64,000 bases of DNA from the NCBI GenBank assembly GCA_016286035.1, contig JAEERY010000013.1, positions 1 through 64,000 on the forward strand, written 5' to 3'. This document shows, piece by piece, positions 1-64,000 of this stretch. Both the position numbers and the translations under genes were made by a program. The notes beneath the pieces were generated by a model. It saw nothing but the letters and a program-made list of their open reading frames with translations, had not been told where the DNA came from and searched no databases. The number at the start of each line of letters is the position of its first letter. Within the stretch, counting starts at the first letter, position 1. The DNA is from Lachnospiraceae bacterium. GTDB lineage: Bacteria > Bacillota > Clostridia > Lachnospirales > Lachnospiraceae.

Positions 1-2
1 CA

Positions 3-31
3 TAAAGCCGGTGAAGATATCACCGACTTTT
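3..31 (-). terminator. Terminator after ilvA
   Basis: An 11-bp stem with one G-U pair (arms 4-14 and 20-30) and a 5-nt loop lies just after the ilvA stop. On the minus strand it is followed by a short T run that is cut by the window edge. Confidence 0.6.
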
Positions 32-42
32 GTTCAAACTTC

Positions 43-1254
43 CTATACGTTTGTCCGCACCACTTTTGGCTTGTATCCTTCAACATCAAGGCGTTTCATT
101 ATCGCCTCTTTATGAGCAGTTCCGAACGCCTCGAGTGTTATCCGAAGCTCAACGGCTGCATTTCTGTTTATTGATACAAACTGATTGTGTTCAAGTTTGA
201 TAACATTTCCGTTCTCTTCGGCAATAATGCTCGATACTCTGCTTAACATACCCGGCTTGTCGGGAAGAAGTACGGAAACGGTAAATATCCTGTCTCTCAT
301 TATAAGTCCCTGCTGTACAACAGAAGACATTGTTATAACATCCATGTTTCCTCCGGAAAGGATGGAAACTATCTTTTTATCCTTACAGTCAAGCTGTTTA
401 AGTGCAGCCACAGTGAGTAATCCGCTGTTTTCAACTACCATCTTGTGATTTTCAACCATATCGAGGAAAGCAACAACAAGATCCTCATCAGGAACGGTGA
501 TTACATCATCAAGGTTCTTTTGAAGATATGAAAAGATGCTCTTTCCCGGAGTCTTTACGGCTGTACCGTCAGCTATAGTGTTCACACTCTCAAGAGTTGT
601 CACTTCACCCTTCTTTAATGACACCTGAAGGCAGTTTGCACCTGCAGGCTCAACAGCTATGACTTTTATCTTCGGATTAAGGAGTTTCGCAAGTGTTGAT
701 ACACCTGTTGCAAGTCCGCCGCCTCCGACAGGTACAAGTATGATGTCAACAAGCGGAAGCTCTTTGAATATCTCCATTGCGATCGTTCCCTGCCCTGTAG
801 CAACGGCAGGATCATCAAAAGGATGTATAAAAGTATATCCATGCTCTTTCGCAAGTTCATAGGCATGTTCGCATGCCTCATCATATACGTCACCGAAAAG
901 AACAACATCCGCACCGTAGCTCTTTGTACGGTTTACCTTGATGAGTGGAGTTGTCGTAGGCATAACGATGGTAGCCTTAACACCGAAGCATTTGGCAGCA
1001 TACGCAACACCCTGTGCATGATTACCCGCACTGGCAGTGATAAGACCTCTGCTTCTTTCCTCATCTGTAAGCGTAGATATCTTATAGTAAGCTCCTCTTA
1101 CCTTGTAAGCTCCCGTAAACTGCATATTCTCGGGTTTTAAATATACCTTGTTACCCGTAAGAGAACTGTAGAAATCACTGTATATCAGTTTGGTTTCCTG
1201 TGTTACTTTAGAAACCGCCTCACTAGCCTGTTCAAAATCCTTTAAATCCAGCAT
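43..1254 (-). CDS. ilvA: Threonine ammonia-lyase (threonine dehydratase)
   Basis: This PLP enzyme deaminates threonine to 2-oxobutanoate, the entry to isoleucine synthesis or threonine catabolism. The fold-type II core covers about residues 1-320. The PLP lysine is K51 in TGAYKVRGA, and the phosphate-binding glycine loop is at 177-180 (PVGGGGLATG). A single C-terminal ACT-like domain (about 325-400) suggests allosteric control. The 403-residue length matches the short form with one regulatory domain rather than the roughly 510-residue biosynthetic IlvA. It lies 24 bases after ftsY on the same strand with a GAGG site before the ATG, so it is probably the last gene of the rnc-smc-ftsY transcript. 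Serine deamination is also possible. Confidence 0.93.
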   Translation of the reverse strand: MLDLKDFEQASEAVSKVTQETKLIYSDFYSSLTGNKVYLKPENMQFTGAYKVRGAYYKISTLTDEERSRGLITASAGNHAQGVAYAAKCFGVKATIVMPTTTPLIKVNRTKSYGADVVLFGDVYDEACEHAYELAKEHGYTFIHPFDDPAVATGQGTIAMEIFKELPLVDIILVPVGGGGLATGVSTLAKLLNPKIKVIAVEPAGANCLQVSLKKGEVTTLESVNTIADGTAVKTPGKSIFSYLQKNLDDVITVPDEDLVVAFLDMVENHKMVVENSGLLTVAALKQLDCKDKKIVSILSGGNMDVITMSSVVQQGLIMRDRIFTVSVLLPDKPGMLSRVSSIIAEENGNVIKLEHNQFVSINRNAAVELRITLEAFGTAHKEAIMKRLDVEGYKPKVVRTNV

Positions 1255-1278
1255 AAGAAAATTACCTCATAAATCGTA

Positions 1279-2247
1279 TCAGTCATCAAAATGTAAAGCT
1301 TCGATCTTTGAAAGATCCTCCGGTGCGCCCTCTGCCCTGAAGTCAAACAAAGCATCAACAAATGTATCAGGATCAAACTCCTGAAGATCATCTATCTTTT
1401 CACCGACTCCGATAAACTTAACGGGAACACCAAGTTCACTCTGGATAGCTATAGCAATACCGCCCTTTGCCGTTCCGTCCATTTTAGTTATGACAATTCC
1501 TGAAAGCGGAGCTGCCTGTGAGAACTCTCTGGCCTGGACAAGTGCGTTCTGTCCCGTTGTCCCGTCAAGCACGATAAGATATTCCTGCTTGACTTCGGCG
1601 AAGTTCTTCTCAACTATCCTGTGCATCTTTTTAAGCTCTTCCATCAGGTTCTTCTTGTTGTGAAGTCTGCCTGCTGTATCTACCAAAAGGACATCGACTC
1701 CTCTTGCATTTGCGGCATTTACGGCATCATAAAGAACACTCGAAGGATCGCTTCCTTCCTTACCCTTTATGATGTCAACATTGGCTCTGTGAGCCCACTC
1801 TTCAACCTGTTCCGTAGCTGCGGCTCTGAATGTATCTGCGGCCGCAATAAGTACCTTTTTACCTTTTGCCTTATAAATGGCAGCAAGTTTGCCTATGGTC
1901 GTTGTCTTGCCGACACCGTTCACACCGATCACCATAACAACGCTTCTCTGTTTGAGAAACTCATAATCCTCGGCGCCGACACGCATCTGCTCTTTTATGT
2001 TCTTTATAAGATAAGCTTTGCATTGCATTGGAGTCTTAAGATGCTCCTTTACAACATCGTCTTTAAGCTTATCTATTATCTGCTCCGTAGCCTCGACTCC
2101 CACATCGCCCATAACGAGCAATTCCTCGAGCTCATCATAAAAATCATCATTGATATACTTATATGTATCAAAGACACTTATGACATTGTTTACGAAGTTC
2201 TCCCTGGACTTTGTCAGTCCCTGTCTTAATCTGTCAAAAAGTCCCAT
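1279..2247 (-). CDS. ftsY: Signal recognition particle receptor FtsY
   Basis: FtsY is the membrane-associated SRP receptor GTPase. It pairs with Ffh to deliver nascent membrane proteins to the Sec translocon. The NG domain fills the 322-residue protein: N-domain helices at about 1-95, P-loop GVNGVGKT at 108-115, DTAGR at 190-194 and TKMD at 254-257. The long acidic A domain of E. coli FtsY is absent, as is usual in Firmicutes. The ATG overlaps the smc stop by one base (TGATG), which implies translational coupling. Confidence 0.97.
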   Translation of the reverse strand: MGLFDRLRQGLTKSRENFVNNVISVFDTYKYINDDFYDELEELLVMGDVGVEATEQIIDKLKDDVVKEHLKTPMQCKAYLIKNIKEQMRVGAEDYEFLKQRSVVMVIGVNGVGKTTTIGKLAAIYKAKGKKVLIAAADTFRAAATEQVEEWAHRANVDIIKGKEGSDPSSVLYDAVNAANARGVDVLLVDTAGRLHNKKNLMEELKKMHRIVEKNFAEVKQEYLIVLDGTTGQNALVQAREFSQAAPLSGIVITKMDGTAKGGIAIAIQSELGVPVKFIGVGEKIDDLQEFDPDTFVDALFDFRAEGAPEDLSKIEALHFDD

Positions 2248-5200
2248 CAGTTAAGATCCTTTTCATCTATGAGATTTACACTGACAAGGGTCGATACACC
2301 CTTTTCTTGCATGGTGATACCATACAGTCTGTCAGCTTTTTCCATAGTTCCCCTTCTGTGTGTTATTACTATAAACTGTGTATGCTTTGTAAGCTTATGC
2401 AGATACTTTGCGAATCTGCCGACATTGCTCTCATCAAGTGCGGCTTCGATCTCATCGAGCAGACAGAAAGGTGACGGCTTAAGATTCTGAATAGCAAAGA
2501 GTAACGCTATTGCGGTAAGCGCTTTTTCTCCGCCCGATAACTGCATCATGTTCTGAAGTTTCTTTCCCGGCGGCTGAGCTATTATCTTTACGCCCGCATC
2601 AAGGATATCCTGATCTTCCATAAGTTCGAGAGTACCGGTACCTCCTCCGAACAGTTCCTTGAACACCTTATCAAACTCATGATTGATCTGTGTGAATTTT
2701 TCCTTGAACTGCTTTCTCATGGCAGCATCAAGTTCTTCAATGATACCTGTAAGGGTCTTTTCGGCTTCAACCAGATCATCATGCTGAGTCTTTAGGAAGT
2801 TGTATCTCTCGCTTACTTCCTTGTATTCCTCTATGGCATTTACGTTCACATCACCGAGTCTCTTGATTGAATCCCTTATCTGTGCAACATCCCTTCTTAA
2901 GACTACAAGGTCTGTAAGTTCAGGATCACGCAGCTTTTCAGCATCTCTTAATGTGATCTCATACTCATTCCACATGTAATCTATCTGAGACTGAAGTGAT
3001 TCACTGAACTTGGTCTTTTGCGAATCAAGTCTGTAAACTTCTTTATCCAGGCCTGTTATCTTATCTCCCAGTTCTTCTCTTCTTGTGAAGAAATTCTTCT
3101 GTTTCTGAGTTAGACTGTCCTTCTCCTCGATGTTCTTATCAAGACGATCCTTAGTATCATTCTGAACGGTATATGAGCTCTCTATCGTCTTTTTGATCTC
3201 CTCGATCTCATGCTCCTTGGTCTCAACTTCCTCTTTGGAACTTCCCATCTTATCGATGATCTCATTAAGTTCATCGCTGAAACGCTTCTTTTCTGCTTCT
3301 ATTCTGTCAATGTTCTGCTGTTCAAAGCTTGCTTCCAGAGCAACTTTTTCAAGTTCGACATCGGCAGCGGCAAGTTCATCGCTGATCCTGCTTTCCTCTG
3401 CACGCTTTTCCTCCAGCTGACCGCTGAGTTTGGCGATCATGGCTTCGCAATCATGCTCGGTATCGTCAGAGTTTTTCATCTGAGCAAGAATATCCTTCTT
3501 CTCCTGTTCATTCTGACCTATCTGAAGTTCAAGCTGGGCTGATTCAGCCTTTAAAGAATCCGTATCCGCCTGATTCTCTTCCTGCCTGTTTCTTGCAGCA
3601 TTAAGTGAGAGTCTGACGGTATTCTGTTTGATAAATGTACTCTGAAGGGTGAGTTTGATATTCTCAATCTCAACTCTGACTTCGTTTCTCTTATTCTTTG
3701 TATCCTGTATCTCTTCCTGGAGTTTATCTATCTCTATGAGCGTCTCTTTCATACGCTCCTGCATCTCTTCCATCTCTCTTCTTCTTGATAAGAGATTGGA
3801 ATCTTTTTTGAATGCACCGCCGCTTATGGCACCTCCGGGAACAAGAAGTTCACCTTCGATCGTTACCATACGTACACCGTAATCGTATTTTCTTGCGATC
3901 TTAACGGCATTATCGACATTATCGATTACAACTATCCTTCCAAGCATTGCCTTTGCCACATTGACATATTCTTTCTTTGTCTTAACAAGAGCATCAGCCA
4001 TGCCGATCACACCCTTTTCATCAAGAACTTCCGGAGTCTTGAATTCCTGAGGGTGAACAATACTTGTCAAAGGAAGGAATGTAGCTCTTCCGGCTCTCTC
4101 CTTCTTAAGGAGTGCTATCATCTTTTTGGCTGTCTCTTCATCATCGGTAACAATGTTCTGGATATTGCCGCCAAGAGCCGTTTCTATAGCTATCTCATAC
4201 TTCTTCTCCGTCTTTATGATATCCGCAACAACACCTATAAGGCCTTTGTTGCGGTCCTTCTCTTCCATGACACGCTTAACGGAGCCGCCGTATCCCTCAT
4301 ATCGTTCTGTTATGTTGGACAGTGCCTCATAAGTAGACTTATCCTGATGATACTTAACCTGAGCATCCCTTAACTTATTGTCAAGATTCTCAAGATCGGC
4401 TTTCATCTTTGAAGATATGTTTTCTTTTTCTTTCTGTTCTTTCTCAAGTTCGCCGATCTGGGCAGTTACCTGTTTGAATTCCTCCTCGTAACCGCTGATG
4501 ATCTCCTGCTGTTTTGCTTCATCGGTCCTTGCACTTACGATCTTACCGGTAAGCTCTGCTTTTCTTATATCTATTTGTTCCTGCAGAGTATCAAGTCTTT
4601 CCATCCTTGACTTGATATTTGCACGGTCATTTAAAAGCTGAATGATCGTATTCTTGTTCTTTTCTATCTCGTTGTTGCTGTTCTCGATATCATTCTGAAC
4701 AAGTTCAAGTTTCTTTTTCAGCTCTTCTTTTTTTGCATTTGCAGCTTCCAGTCTTTCATCTATGGAAGCTTTTCTGTCAACGATCTTTTTAACTTCATCG
4801 TCTTTTTCTTTGATCTGTTTTGAAACACTGTCATTTCTGTTGTTTAAGTGTTCCTCATTTCCCTTTGCGGAATTGATCTGTTCTTTTAAGAGCTCTATCT
4901 GGTTTTCCAGTCTACTCCTTACTGAATCAGTCTCGGAAAGAGACTTTCTGTCCTGTTCAATGGCATTTTCAAGTTCTTCTATACGTTCAGCAGTGAAATC
5001 ATATTCTTCTTTTATCTTTTCAAAAGCATCCTGTGATGTCTTAAGATCAAATGTTGCTATCTTTAACTTTTCCTCAACATCATTTAACTGCTTTGTTGTT
5101 GACTCGTTACTGAGTAAGAACAGATTAACATCGGACTGTTTGAGTTCTTCTTTTTTCTTAAGATATACCTTTGCCTTTTCAGCCTGTTTTTCAAGAGGAC

Positions 5201-5807
5201 CCACCTGTTTTTCAAGCTCCGAGAGTATATCGTTTACTCTTATAAGGTTGTTTCTCTCTTCCTCGAGCTTCTTTTCACTGGCAGCCTTACGGCGTTTAAA
5301 CTTAACTATACCTGCAGCTTCATCAAAAAGCTCTCTTCTTTCCTCAGGCTTACCGCTTAGGATGGCATCTATCTGGCCCTGTCCGATTATGGAATAACCT
5401 TCCTTACCTATACCTGTATCATAGAAAAGCTCATTGACATCTTTAAGTCTGCATGCCGTTCCGTTAATCAGATACTCACTCTCTCCCGAACGATAGAGTC
5501 TTCTTGCAACGGTAACCTCGTCAAAATCTATTCCGAGCTGTCTGTCGGAATTATCTAGTGTGATCGCAACATAAGCACAGCTTAAAGGTTTACGCACTTC
5601 CGTTCCGGCAAATATGACATCCTGCATATTTCCGCCACGAAGCTGTTTCACTCTCTGCTCACCAAGTACCCATCTTACAGCATCTGCAACATTACTTTTA
5701 CCCGAACCGTTGGGACCTACGATACCAGTGATACCGTTGTGAAACTGGAATACGATCTTATTTGCAAATGATTTAAATCCATGTACTTCTATACTTTTAA
5801 GATACAC
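2247..5807 (-). CDS. smc: Chromosome segregation protein SMC
   Basis: SMC is the ATPase subunit of the SMC-ScpAB condensin, which compacts and segregates the chromosome. At 1186 residues it has the normal length and layout: Walker A GPNGSGKSN at 31-39, a first coiled coil (about 165-500), a glycine-rich hinge (about 515-665), a second coiled coil, then the signature LSGGEKAL and Walker B LLDEIEAALD near the C terminus. The start is GTG at 5807, eight bases after a GAGG site. An ATG start is not available nearby in frame. It sits between rnc and ftsY, a classic Firmicutes arrangement. Confidence 0.98.
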   Translation of the reverse strand: MYLKSIEVHGFKSFANKIVFQFHNGITGIVGPNGSGKSNVADAVRWVLGEQRVKQLRGGNMQDVIFAGTEVRKPLSCAYVAITLDNSDRQLGIDFDEVTVARRLYRSGESEYLINGTACRLKDVNELFYDTGIGKEGYSIIGQGQIDAILSGKPEERRELFDEAAGIVKFKRRKAASEKKLEEERNNLIRVNDILSELEKQVGPLEKQAEKAKVYLKKKEELKQSDVNLFLLSNESTTKQLNDVEEKLKIATFDLKTSQDAFEKIKEEYDFTAERIEELENAIEQDRKSLSETDSVRSRLENQIELLKEQINSAKGNEEHLNNRNDSVSKQIKEKDDEVKKIVDRKASIDERLEAANAKKEELKKKLELVQNDIENSNNEIEKNKNTIIQLLNDRANIKSRMERLDTLQEQIDIRKAELTGKIVSARTDEAKQQEIISGYEEEFKQVTAQIGELEKEQKEKENISSKMKADLENLDNKLRDAQVKYHQDKSTYEALSNITERYEGYGGSVKRVMEEKDRNKGLIGVVADIIKTEKKYEIAIETALGGNIQNIVTDDEETAKKMIALLKKERAGRATFLPLTSIVHPQEFKTPEVLDEKGVIGMADALVKTKKEYVNVAKAMLGRIVVIDNVDNAVKIARKYDYGVRMVTIEGELLVPGGAISGGAFKKDSNLLSRRREMEEMQERMKETLIEIDKLQEEIQDTKNKRNEVRVEIENIKLTLQSTFIKQNTVRLSLNAARNRQEENQADTDSLKAESAQLELQIGQNEQEKKDILAQMKNSDDTEHDCEAMIAKLSGQLEEKRAEESRISDELAAADVELEKVALEASFEQQNIDRIEAEKKRFSDELNEIIDKMGSSKEEVETKEHEIEEIKKTIESSYTVQNDTKDRLDKNIEEKDSLTQKQKNFFTRREELGDKITGLDKEVYRLDSQKTKFSESLQSQIDYMWNEYEITLRDAEKLRDPELTDLVVLRRDVAQIRDSIKRLGDVNVNAIEEYKEVSERYNFLKTQHDDLVEAEKTLTGIIEELDAAMRKQFKEKFTQINHEFDKVFKELFGGGTGTLELMEDQDILDAGVKIIAQPPGKKLQNMMQLSGGEKALTAIALLFAIQNLKPSPFCLLDEIEAALDESNVGRFAKYLHKLTKHTQFIVITHRRGTMEKADRLYGITMQEKGVSTLVSVNLIDEKDLN

Positions 5808-5840
5808 TTCTAAATCCTCTTTCTTTTCGTTTAATAAGGT

Positions 5841-6530
5841 TTAGTTTCCCTTGAATTTCTTTACTGCCTGATAAGCGGCAGCCTGTTCTGCGGCTTTTTT
5901 GGTCTTGCCCGTTCCTCTTCCTGCTTTCTTGCCGCCTACAAACACATCAACAGTAAATTCCTTGTCATGATCCGGGCCTTTTTCACCCACAACACGATAA
6001 TCAAGCGTTGTATGATTGGCAGCCTGCGTCATCTCCTGAAGGATACTCTTGCTGTCCAAAAACAGTGTCTTATCTTCAAGATCGCTTAAAATGAATCTGT
6101 GAATAAAGTCATGAGCTACCTGCATTCCTCCGTCAAGATATAACGCTCCGATAACAGCTTCACAGACATCCGACAGGATCGAATCACGATTTCTCCCGCC
6201 TGTAGCTTCCTCACCCTTACCCAGCAGGATGTAAGTGTCCAGTTCAAACTCCCTGGCACAATAAGCCAGAGCTGGCTCACATACATTTGATGACCTTATA
6301 CGGGTCAGTTTTCCTTCAGGGTAATCGGGATATTTATTGTAGATGAATTCACTTGAGACAAGTTCCAGAACTGCATCACCCAAAAACTCAAGTCTCTCAT
6401 AATCTCCAAGCTTGTTTATCTTCTGCTCATTTGCATAAGAACTGTGGGTGAGTGCCCGTTTAAGAAGGTTCCTGTCTTTAAAAGAATAGCCTATCTTTTC
6501 CTCAAGGCCATCCAAAGATCTGTTAACCAT
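5841..6530 (-). CDS. rnc: Ribonuclease III
   Basis: RNase III cleaves double-stranded RNA in rRNA precursors and structured mRNAs. The catalytic domain carries the signature ERLEFLGDAVLEL (residues 45-57) and a second acidic cluster around SDVCEAVIGALYLDGG. A double-stranded-RNA-binding domain occupies about 155-228. I start at the ATG at 6530, which has GGAGAG five bases upstream and gives 229 residues. An in-frame ATG 14 codons earlier (6572) lacks such a site and falls inside an inverted repeat. It lies 33 bases ahead of smc. Confidence 0.95.
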   Translation of the reverse strand: MVNRSLDGLEEKIGYSFKDRNLLKRALTHSSYANEQKINKLGDYERLEFLGDAVLELVSSEFIYNKYPDYPEGKLTRIRSSNVCEPALAYCAREFELDTYILLGKGEEATGGRNRDSILSDVCEAVIGALYLDGGMQVAHDFIHRFILSDLEDKTLFLDSKSILQEMTQAANHTTLDYRVVGEKGPDHDKEFTVDVFVGGKKAGRGTGKTKKAAEQAAAYQAVKKFKGN

Positions 6531-6554
6531 ATACTCTCCTTCAAACAGACAGTA

Positions 6555-6596
6555 TATTTGTTTAGCCAACAAATCACATTATTAGCTAAACAAATA
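6555..6596 (-). promoter_or_regulatory. Long inverted repeat in rnc leader/promoter region
   Basis: Arms at 6555-6566 and 6585-6596 are perfect 12-base complements (TATTTGTTTAGC / GCTAAACAAATA) separated by 18 bases. The repeat lies 25-66 bases upstream of the rnc start. It could be an RNA stem in the leader or a protein-binding operator. A TATACT element overlaps the arm nearest the gene, so the transcription start is unclear. Confidence 0.5.
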
Positions 6597-6610
6597 CACA
6601 TCCATCATCT

Positions 6611-6638
6611 AAAAAAGCCCATAAAAATGGGCTTTTTT
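6611..6638 (-). terminator. Intrinsic terminator after acpP
   Basis: A perfect 12-bp stem (6611-6622 with 6627-6638) has a 4-base loop. The GC core GCCC/GGGC is flanked by six A and six T, which makes it a textbook terminator that separates plsX-acpP from rnc-smc-ftsY. Confidence 0.9.
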
Positions 6639-6641
6639 AAG

Positions 6642-6875
6642 TTACTGACCTATTTCACTCTTAATAAGCTCCACGGCTTCTTCAACAGTGGTAATGTTTT
6701 CAGCTTTCTCCGGCGGAATCTCAATATCAAATTCCTCCTCTAACCCCATTATGATCTGGAATAAATCCAGTGAATCCGCTCCAAGATCGTCAGTGAAAGT
6801 CGTCTCCATTGTGATCTCGTCAGGATCAACGCTGAGTACTTCTGCGATAACTTTCTTAAGCTTTTCAAATTCCAT
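6642..6875 (-). CDS. acpP: Acyl carrier protein
   Basis: ACP carries growing acyl chains on 4'-phosphopantetheine during fatty acid synthesis. This 77-residue acidic helical protein has the attachment motif DSL with serine S35 (GADSLDL). I start at the ATG at 6875 because AAGGAG lies just upstream and the product then begins MEFEKLKK as expected. An upstream in-frame ATG at 6914 would overlap the plsX end and add 13 non-homologous residues. It follows plsX by 13 bases. Confidence 0.96.
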
Positions 6876-6888
6876 AATACACTTCTCC

Positions 6889-7908
6889 TTAAATCTTGTC
6901 TTCTGTATTCCCAATGATCTCTTTTATTTTATCATTGATATTCTGTTCTTTAAATGTAATACACTGTATAAGCGTATTTTTAATCTCTCCGGCTTTGCTC
7001 GATCCGTGTGTCTTAACCACCAGTCCGTTGAGTCCAAGAAGCGGTGCACCGCCATATTCGGAAACATCAACTTTCTTTAAGCTGTTCTTTAATGAACCCT
7101 TAATAAGGAGCGCTCCTATCTTCGACTTCAGATTGGCTGTCATACTTTCCTTGATCATGCCTATCATCATCTTTCCGACACCCTCAAGTGTCTTAAGGAT
7201 CGCATTGCCGACAAACGCATCACACACTATAACGTCTGCTCCGCCAAGCGGTATATCTCTTGCCTCTATACTTCCGATGAAATTGATATCCGGACAGCTC
7301 TTTAAGAGCGGGAATGTTTCTTTAACAAGAGCATTTCCTTTCTCTTCTTCAGCACCCACATTCACCAGGCCGACTCTGGGGTTCTCAACACCCATAACGT
7401 ATTTCATGTAGACAGATCCCATCTTGGCAAACTGTACCAGAAAAGATGGTCTCGCATCCATATTTGCTCCACAGTCTATAAGGAGTGCAACTCCATCCTT
7501 TGTAGGGATAAGAGGAGCAAGCGGCGGTCTTTCAACACCTTTGATCCTTCCGACGATAACCTGTCCCCCGACAAGTATGGCTCCCGAAGAACCTGCGCTC
7601 ACAAAAGCATCGCATGTTTTGTCTTTAACAAGGTTCATGGCTTTGACTATCGAAGAATCCTTCTTCTTTCTTATAGCCATTACCGGAGGCTCCGCCGTTT
7701 CTATCACTTCAGACGCGTCAACTACCTCAAGTCTGTTCTTATCATATGAATATTTGCTTAATTCTGCGTTTATGGCATCCTGTCTGCCAACGACATATAC
7801 ATACAGATTATCACGCTCAGCAAGGGCATCAACAGCACCCTTAACGATCTCGTGCGGTGCGTTATCTCCCCCCATGGCGTCAAGAGCAACCTTCACGTAC
7901 TCTGCCAT
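6889..7908 (-). CDS. plsX: Phosphate acyltransferase PlsX
   Basis: PlsX converts acyl-ACP to acyl phosphate, the donor for PlsY in phospholipid synthesis. At 339 residues it is the usual length. The N terminus [12 protein letters not shown] and internal segments such as [12 protein letters not shown] are hallmark PlsX sequences. It is transcribed with acpP from a promoter at 7950-7978. A GAGG site precedes the ATG. Confidence 0.96.
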
Positions 7909-7949
7909 ATCTTACCTCGCTTTACATATCGTATAATTTCGTCTTTTTT

Positions 7950-7978
7950 ACTATACTAGAGGCATCTTCAAAAATCAA
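7950..7978 (-). promoter_or_regulatory. Sigma-A-type promoter for plsX-acpP
   Basis: A -35 TTGATT (7973-7978) and -10 TATAGT (7950-7955) are separated by 17 bases, about 42 bases before plsX. Confidence 0.6.
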
Positions 7979-8015
7979 GTATAACAGCCATAAATAATTG
8001 ACGAAAAACAGCACC

Positions 8016-8044
8016 AAAAAAGCCTCCCGAAAACGGAAGGCTTA
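8016..8044 (-). terminator. Intrinsic terminator after rpmF
   Basis: On the minus strand a 10-bp stem (AAGCCTTCCG with CGGGAGGCTT) closes a TTTT loop and is followed by a T run. It isolates rpmF from plsX. Confidence 0.85.
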
Positions 8045-8056
8045 AATCAGCATATA

Positions 8057-8236
8057 TTAGTCAACAGCTACGATTTCTTTCTTATTGTAAGAACCGCAAG
8101 CCTTGCAGACTCTGTGAGGCATCATAAGAGCGCCACATTTGCTGCACTTAACAAGTGTCGGAGCACTCATCTTCCAGTTAGCTCTTCTCTTGTCTCTTCT
8201 TCCCTTGGAAGATTTATTCTTAGGACAAATTGACAT
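8057..8236 (-). CDS. rpmF: Ribosomal protein bL32
   Basis: bL32 is a small zinc-ribbon protein of the 50S subunit. The 59-codon frame reads MSICPKNKSSKGRRDKRRAN and continues with a CxxC...CxxC zinc site at C31, C34, C44 and C47. A strong GGAGGTG site precedes the ATG. It has its own consensus promoter at 8277-8305 and its own terminator, so it is a monocistronic unit here. The cysteine-containing bL32 form fits a zinc-replete ribosome. The DUF177/YceD gene usually found just upstream is missing. Confidence 0.96.
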   Translation of the reverse strand: MSICPKNKSSKGRRDKRRANWKMSAPTLVKCSKCGALMMPHRVCKACGSYNKKEIVAVD

Positions 8237-8276
8237 GCCGTTACACCTCCTTACTCTGCAACATCACACTCAAATG

Positions 8277-8305
8277 ATTATACATAGGTATAGTTTCTTT
8301 GTCAA
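8277..8305 (-). promoter_or_regulatory. Perfect consensus sigma-A promoter for rpmF
   Basis: TTGACA (8300-8305) and TATAAT (8277-8282) are separated by exactly 17 bases. Both hexamers match consensus fully. The -35 box lies 9 bases after the pta stop codon. Confidence 0.9.
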
Positions 8306-8313
8306 CAACTTTT

Positions 8314-9318
8314 TTACACCAATTGTGCCTGAACTGCCGTAAGAGCCACAACACCCACAATATCTTCCCATGAACATCCGCGTGAAAGATCGTTTACAGG
8401 CTTTGCTATTCCCTGCAGCATCGGTCCATAGGCTTCAGCTCCGCACAGTCTCTCAACAAGCTTATAGCCTATATTTCCGGCATCAAGATTAGGGAATATG
8501 AGAACATTTGCCTTACCTGCCACTTCACTGCCGGGTGCTTTGTTCTTTGCTACCGAAGGAACTATTGCCGCATCGGTCTGAAGCTCACCGTCTATCATAA
8601 GATTCGGGTAAAGTTCATGAGCTATCTCAACGGCTTTTGTTACTTTATCGACAAGAGGATGCTTTGCGCTTCCCTTTGTACTGTGACTCAGCATTGCGAT
8701 GATCGGCTTTCCTCCTACAAGGTTTTTAAAGCTCTTTGATGAAGAATAAGCTATATGAGCAAGTTCTTCGCTTGTAGGATCCTGATTCAGTCCGCAGTCC
8801 GCAAAAAGGAATGTTCCGTTATTTCCGTACGGGCTGTTCGGTACATCAAGGATAAAGAAACCGCTTACTAGCTTAACGCCGGGGGCTGTCTTTAAGATCT
8901 GAAGCGAAGGTCTTAAAACATCTGCAGTAGCATGACATGCACCTGCAACCATGCCGTCGGCATCGTTTGCTTTTACCATCATGACACCGAATACCAGAGG
9001 ATCAGTTAAAAGAAGCTCTCTTGCTTTCTCTGGAGTCATGCCTTTGCTCTTTCTTGTTTCGTAGAGAAGATCCACATACTCATCAAGTTTCTCAGTTGTA
9101 GTCGGCTCTATGATCTGTACTTTTGTAAGATCTACTTCGAGCCATCCGGCACCATCCATTATCTTTTCCTTGTTACCGACCAATATGATATTGGCAATGC
9201 CTTCCTCTATTACATGTGCTGCAGCGATAAGTGTTCTTTTATCGTTTGTCTCAGGCATAACGATTGTCTTAACATCTGCTCTTGCACGTTCTTTGATCTT
9301 GTCAATATATCCTGCCAT
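8314..9318 (-). CDS. pta: Phosphate acetyltransferase
   Basis: Pta interconverts acetyl-CoA and acetyl phosphate. The roughly 334-residue protein is the short single-domain class, with conserved segments TIVMPETNDKRTL near the N terminus and MVAGACHATADVLRP in the middle. The ATG at 9318 has GGAGGG immediately upstream. A TTG four codons earlier overlaps that site and is unlikely. Acetate kinase normally follows pta, but here rpmF follows directly after 77 bases. A phosphate butyryltransferase is the main alternative, though the length and the ALT/acetyl-type sequence favour Pta. Confidence 0.92.
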   Translation of the reverse strand: MAGYIDKIKERARADVKTIVMPETNDKRTLIAAAHVIEEGIANIILVGNKEKIMDGAGWLEVDLTKVQIIEPTTTEKLDEYVDLLYETRKSKGMTPEKARELLLTDPLVFGVMMVKANDADGMVAGACHATADVLRPSLQILKTAPGVKLVSGFFILDVPNSPYGNNGTFLFADCGLNQDPTSEELAHIAYSSSKSFKNLVGGKPIIAMLSHSTKGSAKHPLVDKVTKAVEIAHELYPNLMIDGELQTDAAIVPSVAKNKAPGSEVAGKANVLIFPNLDAGNIGYKLVERLCGAEAYGPMLQGIAKPVNDLSRGCSWEDIVGVVALTAVQAQLV

Positions 9319-9376
9319 AACACCCTCCAAATCTTCTTTTGTAACTTACCCAATCTGTTACGTTTCACTTGATATA

Positions 9377-9405
9377 ATTATATCTGTCAAGATTATTGTA
9401 TACAA
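9377..9405 (-). promoter_or_regulatory. Probable pta promoter
   Basis: TTGTAT (9400-9405) and TATAAT (9377-9382) are separated by 17 bases, about 60 bases before pta. The region is divergent with the tmcAL promoter. Confidence 0.55.
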
Positions 9406-9439
9406 GAATAAATTGAGCAAAAATTGTATCTTATCAGAG

Positions 9440-9479
9440 ACAATCTCTTCTTGAGAAGATTGTTATTATGTTATAAAAT
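9440..9479 (+). promoter_or_regulatory. Probable tmcAL promoter with imperfect inverted repeat
   Basis: TTGAGA (9451-9456) and TAAAAT (9474-9479) are separated by 17 bases. The -35 box sits inside an imperfect inverted repeat with ACAATCT at 9440-9446 and AGATTGT at the other end (about 9457-9463), a possible operator. Confidence 0.5.
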
Positions 9480-9530
9480 ATAAACTTGCGAAGAGATCTT
9501 ATAAATAAGTAGAAAGGTTTTTTGAGGGAT

Positions 9531-10862
9531 ATGAAGATAACCGGCATCATCTGTGAATACAATCCGTTTCACAACGGACACAAGTACCAGATTGATAAAT
9601 TAAGAGAATCAGGCTCCGATTATATAATCGCAGTCATGAGCGGTGACTGGGTTCAAAGAGGAGGTCCCGCGATAATAGACAAGCATTCACGTACACGCAT
9701 GGCTCTAAAAAGCGGCGTTGATATGGTAATAGAATTACCTGTCATATATTCAACCGGTGCAGCCGGTGATTTTGCTTACGGCGGTGTATCGCTTCTCGAT
9801 GCATTGGGATGTGTTGATGAACTGAGTTTCGGTTGCGAATCACCATCTCTTGAAGCTCTTGAGGATGTTACGCAGTTCATGCTCACCCATCAGGAAGAAC
9901 TTGCTAAAGAAATAGCTTCCTATATGAAGGAAGGAAACTCATATCCAAAAGCAAGAGAACTTGCTCTTTTAAATCATTTCAACGAGCATATCGTTGAGGG
10001 ACTCTGCAAGCCCAATAACACACTTGCCACAGAATACCGCAAGGCACTTTATAATCTTGACAGCAAGATAAAACCCTGCCCTATCCATCGAATCGGCAGT
10101 AATTATAACGAGACAAAGCTTAATATGCAGTCATACAGTTCAGCGACAGCTATAAGAGAATGCATCTTATCAAGCTATGATTACATGAAAAACGATGATT
10201 CATATATCAGGAGCAATGATGATATCGTAGGTATAAGCAACATGTCATTCGTTGGAAATACAGCTGTAAGACAGGCGATGAGCGAACCGCTCTCTCCCAT
10301 CATCAATCATGTTCCGTCATCAACATACGATATTCTTTTAGAGCGTCTTGGAAGATCATATCCGTTAACCTCCCAGAATTTCTCGCGTGAAGTCGGATAT
10401 AAAGCCATACTTGAAAAAGAAGAAGGATATGAGGATTATCTTGATGTATCAAGAGAGCTGTCGGATAAGATCAAAAAGAATCTCATATATTTCCAGTCAT
10501 ATGATCAGTTCTGTACTCTCTTAAAGACCAAAGAGATAACATATTCAAGAGTAAGCAGATGTCTTACACATATTCTTTTGAATATCAAAAAGGATTGCTA
10601 CGACGAAGACAAGAAAGCAAGCTATGCAAGAGTACTCGGCTTTAGGAAAGACAGCGAAAAGCTTCTTTCGATCATCAAGGAATCATCTTCGATCCCTATG
10701 ATAACCAAGCTTGCTGATGCATCAAATGTGCTTGATGAAAGACAGATGAAACTTTTAGACAGAGATATTATGGCTGCTCATATATTTGACTTCGTATCCG
10801 CATGCAAATATCAGAGCAACGAAAATGCCAATGAATTTACCCGTCAGATAGTTATAATCTGA
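9531..10862 (+). CDS. tmcAL: tRNA(Met) cytidine acetate ligase TmcAL
   Basis: TmcAL uses acetate and ATP to make N4-acetylcytidine at the wobble base of elongator tRNA-Met. The nucleotidyltransferase-like N terminus shows the family pattern EYNPFHNGHKYQI, with the HxGH ATP-binding motif. The following domain is long and helical, and the total of about 443 residues is normal. I take the ATG at 9531 because the family starts M-K-I-x-G-I-I. A TTG at 9522 is better spaced from AAAGG and cannot be excluded. It is the only plus-strand gene in the first 44 kb and is divergent from pta. Confidence 0.9.
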   Translation: MKITGIICEYNPFHNGHKYQIDKLRESGSDYIIAVMSGDWVQRGGPAIIDKHSRTRMALKSGVDMVIELPVIYSTGAAGDFAYGGVSLLDALGCVDELSFGCESPSLEALEDVTQFMLTHQEELAKEIASYMKEGNSYPKARELALLNHFNEHIVEGLCKPNNTLATEYRKALYNLDSKIKPCPIHRIGSNYNETKLNMQSYSSATAIRECILSSYDYMKNDDSYIRSNDDIVGISNMSFVGNTAVRQAMSEPLSPIINHVPSSTYDILLERLGRSYPLTSQNFSREVGYKAILEKEEGYEDYLDVSRELSDKIKKNLIYFQSYDQFCTLLKTKEITYSRVSRCLTHILLNIKKDCYDEDKKASYARVLGFRKDSEKLLSIIKESSSIPMITKLADASNVLDERQMKLLDRDIMAAHIFDFVSACKYQSNENANEFTRQIVII

Positions 10863-10899
10863 TCTGCTACGGTTCATTTCTTATCTTAGACATAATTTA

Positions 10900-10930
10900 A
10901 GGGCTGACATGTGTCAGCCCTATATTTTTA
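10900..10930 (+). terminator. Terminator between tmcAL and GH43 gene
   Basis: A 9-bp GC-rich stem (10900-10908 with 10913-10921) has an ATGT loop and is followed by TATTTTTA on the plus strand. Convergent genes share it. The minus-strand tail is weaker. Confidence 0.85.
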
Positions 10931-12511
10931 TCAGTCTGCTTTATATGTAAGATCCTTGAACAATACATATGAATCAGAATCTTTTCCGTTAGCAGATGCA
11001 TATACGCCTATACAGCATCCAACGAATCCGCCGGCAACCTCTGTTGAAAGGTTTGAAACCGATGCTTCTCCAAGTTTTACTTCACCCGCAAAAACCCTGG
11101 TGTTTAATCCGTCGACCACTATTGTTAGTTCAACTATTCCATTCTTTACTATATCAGAAGCATTGCATGTACCGATAACATCATCTTTTCCATCCTGACA
11201 AAGTACCATGCTGCAAACAGAATCCTTAATTTCTGCTCTCAGATTATAAAGATTGTTCTGCATGAGCACCAGACCTGCACTTACACCATCTTTAACAGTG
11301 CTGATATCGATCTGAGCTGATGATCTAAAGTGGTGATGCTGCTGTCTGATACATACGTAAGAAGGGCTTGCTACAGCCTTGATATCATCCTTTGAGGCTT
11401 TAAGAAGTAGTCCTTCTCCGTTAAGCTTGTACATATCATCCGGGTAGTTTCTCAGGAAGAGGAATTCGTCTCCGAGTTCATTCATGTTTTCAAAAACATA
11501 TTCTCTTTCGGTACCCGGGATCGCAGTCTTGCGTCTCGTTCTGTTTGTATATGAATCGGGATCCTTTAGAGGATTCCATTCGGGAAGGTCTATCTCAACA
11601 GTATCCGTTAACATTCCCACACCCGGATTAACGACCGGCCAGTCATCTTCCCAGATGAATTTAGCAAGGAATGTTTCTCTTCCCATTGTTGTATATCTTT
11701 CAAGAGGTCTTACGGCAAGCACTGTCATGTACCATTCATCATTGGGAGTCTTTATGATATCACCGTGACCTACATACTTTATGGGATAATCCTTTCCAAG
11801 ATGTCTGTGTGTAAGTATCGGATTCTTTGGATTTCCCTCGTAAGGTCCCCAGATATCCTTACTTCTGCATATCATAACAGAGTGTTCGGGGCCTGTACCG
11901 CCTTCGGCATGCATGATGTAATAATATCCGTTCTCTTTATAGATATGCGGTCCTTCAGGCCATATGCACCCTTTCAGGGCACCATTCCATACATTCTTCT
12001 TTTCGCCGATAAGCTTCCAGTTAACAAGATCAACTTCACTTATATAGATATACCAGTCTCCGTTATACTTTACTCCGTCCGGATTTGGATGAGTGCCGAT
12101 ATAATAGCACTTTCCGTCATCGTCAAAGAAAAGCGAAGGATCTATGCCGTCTGCATCTTCCAGATAATGAGGTTCCGACCACGGTCCTTCCGGATTCTTT
12201 GCAGTAACAATGAAGTTTCCGCCGTGTGTCACATTTGTGCATATAACATAGAACATTCCGTCATAATATCTTATGGTCGGCGCAAACAGTCCCTGTGAAT
12301 GATCCGCTCCTTCAAGCGGAAGCTGAGAATGTCTGTTAAGTACATTGCCTATCTGTTCCCAATGTGCAAGATCCTTACTATGCATTAGTGACAAACCCGG
12401 AAAATAGGCAAATGTCGAGTTGCAAAGATAATAATCCTCTCCGACTGCACATATGGAAGGATCGGGATAAAATCCCGGCATTATCGGGTTTTTTGCTGTA
12501 ACCGTTCCCAT
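10931..12511 (-). CDS. Glycoside hydrolase family 43 beta-xylosidase-like enzyme
   Basis: The predicted activity is release of xylose (or arabinose) from xylo-oligosaccharides. The N-terminal five-bladed propeller carries the three GH43 acidic residues: D17 in GFYPDPSI (base), D124 in GIDPSLFF (pKa modulator) and E186 in WPEGPHIY (acid). A beta-sandwich domain follows from about residue 330. There is no signal peptide, so it acts in the cytoplasm on imported oligosaccharides. The ATG at 12511 has AGGAGG six bases upstream. An in-frame start 19 codons earlier would overlap UPF0210. It is the last gene of a housekeeping run, 16 bases after UPF0210, with no transporter or sugar regulator nearby. 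Confidence 0.88.
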   Translation of the reverse strand: MGTVTAKNPIMPGFYPDPSICAVGEDYYLCNSTFAYFPGLSLMHSKDLAHWEQIGNVLNRHSQLPLEGADHSQGLFAPTIRYYDGMFYVICTNVTHGGNFIVTAKNPEGPWSEPHYLEDADGIDPSLFFDDDGKCYYIGTHPNPDGVKYNGDWYIYISEVDLVNWKLIGEKKNVWNGALKGCIWPEGPHIYKENGYYYIMHAEGGTGPEHSVMICRSKDIWGPYEGNPKNPILTHRHLGKDYPIKYVGHGDIIKTPNDEWYMTVLAVRPLERYTTMGRETFLAKFIWEDDWPVVNPGVGMLTDTVEIDLPEWNPLKDPDSYTNRTRRKTAIPGTEREYVFENMNELGDEFLFLRNYPDDMYKLNGEGLLLKASKDDIKAVASPSYVCIRQQHHHFRSSAQIDISTVKDGVSAGLVLMQNNLYNLRAEIKDSVCSMVLCQDGKDDVIGTCNASDIVKNGIVELTIVVDGLNTRVFAGEVKLGEASVSNLSTEVAGGFVGCCIGVYASANGKDSDSYVLFKDLTYKAD

Positions 12512-12527
12512 TTCATACCTCCTGATG

Positions 12528-13892
12528 TTAGTTCTTAAAGCTGTGGATGGGTGCAGGTATCCTGCCACCTCTGTTTACAAATGCTTCGCAACTGAATCCG
12601 TTGACAGGCATAATCGGTGCATGACCAAGCAAGCCTCCGAATTCAACATTGTCTCCGACAGTCTTGCCAATAACCGGTATGATCCTGACTGCCGTGGTCT
12701 TCTGGTTTATCATGCCTATGGCAAGCTCATCGGCTATAATACCTGATATAGTACTGTTCGGTGTATCTCCGGGGATAGCTATCATATCAAGTCCTACGGA
12801 ACATACACATGTCATTGCTTCAAGCTTTTCAATTGTTAAAGCTCCGGCATTGACCGCATCTATCATACCCTGATCTTCACTGACAGGGATAAACGCTCCG
12901 CTTAATCCTCCTACATAACTTGATGCCATGACTCCACCCTTTTTAACCTGATCGTTTAATAGTGCGAGTGCTGCGGTTGTACCTGGTGCTCCTGTCTGTT
13001 CAAGACCGATCTCGCATAAAATGTCAGCAACGCTGTCGCCTATAGCAGGAGTGGGTGCAAGGCTTAAGTCAACTATTCCAAAAGGGATACCGAGTCTCTT
13101 TGATGCTTCCCTTGCTACTATCTGACCTACTCTTGTTACCTTGAAAGCAGTCTTCTTAATAGTCTCGCAAAGAACCTCAAAGTTCTCTCCTCTTACTTTT
13201 TCGAGAGCAAATTTAACAACTCCGGGACCCGAAACCCCGACATTTATGATGCTGTCCGCTTCGGTCACGCCGTGAAAAGCTCCTGCCATGAAGGGATTAT
13301 CATCGGGCGCATTGCAAAGCACAACAAGCTTTGTACATCCAATAGAATCCTTATCCTTTGTCTTTTCGGCAGTTTCTTTTATTACCTTACCCATGAGCTT
13401 CACGCCGTCCATGTTAAGACCGGTTCTTGTTGAACCGAGAACAACACTGCTCATTATCCTATCCGTAGAACAGAGTGCATCGGGGATGGATCTGATAAGC
13501 ATCTCTTCCCCGGGTGTCATCCCCTTTGCAACAAGAGCACTGTATCCGCCTATAAAGTTTACTCCTACAGCCTTTGCAGCCTTATCGAGTGTCTTTGCGA
13601 TACTGACAAAATCATCTGTTGTCTTGCAGGCGCTTGCTCCTATAAGGCCTATGGGAGTTACACTTATACGCTTGTTGACGATCGGGATACCAAACTCCTT
13701 TGATATATCCTCGCCTGTTTTTACAAGGTCTTTTGCAACCGTGCAGATCTTGTTGTAGATCTTTTCGTTTAACTTGTTAATGTCTGAATCGATACAATCA
13801 AGAAGGCTGATACCAAGTGTTATAGTCCTGACATCGAGATTTTCCTTCTCAACCATCTCATTGGTCTCTGCGACCTCAAATATATTTATCAT
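12528..13892 (-). CDS. UPF0210 (PFL-type) family protein
   Basis: This 454-residue protein belongs to the UPF0210 family, which is almost always paired with a small ACT-domain protein, as here. Recognisable segments include [20 protein letters not shown] at the C terminus and [16 protein letters not shown]. The biochemical role is not established to my knowledge, and I assign none. It begins 24 bases after the ACT gene with an AAAGGA site upstream. Confidence 0.88.
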
Positions 13893-13916
13893 ATCAGATA
13901 TGATCCTTTCAATTGA

Positions 13917-14189
13917 TTATATTCTGTGCATGCTGTTGAAGATCTCTTCACGCTGACACTTGATGATAACTCCTATGCTTTCTCCCAAAGCTGCAAGTTC
14001 GTCGCTTATCTCGCCAAACGGCTTTGTTGACTGAGTCATATCCGTGATCATCATCATATTGAAGTATCCCTGCAGTATCGTCTGAGAGATATCGTTGATA
14101 TTAATGTTGTTTTCCGCAAGATAAGTACATACCTTTGCGATGATGCCAACCTCATCATGTCCTACTACTGTAATGATTGTCTTGTTCAC
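13917..14189 (-). CDS. ACT domain protein, UPF0237 family
   Basis: The 90-residue protein is essentially one ACT domain with a second partial repeat. It opens TIITVVGHDEVGIIAKVC, the usual ligand-binding strand-turn of amino-acid-sensing ACT domains. It starts at GTG (14189) after an AAAGGA site. It is the standard partner of UPF0210 and probably senses an amino acid or related ligand for it (inference). Confidence 0.88.
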   Translation of the reverse strand: MNKTIITVVGHDEVGIIAKVCTYLAENNININDISQTILQGYFNMMMITDMTQSTKPFGEISDELAALGESIGVIIKCQREEIFNSMHRI

Positions 14190-14213
14190 TTTTTTATGTC
14201 CTTTCGTTGTATA

Positions 14214-15011
14214 TTAAAGGTTCACAACCTGTGACATGCAGTCACGCTTTGCGACCATTATCTCAAAATCATTTGCAGAATACACATTGTCTGCGAGGTC
14301 TATCTCCACTCTTACAGTCTCATAAGCAAGCTCCGGAAGATTATTCTCCTTGCTCAGGTGTCCAAGGAATATCTTTCCCATCTTATCGTTTAAAACCTGA
14401 GAAACAAGCCTGCCCGACAGTTCGTTTGACAGATGTCCATGATCTGATAGTATCCTTTGTTTTAACGGATAAGGATAAGGTCCGACCTGAAGCATTCGTA
14501 CATCATGGTTTGCTTCTATGAGCATCGAATCCATGCCCCTTAAATTCTCTACCGTATACTCACTGTAAGTCCCCATATCTGTTGCCACAGCAAGTTTCTT
14601 GCCGTCCGCCGCAAATGTATATGCTACGGGATCTATCGCATCATGACTCGTCCTGAATGCCCTTACGATGATATCCTTTATCTTGATATCGCAGTCCGGA
14701 GCTATCGGATGGAAAATATCATCCTCGACTTTTCCAAGATACTTGTATGCTTTTATAGCATCTATTGTATCCTTTGTCGCATAGACGGGTATGCTGTACT
14801 TTCTGCAGATTACCCCAAGACCGCCGATATGATCCACATGCTCATGAGTTATGAGTATACCGTCAAGATCCTGTCCGCATATATCGAGACTTCTTAAAGC
14901 TTCATCCACTCTTTTTCCGCTTATCCCGACATCCACCAAAATATGTGTATTGTTACTGCCGACATAGATGCAGTTACCGCTGCTCCCACTGGCTATAGGT
15001 GCAAATCGCAT
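14214..15011 (-). CDS. Metallo-beta-lactamase fold hydrolase, WalJ/YycJ type
   Basis: A 265-residue MBL-fold protein with the metal motif HEHVDHIGG and a beginning (MRFAPIASGSSGNCIYV) typical of the YycJ/WalJ group. The family is linked to DNA/cell-wall homeostasis and has been proposed to be a nuclease. The usual walRK neighbours are absent. It begins immediately after the FtsA-like stop, so the two are probably translated together. Confidence 0.88.
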   Translation of the reverse strand: MRFAPIASGSSGNCIYVGSNNTHILVDVGISGKRVDEALRSLDICGQDLDGILITHEHVDHIGGLGVICRKYSIPVYATKDTIDAIKAYKYLGKVEDDIFHPIAPDCDIKIKDIIVRAFRTSHDAIDPVAYTFAADGKKLAVATDMGTYSEYTVENLRGMDSMLIEANHDVRMLQVGPYPYPLKQRILSDHGHLSNELSGRLVSQVLNDKMGKIFLGHLSKENNLPELAYETVRVEIDLADNVYSANDFEIMVAKRDCMSQVVNL

Positions 15012-17087
15012 TTATATCTTCTCCCAGTATACTTCGATAACATCGCCATCGTGTATCTCTTCCATGTATTCGGCTGAAGCACCGTTCTTCTTTGTGACTA
15101 TGGCTCCCTGAGGCTTTGAAAGATCAAAATCTATCTTATCAAAGATGTCAACAAAGACATATGAACTCTTGGAATCAAGAGTTACAGGCTTATCATTTAC
15201 GGTGACTACTATCTTTTTCTTTTTGGCTTTCTTTTTGGTCACCGGCTTTTCTTCTGCTTTATTGTTTTCCTCGTCAGCCTTTTCATCCGTTTCCGATTCA
15301 TCTTCTTCGGGAAGTTCGTCAAAGCTCAGTGCATCGACCATCTTCCACTCTACGGTAAAGTTCTCATAGACTTTTGTATCATCATCGGCTTTTTTATTGT
15401 TGACCATACATACTGCATTTTCTTTATTGTCGATATCCATAAACTGCATGATCTGTTCGACCGTGTAATAATCCAGTATCTTTATTTCATCTCCCTGGCA
15501 TATATCATAGTACTCGGATTCCAGATTTCCGTTTACGGATACAAACTTGGGCATTGATACATCTATACCGTTTACGTTGAATCTGATCGTATCCTTATAC
15601 CCCGGAAGTGCCGATACCTTCATCGCGCCTTCAGCACCTGCAGTTGATTCGACAACCTCAATGATATCATGTTCTTTTATATGGGTATTAAGATTAGCGA
15701 TCTCTCCGTTAACAGTAATAACCGCAGGCTCTCCCAGAGAACCTCTGACCATTCTCTCAACACCGTCAAGTGTGTATATGAGAGGTTTGCCGGATTTAGG
15801 GAAGAATCCTTCTCCTGGAAACTCTGTCTGCATGGCAACATCCATGACAGTCAGATTGTTATTGTTATATATCTTTACCCTTGTTCCGTTGAAATCAACG
15901 TAGATAAAGTTGTTTGTCTCTTCATAGAAGCTTAATGCGATACCAATGGGTGTTACCAGTAAGGAATCCGCCTTTAAACTGGTATCCTCAAACACGATAT
16001 CATCCATTACTTCACGGCCTCTTAAAGCTACCCTGTTCTTTGCCACTCCAAGCTTATTTGCAAGGCATTCCGTGTAACCGGGGAATATACCGCCGCCACC
16101 CACAACGAATACAGCGCCTACGGTCTTACCTCCGTTTAATTCAATGATCTTTTCTGCGACCTGGGAAGCCATGTTCTCAACATCATCTGCGACAACCTTT
16201 GCGATCTCATCTTTGCTGATCGTCATCTTGTTACCCATGACATCCTTATATGTTATCTTTGCTTTTATAACGCTTTGCTTTTTGATCTTTTCAGCAGTAT
16301 TGAAATCCACCATACAGTGTGTAGCGATTGACTCTGTCAGACTGTCACCAGCTGTAGGCAGCATTCCGAATGCGATGATGCTTCCGTCTTTTGTGATAGA
16401 TATATCCGATGTTCCGGCACCCACGTCAACAAGTGCTATGTTAAGAAGTCTGAACTTTTCAGGTATTGCCAGACCGATGGCTGCTATAGGCTCCAATGTC
16501 AAAGATGCAACCTCAAGGCCTGCAAGGTCCACTGCCTTATACAATCCGTCAACAACATCATCAGGCAAAAATGTCGCTATTATATCAACACCGATCTTTT
16601 TAGCCTTATGATTCTCAAGATTACTCATTACGGAATCATGCATGTAATATCTTACGATACTGCTTCCTACACAGTAGAATTTCATATCCACATCATTCGA
16701 TGAAAGGAATTTCTTGTATGCTTCCTCTATCGCTGACGAATTAAGTGTGTAGATATCTTCTTCTGTAATGACCTTGACATCATCAAACTTCATATCAACA
16801 TGTGCCTGTTCAGTTCTAAGCACACGTCCTGCGGCTGCGATACAGACCCTTGAAAGCTTTGTTGAGAGCTTTTCTTCAAGTTCTTTCGTAACATCTTTGA
16901 TCGTTTGTGCAACCTTTGCTATATCATGGATCTGACCATCCAGCATGGCACGTGTCTCATGTTCTTTTTTTGCCATTGCGACCACGATGAATTTCTTGCC
17001 TTTACGATAACCGACCGTACCGACAACGCTTCTGGTCCCTATATCCAGTCCGTATACCATTTGAACAGTCTGTTTGCTGTCTGACAT
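15012..17087 (-). CDS. FtsA-like actin-fold protein with C-terminal extension
   Basis: The first about 395 residues are an FtsA/PilM-type actin-like ATPase: phosphate-1 YGLDIGTRS (12-20), phosphate-2 DVGAGTSD (221-228) and adenosine motif VVGGGG (328-333). The remaining about 300 residues are not part of normal FtsA (about 410-450 residues). They hold repeated short units with VNG...GDxIxI patterns (457-478, 517-538, 666-686) and an acidic-then-lysine-rich linker at about 588-626. No C-terminal amphipathic membrane anchor is evident. It lies between coaE and a WalJ-type gene. It is likely a paralogue with a distinct role rather than the main divisome FtsA. Confidence 0.8.
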   Translation of the reverse strand: MSDSKQTVQMVYGLDIGTRSVVGTVGYRKGKKFIVVAMAKKEHETRAMLDGQIHDIAKVAQTIKDVTKELEEKLSTKLSRVCIAAAGRVLRTEQAHVDMKFDDVKVITEEDIYTLNSSAIEEAYKKFLSSNDVDMKFYCVGSSIVRYYMHDSVMSNLENHKAKKIGVDIIATFLPDDVVDGLYKAVDLAGLEVASLTLEPIAAIGLAIPEKFRLLNIALVDVGAGTSDISITKDGSIIAFGMLPTAGDSLTESIATHCMVDFNTAEKIKKQSVIKAKITYKDVMGNKMTISKDEIAKVVADDVENMASQVAEKIIELNGGKTVGAVFVVGGGGIFPGYTECLANKLGVAKNRVALRGREVMDDIVFEDTSLKADSLLVTPIGIALSFYEETNNFIYVDFNGTRVKIYNNNNLTVMDVAMQTEFPGEGFFPKSGKPLIYTLDGVERMVRGSLGEPAVITVNGEIANLNTHIKEHDIIEVVESTAGAEGAMKVSALPGYKDTIRFNVNGIDVSMPKFVSVNGNLESEYYDICQGDEIKILDYYTVEQIMQFMDIDNKENAVCMVNNKKADDDTKVYENFTVEWKMVDALSFDELPEEDESETDEKADEENNKAEEKPVTKKKAKKKKIVVTVNDKPVTLDSKSSYVFVDIFDKIDFDLSKPQGAIVTKKNGASAEYMEEIHDGDVIEVYWEKI

Positions 17088-17100
17088 TGTGATAACCTCT

Positions 17101-17688
17101 TCATCCTAACAATTTGCGAATCTGCTTAACCGTGTTTTCAAACCCGGCACTGTTGTCTATACACTTATCACTGCCCTTTTTAAAGTCTTCTTCCGATAAC
17201 TGGGCAGCCATTATGGAATCTATCTTTTCATCACTGTATCCTCTGGACCTCTTTAATCTTTCTCTTCTTACCTCTTCTTTGGTATATATATACCACATCT
17301 CATCGACATGGGCATTGTATCCGCACTCGATCAAAAGAGCAGCTTCTATGAAAAGATAATCTATCTTTCCCTTTTCTTTCTCCGTCTTTTTATATTCAAG
17401 GATGTAATCCTTGACAGCAGGATGTATGATATCATTTACCCTTAGTAAAAGACTCTCGTCGGCAAATATCTTTGCCGCCATCTTTTTCTTATCTATCCTC
17501 TTATCTTTTCCAAGGATATCTTTTCCAAGCAGATCTATCAGAGGCTGATAGCATACTTCACCGGGTTCTTTTATCTCATTTGCCACATCATCTGCTGTTA
17601 TGATCTTGCAGTTGTAGTTTTCCCTGATATATTCAAGTATCCTTGATTTTCCGCAGCCGACTCCGCCCGTGATACCGATGGTCTTCAT
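17101..17688 (-). CDS. coaE: Dephospho-CoA kinase
   Basis: CoaE phosphorylates dephospho-CoA, the last step of coenzyme A synthesis. The P-loop is GGVGCGKS near the N terminus, and ADDVANE matches the substrate-binding region. The 195-residue length is normal. The ATG directly abuts the polA stop (TAAATG). Confidence 0.95.
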   Translation of the reverse strand: MKTIGITGGVGCGKSRILEYIRENYNCKIITADDVANEIKEPGEVCYQPLIDLLGKDILGKDKRIDKKKMAAKIFADESLLLRVNDIIHPAVKDYILEYKKTEKEKGKIDYLFIEAALLIECGYNAHVDEMWYIYTKEEVRRERLKRSRGYSDEKIDSIMAAQLSEEDFKKGSDKCIDNSAGFENTVKQIRKLLG

Positions 17689-20319
17689 TTATTTTGCCTC
17701 ATACCAGTCACTGCCGTCATGAACATCCACTTCAAGTGAGACGTTAAGATCTGCGGCATTCTTCATCTGTTCATATAAAACTTCTCTTACTGCTTCAAGA
17801 TCTTTCTTATTTACTTCAAGCAAAAGTTCATCATGTACCTGAACGATGATCTTTGCATCAAGCTTCTTATCGATCAGAGCTTTATGTACATTTATCATTG
17901 CGATCTTCATGATGTCCGCTGCGGTTCCCTGGATCGGAGAGTTCATTGCAACTCTCTCGCCGAATGAACGGGTCATGAAGTTCGAACTTGAAAGCTCGGG
18001 AATCGGACGTCTTCTGCCATATAAAGTTTCAACATATCCTTTTTCTTTTGCATCCGAAACGCAATCATCCAGATATTTCTTTATTCCCTTATATGTCTCA
18101 AAATAATCCTCTATATACTGTTTGGCTTCTTTTCTTGATATACTCAGATCCTGGCTGAGTCCAAATGAACTGATACCGTATACTATACCGAAGTTTACAG
18201 CTTTTGCGTTTCTTCTTTGAAGATCAGTGACTTCATCAAACGGTACATGGAACACCTTCGAAGCTGTGATCCTGTGAATATCCGCCTGTGATCTGTATGC
18301 CTCCAAAAGATCCTTGTCATCAGCCATATGTGCAAGGAGCCTTAATTCTATTTGCGAGTAATCTGCATCCAAAAACACATATCCGTCTCTGGGGATAAAG
18401 CATTTTCTTATCCTTCTTCCAAGTTCCATCCTCATAGGAATGTTCTGAAGGTTAGGTTCTGTCGAGCTTATCCTTCCGGTTGCGGTTATCGTCTGATTGA
18501 ATGTTGTATGTATCTTGCCGTCTTGTCGTATGGTATCGGCAAGACCGTCAGCATATGTACTCTTTAACTTTGTAAGTCCTCTGTATTCGAGGATATCTTT
18601 GACTATGGGATGATCCTCTGAAAGCTTTTCGAGCACATCGGCAGCTGTGCTGTATCCCGATTTTGTCTTCTTTCCTCCCGGGAGGCCCATTTTCTCAAAA
18701 AGTACTTCTCCTAACTGCTTGGGAGAATTTATATTAAACTCACATCCTGCCTGATCGCATATCGCGCGTTCAAGCTCATTTATCCTTCCGACAAGCGAAT
18801 CGCCGTATGCTTTAAGCTCGTTTCTGTCTACGGTTATGCCTTCTTTTTCCATATCAAATAGCACACCTGCAAGAGGATACTCTATATCTTCATAAAGCTT
18901 TGTCATACCCTTTTCTTCAAGGACTTTCTTTATCTTTTCCTTCGTTTTATAGAGGACATATGATTTTGTTGCGGCATAGAGAGCATATTTATCCCTGTCC
19001 ATGAATGCCGCCTCAGAAAGCTTCATCTTCCCGAAAGTTTCTTTTTCATCAGGAACATGTATCTCCATATATTCCTGAGCAATATCCTCAATACTGTAAT
19101 CGCTCTTTAACGGATTAACCAGATATGCTGCAATCAGAAGATCAAATATCTTACCCGTATTCTCGCTACCGATCAGATGATAAATGCTCTTAACATCAAA
19201 ACATGTAAGATCATCATTAAGTGACAGATCCTTTAATTTGTCCGAAAGATAATCCCATGTCACAAACCCCGCTACGGGTATCACAACATTTTTGCCATCA
19301 TACGAAAAGGCTATGCTTACCACCTCTTCGTCTTCTTTCTCGATTGAAAAAGCTGTATCTTTTAATGTCTTCAATCTGTTAAATAAGCTTTCAACCTCAC
19401 TGAGATCATCTATATATGATACATCTATTTCCTCGGCTTTCTGCCCAAAACTTGATGTATCAAACTTATCCATAAACTTATTGAACGCATGATAAACAAA
19501 CAGGTCGTATGCCTGCTTGTTAAACATCTCTTTAACCAAAGCATCCTTATAACTTATGGGAAGCTCAGCATCAGTCTTGATCGTCGCGAGAACCTTGCTC
19601 AGATCAGCAATATCTCTGTTTTCAGCTAGCGAATCATGGATGGATTTCTTTGTTATCTGATCGAGATGCTCATATACACCATCCAGCGAACCGTAATCAA
19701 CCAGGAGCTGAGCTGCAGTCTTTTCTCCGATCTTGGGAACACCGGGAATGTTATCCGATGCATCACCCATAAGTGCTTTCATATCGATGAAAGTAATGGG
19801 ATCTACCTGGTATTTCGCAACAACATCAGCTGCATAATAATCCTCAACTTCTGTCTTATTTCCTTTTGTTTTGGGTATTCTGATCTTTATCCTGTCCGTT
19901 GCTATCTGCAAAAGATCCCTGTCACCCGAAATAAGACTTACATCAACGCCGTCAGCTTCAGCCTGTTTTGCAAGTGTTCCAAGGATATCATCTGCTTCAA
20001 GTCCAGGTTTTTCACAGATCGTTATGTTCATTGCACTCAGCACTTCCTTCATGACAGGAACCTGTTCGTGCAATTCCTCGGGCATCGGTTTTCTGGTACC
20101 CTTGTATGCCTCATATATCTCATGCCTGAAAGTCTTCTCTTTTCTGTCAAAAGCAACACAAAGATAATCAGGCTTTTCTTCATCAAGGATCTTAAACATT
20201 ATGTTTAAAAAACCGTATATGGCATTTATATGCATCCCTTTGGGATTTGTAAGAGGCGGCACACCGTAGAATGCTCTGTTAAGTATGCTGTGACCGTCTA
20301 TCAAAACAAGTTTGCTCAA
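17689..20319 (-). CDS. polA: DNA polymerase I
   Basis: PolA fills gaps and removes RNA primers. The 5'-3' nuclease domain covers about 1-290, a vestigial 3'-5' exonuclease domain about 300-465, and the polymerase domain the rest. Motif A reads DADYSQIELR and motif C VHDE is at 828-831. The proofreading motif normally FDxET reads FSIEKE here, so the catalytic aspartate is missing, as in other Firmicutes PolA. It starts with TTG (20319) one base after the preceding stop, with AGGAAG upstream. Confidence 0.96.
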   Translation of the reverse strand: MSKLVLIDGHSILNRAFYGVPPLTNPKGMHINAIYGFLNIMFKILDEEKPDYLCVAFDRKEKTFRHEIYEAYKGTRKPMPEELHEQVPVMKEVLSAMNITICEKPGLEADDILGTLAKQAEADGVDVSLISGDRDLLQIATDRIKIRIPKTKGNKTEVEDYYAADVVAKYQVDPITFIDMKALMGDASDNIPGVPKIGEKTAAQLLVDYGSLDGVYEHLDQITKKSIHDSLAENRDIADLSKVLATIKTDAELPISYKDALVKEMFNKQAYDLFVYHAFNKFMDKFDTSSFGQKAEEIDVSYIDDLSEVESLFNRLKTLKDTAFSIEKEDEEVVSIAFSYDGKNVVIPVAGFVTWDYLSDKLKDLSLNDDLTCFDVKSIYHLIGSENTGKIFDLLIAAYLVNPLKSDYSIEDIAQEYMEIHVPDEKETFGKMKLSEAAFMDRDKYALYAATKSYVLYKTKEKIKKVLEEKGMTKLYEDIEYPLAGVLFDMEKEGITVDRNELKAYGDSLVGRINELERAICDQAGCEFNINSPKQLGEVLFEKMGLPGGKKTKSGYSTAADVLEKLSEDHPIVKDILEYRGLTKLKSTYADGLADTIRQDGKIHTTFNQTITATGRISSTEPNLQNIPMRMELGRRIRKCFIPRDGYVFLDADYSQIELRLLAHMADDKDLLEAYRSQADIHRITASKVFHVPFDEVTDLQRRNAKAVNFGIVYGISSFGLSQDLSISRKEAKQYIEDYFETYKGIKKYLDDCVSDAKEKGYVETLYGRRRPIPELSSSNFMTRSFGERVAMNSPIQGTAADIMKIAMINVHKALIDKKLDAKIIVQVHDELLLEVNKKDLEAVREVLYEQMKNAADLNVSLEVDVHDGSDWYEAK

Positions 20320-20320
20320 T

Positions 20321-20650
20321 TTATCTTCCTCTCGTAAAGACTAAAAACAGTATAAAAATGACCGCAACTATGGCTATCGCCTCCATGATGTATATAACGG
20401 TATTTGCAGCGCTTCTTTTCTTTATAGTCTTTTTGGTCTTTTCTATCTTAATATCAAGTTCCTTATTAAGATCAAAGCTCTCTCCGTCTTCAATACGCAA
20501 AGGTACTTCCTTTATCAGATACTGTATGCGCAGTTCCTCCATACAGTCTTTGCAAGTGTGCATGTGCGCAAAGAAGTCATTAGCCTGCTTCTTGTTAAGT
20601 TTATCATCCAGGAAATCCGGTATCCTGCTTTCGAATTCTTTACAATCCAT
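20321..20650 (-). CDS. Zinc-finger (zf-HC2-like) single-pass membrane protein
   Basis: A 109-residue protein with the pattern C3...H29xxxC33xxC36 typical of anti-sigma zinc-finger domains, then a charged lysine-rich linker and one C-terminal transmembrane helix (about 84-105). Such proteins hold an ECF sigma factor at the membrane, but no sigma gene is adjacent. It lies between hisS (5 bases after its stop) and polA. Function is unassigned, and the anti-sigma role is inference from the fold. Confidence 0.75.
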   Translation of the reverse strand: MDCKEFESRIPDFLDDKLNKKQANDFFAHMHTCKDCMEELRIQYLIKEVPLRIEDGESFDLNKELDIKIEKTKKTIKKRSAANTVIYIMEAIAIVAVIFILFLVFTRGR

Positions 20651-20655
20651 GATAG

Positions 20656-21921
20656 TCAGTTTTTAAGTGAATCTACATAAAAGTCTTTAAACTCTGTATA
20701 GCCCTGTGACTCCAGCTGCTCTTTCTGAAATTTCTTGTTTTTGTTCATTCTTGATACGAGAACACAGTTGCCTTCCGCACGCATATCGGCTGCCTCTTTC
20801 ATTATCTGGCTCATGCGATCTGAGGGCATGTTCTTCTCGATAAGGAAAGCTATCCTTTTTCCTTCATCCGGTATCTTGAAATCCTGCTCAAGCAAAAGAA
20901 GAACGATACGCTCAAAACCTATGGAGAAGCCGCATGCAGGTGTATCCTGACCAGTGAACTTTCCAACCATCTTGTCATAACGTCCGCCGCCTCCGCAGCT
21001 TCCGCCAAACTCGGGTATTGCAATCTCAAATATGGTTCCGGTATAGTAACTCATACCTCTTACAAGCGTAGGATCGAATACCATGTCGAACTGAGCAGCC
21101 TTGGCTGCTTCTACACTTGTAATGATCTGAGAAAGCCATTCTTTCACTTCGTTATCAAGACTCTCTCCGATAGCATCTGCTATATACTCAAGGCCGTCTT
21201 TCTTATGTTCTTCAAGTCCCTTAAAGAGATCGAGATATTTCTCTACACCGTCTTTATCATAACCGTGAGCGATAAGATCCTCTTTTACTCCGTTAAGACC
21301 GATCTTATCCATCTTATCGAGGATGATGAAAACTTCATCAAAGCTTTCTTCCGCAAAACCCGCATATCCGGCCATTGCTTTAAGGATCCTTCTGTCATTG
21401 ATCCTTATCTCGAAATTCTTAAATCCCAGTTTCCCAAGGCAGGTCGTTGTTGCTGTTATAAGCTCGATCTCTGCCAAATTGCTGGGTTCACCGAGAATAT
21501 CTATATCACACTGATAAAACTGTCTGTATCTGCCTCTCTGAGGTCTGTCAGCCCTCCATACGGGACCGATCTGTAATGCCTTGAAAGGACTTGCAAGGTT
21601 AGCATTGTTATTTGAATAGAATCTTACAAGAGGAACCGTAAGATCATAGCGCATGCCAAGATCGCTGAGATCGGCTTCCGTTTGAGCTGAAGACAGGTCA
21701 AGCTTTTCACCTCTCTTTAAAACCTTAAAGATGAGTTTTTCATTCTCGCCGCCCTGTTTGTTGGTAAGATTCTCGATATTTTCCATACATGGAGTCTCTA
21801 TACCTGTAAATCCGAATTTTTTATAGGTATCTTTTATGATACGTATCACATAATCACGTATCTCCATCTCTCTGGGAAGTATATCTTTCATGCCCGTAAC
21901 GGGCTTTTTTGATAAAGCCAT
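20656..21921 (-). CDS. hisS: Histidyl-tRNA synthetase
   Basis: HisS is a class II synthetase charging tRNA-His. The 421-residue length is normal. Motif 2 region around RADRPQRGRYRQFYQCD and the HisA motif GRYDKM are visible. The anticodon-binding domain is at the C terminus. AGGAGA precedes the ATG, and a promoter lies about 46 bases upstream. The leader has no T-box signature. It heads a long co-directional run ending at the GH43 gene. Confidence 0.96.
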   Translation of the reverse strand: MALSKKPVTGMKDILPREMEIRDYVIRIIKDTYKKFGFTGIETPCMENIENLTNKQGGENEKLIFKVLKRGEKLDLSSAQTEADLSDLGMRYDLTVPLVRFYSNNNANLASPFKALQIGPVWRADRPQRGRYRQFYQCDIDILGEPSNLAEIELITATTTCLGKLGFKNFEIRINDRRILKAMAGYAGFAEESFDEVFIILDKMDKIGLNGVKEDLIAHGYDKDGVEKYLDLFKGLEEHKKDGLEYIADAIGESLDNEVKEWLSQIITSVEAAKAAQFDMVFDPTLVRGMSYYTGTIFEIAIPEFGGSCGGGGRYDKMVGKFTGQDTPACGFSIGFERIVLLLLEQDFKIPDEGKRIAFLIEKNMPSDRMSQIMKEAADMRAEGNCVLVSRMNKNKKFQKEQLESQGYTEFKDFYVDSLKN

Positions 21922-21966
21922 TGCAATTCTCCTGTCGCTTGATATTTTATGACCATAGTCTTATTT

Positions 21967-21995
21967 ATTTTACTATTTTTTGGCTTTTTGTTCAA
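21967..21995 (-). promoter_or_regulatory. Probable hisS operon promoter
   Basis: TTGAAC (21990-21995) and TAAAAT (21967-21972) are separated by 17 bases upstream of hisS. Confidence 0.6.
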
Positions 21996-22052
21996 TGGAA
22001 AAGTATCTATGTACATGATCAAAAACAGCCACTCCCAACGCTGCAAAGAGCA

Positions 22053-22086
22053 TAAAAACAGCGGCAAAGTTTGATACTCTGCCGCT
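22053..22086 (-). terminator. Intrinsic terminator after CobL-like gene
   Basis: An 11-bp stem (22076-22086 with 22060-22070) has a 5-base loop and is followed on the minus strand by GTTTTTAT. It separates the CobL-like gene from hisS. Confidence 0.85.
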
Positions 22087-22102
22087 TAAAAACATATTTC
22101 TA

Positions 22103-23008
22103 TCAGGCTCCAGCCTTGCATGTGATGATCCACGGTGCAGGCTGCTGTTCATAAGTATGTCTGCTTGTAACCTTTGATACAGAAACCTGAATTATCTCCG
22201 GATCCGAGATACAGAACTTTTTGCAATAATCTATCATGGAAGCCGCAAGAACAAAATCAAGCGTGTAAATGACAAATTCCATGTTAGGATTGATCTTTAA
22301 CAGACATTCGATCTCTTTTTCCATTGATGCAGATGCAACCAACATCGTTACATCGGGTATCGGAAGATCTTTCATAGTCTCATCATCTATATGATCTATT
22401 ATATGAATGTTGTTAAGTCCAAACTGATCAGCGTTTTCTTCAAGAGCATGTCTGTCATTGCCGTTATATTCTACAGCGATTATCTCGCCCTCTCCGTTAA
22501 GGATAGCCGATTCAACAACTATTGATTCACCGGAGATAACGCATATGTTCTTTCCTTCCTCGATCTGCATCTTTGAAAGAAGGACTGAACGGATCTCAGA
22601 ACCCACATACTTTACGGATCCCTTAACAAGTGCACTGTTATCCATTCCGAACTTAACAGCAGCTCTTGCATTGGGATTTAGTATTATCATGCCCGCAGAA
22701 GCATTTATGCCTCTGTCAATCATGTTTGCAACTATATCCTGTTTTATCGGACCTGTAGGCTCCGAACCCTCGTTGTATATAACGGTACAATCACCGAGTC
22801 CCGCATTATACATGCGATAGAATATATCCGGATGGCCTGCCTCAGTGAAGACCAAAACACATCTGTGCGCCTCGCATGCAGGAATGATGTTCTTGTTCTT
22901 CCTGGTTATATCAAGGATCTTAACATGTTCAAGATCGATATCGGTCTGACTCGAGAAATACTGTAACCAAGCTATTACGTGCTCATTGTTGAAAATTCTT
23001 TCTTCCAT
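22103..23008 (-). CDS. Degenerate CobL/CbiET-like methyltransferase-fold protein
   Basis: The 301 residues resemble the bifunctional precorrin methylase CobL (CbiE+CbiT) with most of the CbiE half missing. Residues about 45-110 look like the end of CbiE (ending GMIILNPNA). The segment GSEIRSVLLSKMQIEEGKN and what follows resemble CbiT (TKxEIRALxLSKL...). The SAM glycine loop of CbiT (GAGTGS) is replaced by SGESIV, so methyl transfer is doubtful. No cobalamin genes are near. GGAGGGG precedes the ATG. It follows the DHH gene by 18 bases. Role unknown. Confidence 0.6.
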   Translation of the reverse strand: MEERIFNNEHVIAWLQYFSSQTDIDLEHVKILDITRKNKNIIPACEAHRCVLVFTEAGHPDIFYRMYNAGLGDCTVIYNEGSEPTGPIKQDIVANMIDRGINASAGMIILNPNARAAVKFGMDNSALVKGSVKYVGSEIRSVLLSKMQIEEGKNICVISGESIVVESAILNGEGEIIAVEYNGNDRHALEENADQFGLNNIHIIDHIDDETMKDLPIPDVTMLVASASMEKEIECLLKINPNMEFVIYTLDFVLAASMIDYCKKFCISDPEIIQVSVSKVTSRHTYEQQPAPWIITCKAGA

Positions 23009-23026
23009 GCGTAACCCCTCCGCACT

Positions 23027-23950
23027 TTATGAATTAGCCATGCCGCAAAGTTCTTTGAGCATATTTTCAAGGTTTCCCATATTCTCATCCGAGAACTGAC
23101 ATGTGCCGACCTTCTTGTGTCCGCCGCCGCCATACTTAAGCATAAGGCTTCCGACATCAACAGTACATGTCTTGTTTAATATACTGTATCCTACCGCTGC
23201 AGAGCATCCCTGACCGCCTTTACCCGAAACGATCCATGCTGAGATGTTCTGTTCAGGATACATGCTGTAGATCATAAAACGGTTTCCTGTATATATAGGA
23301 TCAACACCGCGAAGATCGCTGATGATAACTTTACCTTCGACTCTTGTATGAGCCTTTACCATCTCTTTGAACTTCTCTGTCTGCTCGTTGTATACTTCGA
23401 TACGCTCCTTAACATCGGGCATCTCGAGGATCTCTTCCGTTGTCTTGTCCTTGCAGGCTACCATCAGCTTTTCCATCAGCTGATAGTTGCTGACAGTGAA
23501 CTGTCTCCATCTTCCGAGACCAGTTCTGGGATCCATAAGGAAACCGACAAGTATCCATCCCTGAGGATTCATTATCTCATCTATAGTAAGATTGCCCGAA
23601 TCAACCTTATCTACAGCGACCATCATATCATGATAATTGGGGAATCTCTCAGCTCCGCCGTAATATTCATATATAATCCTAGCGCATGAAGGTGTGATCC
23701 TGCTCTCTCCTTTATACTTGCCTTCCAAAGCAAGTCTCTCATGTTCGCTGGAATGATGATCAAACCAAAGTCCGCAGCCTTCTACATAGGGTACATTTGC
23801 AAGGCAGTCATTTTCATCGATCTCAATAAGTCCGTCCTGGAGATCCTTCGGATGTGCGAATTTCCAGTGATCGATAACTCCTGCCTCAAGCAATAATGCT
23901 CCACATGCAAGTCCGTCGAAATCAGACCGCGTAACCAACCTCATAGCCAT
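23027..23950 (-). CDS. DHH-family phosphoesterase
   Basis: The protein has the DHH metal motifs: D10/D12 in SDFDGLACG, DHH at 64-66, and a C-terminal DHHA1 motif GGGGHKK at 274-280. Members hydrolyse phosphoesters or phosphoanhydrides (nanoRNA, pAp, c-di-AMP products, polyphosphate). The substrate cannot be read from the sequence. It is 307 residues with no membrane or GGDEF domain. A strong GGAGGA site precedes the ATG. Confidence 0.82.
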   Translation of the reverse strand: MAMRLVTRSDFDGLACGALLLEAGVIDHWKFAHPKDLQDGLIEIDENDCLANVPYVEGCGLWFDHHSSEHERLALEGKYKGESRITPSCARIIYEYYGGAERFPNYHDMMVAVDKVDSGNLTIDEIMNPQGWILVGFLMDPRTGLGRWRQFTVSNYQLMEKLMVACKDKTTEEILEMPDVKERIEVYNEQTEKFKEMVKAHTRVEGKVIISDLRGVDPIYTGNRFMIYSMYPEQNISAWIVSGKGGQGCSAAVGYSILNKTCTVDVGSLMLKYGGGGHKKVGTCQFSDENMGNLENMLKELCGMANS

Positions 23951-24027
23951 AAAAAAATGTCCTCCTTCATTTTCTTAGATATATAAAATCGAATTATATA
24001 CACAATAACATATCTATTATAACATAA

Positions 24028-24057
24028 AAGCGGACGTATTTAACAATACATCCGCTT
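24028..24057 (-). terminator. Probable terminator after small membrane gene
   Basis: A 13-bp stem with one G-U pair (24028-24040 with 24045-24057) and a 4-base loop is followed by TTTAT on the minus strand. Confidence 0.65.
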
Positions 24058-24072
24058 ATTTTTGATATTTAT

Positions 24073-24264
24073 TTATTGTACAGGTCCGATCCTGTTCGCA
24101 ACGATCACATATATAACGACAATAGACAGAAGCGCTCCCCAGAAACAGAGTAAAGCTATCCATACATCTTTCGTCTTTTTGTCTTCCTTGGTCATAAGCT
24201 TTATATACCAGTATACCGAGCATCCCGCAACCGCCAGCGCTATTATAAGTACCAGAATCTCCAT
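24073..24264 (-). CDS. Small two-helix membrane protein
   Basis: This 63-residue protein consists of two hydrophobic helices (about 3-22 and 36-56) joined by a lysine-rich loop, so it is probably a membrane hairpin. GGGAGTG lies seven bases before the ATG. It follows rlmH by 30 bases and is followed by a terminator. I do not recognise a family. Confidence 0.55.
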   Translation of the reverse strand: MEILVLIIALAVAGCSVYWYIKLMTKEDKKTKDVWIALLCFWGALLSIVVIYVIVANRIGPVQ

Positions 24265-24294
24265 GTGATCACTCCCGTGCCATATCTTATATCA

Positions 24295-24774
24295 TTATTT
24301 GTGATAAGGCTCGTTGTTGATTATCCTGTAAGCTCTGTATACCTGTTCAAGAAGTATTACACGCATCAGCTGGTGAGGAAATGTCATATCCGAAAAGCTT
24401 ATGAGTTCATCCGCTCTTTTTTTCAGCTCATCACATATTCCGAGTGAACCGCCTATCACAAAGACTATATTACTCTTTCCTCTGACTCCTAGCAAGTTAA
24501 GTTTTTGAGAAAATGATACAGAATCATATTTCTTACCCTCAATAGCAAGAGCAATCACGTAAGCATCCTCTGAAATATGAGCCTTTAATCTGTCCCCTTC
24601 TTTCTGCATTATTTGGGAACATGCTTTATCACTCGCATTGTCAGGAGTCTTCTCATCATCGACTTCAACTATCTTTAATCTGCAATACCTCGAAAGTCTC
24701 TTTTCAAACTCCTCGATGGCTTCTCTGTAAAACTTTTCTTTTACTTTTCCTACCGCTAATATCGTTATCTGCAT
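24295..24774 (-). CDS. rlmH: 23S rRNA (pseudouridine1915-N3)-methyltransferase RlmH
   Basis: RlmH is a SPOUT methyltransferase acting on pseudouridine 1915 in helix 69 of 23S rRNA. At 159 residues it has the normal length, the SAM-knot segment FVIGGSLGI, and the C-terminal pattern EQVYRAYRI...YHK. Its ATG overlaps the stop of the upstream gene by one base (TAATG), so it is translationally coupled to the exopolysaccharide genes. Confidence 0.95.
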   Translation of the reverse strand: MQITILAVGKVKEKFYREAIEEFEKRLSRYCRLKIVEVDDEKTPDNASDKACSQIMQKEGDRLKAHISEDAYVIALAIEGKKYDSVSFSQKLNLLGVRGKSNIVFVIGGSLGICDELKKRADELISFSDMTFPHQLMRVILLEQVYRAYRIINNEPYHK

Positions 24775-26627
24775 TATATATTCTTGATAAACCAGTTGAT
24801 TATTCCGTTCCAGACATCTATGACCGTCTGCTTTGCCTTGTTTGTTCCCTCGAGCAGATTGCTGTATATCTTCTTTTCCTTATCGGTATCCACGATATTC
24901 ATCTTCTCGAATACGCCGTCATAAACATCATCAGCAATGTTTCTCTGGCTGTATTCGTATTCTGCCCATGCACTCTTTAAGAAGATGGAACCTGCATTTG
25001 AAGGAGCAAGCTGGATGTCTGTCCATAAGGCTTTACCATCCACTCCTACCGAAATCTCATCACCGTTTAACACTATCTCGATCTTTCTTTGAGCCAGATC
25101 ATGAAGCTGAAGTTCGGGTCTGTATTCTTCAGCACCCTCTTCGACAGATTTAACCTGCGTGTTCTCAACTTCTTTTTTGAGTTTCTTATATTCGGTGGAC
25201 TGTTTGTCACTTACTGCATTCTTGGCGAGTGCTCCGTATTCTCCGGCAAGTGTGTCTCTCTTATCCTCTTCAACCGATATCTTCGGGATCTCATCAAAAT
25301 CATAAAGATCCATATCTGCAATAATCTCGCCGTCCTGTTTAAGATACATATGGTTGTTGAAAAGGACTACCTCTATACCGCCGTTTCCTTCGTCATCCGC
25401 TCTGAGTATAACAGACTGATAACCCAGTTTGTTACCTCCAAGTATAGCAGAAAAGTTTATATTTTTGTGAGCTTCTCCGTCACATATCTTGATCAGGCCG
25501 CAGTCTTCCGGTTCGGAAGTTAATACAAGTTTTTCCTCTTTATATTCTACAGCACCTTTCTTTATCGCCCAGTACTTGTTCTGACTTGAATCGCCTTCGA
25601 CAAATACTATCTCATCTCTTCTGTCCTCAGGGAGGTCATACTTGATCCTCATGAGAAGGTGGTTCGTATACCAGTTGGACTGAGGCTGCATTCTGGTAAG
25701 ATCATAAATACTGCTCTCACGATCATTCATTGAGAAACCTTCTCTGTTAAAGTTCATTGCAAAGGTCTCTCTTATGCCTTCTTCATTAACGGCACTTACC
25801 TTATCGTTCTCACCAAAAGCTCCCGTATTCGAATGCAACAGGGTATAAGCCTGCGGAACCTTACCGATACCCTGTGTATATTCAGATCTCATAAGTGAAT
25901 ATTCACCGAGTATTCTCTCTTTCATCATTGCATATGACTCTACCGGAAGATCCTTTTCATCTCTTATATAATCCATAAGATAATGAGTATAGTCTCTTCC
26001 GAAATACTGCATCATACCTGCGTACTCTGTACTCTTAAGTTCTCCGATGAATCTGTCATATCTGTCAAAAACATTGATATAGCTTAGTCTGTAACCGTTG
26101 CTTCCTATCTCCCAGAAACCATTCTCCTCAAGCCCCTTAAGATCATTAGGCATCAAAAAGTGAGAATCCTTGCTCCTGAACTTCTCCGCATAGGTAAACA
26201 TGGTCGCCTTATCATTGTATTTTTCCATTATTGACTGGGCATATATCGCAGTATCGTTTCTACCGTCTTCAAACATCAGAAACAGTGCCTTCTCAGGCAA
26301 AGGTTTTCCTTCGTTATAGTAGTTTATTACATCCTGCTGGCTAATCGTCACATAACCAAGATCATGCAAAGCGCCAAGCTGCTCATCAAGCCTTTGTGTG
26401 GAGATCAGAGTCTCTGTTCCCTCACGATCGACTCCTATATATGACAGAGCAAGAAAGCCCATATCATTACCTGAAACAATAGTCTTATCCTCCTTGTTGT
26501 ATGGTTCGTAGACCGAGAATACGAGTAATGCCTTCAGCACAACAAAGATTAAAGCAAGCAATATAAGCAATTCGATGACGGATCTGATAAATCTGCTCAC
26601 ATCCTTTGGTGTTTCAAATCTGTACAT
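24774..26627 (-). CDS. Membrane-anchored NodB-like (polysaccharide deacetylase fold) protein
   Basis: After one N-terminal transmembrane helix (about 16-38) comes a PgaB/NodB-like domain (about 60-330), then a beta-sandwich resembling laminin-G/concanavalin folds (about 345-560). The NodB catalytic motif TFDDG is FEDG (119-122), and the metal motif H-S/T-xxH is replaced by EIGSNGYRLSY, so it probably binds but does not deacetylate glycan (inference). I start at the ATG at 26627, two bases after the upstream stop with AGGTG upstream. An earlier ATG at 26666 would overlap that gene. It works next to the PilZ-GT2 synthase. Confidence 0.72.
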   Translation of the reverse strand: MYRFETPKDVSRFIRSVIELLILLALIFVVLKALLVFSVYEPYNKEDKTIVSGNDMGFLALSYIGVDREGTETLISTQRLDEQLGALHDLGYVTISQQDVINYYNEGKPLPEKALFLMFEDGRNDTAIYAQSIMEKYNDKATMFTYAEKFRSKDSHFLMPNDLKGLEENGFWEIGSNGYRLSYINVFDRYDRFIGELKSTEYAGMMQYFGRDYTHYLMDYIRDEKDLPVESYAMMKERILGEYSLMRSEYTQGIGKVPQAYTLLHSNTGAFGENDKVSAVNEEGIRETFAMNFNREGFSMNDRESSIYDLTRMQPQSNWYTNHLLMRIKYDLPEDRRDEIVFVEGDSSQNKYWAIKKGAVEYKEEKLVLTSEPEDCGLIKICDGEAHKNINFSAILGGNKLGYQSVILRADDEGNGGIEVVLFNNHMYLKQDGEIIADMDLYDFDEIPKISVEEDKRDTLAGEYGALAKNAVSDKQSTEYKKLKKEVENTQVKSVEEGAEEYRPELQLHDLAQRKIEIVLNGDEISVGVDGKALWTDIQLAPSNAGSIFLKSAWAEYEYSQRNIADDVYDGVFEKMNIVDTDKEKKIYSNLLEGTNKAKQTVIDVWNGIINWFIKNI

Positions 26628-26629
26628 AC

Positions 26630-29023
26630 TTACGCACCTGCCTTTCTTATAGCTTCCTGCAAGCACTTGGTAAGCTCTGTTATCTGATTATCCTTTTCGG
26701 TTATGATGTTTAACAGCTGCTTTCTCTCTTCAATATTGCTCAGAATAATGCTCTCATACTTTCTTTCAAGATCACTTATCCTTCGAACTAGTTCATCTCT
26801 TGAAGCATCATATGCAGCATAAGTTACCTCTGATACGCTCTTTGCTGCAGAAGCCTGTTCATAAACTTTAACAGGTTCATTTTCTGCTTCAGTTACGGCC
26901 GCATTTGCTTCTGCCGATTTGATTTCAATTGCAGCCGTATCCTGTGCAGTGCCTGCATTTACAGGCTCATTAATTACTGTGGGAGCCTTATACTCCACAT
27001 CGAAGCTCTCAGCTTTAAACAAAGCTTCTATGGCTTCCGGTCTTATCATCTTTGTATCGCCGTCAATAACAACATATCCGGCAAGTCTGCCTTCCATCTG
27101 TTCTCTGATGAAGGTTTCACCGATTCCGATGGCATCAGCAAATTCCTGAACAGTTATATATTCGCGGGTGACGTATTTTGCCATCCTTCTTCGTATCTTC
27201 TTTTCGGCCGCCTTGATATCGTTGGGCGTCATTCTGGTTCCCCATGTGGATTTCCAGAATGTGAACCACGCTATGGGCATCTGCCACAGCAAAACGAGTT
27301 CATAGTATATACAAAAGAGCAGGCCGTAGAACCATGTCGAACTCTTTCTCAGTAACAGCTGAGCCATACTCATAAGCAATGACATCAGCAACAGACCAAG
27401 CAGAAATGACTTGGGGAATATATGATGAGTGAACGGTACATATACAAGGTTGTAAAGTACTACTATCGGTGCCGCGATCGGAACAACCAGTCCCATGTAG
27501 AAAGAAACAGCTGCAAAAGGCTCCTTCTTCCAGATGAATCTTCCTGCAATGAGCGATTCACGAAGCCATGATCTCTTCCATCTCATCTGCTGTTTAAGGA
27601 ACATCTTATGTCGGTTGGGAACGATAGTTGAACATACAGCCGTATCCTGATATGTTGCCCTGTGATGTCTTAATACGAAGTTTGTCATCGAACGGTCATC
27701 ACCAAAAGTAGCCTTCTGACCAAGGAATCTCTGATTCAGCCATGCATCCTTGTTCTCAAGGATGATACTCTTTCTGTAGCATGACAAAGGTCCGGAAAGA
27801 CAGGTAACACAATCAAAGAAGCCCTCTGCGGCCTTCATGATACGAAAGGCTATATAATAACGAACCGCCTGCATCTTTGTAAGTGCATTTGTATATGTGT
27901 TAGCAACGTCGGTCCTCCCCGATACACCTCCCATCTTGGGATCCTTAAAGGGCTGAACCAGGTTTCTTATTGCAAACGGATCAAGGAATGAATCCGAGTC
28001 AACGAAAACCACAAGGTCATGCTTTGCTCTGAGAGCACCTTCGACAAGAGCTTCTCTCTTACCGGCATTTTTCTTTTGGACATAATATGACAGTCTGTCC
28101 TCGATCTGATATCTTTCGGGAGACTCGGCTTTTAGCTTCTCAACTATCTCCTTTATCTTGGCAACCGAGTTATCGGTCGACTTATCATCTATAACAATTA
28201 CTTCCAGCTTGTCGATCGGATATTCCTGGTTGATACAGCTAAGTATGGTACGTTGTATCCATTCCTCCTCATTGAAACACGGTATCAGTATGGAAACACC
28301 CGGAGTAAACGACGGATCGACTTTCTTGGGTCTGTACAGAGCACCGAAGAAATACCTGCTAAGGAGGAAAAGAGCCGTGATTATACTGTACAGATACAGC
28401 CACTTGTTAAACTTAAAGTATATGATGCTCTCCGCTCTCATAAAGAGGATCGATGCACATATGAACAAAAGCATCAGAGATGATGCCGTTACCATATAGA
28501 AGTCCTTGTTTACGGCAGCATACTTGGAGAGATCTTTTCCGAATTTGATTCCGCATACGCAGGTGTCATCGGCCCTTGTAAATGTCCTTATGATCTCTAC
28601 TCGCTGGTGCACCTTCATTTCGTAGCCTTCAGGCATGCTTCCTGGTACTACGGTGAATTTTGCCCATACGTTCTTGGACTGTTGCAGAGGTTCCACCATG
28701 CTCTTGTCTATCTCAACGAGCATACCAGTATTTGAGATATCCAGGACCTTACCCGTATACTTACCGAGTATGCTTCTTGATGAACCTCTTCCGTACAATA
28801 TGACATCAAATCCCGTCTCATATCTAATACCGGACTTTCTCTCATTCATGAACTCTTCAAAGTTTGATACGAGTTCATCCTCATGACCTCTCCTGTCGGT
28901 AGAGCCTCTTTCGGCAGTATTATCCGGGACATATGATAACAATCTTCTGTCTTTCTTTTCATGAAGGATAACGTCCTTCGTTGTCTGTCCGCGTTTTCTC
29001 TTACGCTTATCCAAAAATTCCAT
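26630..29023 (-). CDS. PilZ-domain family 2 processive glycosyltransferase
   Basis: A 797-residue membrane polysaccharide synthase. An N-terminal PilZ-like domain (about 60-165) has the c-di-GMP motif DISNTG (95-100). The preceding arginine motif is only a near match (R62...R67). Two transmembrane helices (about 176-195, 208-228) precede a GT-A domain with DD at 279-280, DSD at 342-344, GDD at 441-443 and QQMRW at 478-482, the set found in hyaluronan/chitin/PNAG-type synthases. Further membrane helices follow. The C terminus has a helix-turn-helix-like segment (about 628-680) and a terminal coiled coil. It lies 16 bases after the four-NodB lipoprotein. Confidence 0.82.
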   Translation of the reverse strand: MEFLDKRKRKRGQTTKDVILHEKKDRRLLSYVPDNTAERGSTDRRGHEDELVSNFEEFMNERKSGIRYETGFDVILYGRGSSRSILGKYTGKVLDISNTGMLVEIDKSMVEPLQQSKNVWAKFTVVPGSMPEGYEMKVHQRVEIIRTFTRADDTCVCGIKFGKDLSKYAAVNKDFYMVTASSLMLLFICASILFMRAESIIYFKFNKWLYLYSIITALFLLSRYFFGALYRPKKVDPSFTPGVSILIPCFNEEEWIQRTILSCINQEYPIDKLEVIVIDDKSTDNSVAKIKEIVEKLKAESPERYQIEDRLSYYVQKKNAGKREALVEGALRAKHDLVVFVDSDSFLDPFAIRNLVQPFKDPKMGGVSGRTDVANTYTNALTKMQAVRYYIAFRIMKAAEGFFDCVTCLSGPLSCYRKSIILENKDAWLNQRFLGQKATFGDDRSMTNFVLRHHRATYQDTAVCSTIVPNRHKMFLKQQMRWKRSWLRESLIAGRFIWKKEPFAAVSFYMGLVVPIAAPIVVLYNLVYVPFTHHIFPKSFLLGLLLMSLLMSMAQLLLRKSSTWFYGLLFCIYYELVLLWQMPIAWFTFWKSTWGTRMTPNDIKAAEKKIRRRMAKYVTREYITVQEFADAIGIGETFIREQMEGRLAGYVVIDGDTKMIRPEAIEALFKAESFDVEYKAPTVINEPVNAGTAQDTAAIEIKSAEANAAVTEAENEPVKVYEQASAAKSVSEVTYAAYDASRDELVRRISDLERKYESIILSNIEERKQLLNIITEKDNQITELTKCLQEAIRKAGA

Positions 29024-29039
29024 TTTTTAATCCTTACGT

Positions 29040-32000
29040 CTATCTGAGATAATCATCCAACCTTGCAATCGTGTAACCCTGTGCCTGCCACTCCGGTATC
29101 ATGATGTCCAAAGCTTCCGCTGTGTACTGAGCTTCGGGCGACATATGCATGACAAGACAGCTTCCTCCCGTAACCTTCTCTAAGCCGTACCATTCCTGTT
29201 TTCCGTTTCTTAAAAGATTTACAAGCTCATCTACGGAACCGGCCGCATAGTCCGATGTACTTATATCTCCGCTGACTATATATGAGAATCCGACGTCGTA
29301 GAGCTGATACATACCTACCCTGCTGACAGCAAGTGTCGGCGGACGATAGATTGTAGTCAGTGCCGGTCTTCCGCCAACGGAAACATCACCGATATATCTG
29401 TTAAGAACTGTATAACTTGTTACTATGTCTTTTCTGAAAGCAACCGCTTCTTCATCGGTCATTGATGCAAATGAATACTCGCCCTTCTCATCGACCGACG
29501 AATGCCACATCGCTATATGCGAGTTCGAATGCGAGCCTACCATATGACCGTCTGCAGCGATAGCTCGTAAAAGGTTGGGGTTATTCGATACATTGTTGGT
29601 CCTTACAAAGAAATTACCCTTTACCCCGTACTTATCAAGAACATAAAGCAGCTCATTTATGTTCTTTTCATACCCCCAGTCATCAAACGTAAGGAAGATG
29701 ACATTATCAGACGATATCTTTCCTCTCTGATCGAATTTGCTCATTTCACCTGCTGAGAAACCGGGTATCTCGCTTACATCGGGATTTCCTATGTATCTTG
29801 ATGCCATGTAATCTGTCTGAGTCTGTGCATCAGCCATATTTCCGAGTACATTTTTATCTATAGATATTGAATTGTTTCCTCTTCTTCCCGGTGCATATGT
29901 ATATCCCGAAGAGTTTACAGCACTGTATGACTTTACCGTATATGCAGTGGAAGGCTGTCTTGCGCCATAAACGTCCGTATAGACAAGCGCATCTATCTTA
30001 TTTGATATAAATGTCTTTACCAGATCTCCGAGGAGTGTATTTTCCGTATCTTCCGGAAGATTCTTATCCGCACTGAAACAGTTCATGTGGAAGAATACAA
30101 TGCTTCCTCTGTGAGGATCTATCTTTGAACTGTTATTGTAATAGAAATCCCTTACCTGTTTTGCATCCGCATATTTTGAATTGACCATGCTGTACTCATG
30201 ACCAACAAGCTGGCAGCCCGTAGCGGAAACGGCTTCCTTGGTCTCTTCACCTATCTCACCGTAAGGCTGACATACGATCGAAGTGTCAACGTCATATTTC
30301 CATTTAAGATACTGTTGTGCACCCATGATATAAGAAGCCACGGAATTAAATTCGGCGGGATATTCTGCTGTTTCCGTATATGCGATTCCTATTTCACTTC
30401 CTGAAGCCAAAATAAGGCTTATGCTGTCCGGATAATTGAGCATATCCTTCATTGTGACGAAGAATGTACCTTTGTAATTTCTGCCTTCAAGGATGCTTAA
30501 AACATCTTTTAAGACAACCTGATTTTCGATACCGTAGAAGGACATGACCATGGCCTTCTCGCTGGTATATACCATCTTTCTCTCACCGGCCATCTTACCG
30601 TCGTTTTCTTCTCTCAATGAAGCAAGCTTAACTTCATCTATCTTCGGAACACTCTTTGCTGCTTTTATAAGCGATGTGACATCGACCACATCATTTCCTG
30701 CTTTTGAAGAACTAGCAACAAAAGAATCAAGTTTTGTTATATCAAAGTCTTCAGAATCAATTCTGATTAATTTGATATCTCCCTTGCTGCTTCCCGCAGA
30801 TTCTGACGGAACTATAACATCCATTCCTGCCGTTCCGGCTGCTATCAGAATATTTTCATCCACTCTTCCCGCAGGACAATAATATCTGCACTTAACAGAC
30901 AGGTTCTTCTTTATGCTTCTTGCACCTGCCATGATATCTTCGTATATCGTATAAACATCTTTTCCGGAAAGATCAGAGCCGTCAGCGCCCCTTGTCGCGA
31001 ATCCGAATCCGCCTTCTGCAAGGATCTTAAATATCTCTATATTGTCCTCAACCTCGTTTTGAGTCACAAAGAAGGTTGCATTACTGCCACTGTCTTTCAG
31101 TACTTCAACTATCTGTTTTGCAGTATCCTCATCAGACGGCACTCCTGTGAAAGTCAGACCGATAACGTTTTCCATTGTCTCGGCACTTTCATAGTACTCA
31201 GCCTTTACGCCCATGTTCTTTTCAATGAGTTCGCTTACATACTGCTCATTAGTCTTTGTAGGAAGACTGTCCAATGAAACCAGATCATAATCCTGTGATT
31301 CAATGGCATCCAATAGCCATCCCAGAACAGTTACAGTATCGTTATCCTCTTTGAGTTCTTTTGTCTCGCCATCGGCTATTGTTGCCTGCTTATCAATTGC
31401 GGGTTTCTGGTATTCCTGTTTGGGTTCATATTCAAGAGGGCCTATATAGCCTTCAAGTTTATATACAAGAATAGTCGCTCCGCTCTTTCTTGCTATATAT
31501 TCCTCAGCTTTTTCCTTATCCTTAAAGCTTCCCTTGTTAAGATAGTTTCCCTGAAGGGGAGCTACTACCTTTTTAAATCCGCACGCATTTGCAGCCTCAC
31601 ATATATCATCCGTATAGAAGATACCGTTTAGCATCATCTTGTCTATGGGGAAATCAAGTAACGTAGTAAAGACTTTGGCCGAATAAGAAAATTCACTTAT
31701 CATCTCCTCATCAGACAAAGTTTCAATGTCTTCATTCTCAGTCAGACCGTTATTTATTATCTTGTGCCCTTTTTTCGAAATGAGTTTTAAAGTCTCGTCA
31801 TCTTCTGCAGAATCCATTGCAGTAAGAGCAAAAGTTACTTTCACATGATGTTCTTCAAGTTCTTCCAAAACTCTTTCTGTAAGTACACGGTCAGATGTTC
31901 CCTGGATAATAAGAGCTATCTGTTTATCCTCTGTTATCTCATCATCTCTTATTATTCCCGCAGGGTCACATCCTTTCTGATAAACAGACAAAGCTTTCTC

Positions 32001-32156
32001 ATATTCCTCCGAAGCGTCGTAGCTTATCCTCTGGATCGTATCAAGATCCACTTCATGTTCGGATGTAACGTTTCCAAATGAACAGCCGGTCAACAGACAG
32101 GTTATCAAACCTGTGATCAAGATGCGTCTGCCTTTTGTTAAGATACTGTTACTCAT
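29040..32156 (-). CDS. Lipoprotein with four tandem NodB-like domains
   Basis: A lipoprotein signal ends in the lipobox LLTGC. Four NodB (polysaccharide deacetylase) folds follow, at about 80-300, 330-480, 530-740 and 805-1030 counting from this start. Only the last keeps catalytic motifs: TFDDW, HSNSH, YRPPT and LVMHMS. The first three keep the strand pattern but lack the Asp pair and HxxxH. At about 1038 residues it is far longer than a usual deacetylase (200-300). The ATG at 32156 gives a clean signal peptide and has AAGGA ten bases upstream. In-frame ATGs at 32174 and 32186 are possible. It is the first gene of the exopolysaccharide operon. Confidence 0.78.
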   Translation of the reverse strand: MSNSILTKGRRILITGLITCLLTGCSFGNVTSEHEVDLDTIQRISYDASEEYEKALSVYQKGCDPAGIIRDDEITEDKQIALIIQGTSDRVLTERVLEELEEHHVKVTFALTAMDSAEDDETLKLISKKGHKIINNGLTENEDIETLSDEEMISEFSYSAKVFTTLLDFPIDKMMLNGIFYTDDICEAANACGFKKVVAPLQGNYLNKGSFKDKEKAEEYIARKSGATILVYKLEGYIGPLEYEPKQEYQKPAIDKQATIADGETKELKEDNDTVTVLGWLLDAIESQDYDLVSLDSLPTKTNEQYVSELIEKNMGVKAEYYESAETMENVIGLTFTGVPSDEDTAKQIVEVLKDSGSNATFFVTQNEVEDNIEIFKILAEGGFGFATRGADGSDLSGKDVYTIYEDIMAGARSIKKNLSVKCRYYCPAGRVDENILIAAGTAGMDVIVPSESAGSSKGDIKLIRIDSEDFDITKLDSFVASSSKAGNDVVDVTSLIKAAKSVPKIDEVKLASLREENDGKMAGERKMVYTSEKAMVMSFYGIENQVVLKDVLSILEGRNYKGTFFVTMKDMLNYPDSISLILASGSEIGIAYTETAEYPAEFNSVASYIMGAQQYLKWKYDVDTSIVCQPYGEIGEETKEAVSATGCQLVGHEYSMVNSKYADAKQVRDFYYNNSSKIDPHRGSIVFFHMNCFSADKNLPEDTENTLLGDLVKTFISNKIDALVYTDVYGARQPSTAYTVKSYSAVNSSGYTYAPGRRGNNSISIDKNVLGNMADAQTQTDYMASRYIGNPDVSEIPGFSAGEMSKFDQRGKISSDNVIFLTFDDWGYEKNINELLYVLDKYGVKGNFFVRTNNVSNNPNLLRAIAADGHMVGSHSNSHIAMWHSSVDEKGEYSFASMTDEEAVAFRKDIVTSYTVLNRYIGDVSVGGRPALTTIYRPPTLAVSRVGMYQLYDVGFSYIVSGDISTSDYAAGSVDELVNLLRNGKQEWYGLEKVTGGSCLVMHMSPEAQYTAEALDIMIPEWQAQGYTIARLDDYLR

Positions 32157-32259
32157 AATCTTTATGTCCTTCATGATCAATTTCATTTATCCTGTATATG
32201 TTTTAGATCCTGTTTATTTTTTTAGTTAAAAAACTTAACCGTAACACAACATATTGTAT

Positions 32260-32288
32260 ATTATCATTACGTTTTGAATTTGTGTAAA
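32260..32288 (-). promoter_or_regulatory. Probable promoter of the exopolysaccharide operon
   Basis: TTTACA (32283-32288) and GATAAT (32260-32265) are separated by 17 bases, each one base from consensus. The predicted leader is about 95 bases. Confidence 0.55.
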
Positions 32289-32291
32289 TTT

Positions 32292-32333
32292 GTGCACGAA
32301 ATGCGCAAATTCGTGCACGAAATGCACATTTTT
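32292..32333 (-). promoter_or_regulatory. Two 21-bp direct repeats upstream of the exopolysaccharide promoter
   Basis: Two copies of GTGCACGAAATGC begin at 32292 and 32313, an exact 21-base period (two helical turns). They abut the -35 box of the promoter at 32260-32288. The same bases also form a 9-bp inverted repeat, GTGCACGAA with TTCGTGCAC (32292-32300 and 32310-32318). This is a likely binding site for a regulator; which one is not evident. Confidence 0.6.
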
Positions 32334-32355
32334 GTTGTTATGTAAACCCAAATTA

Positions 32356-32389
32356 AAGGTTGCGGCCAAATTATGTCAACCACAACCTT
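32356..32389 (-). terminator. Hairpin at the end of hemZ
   Basis: A 10-bp stem with one G-U pair (32380-32389 with 32356-32365) overlaps the hemZ stop codon. The T tract is weak (TTTAATTT), so it is only a probable terminator. Confidence 0.5.
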
Positions 32390-33825
32390 CTTTTACGATC
32401 GATCATCTCATCGATCTTTTCTATATAAAGATTCACATCTTTTACGTTGTCACATCTTTCCATCCGATAGTTATCACCCTCATGGAAAACCCTCTTTGTT
32501 ACAGTACCGGCTCCCAATGCGACTATGGATTGCTTCTCCTCCATTATGAGGATATTATAGATGCCCTCCTTGCCCTTTCTTGCATATCCGACATTCTCAA
32601 AATTACCGCTCATGTTTTTCTGTCTGTAAAGATAATATGCCCCCAGTCCCATCTCATTACAGATGTTATAAGTCATATCCATGATGTCATCACTGTTGGT
32701 TATGCATTCTATACCATGCTCCTCGATCCACATGTTAAGTCTTGACGCTCTCTTTATTGCAAGAGAATGTACGGTCACACTGTCAGGCTTAAGCTCTTTG
32801 ACTTTCTGCATGGTAGCATATACATCCTCGTACTTCTCTCCGGGAAGACCTACTATCAGATCCATGTTTATGTTATCAAAGCCCAGTTTTCTGGCAAGTT
32901 CATATGCTTCAATAACCTGATAGACGGTATGCCTTCTTCCTATAAGTTCAAGAGTCTCCTGTTTGAAGGTCTGAGGATTAACGGAAATCCTAGTAACTCC
33001 CAGTTCTTTAAGAGCGATCAGTTTTTCTTCCGTTATGCTGTCGGCTCTTCCGGCTTCAACGGTAAACTCCTTAACCCCACTCATATCTATCCTGTTTTTA
33101 AGATAAGATATAAGATACCTGAGTTCATCAGCTGTAAGAGTTGTCGGCGTACCTCCTCCGATATATACACTGTCAAGCACCTTGTCCTTAAAGTTATCTG
33201 CCACATGATCTATCTCTTTTTTGAGGCACTGTATATATTCATTTATCTTCTTTTCGTAAATGCTTCTGGGAAAAGAAGTAAACGAACAGTACAGGCATGT
33301 GGTGGGGCAAAAGGGTATACCTATATAGAGACTGTATCCTTCATCATAATGGATTGAAGAAAGTATATCTATTTCCCTGTGAGCTATCTCTATCGACAGA
33401 TCCGCTTTCTGATACGAAGTAAGATAAACATCCTTATAATATCTTCTGACCTCATCATCTGATATTCCCTTTTCTATCTGTGTGACAGCGATCTTTGTCG
33501 GTCTAATACCGGTAAGGGTTCCCCAGGGAAGCTTCTTTCCCGTATATTTGCTTAAGCTCTCATACAATGCTTTCTTAAGATTGTTCTTATACAGAGGACG
33601 ATCAGCGATATCAGAAACATCTGAGTTTTTAGATATTATCGTTCTATCGTTTTCACAAATCTCAATATCACAATGATCGGGATGATATTCTATTAATATG
33701 TTAATCCCCTCGCCTCTTTCCATATCAACCGAAGATACTTTTACATCTTCGTCCGGATAAAAAGCTTTTATGAGCGAATGAACATCGTATATGAAATTGT
33801 CCTCAGAACACTTAACATTTATCAT
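32371..33825 (-). CDS. hemZ: Coproporphyrinogen dehydrogenase-like radical SAM protein HemZ
   Basis: A radical SAM enzyme of the HemN/HemZ group, with iron-sulfur cysteines C173, C177 and C180 (PFCPTTCLYCSF) and the motif GGGTP (223-227). About 160 residues precede the radical SAM core, as in HemZ. The annotated reaction is oxygen-independent oxidation of coproporphyrinogen III, but no other haem genes are near, and HemZ-type proteins may act on another substrate. The ATG at 33825 is preceded by GGTGTG only. It ends the apt-relA-MBL-hemZ run, 60 bases after the MBL gene. Confidence 0.85.
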   Translation of the reverse strand: MINVKCSEDNFIYDVHSLIKAFYPDEDVKVSSVDMERGEGINILIEYHPDHCDIEICENDRTIISKNSDVSDIADRPLYKNNLKKALYESLSKYTGKKLPWGTLTGIRPTKIAVTQIEKGISDDEVRRYYKDVYLTSYQKADLSIEIAHREIDILSSIHYDEGYSLYIGIPFCPTTCLYCSFTSFPRSIYEKKINEYIQCLKKEIDHVADNFKDKVLDSVYIGGGTPTTLTADELRYLISYLKNRIDMSGVKEFTVEAGRADSITEEKLIALKELGVTRISVNPQTFKQETLELIGRRHTVYQVIEAYELARKLGFDNINMDLIVGLPGEKYEDVYATMQKVKELKPDSVTVHSLAIKRASRLNMWIEEHGIECITNSDDIMDMTYNICNEMGLGAYYLYRQKNMSGNFENVGYARKGKEGIYNILIMEEKQSIVALGAGTVTKRVFHEGDNYRMERCDNVKDVNLYIEKIDEMIDRKRRLWLT

Positions 33826-33849
33826 CAATCACACCAGATACTTTAAATT

Positions 33850-33877
33850 CCCCCGGTACATACAAGATGTCCGGGGG
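33850..33877 (-). promoter_or_regulatory. GC-rich hairpin between MBL gene and hemZ
   Basis: Arms CCCCCGG (33850-33856) and CCGGGGG (33871-33877), extended by ACAT/ATGT with a one-base bulge, form a strong stem 25 bases before hemZ. It lacks a T tract, so it may be a weak terminator, attenuator or mRNA-stabilising stem. Confidence 0.45.
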
Positions 33878-33885
33878 TATATAGA

Positions 33886-34518
33886 TCAATTCCAGAAAGG
33901 ATTATAATCTCTCTCATGTCCTATTGTTGTACTTGCGCCATGTCCGGGAAATACCTTCGTTTCATCCGGAAGCGGGGCAAGTTTTTCTGCAAGCGATCTT
34001 TTGAGTTCGGAAATGCTTCCTGTAGGAAGATCCGTTCTTCCTATGGATTCTTCAAACAGCGTATCGCCGCTTATCAGGATACCGTCATCCTCAAAGTAAA
34101 AGCAGCAGCTTCCTTTTGTATGTCCCGGCGTTGCGAGCACCTTGATCCTGAAACCCAATATATCAAGTTCCTGACCGTCCTTAAGAAAGTCATTTGCCTT
34201 TACTGTACAGGCTCTTCCTGCCAGCTCAGATGCATTAAGATCAGAACTCATTAAAACATCCTCTTCCGCATCAAGGGCATATACCTTTGCTCCCGAAAGC
34301 TGTCTTAGCTTGGAACATCCCCAGATATGATCGAAATGCCCATGAGTAAGAAGGATCGTATCGACCTCAAAGCCCTTTTCCTTTAAAGCCGTATATATGT
34401 AATCTCCCCTGTCGGCGGGATCGAACAGGATCACTTTACTCTGTCCCTCATGATATACAAAATAACAATTGGTGGCACATACACTGAGTACCATTTTTCC
34501 TATCTTAAGATCCGACAT
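33886..34518 (-). CDS. Glyoxalase II-like metallo-beta-lactamase hydrolase
   Basis: A 210-residue MBL-fold protein with THGHFDHIWG, a downstream TPGHTKGS and FPGHG, all metal ligands of the hydroxyacylglutathione-hydrolase-like group. The probable substrate is a thioester. In clostridia this gene is commonly found with relA, as here. It begins 10 bases after the relA stop. Confidence 0.88.
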   Translation of the reverse strand: MSDLKIGKMVLSVCATNCYFVYHEGQSKVILFDPADRGDYIYTALKEKGFEVDTILLTHGHFDHIWGCSKLRQLSGAKVYALDAEEDVLMSSDLNASELAGRACTVKANDFLKDGQELDILGFRIKVLATPGHTKGSCCFYFEDDGILISGDTLFEESIGRTDLPTGSISELKRSLAEKLAPLPDETKVFPGHGASTTIGHERDYNPFWN

Positions 34519-34528
34519 ACACCCTCCG

Positions 34529-36859
34529 TTAACCGGTAGTTCTTTCTATATCTATAACGCCGTCTATATTTCTAAGCTTCTCAACTATGTTCTTTAATTC
34601 TTCTCTTCCCGAGATCTCAAAGCTCATAGTCATTGTTGATACTCTGTTCTTACCCATATGGGAATTGAGAGTAATGATCGTTATTCCTCTTTCTGTGAAC
34701 ACTCTTGATACATCGCCCAAAAGTCCCGGTCTGTCATCCGCAAATATCCTTATATCCGCAAGATACTTCTCGTTCAATTTTTCACTATCGTTTTGCCATT
34801 CAGCATCGATAAGTCTGTATCTGTCCGATTCGGAGAGATTTAACATGTTAATACAGTCATTTCTGTGTATAGAGATACCTCTTCCTCTTGTTACAAATCC
34901 GACTATCTCATCTCCCGGAACAGGTGAACAGCATTTTGAGAATCTTACAGCAACATCCTCTATTCCTCGTACAACGATTCCGCTCTTTCCGCCTGTTGTA
35001 CGTGCGTGCTTCATGGCATGTTCTCCGACCTGTGCGATTATCTCTTCATCGGTCAGCTGCTTTGGATGATCATGCTCATAAAGTTCAAGCATCTTGTTGA
35101 CGATCTGGCCTTCCTTAAGTCCGCCATGTCCGACAGCAGCCAGTATTCCGTCCCAGTCCTTGAAATTATACTTATCCATGATCGCCTGCATATAGTCCGG
35201 ATTTGTGACTATAGCAGTATCTATGTTCTTTGCTTTACAAAAGGCCATGAGAAGATCTTTGCCCTTTGTGATATTGTCCTCTTTTAACTCCTGCTTGAAC
35301 CACTGATTGATCTTGTTCTTGGCCTGAGCCGATTTTGCGATCTTTAACCAGTCTCTGCTGGGACCTTTTGAATTCTGAGAGGTTATTACCTCAATCCTGT
35401 CACCGTTTTTGATCTCATAATCAATGGTAACGAGTCTTCCGTTAACTCTTGCACCGACCATGCGGTTTCCGACAGCACTGTGTATGCTGTATGCGAAATC
35501 AACGGGTGTACTTCCGGCAGGAAGGTTCTTTACTTCGCCAGTAGGCGTGAAGCAGTATACATTATCGGAAAACAGGTTAAGATCGGATTTTAAAGAATTC
35601 ATGAACTCATTGTTATCCGACATATCCTTCTGCCACTCAAGGATTCTCTTTAACCAGTCGAGTTTTTCTTCCTCTCCCTGTTCGGGGCGTTTTCCGTCTG
35701 AAGCCTCTTTATATTTCCAGTGAGCTGCAATACCGTATTCTGCGGCTTTATGCATCTCATATGTTCTTATCTGAATCTCAAAGGGCTGTCCCTTTGCGCC
35801 GATAAGTGTTGTATGAAGTGACTGATACATGTTCTCCTTAGGCATGGCTATGTAATCTTTAAACCTGCCGGGGATAGGCTTATATATCTCATGTATAACA
35901 CCCAGACACGCATAGCAGTCCTTTACGGTATCGACGATTATTCGAACCGCAAACAGATCATATATCTGATCAAGGGTCTTGCCCTGATTCTTCATCTTTT
36001 TATATATCGAGAAGAAATGCTTAACTCTTCCGTCTATCTTCGCATCTATTCCAGCGTCTTTGATATGAGCACTGACTTCATCGACTATCTGCTGAATATA
36101 AGCTTCTCTTTCGGATTTCTTTTCAGCTATCTGATTGGCGAGATCATAGTATACCTCAGGCTGAAGATATTTAAGTGAAAGATCATCAAGTTCAACCTTT
36201 ATCTTTGAAATACCAAGCCTCATGGCGATAGGGCTGTAGATATCAAGTGTCTCACGTGCTATCCTCTGCTGCTTTTCGGGCGGCATATGCTTTAAGGTAC
36301 GCATGTTGTGGAGTCTGTCGGCAAGCTTTATAAGGATAACTCTTATATCCTTTGCCATTGCAAGGAACATCTTACGAAGGTTCTCTGCCTGCATCTCCAG
36401 TTTCAGTGCAGAATAGTCAAGATTAGCGTCATTCATCTGCAGCTGCAACTTTGTAACGCCGTCGACAAGAAGTGCGACATCATCGCCAAACTGTTCCTTG
36501 ATCTCATCTATGGTCATAACGGTGTCTTCAACAACATCATGAAGAAGACCTCCGACTATGGTTTCCTTATCAAGTTCGAGATCGGCAAGAATTATAGCAA
36601 CATAAAGCGGATGTATGATATAGGGTTCTCCCGATTTTCTGGTCTGTCCCTTGTGAGCATCTCGCGCAATATTATAAGCCTTCTCGATAAGACTTATATC
36701 ATCGGAAGGATGGTATTTGCGCACACGACTGATAAGGTCGTTATATAACTGCTCGGGAGCCAGAAACTCATCGAGTGCTTCTATACGACCATCATCGATC
36801 ACTACGCTGTTATGTTCAGTTGTAACAGATTTTAATTGATCATCCATTCCTGTTACCAT
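34529..36859 (-). CDS. relA: Bifunctional (p)ppGpp synthetase/hydrolase
   Basis: This 776-residue Rel enzyme makes and degrades the stringent-response alarmone. The HD hydrolase domain is intact (H107-D108 and E111-D112 in GLLHDVVEDT), so it should hydrolyse ppGpp. The synthetase domain follows (segment RVKHFFSIYKK at about 282-292). TGS (about 435-495) and C-terminal ACT (about 695-776) domains complete it. The ribosome site at 36859 is weak, and an ATG four codons in is an alternative. It follows apt by 17 bases. Confidence 0.95.
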   Translation of the reverse strand: MVTGMDDQLKSVTTEHNSVVIDDGRIEALDEFLAPEQLYNDLISRVRKYHPSDDISLIEKAYNIARDAHKGQTRKSGEPYIIHPLYVAIILADLELDKETIVGGLLHDVVEDTVMTIDEIKEQFGDDVALLVDGVTKLQLQMNDANLDYSALKLEMQAENLRKMFLAMAKDIRVILIKLADRLHNMRTLKHMPPEKQQRIARETLDIYSPIAMRLGISKIKVELDDLSLKYLQPEVYYDLANQIAEKKSEREAYIQQIVDEVSAHIKDAGIDAKIDGRVKHFFSIYKKMKNQGKTLDQIYDLFAVRIIVDTVKDCYACLGVIHEIYKPIPGRFKDYIAMPKENMYQSLHTTLIGAKGQPFEIQIRTYEMHKAAEYGIAAHWKYKEASDGKRPEQGEEEKLDWLKRILEWQKDMSDNNEFMNSLKSDLNLFSDNVYCFTPTGEVKNLPAGSTPVDFAYSIHSAVGNRMVGARVNGRLVTIDYEIKNGDRIEVITSQNSKGPSRDWLKIAKSAQAKNKINQWFKQELKEDNITKGKDLLMAFCKAKNIDTAIVTNPDYMQAIMDKYNFKDWDGILAAVGHGGLKEGQIVNKMLELYEHDHPKQLTDEEIIAQVGEHAMKHARTTGGKSGIVVRGIEDVAVRFSKCCSPVPGDEIVGFVTRGRGISIHRNDCINMLNLSESDRYRLIDAEWQNDSEKLNEKYLADIRIFADDRPGLLGDVSRVFTERGITIITLNSHMGKNRVSTMTMSFEISGREELKNIVEKLRNIDGVIDIERTTG

Positions 36860-36876
36860 CCGTCGAGTATCAGTTA

Positions 36877-37401
36877 TTATTTACCCTCATATATAAGAGC
36901 ACTGTCTATTCTGTAACCCTTAAGTCTTTCTCTTCCCTTAAGACCAGCAAGTTCCATAAGGCACAATATGCCGACAACTTCACCGCCAAGCTGTTCAACA
37001 AGCTTGATCATAGCTTCAACGGTTCCTCCCGTAGCCATAAGGTCGTCTACGAGCAGAACTTTCTGTCCGGTTTTTACCGCATCCTTATGCATCTCTATGG
37101 TAGCTGTGCCGTATTCAAGACTGTATGATTCCGAAACAGTCTCTCTGGGAAGTTTTCCCTTCTTTCTTATAAGTACTAAAGATTTATTCAGGTTATAAGC
37201 TATGGGAGCGCCGAAAATGAATCCTCTTGATTCCGCTCCTGCTATTATATCAAAATCAAGATCCTTTATAAGATCCTGCATCTCATCTATCGCAAGTTTG
37301 AATCCTTCCGGATCCTGACATACGCTCGTCACATCCCTGAACATGATCCCCGGTTCGGGAAAATCGGGTATTGTTACTACATAATCTTCCAGTTTTTTCA
37401 C
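36877..37401 (-). CDS. apt: Adenine phosphoribosyltransferase
   Basis: Apt salvages adenine with PRPP to AMP. The PRPP loop is VLLVDDLMATGGT. I choose the GTG at 37401: GGGGTG lies six bases upstream, and the product then starts M-KKLEDYV at 174 residues, the family length. A longer reading from an ATG at 37473 would run through the ppdK terminator. It heads apt-relA-MBL-hemZ. Confidence 0.93.
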   Translation of the reverse strand: MKKLEDYVVTIPDFPEPGIMFRDVTSVCQDPEGFKLAIDEMQDLIKDLDFDIIAGAESRGFIFGAPIAYNLNKSLVLIRKKGKLPRETVSESYSLEYGTATIEMHKDAVKTGQKVLLVDDLMATGGTVEAMIKLVEQLGGEVVGILCLMELAGLKGRERLKGYRIDSALIYEGK

Positions 37402-37437
37402 TTTTTTCACCCCAAACAATTGTATTGATTTAATATT

Positions 37438-37469
37438 CAAAATCTCCCCGGAAAACATCATCCGGGGAG
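37438..37469 (-). terminator. Terminator after ppdK
   Basis: A 9-bp GC-rich stem CTCCCCGGA/TCCGGGGAG (37461-37469 with 37444-37452) is followed on the minus strand by ATTTTGAATATT. It lies just after the ppdK stop. Confidence 0.7.
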
Positions 37470-37498
37470 ACATAGACCAAACTCATTCAGAAAACAGT

Positions 37499-40336
37499 TT
37501 AGTTCTTCTTGCTCTCATTGTATGCTTTTTTAGCTTCTTCAAGTCCTGCCTTAAGTCCTGCAAGTCCTGCCTTTGCAATCTCAGTTGAAGTCTCAGCAAG
37601 TTCGATCGCAAGTGACTGTGCCTTCTCAGCAGCCTCTTTGAGCTTTTCCTTTGTTTCATCATCAACAAAGGTCTTCTTTGTTGTATTCTTTGTTTCCTTC
37701 TCAGCCTTGCTTGCTATAGCTGCCTGAGCTGCTGCAAGTCTAGCGATCGGAACACGGAAAGGTGAACATGATACATAATCAAGACCGATCTGGTGACAGA
37801 ACTCTACAGATGCGGGATCTCCGCCGTGCTCACCACAGATACCCACATGAAGCTTGGGATTAACAGGCTTTCCAAGATCGATAGCCATCTTCATGAGCTT
37901 GCCGACACCGTTTCTGTCAAGTTTTGCGAAAGGATCGTTCTCAAATATCTTAGCTTCATAATATGCCTGAAGGAACTTGCCTGCATCATCTCTTGAGAAA
38001 CCGAATGTCATCTGTGTAAGATCGTTTGTTCCGAAGCAGAAGAAATCTGCATCTTCAGCGATCTCGTCAGCAAGGAGTGCTGCTCTGGGGATCTCTATCA
38101 TAGTACCTACTTCGTACTCGATCTTTGTATCGCTTGCTGCTATCTCGGCATTAGCTGTATCAACAACATACTTCTTGATCATAACGAGCTCTTTCTTTTC
38201 ACAGATGAGCGGGATCATGATCTCAGGCTTAACGGTCCATTCAGGATGTCTCTTCTGAACATTTATAGCAGCTCTGATAACTGCCTTTGTCTGCATAACT
38301 GCGATCTCAGGATATGTTACGTCAAGTCTTGAGCCTCTGTGACCCATCATAGGGTTGAACTCATGAAGTGATGCTATGAGAGTCTTGATATCTTCAACGC
38401 TCTTGCCCTGAGCATCTGCGAGTTTCTTTATATCTTCTTCCTCTGTGGGAACGAACTCATGAAGCGGAGGATCCAAAAATCTGATGGTAACCGGGTTACC
38501 TTCAAGAGCTTCAAACAATCCTTCGAAGTCTCCCTGCTGGTAAGGAAGGATCTTATTAAGAGCAACTTCTCTCTCTTCTGCATTGTCCGCACAGATCATC
38601 TCACGGAATGCAGCTATTCTGTCTTCCTCAAAGAACATATGCTCTGTACGGCAAAGGCCTATGCCTTCTGCGCCGAGCTCTCTTGCCTTCTTTGCATCTG
38701 CAGGTGTATCTGCATTTGTTCTAACCTTTAATGTTCTGTACTTGTCGGCCCACGCCATAACACGTCCGAACTCACCTGCTATCGTAGCATCAACTGTAGG
38801 AATAATACCTGCGTAGATGTTACCGGTTGTTCCGTCTATACTTATCTCACTGCCTTCATTAAATGTTGTTCCGGCAAGTGTGAATGTCTTGTTGGCTTCA
38901 TCCATTGCGATGTCACCGCATCCTGATACACAGCAAGTACCCATACCACGGGCAACAACAGCTGCATGGCTTGTCATACCGCCACGTACCGTAAGGATAC
39001 CCTGTGAAACCTTCATGCCAGTGATGTCTTCGGGAGATGTCTCAAGACGTACAAGTACGACCTTTTCTCCTCTTGCATGCCATACTTCAGCATCCTCTGC
39101 CGAGAATACGACCTTACCGCAAGCTGCACCAGGTGATGCGCCAAGACCCTTTCCAAGGGGTGTTGCAGCCTTAAGAGCAGCTGCATCAAACTGAGGATGA
39201 AGAAGTGTATCGAGGTTTCTGGGATCGATCATAGCCACTGCTTCTTCTTCGGTACGCATACCCTCATCAACAAGGTCACATGCTATCTTAAGAGCAGCCT
39301 GTGCTGTTCTCTTACCGTTTCTTGTCTGAAGCATATAGAGTTTACCGTGCTCAACAGTGAACTCCATATCCTGCATATCTCTGTAATGATTCTCAAGGAT
39401 ACCGCATACATCCTTGAACTGAGCAAATGCCTCAGGGAACTTGTCAGCCATTTCTGCGATCTTCATGGGAGTACGTACACCCGCAACAACGTCCTCGCCC
39501 TGTGCGTTTGTAAGGAACTCACCGAAAAGTCCCTTTGCACCCGTAGCGGGATCTCTTGTGAACGCAACACCTGTACCGCAGTCATCACCCATGTTTCCGA
39601 AAGCCATTGACTGTACGTTTACAGCTGTTCCCCATGAATAAGGGATGTCGTTATCACGACGATATACATTGGCACGGGGATTGTCCCATGAACGGAATAC
39701 CGCCTTGATGGCTCCCATGAGCTGTTCCTTGGGATCATCAGGGAAATCCTTGCCTATTTTTGCTTTATATTCTGCCTTAAACTGATCAGCGAGTTCTTTA
39801 AGATCATCAGCTGTAAGCTCTACATCCTGCTTTACGCCTCTCTTATCCTTCATCTGATCGATTAGTTCTTCAAAATACTTCTTTCCGACTTCCATAACAA
39901 CATCGGAATACATCTGGATAAATCTTCTGTAGCAGTCCCATGCCCATCTGGGATTGCCTGACTGTTCTGCTATTGTTTCTACAACGGTCTCATTCAAACC
40001 AAGGTTTAAGATTGTATCCATCATACCGGGCATTGAAGCACGTGCACCCGAACGAACTGATACAAGAAGCGGATTCTTGCTGTCACCGAACTTCTTACCG
40101 GTGATCTCTTCCATCTTTACGATGTACTCATTGATCTGAGCCTGGATCTCATCATTGATCTCGCGACCGTCCTCATAATACTGAGTACAAGCCTCTGTTG
40201 TAATCGTGAATCCCTGAGGAACAGGAAGTCCGATATTAGTCATTTCTGCAAGATTTGCGCCTTTTCCACCTAACAGGTTACGCATTGTAGCGTCGCCTTC
40301 TGTGAACAAATAAACCCATTTTTTGGCCATTTTCAT
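37499..40336 (-). CDS. ppdK: Pyruvate, phosphate dikinase with C-terminal helical tail
   Basis: PPDK interconverts pyruvate, ATP and phosphate with PEP, AMP and pyrophosphate, a glycolytic/gluconeogenic step in many clostridia. The ATP-grasp domain is N-terminal, the phosphohistidine is H457 (GGMTSHAAVV), and the PEP-binding barrel follows with CGEHGGDP. The core ends near residue 875, the usual length. A further about 70 residues (876-945) are lysine/alanine/glutamate-rich and predicted helical, which is unusual. AGGAG precedes the ATG. It is monocistronic between two terminators. Confidence 0.95.
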   Translation of the reverse strand: MKMAKKWVYLFTEGDATMRNLLGGKGANLAEMTNIGLPVPQGFTITTEACTQYYEDGREINDEIQAQINEYIVKMEEITGKKFGDSKNPLLVSVRSGARASMPGMMDTILNLGLNETVVETIAEQSGNPRWAWDCYRRFIQMYSDVVMEVGKKYFEELIDQMKDKRGVKQDVELTADDLKELADQFKAEYKAKIGKDFPDDPKEQLMGAIKAVFRSWDNPRANVYRRDNDIPYSWGTAVNVQSMAFGNMGDDCGTGVAFTRDPATGAKGLFGEFLTNAQGEDVVAGVRTPMKIAEMADKFPEAFAQFKDVCGILENHYRDMQDMEFTVEHGKLYMLQTRNGKRTAQAALKIACDLVDEGMRTEEEAVAMIDPRNLDTLLHPQFDAAALKAATPLGKGLGASPGAACGKVVFSAEDAEVWHARGEKVVLVRLETSPEDITGMKVSQGILTVRGGMTSHAAVVARGMGTCCVSGCGDIAMDEANKTFTLAGTTFNEGSEISIDGTTGNIYAGIIPTVDATIAGEFGRVMAWADKYRTLKVRTNADTPADAKKARELGAEGIGLCRTEHMFFEEDRIAAFREMICADNAEEREVALNKILPYQQGDFEGLFEALEGNPVTIRFLDPPLHEFVPTEEEDIKKLADAQGKSVEDIKTLIASLHEFNPMMGHRGSRLDVTYPEIAVMQTKAVIRAAINVQKRHPEWTVKPEIMIPLICEKKELVMIKKYVVDTANAEIAASDTKIEYEVGTMIEIPRAALLADEIAEDADFFCFGTNDLTQMTFGFSRDDAGKFLQAYYEAKIFENDPFAKLDRNGVGKLMKMAIDLGKPVNPKLHVGICGEHGGDPASVEFCHQIGLDYVSCSPFRVPIARLAAAQAAIASKAEKETKNTTKKTFVDDETKEKLKEAAEKAQSLAIELAETSTEIAKAGLAGLKAGLEEAKKAYNESKKN

Positions 40337-40449
40337 TCTTCTCCTTTTACCTTCTTATTATTTTCACAATAACAGTTTATACAAATCTAATGTAAAATGC
40401 ACTAGACAATACTAACAACATTTATTGAATTATCACAAAATTAATAGGG

Positions 40450-40479
40450 CAAAAAAGCACCCTTATTTTCTAAGGGTGC
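40450..40479 (-). terminator. Intrinsic terminator after glyS
   Basis: A perfect 9-bp stem GCACCCTTA/TAAGGGTGC (40471-40479 with 40457-40465) has a 5-base loop and six T on the minus strand. Confidence 0.92.
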
Positions 40480-40486
40480 CCGTAGA

Positions 40487-41878
40487 TCAAAATGTAAACT
40501 TGTCTGCAAAGAACGCATCGAGTTCATCAATGGAAACCCTCACCTGTTCCATTGTATCACGAAAACGTACTGTTACACAATTATCTTCTTCAGATTCAAA
40601 GTCATAAGTTATGCAGAAAGGAGTGCCGATCTCATCCTGTCTTCTGTATCTCTTTCCGATGTTTCCTCTGTCGTCAAATTCGCAGTTGTACTTCTTTGAA
40701 AGCTGTGCATAGATCTTCTCTGCGCCTTCATTGAGCTTCTTCGAAAGAGGAAGAACACCGATCTTGACGGGAGCGAGTACGGGATGGAAGTGAAGCACAG
40801 TTCTTACATCGCCTTCTGCTATCTCTTCTTCATCATAAGCACCGCACAGCATTGCGAGGAAAAGTCTCTCAACGCCGAGCGAAGGCTCGATAACGAAAGG
40901 AAGATACTTGATCCTCTTCTCATCATCAAAGTATGTCATATCCTCTCCGGAAACAGTCTGATGCTGTGTAAGGTCATAGTCTGTTCTGTCTGCTATTCCC
41001 CACAGTTCTCCCCATCCGAACGGGAAAAGGAACTCGATATCGGTGGTCGCCTTCGAATAGAATGAAAGCTCTTCAGGATCATGATCCCTTACTCTCATCT
41101 CTTCTTCCTTCATACCAAGGTTCTTCAAAAAGTCTATGCAGTACTTCTTCCAGTAAGCAAACCATTCAAGGTCTGTGTCGGGCTCGCAGAAGAATTCCAT
41201 CTCCATCTGCTCAAATTCTCTTACACGGAAAATAAAGTTACCGGGTGTGATCTCGTTTCTGAAAGACTTACCTACCTGGCAGATACCGAACGGGATCTTC
41301 TTTCTTGATGTACGCTGTACATTCTTGAAATTAACAAAGATACCCTGGGCGGTCTCGGGTCTTAAATATACAGTGCTCTTGGCATCCTCAGTAACACCCT
41401 GGAAAGTCTTGAACATCAGGTTGAACTGTCTGATATCGGTAAAGTTGTGCTTTCCGCAGCTGGGACAGGGAATATTGTTGTCTTCGATATAAGACTTCAT
41501 CTGCTCCTGTGACCATCCGTCAACACTTGATTCAAGTGTGATGCCTTTTTCGGCAGCGTAATCCTCTATTATCTTGTCGGCTCTGAAACGCTCGTGACAT
41601 TCCTTACAATCCATCAAAGGATCCGAAAAGCTTCCCAGATGTCCGCTTGCCACCCATGTCTGCGGATTCATAAGGATGGCACAGTCAACACCTACGTTTG
41701 TGGGGCTTTCCGTTACAAACTTCTGCCACCAAGCTTTTTTGATGTTGTTCTTGAGCTCAACTCCCAGGATACCGTAATCCCATGTATTGGCAAGACCACC
41801 GTAGATCTCACTGCCGGGATGTACGAATCCTCTGTTCTTTGCCAATGCAACGATCTTTTCCATTGTCTTCTCAGTCAT
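40487..41878 (-). CDS. glyS: Glycyl-tRNA synthetase (dimeric type)
   Basis: A class II synthetase of the alpha-2 form (463 residues), distinct from the alpha2-beta2 GlyQS enzyme. Hallmarks are the N terminus [13 protein letters not shown], motif 2 around [20 protein letters not shown], and a C-terminal anticodon-binding domain. AAAGAGG lies six bases before the ATG. It follows the era-recO-lipoprotein run. Some annotation schemes use glyQS for the gene name. Confidence 0.95.
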
Positions 41879-41916
41879 AATAAACCTCTTTCCCTATATA
41901 TTGAAAAATATAACAT

Positions 41917-42516
41917 TTATTTACATATGATATAACGCAGACCGCCGTCATCGACAGTCACGGTATTTCTGGAGGTGAGCTTTACTCCGTCACCCATATA
42001 TATGATCTCACCCGGCATACTGACATCGATAGGTTCTGATATGATAGCGACCTTCTCGTCTGTCATGTTCTTCCAGGTTTTCTGATCAAGTTCAGATGCA
42101 TCCGATGTGGATCTTACCTTGCCGACGAGATTATAACCGGCACTCCTTGCAGATTTGCAGTCTCCGTAAAACAGGACAGTTCCGTTCATGTCATAATATG
42201 CATCATCTTCTTTGTATTCAATATCTATAATGGCTCTTTTGTCAACAATCTCACTCTTTTTTATGCTGACAGGCTTTGTATCATGTGCTAAATTATAAGC
42301 ATTTACTTCCTTTTCATTCATGGCACACAGTTCGTCAAAGTCATATAAACTCTCATCAAACGGCTCGTTTATATGAAGGATTACTGTTCCGTCCTTGCCA
42401 AGTTCAAGCGTGGTCGTGTCAAACGATTTACCACAGCCCGAAAAAATGAAAAAAAATAGGCATGCAGCACAAAGCACCAATCTTTTCTTGCCAATCATAC
42501 CTACCTGAGCACGCAT
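41917..42516 (-). CDS. Putative lipoprotein of unknown function
   Basis: A short signal peptide with lipobox FSGC precedes about 170 residues of mixed alpha/beta character with no family I recognise. A strong promoter (42550-42578) would start transcription about 25 bases before this ATG, which rules out an upstream ATG at 42549. A further ATG at 42498 gives an even cleaner signal peptide. It lies between recO and glyS. Its role is unknown. Confidence 0.65.
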   Translation of the reverse strand: MRAQVGMIGKKRLVLCAACLFFFIFSGCGKSFDTTTLELGKDGTVILHINEPFDESLYDFDELCAMNEKEVNAYNLAHDTKPVSIKKSEIVDKRAIIDIEYKEDDAYYDMNGTVLFYGDCKSARSAGYNLVGKVRSTSDASELDQKTWKNMTDEKVAIISEPIDVSMPGEIIYMGDGVKLTSRNTVTVDDGGLRYIICK

Positions 42517-42549
42517 CTGTGTTCCGTTCCCTTCATTAAATCTCAACAT

Positions 42550-42578
42550 ATTATATATAAACCGCGTGTAACTTTCAA
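42550..42578 (-). promoter_or_regulatory. Sigma-A promoter for lipoprotein-glyS
   Basis: TTGAAA (42573-42578) and TATAAT (42550-42555) are separated by 17 bases, between recO and the lipoprotein gene. Confidence 0.75.
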
Positions 42579-42602
42579 GATATGAAGGATAAATTTACAA
42601 AT

Positions 42603-43250
42603 TCAGATCGTATCAAGGATTTCCGCGCTTTTTAAAGGGATATCTATATTGTAACGGACAGTATCCTTTCCTATTGATACAAGCTGGTTGAGTATTTCAT
42701 CTTTCACCTCAAAGCTGAACAGTTTTACAGGCGATGTCTTTATAATGTAATCAAGCGCATACAGAGTATCAGGCGAGTACTTTGCATTATCTCTTACTCC
42801 GCCAAACTCACCCTGAAGACTGACAGCCTTGATCTCGTAAACAGCTTTTACAAGTCTGTTGTCAAATCTTTTGCTCTCCAGAGCTCTCAGCGACTGATAC
42901 AGCAATGTGAGCATATCTTTGTCATTTAGATTTTCGTGACAGTAATAATCGGCGATCTCAGCAAAATACATCCCGTAATAGGCACTTTCAAAATCATCTC
43001 TTAAAAACGAGAAATAGTTTATTACCTTTACTTCATTTATTGAATATGCATTCCTTCCGCTGTAAAGAGCAAACTCTCCGAAGCAAAAGAGGTTGGTTCC
43101 TGCAACAAGCTTGCTGTTTGTTCTCCTTGCTCCTTTTGCAAAAGCCGATATCTTTCCTCTGTCATCAGTCAGCATCACTATTCTTCTGTCGTATTCGCCA
43201 AAGGGCTCAACCTTTATAATAAGTCCTTTTAATACTGTAAGATCTGTCAT
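42603..43250 (-). CDS. recO: DNA repair protein RecO, zinc-finger-less form
   Basis: RecO loads RecA with RecR and anneals single strands. The OB-fold N terminus (TVLKGLIIKVEPFGEYDRRI and the KGARR turn) is clear and the helical domain follows. The protein is only 215 residues. The CxxC...CxxC zinc finger normally found in the C-terminal half is missing; that stretch reads GEFGGVRDNAKYSPDTL. Its ATG abuts the era stop. Confidence 0.88.
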   Translation of the reverse strand: MTDLTVLKGLIIKVEPFGEYDRRIVMLTDDRGKISAFAKGARRTNSKLVAGTNLFCFGEFALYSGRNAYSINEVKVINYFSFLRDDFESAYYGMYFAEIADYYCHENLNDKDMLTLLYQSLRALESKRFDNRLVKAVYEIKAVSLQGEFGGVRDNAKYSPDTLYALDYIIKTSPVKLFSFEVKDEILNQLVSIGKDTVRYNIDIPLKSAEILDTI

Positions 43251-44162
43251 TCATCCCTCCGATGACGAGTCTTCATGATAACCGAAGTTCTTTAGCATAA
43301 AATCGGAATCTCTCCAGTCCTTTTTAACCTTTACCCAAAGCTGTAAAAAGACCTTGCTCTGTAAAAGATCTTCTATATCGGTTCGTGCAAGACTGCCTAT
43401 CTCCTTTAGCTTGCTCCCCTTCTTTCCTATTATCATGCCCTTATGAGAATCGCGCTCGCAGATTATGGTCGCATCTATATTGCACAGATTTCCTTCATAT
43501 TTCATTTGATCTATAGCAACCGCAACACCGTGAGGTATCTCTTCGCCCATGCATCTTAAAACCTTTTCGCGTATCAGTTCTGCAACGATCTGCCTCTCAG
43601 GCTGATCCGTGATGGTATCTTCATCATAGAAAGGTTCTCCGTAGGGAAGATACTTCATGATCGTTTTGATGAGCTCATCTACTCCTTCTCCCTTTTTAGC
43701 GGACACGGGTATGATCTGTTCAAAATCAAATTCCTTTCTGTATGTATCTATAACGGGAAGGATCTCTGCTTTTTTAACCGTATCCGTCTTGTTGATGACA
43801 AGGATCACAGGCACGTTGGCTTTCTTAAGCTTCTCTATTATGCTCTTTTCCCCGGCGCCGACATATGTTGTGGGTTCAACAAGCCAGAGTATAACATCCA
43901 CTCCGTTCATGGATCCGTATGCGGTCCCTACCATGTAATCACCAAGCTTGTTCTTGGCTTTATGGATACCGGGTGTATCAACAAAGACTATCTGACCCTC
44001 ATCAGATGTATATACTGTCTGTATCCTGTTTCTTGTTGTCTGAGGCTTGCTTGATGTTATCGCTATCTTTTGACCGATCATACGATTCATCAATGTAGAT
44101 TTACCTACATTCGGTCTTCCGATTATTCCCGCAAAACCGGCTTTGTAATTATCTTTCATCAT
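43251..44162 (-). CDS. era: GTPase Era
   Basis: Era binds 16S rRNA and guides 30S maturation. G1 is GRPNVGKST (15-23), with DTPG, NKTD and a C-terminal KH domain (GMIIGKKGSKLKEIG). The 303-residue length is standard. The start could be the second ATG (44159), which is better spaced from GAAGGA. The order era-recO is conserved in clostridia. Confidence 0.96.
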   Translation of the reverse strand: MMKDNYKAGFAGIIGRPNVGKSTLMNRMIGQKIAITSSKPQTTRNRIQTVYTSDEGQIVFVDTPGIHKAKNKLGDYMVGTAYGSMNGVDVILWLVEPTTYVGAGEKSIIEKLKKANVPVILVINKTDTVKKAEILPVIDTYRKEFDFEQIIPVSAKKGEGVDELIKTIMKYLPYGEPFYDEDTITDQPERQIVAELIREKVLRCMGEEIPHGVAVAIDQMKYEGNLCNIDATIICERDSHKGMIIGKKGSKLKEIGSLARTDIEDLLQSKVFLQLWVKVKKDWRDSDFMLKNFGYHEDSSSEG

Positions 44163-44332
44163 GTTCCTTCTTCTGTTAATTCTTTGAATTTGTCAAAAAC
44201 CTATTATATAATAATATAAATTTTTAATTCTTACCATAAATATGTCATTTCTCATCCGTATATATGATAACGGGATGCATCTTAAGCATCAATAATTCAT
44301 TATAAATGGGAAAAATGGAGGAAATCAAAGTT

Positions 44333-45520
44333 ATGAAAAAGAAATTTCTGGTATGGTTACTTATAGCAAGTACAGCTATCGGCGCAATGGGCTGCGGAAG
44401 TTCCAAATATGACGGAGCCGCATATGCACCTGCAGCTACATCTGATGCATATTATGCCAAATCCGAATCAGCTTCTTATCTGAACGGAGCCACAATGGAT
44501 GCAGAAGCATATGAGGATATTGATTATTACGGCGATGAGATGGTCGCTTATACCGAAGAAAGCTATGATACTCCTGCAGCTGAGAGTTCGGTAAATATGG
44601 AGACTACCGAAAGTGCTCAGACATCAAACAGGAAACTCATACGTGATGTTACTTTAAACGTTGAAACCAAGGAATATGACTCACTTATAAACAATCTGAC
44701 TAACGAAGTCAACGAGTGCGGCGGCTACATCGAGTACATGGATGTACACAACACGAGCTATAAATCAACAAAATCCGCTCGTATGGCAAATCTGACGGTT
44801 CGAATACCGGCATCCAAGCTTGATGCTTTCCTTGGCAAGATCGGTTCTGTTTCAAATATAACAAGCCGTACCGAATCAGTTCGTGATGTGACTCTTACCT
44901 ACGTTGACATGCAGAGTCACAGAGATATGCTGATCGCCGAGCGTGACAGACTCATGGAGTATCTTGAGAGTGCCGAGACCATCGAAGAGATGATGACCAT
45001 CGAGGATCACCTGACAAACATCAGATATCAGATCGACAGCATGGAAAGCCAGTTAAGGACATATGACAATCAGGTTGATTACAGCACGGTTATAATCGGT
45101 ATCAGCGAGGTTATCGAGTATACTCCCGTTGTCGAGGAAGAAGAATCTGTATGGGAGCGCATTTCAAAGGGATTCTCAAGAAGCTTAAGAGATGTTGGTT
45201 ATGATATCAGAGAGTTCTTTGTAGACTTCATTATCGATCTTCCTTATATCATACTCGGTCTTGTAAAACTTGCTATCTATATATTCATAATATGGATCAT
45301 CTGGCGCCTCATCATATCACGTAACAAGAAACTTCGTGAATGGTTAAAGAAAAGAAAAGCCGATCATAAAGAATACAAGGCTGAAAAGAAGGCCGCAAAA
45401 GCTGCCAAAAAGGCTGCAAAGAAAGATGATAATGCTGCAGAATCTCCCAAAGAAGGAACTGATGTAACAGCATCAGAAAATACTAAGGAAGAAACCAACG
45501 AAGAAGCTAAAGAAGAATAA
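44333..45520 (+). CDS. DUF4349-type lipoprotein
   Basis: A lipoprotein signal ending AMGC is followed by a low-complexity Ala/Tyr/Asp linker. A DUF4349-like domain (about 95-265) has a segment rich in coiled coil, with VRIPASKLDAFL and RDVTLTYVDMQSHRDML. A transmembrane helix (about 300-325) and a lysine/alanine-rich cytoplasmic tail complete it. I start at the ATG at 44333 for a clean signal peptide after GGAGG. An ATG at 44306 is possible. It stands alone, divergent from era. Function unknown. Confidence 0.78.
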   Translation: MKKKFLVWLLIASTAIGAMGCGSSKYDGAAYAPAATSDAYYAKSESASYLNGATMDAEAYEDIDYYGDEMVAYTEESYDTPAAESSVNMETTESAQTSNRKLIRDVTLNVETKEYDSLINNLTNEVNECGGYIEYMDVHNTSYKSTKSARMANLTVRIPASKLDAFLGKIGSVSNITSRTESVRDVTLTYVDMQSHRDMLIAERDRLMEYLESAETIEEMMTIEDHLTNIRYQIDSMESQLRTYDNQVDYSTVIIGISEVIEYTPVVEEEESVWERISKGFSRSLRDVGYDIREFFVDFIIDLPYIILGLVKLAIYIFIIWIIWRLIISRNKKLREWLKKRKADHKEYKAEKKAAKAAKKAAKKDDNAAESPKEGTDVTASENTKEETNEEAKEE

Positions 45521-45525
45521 AGATC

Positions 45526-45553
45526 AAGGGTCAGTTAACAACTGACCCTTTTC
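45526..45553 (+). terminator. Bidirectional terminator after DUF4349 gene
   Basis: A perfect 11-bp stem (45526-45536 with 45540-45550) has a 3-base loop and a TTTTCTT tail on the plus strand. It lies between convergent genes. Confidence 0.9.
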
Positions 45554-47179
45554 TTATCTGTTTATGTTATATACAAAGAATTGATAGTCGTCTATCAGGC
45601 TTACCTCTTTGCCTCCAGACGCATCACAGACTCTTTGTGCCATCGATTCCGCGTCGGGGATATTTGTTCTCACAAACACCGCAATATCCTTTTCATTATC
45701 TTTTCTGCCTTCCAGCATGGAAGCAATATCACATTCATTAAAGTCGTCAGCGGATATGAAATATACCTGATCGTATTTCATAAGATAAAGATCCTGACCA
45801 TGATGCGGTGTGCTCCACTCGTCATATATGAATATGCAGTCTCTGTTTTTTGCAGTATATGTTATTATCCTTTCTCTCGTCTCCAGTATGTTTCGCTTCT
45901 CTATACGCTCAGGGATCGATACCTTTAGATATGCAAAACTAAAGATCATTGCAAGGATCAAAGCGATAATGATCCCTTTTTGTGAAAAGATAATGCGTAA
46001 AACAGATACCAGCAGTACACCGAATAAGATAATGAACGGTGCAAATGTAGGGCTTATATACAGCCATCTTGTCGAATATGAGACCTTAAACAGTATCATC
46101 CAGTAAACAAGAGAGGATACACCTAATATCAGTATACCGTTTATATTCACACTTTTATCTTTGACATCTTCTTTCTTTTCTTTTTTATTCTTTGACACCA
46201 CAAAGGCAACTATCAGAAGAACAAGCATAATGCAGATACATATAAGAAATCTTCCGTTGAATATCTCTTTATTGTAGGTGTCCGCAAATCCAATCAGATG
46301 ATCTTTATAAAACTGTGCATCGGTACTGTTTAGGTTTTCCATAGCCTGTTCACCGCGTTCACTGTGAAGCATATGTCTGAAGACGTATGGATATGCACAG
46401 AATGAAACTGCACTGCCTAACAGCTGACATATAAAAAACTTTATCCTGACTTTTCTTCTTTTCTGGGTTATAAGTATCACATATGTTACCGCTGCAACCG
46501 CAAAACACATGACATAATAGTAATAATGCGTGAGCGTACCTATGGTTGTCGTAAGTCCAAGTCCTATATAAAGCCATTTACTGTCATACTTCTCATCTGT
46601 TAATAGCAGACATAGGAACATATATATAAGCACAATGGCACACAAAGATGCATACATTCTTATATATGTTATCTCATCTTCCATTGCCGCGCTTCCTATC
46701 AGCAGGATGACCGGAACAAAAGCGCTCCACTTATCTTTTGAGATCCATAAAGATAACATATACACCATTACGAACATGACAATCCCGACTATGAAGTTTA
46801 TGAGATGACCCGGGAAAGTAGATACATCCTTTGGATTAAGGCTGCATACCACGTTTAGAAGCATAAAAAACAACGGAGGATGAACATCATCCCTTGCCTG
46901 TCTTACACTGTTTATTATGTTGAATCTCTCACCCTCATCAACAGCATAATAGCTTCTTATAAAGTCTCCCGTGACCCATCCGTTCTCACTGTGAGTCTCA
47001 ATAGTCCCCTGTCCCATGAAAAGGAATTCGACATTGTTGGCAAACCCCATTGAGAAAACTTCGTCATTGGCCAGATCGTCACCGTTTAAGTATATGATCA
47101 TAACAGTCATCGCGATAATCAAAACCGTCGCACATGCTATGATGAATTTGATCATTTTGGTATTTGATCCTGTTTTCAT
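45554..47179 (-). CDS. GT-C-fold membrane glycosyltransferase-like protein
   Basis: A 541-residue protein with about ten transmembrane helices. The first loop carries NDEVFS and the second DVHPPLFFML, the Asp-Glu and His-Pro-Pro pattern of the PMT/ArnT (GT39-like) superfamily that uses lipid-linked sugar donors. A soluble C-terminal domain of about 120 residues follows. The acceptor cannot be read from the sequence. It is divergent from a membrane sulfatase-like gene and shares a terminator with the lipoprotein gene. Confidence 0.75.
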   Translation of the reverse strand: MKTGSNTKMIKFIIACATVLIIAMTVMIIYLNGDDLANDEVFSMGFANNVEFLFMGQGTIETHSENGWVTGDFIRSYYAVDEGERFNIINSVRQARDDVHPPLFFMLLNVVCSLNPKDVSTFPGHLINFIVGIVMFVMVYMLSLWISKDKWSAFVPVILLIGSAAMEDEITYIRMYASLCAIVLIYMFLCLLLTDEKYDSKWLYIGLGLTTTIGTLTHYYYYVMCFAVAAVTYVILITQKRRKVRIKFFICQLLGSAVSFCAYPYVFRHMLHSERGEQAMENLNSTDAQFYKDHLIGFADTYNKEIFNGRFLICICIMLVLLIVAFVVSKNKKEKKEDVKDKSVNINGILILGVSSLVYWMILFKVSYSTRWLYISPTFAPFIILFGVLLVSVLRIIFSQKGIIIALILAMIFSFAYLKVSIPERIEKRNILETRERIITYTAKNRDCIFIYDEWSTPHHGQDLYLMKYDQVYFISADDFNECDIASMLEGRKDNEKDIAVFVRTNIPDAESMAQRVCDASGGKEVSLIDDYQFFVYNINR

Positions 47180-47298
47180 TAAATAATCCGTCTTTCATTC
47201 ATCCGCATTTTGAGCAGATTGTTTTATACCATTGATTATGATACTATGTTTAGGCAAAAGATTCTATACTAACAAAACGAAATTTTGAAAGGCTTGCC

Positions 47299-48948
47299 AT
47301 GGACCAGTCAAAAAAATCATTCATAAAACACGGGATCTGTATGGTTCTGTTCTTTGATATACTCGTTTCAATATTCGCTCCGATAGAATTCTATATAACA
47401 AACAAGGCTTATTTCTTTTTCAGCGGAAAAGAACTCCTCCCCTTTGCTTTTATACTGTTTTTTGTATTTCTGGCAAGCGGCGGAATCTTTGTCTTCTTGC
47501 TGTCTTTTGTAAATCGGAAGATCTCGACACCGATTATCGGTATTTTAATGGGTATTACAACTGCTTTATACATAATCGGAAACTTCATGGTTGTTAACTA
47601 CGGAGCCATGGATGGTCTTATCCCCCGATGGGAACGTTTCAAAAAAGAAGGGATCATCCAGACATCCACTGCTGTTGCGATCCCGATCATATTTCTTCTG
47701 ATATCCGTCATTGTGAAAAACAAGGAAAAAGTCCTAAAGATCTTCGCAACACTTGCACTCTGCCTGACAGGTGTGCTTTTGTTTACCCTCGTAAGCATAT
47801 GTATAACTACAGGTATTGATAAAGATCCGGAGTATATCATCACACGTAAAGGTGAATTTGATCTTTCAAAAGATCAGAACGTCATAGTTTTTATCATTGA
47901 TACATATGATTCCGTTCTGTTCGATGACATGTTTCGCGATGATCATGACAAGTATGCAGAAATGCTCAGTGATTTCACTTATTACCCGGATACATCTTCC
48001 ATGTATGCAGCCACCGAGCTTGCAATTCCTCATATAATAACAGGTATCTCTTATCACAATGAGCAGACATACGGAGATTACTTAAAATATGCCTTCAACA
48101 ACTCAAAACTTCTCGATCATCTTTCTGCAAACAAATATTCAACGGGTCTTTTCACCATATGCAGGATGCCTCAGGAAGAAAGTTCATTAAGATTTGATAA
48201 TGTCCAGTACATCAAAAGAACCGTTTCATCGCACAGAAGACTTGAAGGCTATATGTATAAGTTTTTAGGTTTCAGATATATGCCGCAGCCTTTGAAAAAG
48301 TATTTCTGGTTCTATCCTGATGAGATGCGTTCAAACATTGAATCAAGTGTCGATGAATCTGTAGTTCTTTACGGAGATAATAACTATGATTTCGATTCGA
48401 GTCTTGACGGTATTAATACATCCAATGAGAAAAAAACATTCCGTCTGTATCATATAGACGGTGTTCATCCGCCGTTTTCAATATCAGCCGACTTCTCCCC
48501 TTCAGGATCCGTTACCAGTATTGAGGAGGAAGCCTGCGGGATAATGTATGTTGTCGATCATCTGCTCACACTTCTTAAGCAAAATAACGTTTATGACAAC
48601 AGTGCTATTGTCATAATGGCAGATCACGGATATTTTGATGAACGTTCAAATCCCCTTTTCATGATCAAGGGTGTAAATGAATCACATCCTCTTGAGGTAT
48701 CCGACAAACCTCTGTCTTATGAATATCTTCAGGACGTTCTTATAAATCTTTGCGACGGAATGGATGCGAAAAGTGCTGTGATGTCGGATATGAGTGAAAC
48801 AAATGGCAGGCATTACTATTTCTATTCATGGAATAAGGACATGAAGGATTATGCTTATGCAAATACGATAACAGAATACATCATCCCGAGTAATGTTCGT
48901 GACACTGATTCATATGAAGAGATCAATGTATATGAAGATCCGGAATGA
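47299..48948 (+). CDS. Membrane sulfatase/phosphoglycerol transferase-like protein
   Basis: Five predicted N-terminal helices (within about 12-172) precede an extracytoplasmic alkaline-phosphatase-superfamily domain. It begins IVFIIDTYDS with metal aspartate D201, has a probable nucleophile T239 in AATELAIPHIITG, and has the metal motif MADHG near residue 440. This layout is like lipoteichoic-acid-synthase-type or cell-surface phosphotransferases, though the stretch is not close to LtaS. GAAAGG precedes the ATG. It may modify the surface glycan with the divergent GT-C gene (inference). Confidence 0.75.
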   Translation: MDQSKKSFIKHGICMVLFFDILVSIFAPIEFYITNKAYFFFSGKELLPFAFILFFVFLASGGIFVFLLSFVNRKISTPIIGILMGITTALYIIGNFMVVNYGAMDGLIPRWERFKKEGIIQTSTAVAIPIIFLLISVIVKNKEKVLKIFATLALCLTGVLLFTLVSICITTGIDKDPEYIITRKGEFDLSKDQNVIVFIIDTYDSVLFDDMFRDDHDKYAEMLSDFTYYPDTSSMYAATELAIPHIITGISYHNEQTYGDYLKYAFNNSKLLDHLSANKYSTGLFTICRMPQEESSLRFDNVQYIKRTVSSHRRLEGYMYKFLGFRYMPQPLKKYFWFYPDEMRSNIESSVDESVVLYGDNNYDFDSSLDGINTSNEKKTFRLYHIDGVHPPFSISADFSPSGSVTSIEEEACGIMYVVDHLLTLLKQNNVYDNSAIVIMADHGYFDERSNPLFMIKGVNESHPLEVSDKPLSYEYLQDVLINLCDGMDAKSAVMSDMSETNGRHYYFYSWNKDMKDYAYANTITEYIIPSNVRDTDSYEEINVYEDPE

Positions 48949-48978
48949 TAATTGTATAAACTGATATAAAATAAAATC

Positions 48979-49008
48979 AAAAAAGACGGCAGTTCTACCG
49001 TCTTTTTT
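48979..49008 (+). terminator. Bidirectional terminator between sulfatase-like and hxlR genes
   Basis: An 11-bp stem (48979-48989 with 48998-49008) is formed by A-rich and T-rich flanks around GACGG/CCGTC. The T run is present on both strands. Confidence 0.88.
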
Positions 49009-49011
49009 TCT

Positions 49012-49350
49012 TTACTTTAGATTCTCTTCTCCCCACCTTTTGAGTTCCAAAAGGATCGGTACTATACTCATGGCTTTTTCAGTCAGTGAGTATTCAACCC
49101 TCACCGGCATCTCCATATACTGCACACGCTTAACAAGGCCGTCATCTTCCATTTCCTTTAATGAATTAGCCAGCATTGTATTTGTTATGCCAAAAACCTT
49201 TCTCTTTAATTCGCCATAGCGTATTGTTCCTTCCCTGTCTATGACGCACAAGATCATGATCTTCCATTTCCCGCCAATGATATCCAGAACTCTCTTAAGC
49301 CCACATCTTTCTCCTGAGATGTCCCCGCACAGCGATTCATGTTTTTCCAT
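49012..49350 (-). CDS. HxlR-family winged-helix regulator
   Basis: A 112-residue DNA-binding protein with the HxlR pattern: CGLKRVLDIIGGKWKIMIL, then ELKRKVFGITNTMLANSLKEMEDDGLV. Cysteines in the N-terminal region (C8, C16) and C35 could allow redox sensing as in some HxlR proteins. It is divergent from thioredoxin, with 134 bases between starts, so it may control that gene (inference). Confidence 0.88.
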   Translation of the reverse strand: MEKHESLCGDISGERCGLKRVLDIIGGKWKIMILCVIDREGTIRYGELKRKVFGITNTMLANSLKEMEDDGLVKRVQYMEMPVRVEYSLTEKAMSIVPILLELKRWGEENLK

Positions 49351-49405
49351 ATTTTCACCTTTTATCAGTCAGTTTTTTCTTACCAGCTAAATATATTCTG
49401 CGTAC

Positions 49406-49433
49406 TTGATATATTTTTTATACCATATACAAT
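49406..49433 (+). promoter_or_regulatory. Probable thioredoxin promoter
   Basis: TTGATA (49406-49411) and TACAAT (49428-49433) are separated by 16 bases in the hxlR-trx divergent region. Confidence 0.45.
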
Positions 49434-49484
49434 AACATTATCAGATACAAAAAACAATCATTTTCAGAAAGGATGGATTTACAT

Positions 49485-49802
49485 ATGGAATACAGATTCA
49501 CAAAAGAAAACTTTAATGATGAGGTAATAAACAGCAATGTACCGGTAATGATCGACTTCTATGCCGATTGGTGCGGTCCCTGCAAGATGATGATGCCCAT
49601 AGTTGAAAAAATGGCTGACAAATACGACGGCAAGGTAAAGATCGGTAAAGTAAACGTAGATAACGAATCCGATCTTGCCGAACAATTCGGAGTGATGAGC
49701 ATTCCAAGCTTCTTCTTTTTCAAAAACGGCAAGGTTGTAATGCAGTCTGTAGGTGGTATGCGTGAAGCCGATCTTGTTGCCAAAATTGAGTCTCTTCTTT
49801 AA
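49485..49802 (+). CDS. trxA: Thioredoxin
   Basis: A 105-residue thioredoxin with the active site WCGPC and the cis-proline loop SIPSF. It reduces disulfides, with electrons from thioredoxin reductase (not in this window). The ATG at 49485 is spaced well from GGATGG. An ATG four codons earlier sits on the ribosome site. A terminator follows. Confidence 0.93.
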   Translation: MEYRFTKENFNDEVINSNVPVMIDFYADWCGPCKMMMPIVEKMADKYDGKVKIGKVNVDNESDLAEQFGVMSIPSFFFFKNGKVVMQSVGGMREADLVAKIESLL

Positions 49803-49819
49803 ACTCGTTTTAAATGATT

Positions 49820-49850
49820 AAAGCTCCGTTACCGGAGCTTTAGTTGTTTT
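49820..49850 (+). terminator. Terminator between trx and downstream minus-strand gene
   Basis: A perfect 9-bp stem AAAGCTCCG/CGGAGCTTT (49820-49828 with 49833-49841) has a TTAC loop and is followed by GTTTTA. It also ends the minus-strand run from the HerA gene. Confidence 0.82.
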
Positions 49851-49859
49851 ATCGTGCCA

Positions 49860-50291
49860 TCAGGTTTTGAATATACCGAACATCTTGTCATTGAATCCGG
49901 CTATCAGGCTGTTGTAATCAATATATTTGATGTCCATTTCAAACTTTTTGTTCCATGTTTCAAGAAGACTGTCACAGGCTTGTTTTGCCTTCTCATTCAT
50001 ATCGGCATCCTTCCCTGCAAGAAGCATAGCGGGAAAAAGAAAATAGATCATAAACAGGCTCAGATCATGCTTCTTTAGCTTGCCGACCTTACCCATGAAT
50101 TTATATCTTTCAAATACACTGTCAACAAATCCCTCATAATCATATTCATCCGATGATTCCAGACCTGCGATGGAAATGATCTCCTTAGAATACTTTTCTT
50201 TAAACACATCCATGTTCTTTATGTATTTTGCTTTTTTGAGATTCTTCATCAGAAGCTCATAATCATTAAATACTTTTATATCTTCTTTCAT
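49860..50291 (-). CDS. Conserved-looking hypothetical protein
   Basis: A 143-residue soluble protein, mostly helical and lysine-rich, with an ordered segment SLFMIYFLFPAMLLAG that may be buried or membrane-associated. I choose the ATG at 50291 because GGAG lies six bases upstream. An ATG at 50303 has a poor site. It is the last gene of the run that starts with the HerA gene. I do not recognise a family. Confidence 0.55.
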   Translation of the reverse strand: MKEDIKVFNDYELLMKNLKKAKYIKNMDVFKEKYSKEIISIAGLESSDEYDYEGFVDSVFERYKFMGKVGKLKKHDLSLFMIYFLFPAMLLAGKDADMNEKAKQACDSLLETWNKKFEMDIKYIDYNSLIAGFNDKMFGIFKT

Positions 50292-50324
50292 TTTATTCTC
50301 CATTTACCGTACAGCTTTAAGCAC

Positions 50325-53273
50325 TCAGGCCGACTCGATCATGTTAAGAAGATTGTCAAATCTCTCTTTCTCATTTTTGATCATCTCTTCGTTACCTACT
50401 ACGCAGATATATCCGTCTTTGAGTATCGCATCTATATAATCCGAAAGAGAACGTATCCTGTCAACATTGGTTGAGAGCACCTCATCTCTTTCCTTCTGAA
50501 AATCAGCCTCAGAAAGATTTGTCATATATGCGCTAAGAGACTTCAAGGCCTTTGCTGAAGGCGTAAGAGGCGTATCAAGTTCGCTTATAGCTCCTATGAT
50601 GTACTGTGTCATCGCTCTGTCATTGATATCAAAATTCTTAAGATAATCGGGAATGCCGTCATATACATCAAGAGTCTTTGCAAGGTTAGGATCCCTGTAT
50701 GAAACAAAGAAGCTGTCTCCGCTCTTTCCGAATGAACTCATGCATCCGTATGCACCGTTTTTTACTCTGACATTGAGCCACAGATAATCATAGCTCATGA
50801 TAACCCTTAATACTTTGAGACTTCCGGTGTAATTAAATCCTTTTTGAATGAAGTTTCCTCCTCTGCATACATAATTCACCTGAGATGAATTCATGATACC
50901 TTCATTCTTAACTTCCGGTACGGGTATATATACTCTATTGCTATTTAAATCCATATCCTTATCAGAAGCAAGATTATCAAGGAATACTTTGGATCTTTCT
51001 TCGAAGGCTTTATACTCTTTCTCGCTTCCCGCAAAATCAAACATCAGATTGTCTTTTCTGAATATCTGTTTTGAAAGCTTTATGAGTTTCTCGGCGTATT
51101 CGCTCTTTTTTGCATCATAGTCATTATCGATCTTTTCAATGAGCTTATAACTGCTGTATCCACTTAGTCTGTCTGTAATAACGGCACCTTTGCTGAAATA
51201 TGTTCCCGCTCTGCCTATAGCAACCTGGTGGCCGGAACTCATCATTGTAGCCTGTGCCCTTGATCTCATCTCACTTATGAGTTCTTTGTTTCTCTTCTCA
51301 TTATCAAGTACAGAGGTGAATATGATCTCCTCCATCAGTTCAAAAGCATCATCCAGCCCGCCTTCCAGGACCTTTGCTTTCCATTCAAACGTAACTCTGT
51401 TGTTATCAAGATTTTTTGAATCAGTATAGATGTTGCAGACAGGAACAATGCCGCCGGTCCTTATATTTATGACGTTAAAAAGTTCTCCATATGTATGTTT
51501 GGCCGTATCCACAAGTCCCATCGTGTTTTTGAGTGTGCCTACATAGCCAAACAGTTCATCATCAACATCAGTCACATCGAATATGAGTCTTACATAGTCT
51601 ATGCCATGAGTGTCAACGTCATGATAAAGGCTTTTAACCCCTTCGATGTCACGCATATCATTGTAAAGTTTTCCGGTCTCTTTTTTGATATCACTCAGTT
51701 CAAGTACAGGGATACACTCAAGCTGTTCCTCTGTGTCTTCCTGTTCCTGGTATTCTTTTAGCTCGGCTGTTTTTCTGACGATATCATCGATCTCATCCTT
51801 ACTCAATGTTGCTTTATATGAAGCCAGTTTTTCGGCAAGCTTTTTCTCTTCCTTTTCGACCAGTCCTACCTCAGGAGTAACTATGACTACTGATCTGTGA
51901 TTATTATTGAGAAGATATGTCTTAACAAGGCCTTCATAATAGCCAGTATCGATATTATCTCTCAGTGTTTTAAACGTCTCGCCCGCAGCTATATGTATGA
52001 ACGGCTTATTATCATCATAGAGCCAGCTGTCCAATACCTGGAGCCCATACATAAGACCCGGAGGATATGAACCGAAATCCGCCTCTCTGTACTTAAACTC
52101 AAGCGCATTAACAGCAGCACGCAGAGTATCTTTATCAAATCCGTTTTCTACTATATCCTCAAGAACTTCCTTTATAGTATCAAGAAACAGCTGCTTTTTG
52201 TCTTCATCGGAGTTCTTTGCAACTATCGAAAAATACGGCTGTTTTATGCCGTTCTCACAGTAGCTGTATATATCCTTGCCTATGCCTCTGTCTAACATCG
52301 TCTGCTTGAGTACCGCTCCAGGAGCTGTACACAAAGCGTAATCAAGTATTTGAAGAGCTATATACTCTACAGGATCAAGACTGTTACTGAACACGGCATT
52401 GTAAGATATATAAGTATTTTCTTTTAACGGTTCGCTTTCTGTTATCGAAAAGCTCTTGTTAATCTGAACAGGCTCATCGAATCCTTTTTGAGTTTCTATC
52501 TGTGAATCAACATTTAGCAATTCATATGAAGACAGATACTTTTCATCTATAAACGACAGTTTTTCCTCATAATCCATATCTCCGTAAAGATAGATATAGC
52601 TGTTGGATGGATGATAATACTTCTTATATGTCTCTATATATTTTTCATATGTAAGATTGGGGATATACTCAGGATCACCGCCCGATTCGTTTCCGTATGT
52701 CGTATCGGGGAACAGTGAATTGAAAATCTCTCTTTCAAGCACATCATCCGGAGAAGAAAATGCACCTTTCATCTCATTGTAGACAACACCGTTGATCGTA
52801 AGATCATCATCGGCATTCTCCATCTCATAATGCCATCCCTCCTGCTTGAATGTAAGATCATTCTTTAGGATGTTGGGATAGAAAACGGCATCCAGATATA
52901 CATGCATCAGATTCATGAAATCCTTGTCGTTAGTGCTTGCAACGGGATAAACAGTCTTATCCGGATAAGTCATTGCATTCAAAAAAGTATTTAATGAGCC
53001 CTTAACAAGCTCTACAAACGGATCCTTCACCGGGAATTCTTTTGATCCGCACAAAACAGAATGCTCCAGGATGTGCATCACGCCTGTACTGTCATTCGGC
53101 GTAGTCCTGAAGCCAATATAGAACACTTTATTGTCATCATCGTTGTTAAGGAGAACAACTCTTGCTCCCGATCTTTTGTGTCTTAACAGGTATCCAACAC
53201 TGTTAAGATCATCTATATTCTCCTTACTTATAAGTTCATAAGCACCAAGCTTTTCGAAATCGATATTTCTCAC
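50325..53273 (-). CDS. M16C (presequence-protease-like) zinc metallopeptidase
   Basis: A 982-residue single-chain M16 peptidase of the PreP/PqqL-like C subfamily. The inverted zinc motif HILEH is at 67-71 and the downstream acidic ligand lies around VVYNEMKGA. Four M16 lobes fit the length. No signal peptide is present, so it acts in the cytoplasm on short peptides or signal sequences. It follows a small unknown gene by 27 bases. Confidence 0.9.
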   Translation of the reverse strand: MRNIDFEKLGAYELISKENIDDLNSVGYLLRHKRSGARVVLLNNDDDNKVFYIGFRTTPNDSTGVMHILEHSVLCGSKEFPVKDPFVELVKGSLNTFLNAMTYPDKTVYPVASTNDKDFMNLMHVYLDAVFYPNILKNDLTFKQEGWHYEMENADDDLTINGVVYNEMKGAFSSPDDVLEREIFNSLFPDTTYGNESGGDPEYIPNLTYEKYIETYKKYYHPSNSYIYLYGDMDYEEKLSFIDEKYLSSYELLNVDSQIETQKGFDEPVQINKSFSITESEPLKENTYISYNAVFSNSLDPVEYIALQILDYALCTAPGAVLKQTMLDRGIGKDIYSYCENGIKQPYFSIVAKNSDEDKKQLFLDTIKEVLEDIVENGFDKDTLRAAVNALEFKYREADFGSYPPGLMYGLQVLDSWLYDDNKPFIHIAAGETFKTLRDNIDTGYYEGLVKTYLLNNNHRSVVIVTPEVGLVEKEEKKLAEKLASYKATLSKDEIDDIVRKTAELKEYQEQEDTEEQLECIPVLELSDIKKETGKLYNDMRDIEGVKSLYHDVDTHGIDYVRLIFDVTDVDDELFGYVGTLKNTMGLVDTAKHTYGELFNVINIRTGGIVPVCNIYTDSKNLDNNRVTFEWKAKVLEGGLDDAFELMEEIIFTSVLDNEKRNKELISEMRSRAQATMMSSGHQVAIGRAGTYFSKGAVITDRLSGYSSYKLIEKIDNDYDAKKSEYAEKLIKLSKQIFRKDNLMFDFAGSEKEYKAFEERSKVFLDNLASDKDMDLNSNRVYIPVPEVKNEGIMNSSQVNYVCRGGNFIQKGFNYTGSLKVLRVIMSYDYLWLNVRVKNGAYGCMSSFGKSGDSFFVSYRDPNLAKTLDVYDGIPDYLKNFDINDRAMTQYIIGAISELDTPLTPSAKALKSLSAYMTNLSEADFQKERDEVLSTNVDRIRSLSDYIDAILKDGYICVVGNEEMIKNEKERFDNLLNMIESA

Positions 53274-53300
53274 GCCCGATATCTCCTTTTAAATATATAT

Positions 53301-53693
53301 TTATGATACACCCAGCATGTTTATCTTGCTGATATGCATCTCTTCTACAAATATCGTATTCATGTTCTCATGAAGATATTCATCATCTACTATTTCATCG
53401 ATCTTGAGATCATGAGCAATATAAGACTCTTTTTTATCATCAAAAACATAGAGTCTGAACTTTGCTTTTAGTTTTTTATATATCATATATGACATATCTT
53501 CTTTTTTCATGAAAAAGATATGATTTTCAATGCTGGTCTCTCTGGACATCTCTTTTAATATATATCTGGACAGGATGATCTTAAACTTGAAAGGTATCTC
53601 ATCAATATCCAGCATCTCACCATATGTGAGTTTTGCACCTATATAAAGATTTGTCACGTCCTGAACGACATGCTTGTAATCTCTTTCTGCCAT
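53301..53693 (-). CDS. Hypothetical protein
   Basis: A 130-residue acidic protein with repeated hydrophobic strands and no cysteine. Nothing in it matches a family I recognise. It lies 4 bases after the sigma-like gene and 27 bases before the M16C gene, so it is part of the same transcript. Tight spacing supports it as a real gene. Confidence 0.6.
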   Translation of the reverse strand: MAERDYKHVVQDVTNLYIGAKLTYGEMLDIDEIPFKFKIILSRYILKEMSRETSIENHIFFMKKEDMSYMIYKKLKAKFRLYVFDDKKESYIAHDLKIDEIVDDEYLHENMNTIFVEEMHISKINMLGVS

Positions 53694-53697
53694 AAAG

Positions 53698-54429
53698 CTA
53701 ACCTATATCCTCAATCTTTCCACCGCTGATTCTTATGGCTTCCTCGATCGCTTTACGTGACAGATTGCTCTCTGATACAAGCTCATCGATAGTCACTTTT
53801 CTTCCAAGTACGGATGCCAGTTCCCTTGCTGCATCAGCAACCGTATTTACCTTGTTGACAAGTTTATCGTCGGTCTTTCTGTTACCTATCTCATCGCTGA
53901 TAACCTCTTCCATAGCATCCATCGCCATCTTTGCGAGCATTCCCGGGACCTCATCGGGTTCTTCGAGTGCACCGAGCATCTCAACACCCACAGAAAGAGC
54001 AACATTGCCTTCACCGATAAGATCTTCGATAAAGACACCCTGTCCGGTATAAAGCTTTGCCATATCGACAACATCCGATAACATCGATTCGATAAGCTTC
54101 TTCTTTGCTTCGGCTTCACCGGCCATGGCTGCCATGTAAACGGCTCTTTTTTCACCGTCAGTAAGTTTAGGGATATCCGAAAGGCTCTCTGTGTACAGTT
54201 CAAGATAATCTATCTCATCAGAAGAAAGATACTTATCAAGATCCACCTTCTCGCCGACACCTATCTTTTTACTCTTAAGATAATCGTAAACAGGTCCAAG
54301 CTGGGACTCGTCCATACCTATCTCGCTCAGAGCCTCAATGATCTGACCCTTTGATACTACATTCCCCTGTATGGATGCCAGTTCCGTAAGTTCTTCTATC
54401 TTTTTGGCAAATTCAAGTTCCTGATTCAT
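53698..54429 (-). CDS. Sigma-70-derived protein lacking promoter-melting residues and region 4
   Basis: The 243 residues align by eye to primary sigma factors: region 1.1-like (6-58), 1.2-like (71-102), then 2.1/2.2 (103-153), with KLIESMLSDVVDMAKLYTGQG and DLIGEGN (136-142) matching the core-RNAP-binding helix. Residues 154-192 occupy the position of 2.3/2.4 but lack the aromatic KFSTYATWWIRQ signature. Residues 193-243 resemble region 3 (ELASVLGRKVTIDELVSESNLS). Region 4, which reads the -35, is absent. So it may bind RNA polymerase core yet not open or select promoters (inference). Confidence 0.62.
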   Translation of the reverse strand: MNQELEFAKKIEELTELASIQGNVVSKGQIIEALSEIGMDESQLGPVYDYLKSKKIGVGEKVDLDKYLSSDEIDYLELYTESLSDIPKLTDGEKRAVYMAAMAGEAEAKKKLIESMLSDVVDMAKLYTGQGVFIEDLIGEGNVALSVGVEMLGALEEPDEVPGMLAKMAMDAMEEVISDEIGNRKTDDKLVNKVNTVADAARELASVLGRKVTIDELVSESNLSRKAIEEAIRISGGKIEDIG

Positions 54430-54452
54430 AAAAACCTCTTAATATATCAGTC

Positions 54453-55310
54453 CTACTCAACATGCTTATGCGAAAACAGATGATCATTGCAGTACTCATA
54501 ATTCCCGTTGCATTTAGAGCAGAATCTGAATTCAAGCTCCGGATTGCTCTCATCGGTCCTGCCGCAGATCGCACATTTGTGTTTGGTCACCGCTCTTTGC
54601 ATGTTATTCATGGCTTTTTGCTTTGCTCTGAATTCTTTTCTCTTTATCTGCTGAGCCTTCGATATGCCTATACGCTTTCTGCCGCTTAGCATGAACACTA
54701 GGAAGTTAAACAGTGATGCTATTATCGGAATAGCAACAAGTATACCTCCGCTTAAGCATTCAATAACTAGTATTGCTGCATATATCACGCCCAGCACCTT
54801 TACCTTTACCGGTATGATGAACATCAGCATAACTTCCATCTCCGGGAATGTTGCCGCAAATGCAAGAAAGATAGACATACATACATAATAGGTCGTAAAA
54901 AGCGAACCCACTCTGAAATCCGGTATTCCTATCGCATAGAGAATCGCATACATTATGAATGCGCCTATGACCGTATAGAACATACCTGAGAAGATATACA
55001 CATTGTATCTGAAATCCCCCCATACCATCTCAAGGGTTCTTCCGATACTGTAATAAAAATACATTGAGATCAGTACCCAGAAGATATTGTCCTGTCTGGG
55101 CGGAGATATGATCCATGTGAACAGTCTCCAGACCTGTCCTCTTAAGATAAGTGAAGGTTCAAGCTCAAGATATGAAACAATTCCTGAAGTAACAGGGACA
55201 TATGCAAGCGCATATCCTATCGCAAAGCATATGAGCATATAGAATGACAGGTTATGCAGCGCATATCTGCCAAACCTCTTCTCTATTCTGTCTACAAAAT
55301 TTTCTTTCAA
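54453..55310 (-). CDS. Rhomboid-like pseudoprotease with C-terminal zinc ribbon
   Basis: Six or so transmembrane helices (about 20-205) show the rhomboid landmarks GQVWRLFTW (58-66) and RTLEMVWG (91-98). The later FPEMEVMLMFIIPVKVK matches the rhomboid TM5-6 region. The catalytic GxSG serine is replaced (GSLFTTYYV), and no TM6 histidine is present. So it is Derlin-like in lacking protease residues. The C terminus has cysteines C246, C249, C264, C267 and C274. The start is TTG at 55310 after GGGGAGG. Confidence 0.68.
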   Translation of the reverse strand: MKENFVDRIEKRFGRYALHNLSFYMLICFAIGYALAYVPVTSGIVSYLELEPSLILRGQVWRLFTWIISPPRQDNIFWVLISMYFYYSIGRTLEMVWGDFRYNVYIFSGMFYTVIGAFIMYAILYAIGIPDFRVGSLFTTYYVCMSIFLAFAATFPEMEVMLMFIIPVKVKVLGVIYAAILVIECLSGGILVAIPIIASLFNFLVFMLSGRKRIGISKAQQIKRKEFRAKQKAMNNMQRAVTKHKCAICGRTDESNPELEFRFCSKCNGNYEYCNDHLFSHKHVE

Positions 55311-55357
55311 GTAAAAACGCCTCCCCGCAGATCATCCTGTTTTACCGTATATGATCA

Positions 55358-56254
55358 TCATTTGATCTCAGGTATTTCACAGAAACGATTGTATTCCTCA
55401 TCTATTTTCATGAATTTTTCTTTATCACCTGTAACCGCATTGTCCGGATGGAATTTTGTGGCATATTTGTGATAGAGTTTCTTTGCCTCTGTCTTTGATT
55501 TGCACATGGCAAAATATCTGAGATTGTATTTTCTTGCAAAGGCGTGCTGTTTAGCAACTTCCTTTTCGACATCACTCATCTCAGATTCGGGCTTTGTGCC
55601 GTAGTAATTGTTATTTGTACCCGAAGCGGTATTACTCCTGCTACCGGCATATCCGCCTGCTGTGTTACGATAGCTCCTGTTGTCACTGGAACGATTGCTT
55701 CCGTAACTTCCTGTATTCTGATAATACGTTCCGTTCTTATGGCTTGCGGACCATTCGTTGAATTCCTGCTCTGGTGACTTGGTCTGTCCGAATGCCCCCC
55801 ATCCTCCGGACATATTCTGTCCGAAGAAATTATTCTCAAGCTGTCTTTGCTGTTTTGCCCTTTTGCTTCCGAAAAGCCAGAAGAATCTGGGATCGTGTGC
55901 TATCTCCCAGTTTTCAAACGCATCCTTTATACCGTCATTATTAAGATCATCTGAGAAATACTCGGAATAAAACTGCTTGTATTCCGCATAATTCTTAGGA
56001 TTGTTTTCCTTGTATTTCGTAAAGACACATGACCACCATATGACAAACGCAAGAAACACAAATACATATATCAGCGAGAAGAATCCTCCTTCATGAAAGC
56101 CTATCATCGGAATGCTGATAACATAGTAAATAAGCTCTCCTGTAGAAAAGAACCTTTTTCTTAAGAAGCATCTTGTGATTATGAAAACAGGTATCAAAAA
56201 CCAAAACAGAAAAACTCTCGCGGTATTGATTATAAAGTCATATGAAACTATCAT
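55358..56254 (-). CDS. Membrane-anchored J-domain protein
   Basis: Two N-terminal transmembrane helices (about 8-28 and 55-78) lead to an acidic/Asn-Gly-Ser-rich linker and a C-terminal J domain with HPD at 269-271 (KFHPDNAVTG). J domains stimulate DnaK ATPase. This one would recruit DnaK to the membrane. The start overlaps the HerA-like stop by 3 bases (ATGA). Confidence 0.8.
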   Translation of the reverse strand: MIVSYDFIINTARVFLFWFLIPVFIITRCFLRKRFFSTGELIYYVISIPMIGFHEGGFFSLIYVFVFLAFVIWWSCVFTKYKENNPKNYAEYKQFYSEYFSDDLNNDGIKDAFENWEIAHDPRFFWLFGSKRAKQQRQLENNFFGQNMSGGWGAFGQTKSPEQEFNEWSASHKNGTYYQNTGSYGSNRSSDNRSYRNTAGGYAGSRSNTASGTNNNYYGTKPESEMSDVEKEVAKQHAFARKYNLRYFAMCKSKTEAKKLYHKYATKFHPDNAVTGDKEKFMKIDEEYNRFCEIPEIK

Positions 56255-57948
56255 TTAAACATGATCCCCATTAGATTTCTTCCGATAGAAGCACCAACAT
56301 TTCCGCCGAGTTTCTTACCAAACTTACCGAAGCTTGATCCGATGGAATTTCCGATCTCTCTTCCGATCGTTCCGGTAGCCGTGCTTGCAACACTCTTAGC
56401 CGCACGCTTGTAAGCCTTTGCGGTATCACTTTCCTTCTTTGAAGCCTTTGCACTTTCCTTCTCTGCTTTGCTCTCTTTGCCGGGATGATTCGGATTGGGC
56501 TTCTTTATCTTGCTGTCTCTTTCTGCCTTTCTGGCAGCAAGTTCAGCTTCGAGTTCTTCTATCCTCTTTTGATCATCACTCTTTTCGGCCTCTTTAGCTG
56601 AAGCAGCTACAGCCTGCTGTTCTGCATCAGCCTTTGCATCAGCGGATTCCATACCCTGCTGTGCAACGCTTGTAAGTATCTCATAAGCCGATTCTCTGTC
56701 TATAACATCGTAAAACTTTGAATACAGCGGATTATTTCTTACTACATTCTTTCGTGTATCATCATCAATGATACCCATAAAGCTCTGAGGCGGCAGAATG
56801 CTCGTCTTCTTGACTATGGTAGGAACACCCTTCTCATCAAGGACTGATACAAGTGCTTCACCGACTCCCAGCTCTGTGAGAACACTGAATGTATCAAACT
56901 CAGGATTTGCCCTGAATGACTTGGCAGCAACCTTAGCACCTTCAAGTTCCTTGGGTGTATATGCGCGAAGGGCATGTTGTATCTTATTGCTAAGCTGTCC
57001 AAGCACACCGTCCGGTATGTCCTTTGGATTCTGTGTTATGAAGTAAACACCTACGCCCTTGGATCTGACAAGTTTTACGATCTGCTCTATCTTTGTGAGC
57101 AGGGTCCTGCTCGCATTGTCAAAGAGCATATGTGCCTCATCAAAGAAGAATACGATCTTGGGCTTATCAAGATCTCCTGCTTCCGGCATGTTCTCATACA
57201 GTTCCGAAAGGAGCCAGAGCATAAACGTTGAGTACATGTTCGGATTGTTTATCAGTTTCTGACAGTCAAGAATATTTATCCTTCCCTTGCCGTCATATTC
57301 TGTGATAAGGAAATCCTCCATCCTTATCGCAGGTTCCATAAAGAAGCCTTCTGCACCTTCACTCTCAAGAGCAACAATGGCTCTTACTATGACGCTCAGA
57401 CTAGCTTCAGTCATCTTTCCATACTGAGCAGCATATTCAGAAGCATGCTCCGAAACGTAATTTATCATTGATTTAAGGTCCTTTGTGTCAAGCAGCAAAA
57501 GTCCCTCATCATCCGCGATCTTGAATATGATCGTAAGAAGGTCTGACTGTGTCTCGTTAAGGTTTAATATTCTTCCCAAAAGCAATGGACCCATCTCTGA
57601 GATCGTTGTTCTTAAGTTTATACCCTTCTCGCCGTATACATCCCAGAAAGTCGTGGGATATGCTCTCAGCGAGAATCCTTTTGAGAAAAGATCGAGTGCC
57701 TCAATTCTTTTTTCAACAGAACCGCTGTTTTCGCCGGCCTGGCACATTCCGGAAAGGTCACCCTTTACATCAGCCAGAAATACCGGAACTCCGGCATCCG
57801 AAAAAGATTCGGCCATAACTTTAAGCGTAACAGTCTTACCTGTACCTGTAGCACCTGCTATCATCCCATGTCTGTTTGCCATATTGGGATATATATATAT
57901 ATCTTCCTCTCCTGATCTTCCAATCCAAATCTTACCGTCCTGATACAT
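56251..57948 (-). CDS. HerA/DUF853-family ATPase
   Basis: A 565-residue HerA-like/FtsK-type ATPase with Walker A GATGTGKT (32-39) and Walker B IVFFFDEAH. Family members are annotated as DNA translocases, but their substrate is usually unknown. The last about 90 residues are lysine/serine-rich and then glycine-rich. It heads the minus-strand run to 49860 and is divergent from the AraC gene. Confidence 0.82.
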   Translation of the reverse strand: MYQDGKIWIGRSGEEDIYIYPNMANRHGMIAGATGTGKTVTLKVMAESFSDAGVPVFLADVKGDLSGMCQAGENSGSVEKRIEALDLFSKGFSLRAYPTTFWDVYGEKGINLRTTISEMGPLLLGRILNLNETQSDLLTIIFKIADDEGLLLLDTKDLKSMINYVSEHASEYAAQYGKMTEASLSVIVRAIVALESEGAEGFFMEPAIRMEDFLITEYDGKGRINILDCQKLINNPNMYSTFMLWLLSELYENMPEAGDLDKPKIVFFFDEAHMLFDNASRTLLTKIEQIVKLVRSKGVGVYFITQNPKDIPDGVLGQLSNKIQHALRAYTPKELEGAKVAAKSFRANPEFDTFSVLTELGVGEALVSVLDEKGVPTIVKKTSILPPQSFMGIIDDDTRKNVVRNNPLYSKFYDVIDRESAYEILTSVAQQGMESADAKADAEQQAVAASAKEAEKSDDQKRIEELEAELAARKAERDSKIKKPNPNHPGKESKAEKESAKASKKESDTAKAYKRAAKSVASTATGTIGREIGNSIGSSFGKFGKKLGGNVGASIGRNLMGIMFK

Positions 57949-58004
57949 GCTCTACCTCCATCAATTCAAAAAATATGTGTAACCATACTAGGATATTTTA
58001 CCAT

Positions 58005-58036
58005 AAAGGATTGAAAATCTAAAGGATTTTAAGGAT
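58005..58036. repeat. Short AAAGGATT direct repeats in herA-araC divergent region
   Basis: AAAGGATT occurs at 58005-58012 and 58021-58028 and AAGGAT at 58031-58036. They are spaced 16 and 10 bases apart. They may be binding sites for the adjacent AraC regulator, or chance in an A/T-rich spacer. Confidence 0.35.
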
Positions 58037-58076
58037 AATCATATAGACAGGTCATTTTGCTTTAAAAAGGTGATAA

Positions 58077-58805
58077 ATGATGGAAAGCAGCGTTATATTA
58101 AAACACTACGGCAGACTTTATAATCCCACAAACTGGGGATATTATCCGCATTACCTGACTAACCGCTTCTACTACATCTGCAGCGGAAATGTGGTCTATA
58201 AGAATAAAATAACCCTAAAGCCCGGTTACATATATCTGTTCAGTGCCGACGAAGAGTTTCAGGTGGTACAGTCACAGGATGATCCCATAGATCATATATA
58301 CTTTGATTTTATCTCTTCACACAGTTTCATAGATAAGGAACTGATAGAGATAAATCCTAATGATTATCCGAGATTAAAGAATGTTATAAATGCACTGACC
58401 ATGGATTATACACTCAGTGATCTGCCTGCCGATGTAGCTGAATCATATCTTAATATCATCCTGTATGAATTAAGGGAATACTTCGTTCAAAACAGGATCT
58501 ACTGCGATCTGACTACAGATATCTTCAGACTCATACATGAATCAAAGGCATCGGAACTTACGGTTGCGGGGATCGCTGATACTCTTAATGTAAATGTCAA
58601 TCATATGATAAGGACATTTAAAAAAGATACAGGCATAACACCTCTTAAATATATAGGTCTTATGAAATCCGAACTGGCAATAAGCTATGCAAGAAAAGGC
58701 GAGACCCTTGAGGATATTGCGGAAAAACTGGGTTATTCAACTGTCTCTGCTCTGTCGGTGGCATTCAAAAATGTCACGAACAAGAATCTTTCCCAGTTCA
58801 GATAA
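58077..58805 (+). CDS. AraC-family regulator
   Basis: A 242-residue regulator with an N-terminal cupin-like sensor (about 1-135) and a C-terminal double helix-turn-helix (about 140-242), including ITPLKYIGLMKSELAISYARKGETL. AAAAGGTG precedes tandem ATGs (58077 or 58080). It is divergent from the HerA gene and 115 bases before trpB2. The effector is unknown. Confidence 0.88.
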   Translation: MMESSVILKHYGRLYNPTNWGYYPHYLTNRFYYICSGNVVYKNKITLKPGYIYLFSADEEFQVVQSQDDPIDHIYFDFISSHSFIDKELIEINPNDYPRLKNVINALTMDYTLSDLPADVAESYLNIILYELREYFVQNRIYCDLTTDIFRLIHESKASELTVAGIADTLNVNVNHMIRTFKKDTGITPLKYIGLMKSELAISYARKGETLEDIAEKLGYSTVSALSVAFKNVTNKNLSQFR

Positions 58806-58862
58806 AAATCTTTCATACATTTTTCTATGATGATCAGTAATGTTATGATATACTGTTTTCGT

Positions 58863-58891
58863 TTGAGACATCTTTTGATGTTTTATATATT
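58863..58891 (+). promoter_or_regulatory. Probable trpB2 promoter
   Basis: TTGAGA (58863-58868) and TATATT (58886-58891) are separated by 17 bases, about 30 bases before the gene. Confidence 0.55.
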
Positions 58892-58920
58892 CATATTCAA
58901 TTTTCGAAAGGAACAGATTT

Positions 58921-60285
58921 ATGGAAAAAATACCTTACAAGATCTATCTTGAAGAAAACGAGATGCCAAAGGAGTGGTACAATGTCAGAGCCGACATGAA
59001 AAAGAAACCCGCTCCCATTCTTAATCCCGGCACTTTACAGCCCGTGACCAAAGAAGAGCTGTCACATATATTCTGTGAAGAACTCGCTGCACAGGAACTT
59101 AACGATGTTGATCCTTACATTGCCATACCTGACGAGATCAGAAACTTCTACAGAATGTACAGGCCTTCTCCCCTTGTAAGAGCATACTGTCTTGAAGAAA
59201 AGCTTAAGACTCCCGCTCATATCTATTACAAGTTTGAAGGAAACAATACTTCCGGAAGCCACAAATTAAACTCTGCTATCGCTCAGGCTTATTACGCAAA
59301 GAAACAGGGGCTTAAAGGTGTTACAACGGAGACCGGCGCAGGTCAGTGGGGAACAGCTCTTTCCATGGCATGTTCTTATTTTGATCTCGACTGTCAGGTA
59401 TACATGGTCAAGGTCTCATATGAACAGAAACCCTTCCGTCGTGAAGTAATGAGAACATACGGGGCCAAGGTAACACCTTCTCCATCAATGACTACCGAAG
59501 TCGGAAGAAAGATCAATGCAGAATTCCCCGGAACTACAGGAAGCCTCGGCTGTGCAATATCTGAAGCGGTTGAAGCAGCCGTAAGCCAGGAAGGTTACAG
59601 ATATGTACTCGGATCCGTATTAAGCCAGGTACTCCTTCATCAGTCTGTTATCGGTCTTGAGACGATCGCAGCACTTAAAAAGTACGGAATCAAAGCTGAT
59701 ACGATCATCGGATGTGCAGGAGGAGGTTCAAACCTCGGAGGCCTCATCTCTCCTTTTGCCGGTGAGATATTAAGAGGCGAAGCAGATTACGAGATAATCG
59801 CAGTTGAACCTGCTTCATGCCCGAGTCTTACACGTGGTGTATATGCATATGACTTCTGCGACACCGGAAAGGTATGTCCTCTCGCAAAGATGTACACACT
59901 CGGATCAAACTTCATACCTTCCGCAAACCATGCAGGCGGACTCAGATACCACGGAATGAGTTCAATCGTTTCCGAACTTTATGATCAGGGAATCCTTAAA
60001 GCAAGAAGTGTTGAGCAGACTGAAGTGTTCAAGGCAGCTACAGAATTTGCAAGAGTCGAAGGTATTCTTCCCGCTCCTGAGAGCAGCCATGCTATAAAGG
60101 TTGCGATAGACGAGGCACTCAAGTGCAAAGAGACCGGTGAAGAAAAGAACATAGTATTCGGTCTTACGGGTACAGGTTACTTCGATATGGTAGCTTACCA
60201 GAAGTACAATGACGGTGAAATGAGCGATTACATTCCTACAGATGATGATCTTAAGAAATATATAGCACAGCTTCCTCAGGTTTAA
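58921..60285 (+). CDS. TrpB2-type tryptophan synthase beta-like enzyme
   Basis: A PLP enzyme of the TrpB2 subgroup, 454 residues with an N-terminal extension relative to TrpB1. The PLP lysine is K115 (GSHKLNSA), the catalytic glutamate E137 (TETGAGQWG), and the phosphate loop GGGSN is at 267-271. TrpB2 can make tryptophan from indole and serine (or O-phosphoserine) without TrpA, and no trpA is adjacent. So indole salvage is plausible. A strong terminator follows. Confidence 0.9.
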   Translation: MEKIPYKIYLEENEMPKEWYNVRADMKKKPAPILNPGTLQPVTKEELSHIFCEELAAQELNDVDPYIAIPDEIRNFYRMYRPSPLVRAYCLEEKLKTPAHIYYKFEGNNTSGSHKLNSAIAQAYYAKKQGLKGVTTETGAGQWGTALSMACSYFDLDCQVYMVKVSYEQKPFRREVMRTYGAKVTPSPSMTTEVGRKINAEFPGTTGSLGCAISEAVEAAVSQEGYRYVLGSVLSQVLLHQSVIGLETIAALKKYGIKADTIIGCAGGGSNLGGLISPFAGEILRGEADYEIIAVEPASCPSLTRGVYAYDFCDTGKVCPLAKMYTLGSNFIPSANHAGGLRYHGMSSIVSELYDQGILKARSVEQTEVFKAATEFARVEGILPAPESSHAIKVAIDEALKCKETGEEKNIVFGLTGTGYFDMVAYQKYNDGEMSDYIPTDDDLKKYIAQLPQV

Positions 60286-60296
60286 AATTAAAAAGC

Positions 60297-60340
60297 AAGA
60301 CGGGAAATGCTCTCATGCATTCCCCGTCTTTTTATTTTGT
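60297..60340 (+). terminator. Terminator after trpB2
   Basis: A 14-bp stem with one mismatch (60297-60310 with 60317-60330) and a 6-base loop is followed by TTTATTTTG. It lies between convergent genes. Confidence 0.9.
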
Positions 60341-60345
60341 CTCAA

Positions 60346-62553
60346 TTATTCTATTCCGAGATCTTTATTTACAAAATCAGGCACCTGGCCTTTTTTGAAA
60401 TAATAGTATACTATTGTTGTTCCTCTTGCCGCGTTAGTCATCACACGGCTGTTTCCTTCGAAGAGCTTTGCAGTAGAGACCTCTGCCTCAATTGTATAAG
60501 CCGGCTCGAATATGTCTCCCTTGCCCCACTTGTAACTGTAATCGCTCATTTCCATGTAAGGGAGCAGCTTTTCTATATCTTCCTCTCCTACATAAATAGC
60601 GTTTTTACTGTTATCGGATGAGTAATCATAATCAGCAGTCATCTTGCTGTAATATGATTCTATATCGTCATAATCATACTCGCTGTCAGGATAATATGTT
60701 ATTGTTACCGAAGCGAAATCCTTTGCGGTTATCTTCGGTGCCTCATAACCAAGCTCTGCAAGATATTCAACACAGTTTGTCATGCTCGGATAAATGCTGA
60801 AATAGTTTGATCTCATGTATGTGGTGACACCCGTTCTCTTGTTTAAAGAAAAATAGATCGTTCCAATAGAACCTTCGTTGCTTATCTTTTCATAATCAAA
60901 GTTATCAAGATCCTTTTTATAACATTCGAGCATCTTTTTAACTTCATCAGTCTTTAACGCAAGTGTCGTGAAACTGTTTGAAAATTCATTCCAGTCATCA
61001 GAGATCTCGAGATCAAGATCCTGGTTCTTAAGACTGAAATAGCCGTTTACGAATTCTTCCGATGAAAGCAGTTTATCCTCGATCTCATGAGCCCTGTCAT
61101 TATTTATCGGTACAGGGATGTTCTTAAAGATAACTCTTCCGCTCTTTGTTCTTATGATAACTACCGCATCATCATATTTGCCGTAGCGGATATATCTTTC
61201 AACATCCTCTTGATCAAATTTTGAACAGTCCTCATCATAACTCTTTATAGACAGATCAATAAGTTCATATACCGAATCAACATCTGTAATGAACATATTT
61301 TCCAGGCAGTACTCATCAGCATTCATATAGCTCATGTTTTTGCTGATAAACATGTATGTATCAAGGAAGTTTGACGGAATAAATGCCACAGATTCAACAC
61401 TGTCCTTATCAGGTACATATCTGTCCAATCCGAATACATCCGCTCTTAGCATACAGAATATCGCTACTGCGGCAACCGCAGTTATTATCCAGTGAAGCTT
61501 TTTAGCCAGTACCGCTTTAACGTCAAGCTCAAATATGGCCTCTATTATCGCACATATTATAACAGCACTTATTATCACCACAAAAATGACAACCACCTGA
61601 AATCTGCTGTTATTGGAATCTGATACTATAATTGTCGCCAGACCTATAACAACGGCCGCAGGAATAGCAAGCAGGAGCTTAAGCGGTGTAGACATCTTTT
61701 TGAATGCCAGTGTTTTTCCTGCAGACTCCATGGGTCTGTAAATATATGCAAAGTACGCAGCTATCACAACTACTAAAGTCAGTATGATCAACTTTATATA
61801 GCTTGATGCCGATACGCTTCCTTTTACCTGCTCTTCCATCACGGCTCTTATAAAGCTTCCCCATGGTGAAAAAGACGGTATCAGATCGCTCTCCATATGA
61901 TACATGTATCTCTGGAACTCTGCATAACCCACCCAGATACCCCTGAGTATAAACTCATAAAGGCCTATCACGGCTATCGCACAAACGGATGCAAATACAT
62001 TTCCCGTAAGCGAGATCGCAAGTATGCCCAAAAAGTATATCCCTATAAAGAATAACAGGCACATAAAGAAGGAATGGCATGTATCTGCGGCGCTGAATGC
62101 TCCCGCATACCCGAAGGCCGAAAGTATGCCATGGCTTAAAAGTATTCCGATAAACGAAGGGATCACGTACATCAATATCCCGTCAAGGATCGATACCAAA
62201 AATCTTCTGTTCTTCTTCTCCGGCATGCTCACATAGAAATCTACCCTGATCTTGTCATCAAGCCAGTAGAATCCGCTGTAAGCCGCCAGTATTGCGAATA
62301 TGCCGCCAAAAAACAGTCTGAACACATTAACCCCGAGCATTACTTCGCATATACCCGCAACAGCCTGAAGCAGCATATCATGAGCCATACTTCCGTAGCT
62401 CATTATGTAAGTCTGTTCATCAACACCCGCTATCAGTACCAAAAACAACAGCGGTGCAAATACGACAAACATAAACACAGCCGTAAGCCACAGCCAGAGT
62501 TTTCTCTTATTATCTTCTCTGATACTAGCCAAGAATGAGTTTTTTGATGTCAT
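60346..62553 (-). CDS. ABC transporter permease with large C-terminal soluble domain
   Basis: About ten transmembrane helices (ABC-2-like permease) occupy roughly the first 380 residues. A soluble region of about 350 residues follows, rich in tyrosine, aspartate and beta-strand pattern, which may correspond to the DUF6449 type seen on such permeases. GGAGGTGG lies six bases before the ATG at 62553. This start overlaps the ATPase gene by 29 bases. It forms a GntR-ATPase-permease operon like YtrA-YtrB. Substrate unknown. Confidence 0.72.
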   Translation of the reverse strand: MTSKNSFLASIREDNKRKLWLWLTAVFMFVVFAPLLFLVLIAGVDEQTYIMSYGSMAHDMLLQAVAGICEVMLGVNVFRLFFGGIFAILAAYSGFYWLDDKIRVDFYVSMPEKKNRRFLVSILDGILMYVIPSFIGILLSHGILSAFGYAGAFSAADTCHSFFMCLLFFIGIYFLGILAISLTGNVFASVCAIAVIGLYEFILRGIWVGYAEFQRYMYHMESDLIPSFSPWGSFIRAVMEEQVKGSVSASSYIKLIILTLVVVIAAYFAYIYRPMESAGKTLAFKKMSTPLKLLLAIPAAVVIGLATIIVSDSNNSRFQVVVIFVVIISAVIICAIIEAIFELDVKAVLAKKLHWIITAVAAVAIFCMLRADVFGLDRYVPDKDSVESVAFIPSNFLDTYMFISKNMSYMNADEYCLENMFITDVDSVYELIDLSIKSYDEDCSKFDQEDVERYIRYGKYDDAVVIIRTKSGRVIFKNIPVPINNDRAHEIEDKLLSSEEFVNGYFSLKNQDLDLEISDDWNEFSNSFTTLALKTDEVKKMLECYKKDLDNFDYEKISNEGSIGTIYFSLNKRTGVTTYMRSNYFSIYPSMTNCVEYLAELGYEAPKITAKDFASVTITYYPDSEYDYDDIESYYSKMTADYDYSSDNSKNAIYVGEEDIEKLLPYMEMSDYSYKWGKGDIFEPAYTIEAEVSTAKLFEGNSRVMTNAARGTTIVYYYFKKGQVPDFVNKDLGIE

Positions 62554-63430
62554 AACCGACCACCTCCGTTTCACTAATGAATATCTCTTCCAGTGACAGT
62601 GGAAGTGTCTCGAAGAATATTGTGTTCACACATGCGAACGCATTCTCGACATCTTCTCTTGTCCCCCTCAATGTGTAAGTGCAAAGAGATCCCATCTTCT
62701 CTGCCTTAACAGGTTCAACCATTTGCAAAAGCTTGCTCTCATCTTCCTCGGAACTGTATACGCACTGAACTCTCTGAATGTTCAGCTTCATGTCCTCGAG
62801 ATCCTTCGAAAGCAGCACGCCCCCCTTGTGCAGCAGACCGACATGATCACATATATCCTCAAGCTCACGAAGATTGTGACTTGCTATTACAGGTGTCAGT
62901 CCTCTTTCATCCATTTCCTTTGCGAATATGCTCTTGATACCCTGACGCATCACGGGATCAAGTCCGTCAAATGATTCATCACATAAAAGATACTTTGCAT
63001 TGCTGCATATTCCAAGAAGCAATGCCAGCTGTCTCTTCATACCCTTTGAATACGTCCCTATCTTTCTTTTCTCAGGCAGATTGAAGGTCTTGAGATAGTC
63101 TCTGAATTTATCCTTATCAAACTGCGGATACTGTATGCTCAGATAAGTCATCATATCTATGGGATTGCTGTTTGCGAAGAAATACGGTGAATCCGAAATA
63201 AAGAACATGTTTTTCTTCGCTTCCTCATTGTCAAGCACTCCCATTTCATCAACTGTGATATTTCCCGAATCAGGCTTGAGTATACCCGAAACCATTCTCA
63301 AAAGAGTACTTTTTCCTGCGCCGTTTGTTCCAAGAAGTCCGAATACTATCTGCTCCCCGATATCAACGGTTATGTCATCGACAGCCTTGATATCATCAAA
63401 AGATTTTGAAATATTCTCAATCCTGATCAT
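62525..63430 (-). CDS. ABC transporter ATP-binding protein
   Basis: The 301-residue ATPase has Walker A GTNGAGKS (34-41), the signature YSKGM (127-131) and Walker B LLCDES (148-153). It resembles YtrB/EcsA-type ATPases that pair with ABC-2 permeases. Its start overlaps the GntR stop by four bases, and its end overlaps the permease. Confidence 0.92.
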   Translation of the reverse strand: MIRIENISKSFDDIKAVDDITVDIGEQIVFGLLGTNGAGKSTLLRMVSGILKPDSGNITVDEMGVLDNEEAKKNMFFISDSPYFFANSNPIDMMTYLSIQYPQFDKDKFRDYLKTFNLPEKRKIGTYSKGMKRQLALLLGICSNAKYLLCDESFDGLDPVMRQGIKSIFAKEMDERGLTPVIASHNLRELEDICDHVGLLHKGGVLLSKDLEDMKLNIQRVQCVYSSEEDESKLLQMVEPVKAEKMGSLCTYTLRGTREDVENAFACVNTIFFETLPLSLEEIFISETEVVGYDIKKLILG

Positions 63431-63807
63431 GACCTTTTACTCTCCTCCCCTTTCATGTATTCCGAAATATGATCTGTTATGTCTTCAGCCGTTATCCCCG
63501 CCTTTTTGGCTGTATCACAGATCTCATCCAGTTTTTTAAATATCTCTTCCTTATACTCCCCCTTCAGAGTATTCGTATCTGAAACAAAATTCCCCCTGCC
63601 TTTAACGGTATATATATACCCCTGGCGTTCAAGTTCCATATACGCGCGCTGAATGGTGTTCGGATTTATTGACAGTTCCATAGCCAGCGTCCTGACTGAG
63701 GGCATCTTGTCATTTGCACCCAATGCACCGTTAAGTATCAGCAATCTGAACTTATCGACCACCTGCTCGTAGATTGGACGCGAGTCCTTATAATCTATTA
63801 CGATCAT
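63427..63807 (-). CDS. GntR-family regulator, YtrA type
   Basis: A 126-residue short GntR protein of the YtrA subfamily: a winged-helix domain (PSVRTLAMELSINPNTIQRAYMELERQG) and a short helical tail without the FadR/HutC effector domain. YtrA-type regulators usually repress their own ABC operon. A perfect palindrome lies just upstream at the promoter, consistent with autorepression. AAAGGGGGAAA lies before the ATG. Confidence 0.92.
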   Translation of the reverse strand: MIVIDYKDSRPIYEQVVDKFRLLILNGALGANDKMPSVRTLAMELSINPNTIQRAYMELERQGYIYTVKGRGNFVSDTNTLKGEYKEEIFKKLDEICDTAKKAGITAEDITDHISEYMKGEESKRS

Positions 63808-63860
63808 GTGTCTTTCCCCCTTTCCTGTTGATTAGGTTCTTCCGGAATTCATTACATAAA

Positions 63861-63891
63861 TTAAGTGTACTAATTCAATTAGTACACTTAA
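63861..63891. promoter_or_regulatory. Perfect 15-bp inverted repeat, putative GntR operator
   Basis: TTAAGTGTACTAATT (63861-63875) and its exact complement (63877-63891) flank one central base. It overlaps the -10 and the transcription start region of the GntR operon. Confidence 0.85.
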
Positions 63892-63918
63892 TATACACCC
63901 TGTATAATTTTATGTCAA
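63890..63918 (-). promoter_or_regulatory. Promoter of the GntR-ABC operon
   Basis: TTGACA (63913-63918) and TATATT (63890-63895) are separated by 17 bases. The -10 sits at the edge of the palindrome. Confidence 0.75.
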
Positions 63919-64000
63919 CAGTTTTCAAAAAACTTTTTTATTTTATGTAAAACCCACTATCAGAAGACATCAGATTCTATGATCTCTGATATACTCATGC

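Follow-up and report, generated by a model that had tools for sequence, protein, structure and literature searches.

A sigma-like gene in a compact minus-strand gene run

The window analysed here is a 64,000-nucleotide stretch of DNA from a Lachnospiraceae bacterium (assembly GCA_016286035.1, contig JAEERY010000013.1, positions 1 to 64,000). An open reading frame at 53698-54429 on the minus strand begins with ATG and encodes a 243-aa protein, P0001. Together with its neighbours on the same strand it forms a closely packed series of genes in which no gap exceeds 47 bases:

56251-57948, minus strand: HerA-type ATPase, in the same gene run as P0001
55358-56254, minus strand: DnaJ-domain protein, in the same gene run as P0001
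54453-55310, minus strand: rhomboid-like membrane protein with a C-terminal Cys/His finger; a conserved neighbour, not a specific partner
53698-54429, minus strand: pseudo-sigma gene P0001, 243 aa (ORF list, sigma homology and dN/dS)
53301-53693, minus strand: w130, a 130-aa candidate partner (co-occurrence; weak profile and fold match to FAD_binding_5)
50325-53273, minus strand: M16C (PreP-type) peptidase, downstream operon gene (Pfam)
after the M16C/PreP-type peptidase, minus strand: 147-aa protein, the last of the run

A regular RpoD of 379 aa is encoded elsewhere in the genome, on a different contig. The Pfam cut-off for sigma region 2 was exceeded at 13 places in the genome, and the P0001 gene, with 14.9 bits, is not among them.

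Regarding the neighbours, the pseudo-sigma gene is immediately preceded by the rhomboid-like gene in 33/33 neighbourhoods of subgroup A, the group of close P0001 relatives described below. It was also found in 68 of 70 Lachnospiraceae genomes, which makes it a neighbour rather than a marker and rules it out as a specific partner. The term rhomboid-like for its product is ours and comes from inspecting the sequence; Pfam gave nothing above the cut-off. The C-terminal Cys/His finger is conserved (HKCAICGrT...FRFCSKCnGNYEYC.dHLFTH). Since only one of the 33 rhomboid-like family sequences contains a GxSG string, the protein is probably not a serine protease. The M16C peptidase was found near the pseudo-sigma gene in 25/33 subgroup A loci.

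P0001 is homologous to RpoD through region 3.1

The initial annotation had described P0001 as a sigma-70-like protein aligning through regions 1.1 to 3. Profile matches far beyond chance bear out the sigma-70-like assignment. The best E value against the NCBIfam sigma models was 2.7e-15 (residues 78-234), with further alignments beginning at residue 46 or 71, while PDB sigma chains matched residues 64-235 with E values down to 2.6e-11, and the RpoD of the same genome matched residues 73-236 (E 1.1e-14). A profile built from 41 family rows (A1, which leaves out L009, cut by a contig end, and L015, L049, L058, L062, L064 and L068) aligned with RpoDs from the order's other families over approximately positions 3 to 237, corresponding to regions 1.1 to 3.1, with E values down to 1.5e-36. 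Pfam gave weak matches in P0001, all below the cut-off, for region 3 (4.3e-4), region 2 (0.0078) and region 1.1 (0.74), and no match for region 1.2. Region 1.1 is weak in P0001 itself by Pfam, and passes the cut-off in another family member, L153 (2.1e-5).

The AlphaFold2 model of P0001 is mainly helical (mean pLDDT 90.4, pTM 0.67), with a helix at residues 134-149. All 25 PDB matches found by Foldseek with E <= 0.001 were sigma or sigma-RNAP entries, the sigma chain being confirmed by name for several of them. The TM scores of the best 25 matches, normalized by query, were 0.27-0.38, which, together with the pTM, means that the domain arrangement of P0001 differs or is unsure. Chance helical similarity was ruled out by the NCBIfam, PDB chain, A1 and Foldseek matches: P0001 is homologous to RpoD through region 3.1, probably beginning with region 1.1. 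Its parts are as follows (all on the minus strand):

54244-54429, residues 1-62: region 1.1-like part (alignment of A1 with RpoDs begins near position 3)
54118-54222, residues 70-104: region 1.2-like part, degenerate (several NCBIfam alignments start at 71-78)
53983-54117, residues 105-149: regions 2.1-2.2, including the putative beta' clamp-docking helix (conservation; AlphaFold2 helix)
54004-54024, residues 136-142: DLIGEGN motif (invariance in A1)
53890-53982, residues 150-180: 2.3/2.4 position, acidic and devoid of aromatics (residue counts and mapping)
53722-53889, residues 181-236: region 3.0-3.1-like part (weak Pfam region 3 match at 193-235)

The DLIGEGN motif stands in the place of DLIQEGN in RpoD, and D136, L137, G139, E140, G141 and N142 are invariant across the 41 rows of A1. 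At the 2.3/2.4 position, P0001 has no aromatic residue, three K/R and nine D/E, against seven, seven and two in its own RpoD, so that the loss of the melting aromatics noted in the initial annotation is confirmed. The extended -10 residues H455 and E458 are not kept. Region 4 is missing, as also noted, and the region 3.2 finger is absent too; the C-terminus lies in region 3.1.

An unnamed family with two subgroups

P0001 is a member of an unnamed Lachnospiraceae family, of which a full-text search of open-licence PMC papers yielded no description that we recognised. The pseudo-sigma gene is present in 20/20 genomes of the genus; Candidatus Colinaster equi and scatohippi are among the named relatives. 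Close relatives (subgroup A) were found in 39 of 299 sampled Lachnospiraceae genomes (E <= 3.2e-36). Subgroup B comprises divergent proteins of about 250-330 aa, drawn from 37 other genomes. As an approximate figure for the wider family, at least 49 of 70 genomes gave a match in an open frame of 332 aa or less, which is too short for a whole RpoD. In the order's other families (173 genomes), the open frames among the matches listed were of RpoD length, 334-416 aa, and five genomes had no profile match.

The 95-row tree placed all 30 RpoDs on one branch (100) and 27 of the 28 subgroup A rows on another (100), while subgroup B did not form a single branch. The tree was a quick one with long branches and a midpoint root, and serves for grouping only. 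The remaining subgroup A row, L122, belongs to A by its neighbours, lies outside the A clade, and was counted among the 28. A truncated RpoD-like ORF, L154b, was excluded from the tree and from the residue comparison below.

In three genomes of the genus, where both genes share a contig, the pseudo-sigma gene lies about 10.5, 38 and 42 kb from rpoD and in the same direction; in the remaining genus genomes listed, they are on different contigs. This same-direction proximity fits an old local duplication of rpoD as the source of the pseudo-sigma. Among more distant matches, seven IMG/VR loci (31-35% identity over part of P0001) and two Bacteroidales loci (L042 and L043) may be ordinary sigma factors. 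A phage origin was rejected, with no PHROGs match at E <= 0.01 for P0001, w130 or the rhomboid-like protein.

The gene is under purifying selection. We obtained dN/dS values of 0.029 and 0.107 against orthologues with 94% and 76% identity, respectively; dS was near saturation, so the ratios are rough, and three further comparisons yielded none. These values and the presence of the gene in every genome of the genus rule out a decaying pseudogene. Residues 128-150 show no amino acid change against the 94% orthologue, with a pS there of 0.51, and residues 128-149 are the best conserved part of A1, with a mean pairwise identity of 0.73 against 0.42-0.53 in the other regions.

Clamp-facing acids are kept and promoter-reading residues are lost

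We compared 65 family proteins (28 of subgroup A and 37 of subgroup B, the genus being represented by P0001 and four relatives only) with 30 RpoDs, with sigma70 numbering carried over by motif across the ungapped block that surrounds DLIQEGN. F419, Y430, W433 and W434 are described as holding the flipped -11A (PMC7057261), and another report terms the W-dyad invariant and has Q437 contacting -12T (PMC12000874). On the polymerase-binding side, the listed contacts of sigma32 with the beta' clamp helices include D77 and E81, and also M87, in the place of position 413 (PMC10216364), and acidic sigma2 residues contacting the positive clamp are called essential (PMC8103513). By our reading of the motif spacing, D403 and E407 correspond to sigma32 D77 and E81.

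The two sets of residues have fared very differently. Among the 65 family proteins, D403, L404, G408 and N409 are each kept in 64, E407 in 62 and L412 in 59. The promoter-facing F419 is kept in five, W433 in one, Q437 in six, and W434 and T440 in none. In the RpoDs, D403, L404, E407, G408, N409, W433 and W434 are each present in 30/30. P0001 itself keeps D136, E140 and N142, equivalent to D403, E407 and N409 of the clamp-docking motif, and has L, M, K, M and D at F419, Y430, W433, W434 and Q437. Mean retention in region 2.2 was 0.53 for subgroup A and 0.66 for B, compared with 0.08 and 0.15 in regions 2.3-2.4. According to these results, the anatomy proposed for P0001 alone, with the RNAP-binding part kept and the melting and -35-reading parts lost, is a conserved trait of the family. 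The RpoC (beta') clamp helices of the same genome carry, by our mapping, all eight clamp residues in the list of PMC10216364.

Within this pattern the subgroups differ. In subgroup A, Q406 is changed to G in 26/28, L402 to E in 25/28, and position 413 is mostly A, T or S (21/28); P0001 accordingly has Q406G and M413S. In subgroup B, Q406 is kept in 34/37 and position 413 is L or M in 27/37. Tyrosine is found at Y430 in 16/65 proteins (2/28 A and 14/37 B) and phenylalanine in 15 more (six A and nine B). With Y430 partly kept and R436 present in 15/37, subgroup B has not lost every promoter-facing residue.

Charge was also altered. The net charge over positions 379-498 is +4.2 in RpoD, -13.0 in A, -13.8 in B and -14 in P0001, and over positions 414-445 it is +3.8 in RpoD, -5.5 in A and -4.4 in B. 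The difference is only regional, since whole RpoD is acidic too (whole-protein pI 4.62 vs 4.38).

w130, a candidate partner of subgroup A

The gene immediately downstream of P0001, w130, was found in 29/33 subgroup A neighbourhoods (the exceptions being L037, at a contig edge, L113, L122 and L124) and in 0/37 subgroup B neighbourhoods. In a 245-genome sample of the order, the 28 genomes with a subgroup A gene (E <= 2.3e-67) were the same 28 that had w130 (E <= 9.3e-35), one of the copies carrying an internal stop; none of the 217 non-carriers had w130 at that strength, and two of them gave weak matches (5.7e-7 and 4.3e-6). In the 70-genome sample, where the 13 subgroup A carriers were assigned by profile scores or by the adjacent rhomboid-like gene, w130 was present in 11/13 carriers (not in G090 and G091) and in 0/57 others. 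This tracking of the subgroup A pseudo-sigma by w130 is new here.

In G521, G491, G509 and G512, four of the 28 genomes, a distance of 22 kb or more separates w130 from the pseudo-sigma gene, so the link is not merely one of adjacency. These four are all members of a single genus (g191), and one move may account for them. The 28 carriers span nine genera, so the genomes do not count as independent cases, and common descent by itself accounts for part of the pattern.

We found no family match for w130 in Pfam, NCBIfam or PHROGs. The two weak matches sit in molybdopterin-dehydrogenase-type proteins, and in the one scanned FAD_binding_5 covers the matched part. The AlphaFold2 model of w130 is alpha/beta (pLDDT 90.9), and its best fold matches are flavoprotein subunits of the molybdopterin-dehydrogenase type (E 9.2e-4, TM 0.60). 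The GG[TS]D and [TS]IGGN motifs of its FAD_binding_5 relatives have no counterpart in w130, so this protein, too, looks degenerate: it resembles a decayed relative of a molybdo-flavoprotein FAD domain. A role as sigma region 4 or as an anti-sigma found no support in Pfam, in NCBIfam or in the flavoprotein-like alpha/beta fold.

A proposed promoter-blind factor on the core clamp

Compared with group 1 sigma-70 factors (RpoD/SigA; PF03979, PF04542, PF04539), P0001 shares regions 1.2, 2.1, 2.2 and 3.0-3.1, probably region 1.1 as well, and the clamp-docking acids, but lacks the -10 melting aromatics, the extended -10 residues, the 3.2 finger and region 4, and is acidic through 2.1-3.1. The reading we tentatively put first, with a confidence a little short of even, is that P0001 is a degenerate RpoD duplicate, a promoter-blind pseudo-sigma that docks on the beta' clamp and, in subgroup A, works with w130. 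The region 2.2 helix would dock on the clamp helices of core RNA polymerase. Bound P0001 would be unable to start transcription, as the -10 pockets, the W-dyad, the extended -10 residues, the finger and region 4 are gone and 2.1-3.1 is acidic, and it would keep DNA and RpoD off. In this way it could lower or store active polymerase, with w130 completing or controlling it in subgroup A. We infer docking on core, competition with RpoD, the role of w130 and the timing of these events from the residues and genes retained; for subgroup A, with Q406G and M413S changed, core binding is the more conjectural.

Several points weigh against this reading. Region 2.2 could be kept for another protein or for the fold; positions 406, 413 and 402 are changed in subgroup A; some aromatic character survives at Y430, and R436 in 15/37 of B; and region 1.2 is degenerate. 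One could also argue that P0001 attaches to the clamp, be it of core or of elongating polymerase, without competing with RpoD, as an adaptor that would recycle, pause or tether the enzyme, possibly through w130. The same clamp-docking residues and the acidic character of the pseudo-sigma agree with this, and a co-occurring second protein suggests an adaptor. Nothing here tells elongation complexes from free core, however, and w130 has no family match. We regard such an adaptor as unlikely.

Titration of an anti-sigma that recognises sigma region 2, freeing a real sigma, seems improbable. Its model is the alphaproteobacterial mimic PhyR, described as an ECF-like sigma domain with a receiver and no initiation function (PMC4598750, PMC8103513), whose core-binding region is called degenerate (PMC8103513). 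P0001 resembles it in having a sigma-like domain that should not initiate transcription, but is RpoD-like, and its core-binding acids are kept (with 406 and 413 changed). It also lacks the receiver: no C-terminal receiver was matched by Pfam in P0001, and its sigma-like matches extend as far as residue 235 of the 243. Pfam and NCBIfam scans of four neighbours revealed no anti-sigma gene. The initial annotation had offered a core-binding competitor, an anti-sigma-like decoy or a polymerase-associated adaptor; since the clamp-facing acids rank with the best-kept residues, the sequence favours a clamp-docking factor over the anti-sigma decoy.

We give a similarly low probability to a loss of polymerase binding altogether, with region 2.2 and the rest kept for w130 or another protein in a function outside transcription. 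The co-occurrence of w130 with subgroup A, the changes at 406 and 413 in that subgroup, and the membrane protein and peptidase next door would be in keeping with it. Subgroup B, however, keeps the acids, Q406 (34/37) and L or M at 413 (27/37), yet has no w130 in its 37 neighbourhoods. Finally, it is very improbable that P0001 is one half of a split but functional sigma whose region 4 comes from a different protein: RsoA-SigO of Bacillus subtilis is a precedent for a sigma2-bearing protein without region 4 plus a second protein, and there is a co-occurring gene here, but RsoA-SigO is reported to initiate transcription, whereas P0001 has lost the W-dyad and the -10 pocket residues in a region turned acidic, and w130, predicted to be alpha/beta with flavoprotein subunits as best fold matches, is not sigma4-like.

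For the clamp-docking competitor, sigma mimicry is already known and precedents exist for parts of the proposal (SigN, TFS4 and PhyR), by analogy. SigN is reported to outcompete SigA for core, and TFS4 is described as an archaeal paralogue turned RNAP inhibitor. The likeness is one of working only (core competition, and a transcription factor paralogue turned inhibitor), as SigN is a working sigma and TFS4 a paralogue of a cleavage factor, a different protein. Anti-sigma factors act on sigma; the proposed pseudo-sigma brake would act on core.

Many gut and rumen Lachnospiraceae appear to keep a decayed copy of their main sigma, with the polymerase-docking surface kept and promoter reading and opening lost, which suggests that the protein is a home-grown adaptor of transcription or a brake on it, and not a factor that turns it on. 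The general form of this idea, that RpoD-derived pseudo-sigmas plug the core clamp, blind to promoters and repelling DNA, with a dedicated partner in subgroup A, as a polymerase reserve or brake, is possible, though we hold it with some doubt. Should it hold, transcription in an abundant bacterial family of gut and rumen would be regulated through a competitor for core that derives from sigma, and evolution would have separated the docking and promoter-reading functions of sigma. The pseudo-sigma would offer a natural tool for probing the beta' clamp and, with w130, a two-gene module open to in vitro testing.

Other observations on related loci

In 7/37 subgroup B loci (L129, L132, L135, L148, L153, L156 and L157), the gene immediately upstream of the pseudo-sigma gene belongs to a single cluster. 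Its one scanned member encodes a PDZ-S41 (CtpA/CtpB-type) peptidase, which makes this a second type of neighbourhood with a protease. Near another subgroup B pseudo-sigma gene, a 203-aa RpoD-like ORF (L154:3366-3974, minus strand) has intact regions 1.1 and 1.2 and W-dyad and ends just past TWWLR; it is a truncated RpoD copy or an assembly fault. One Lachnospiraceae genome contains tandem RpoD-length matches in open frames of 384 and 368 aa (G078:C2:379845-381756). Some subgroup B pseudo-sigmas (L127, L135, L138, L141, L153 and L156) end in His-rich C-terminal tails, which could bind metal.
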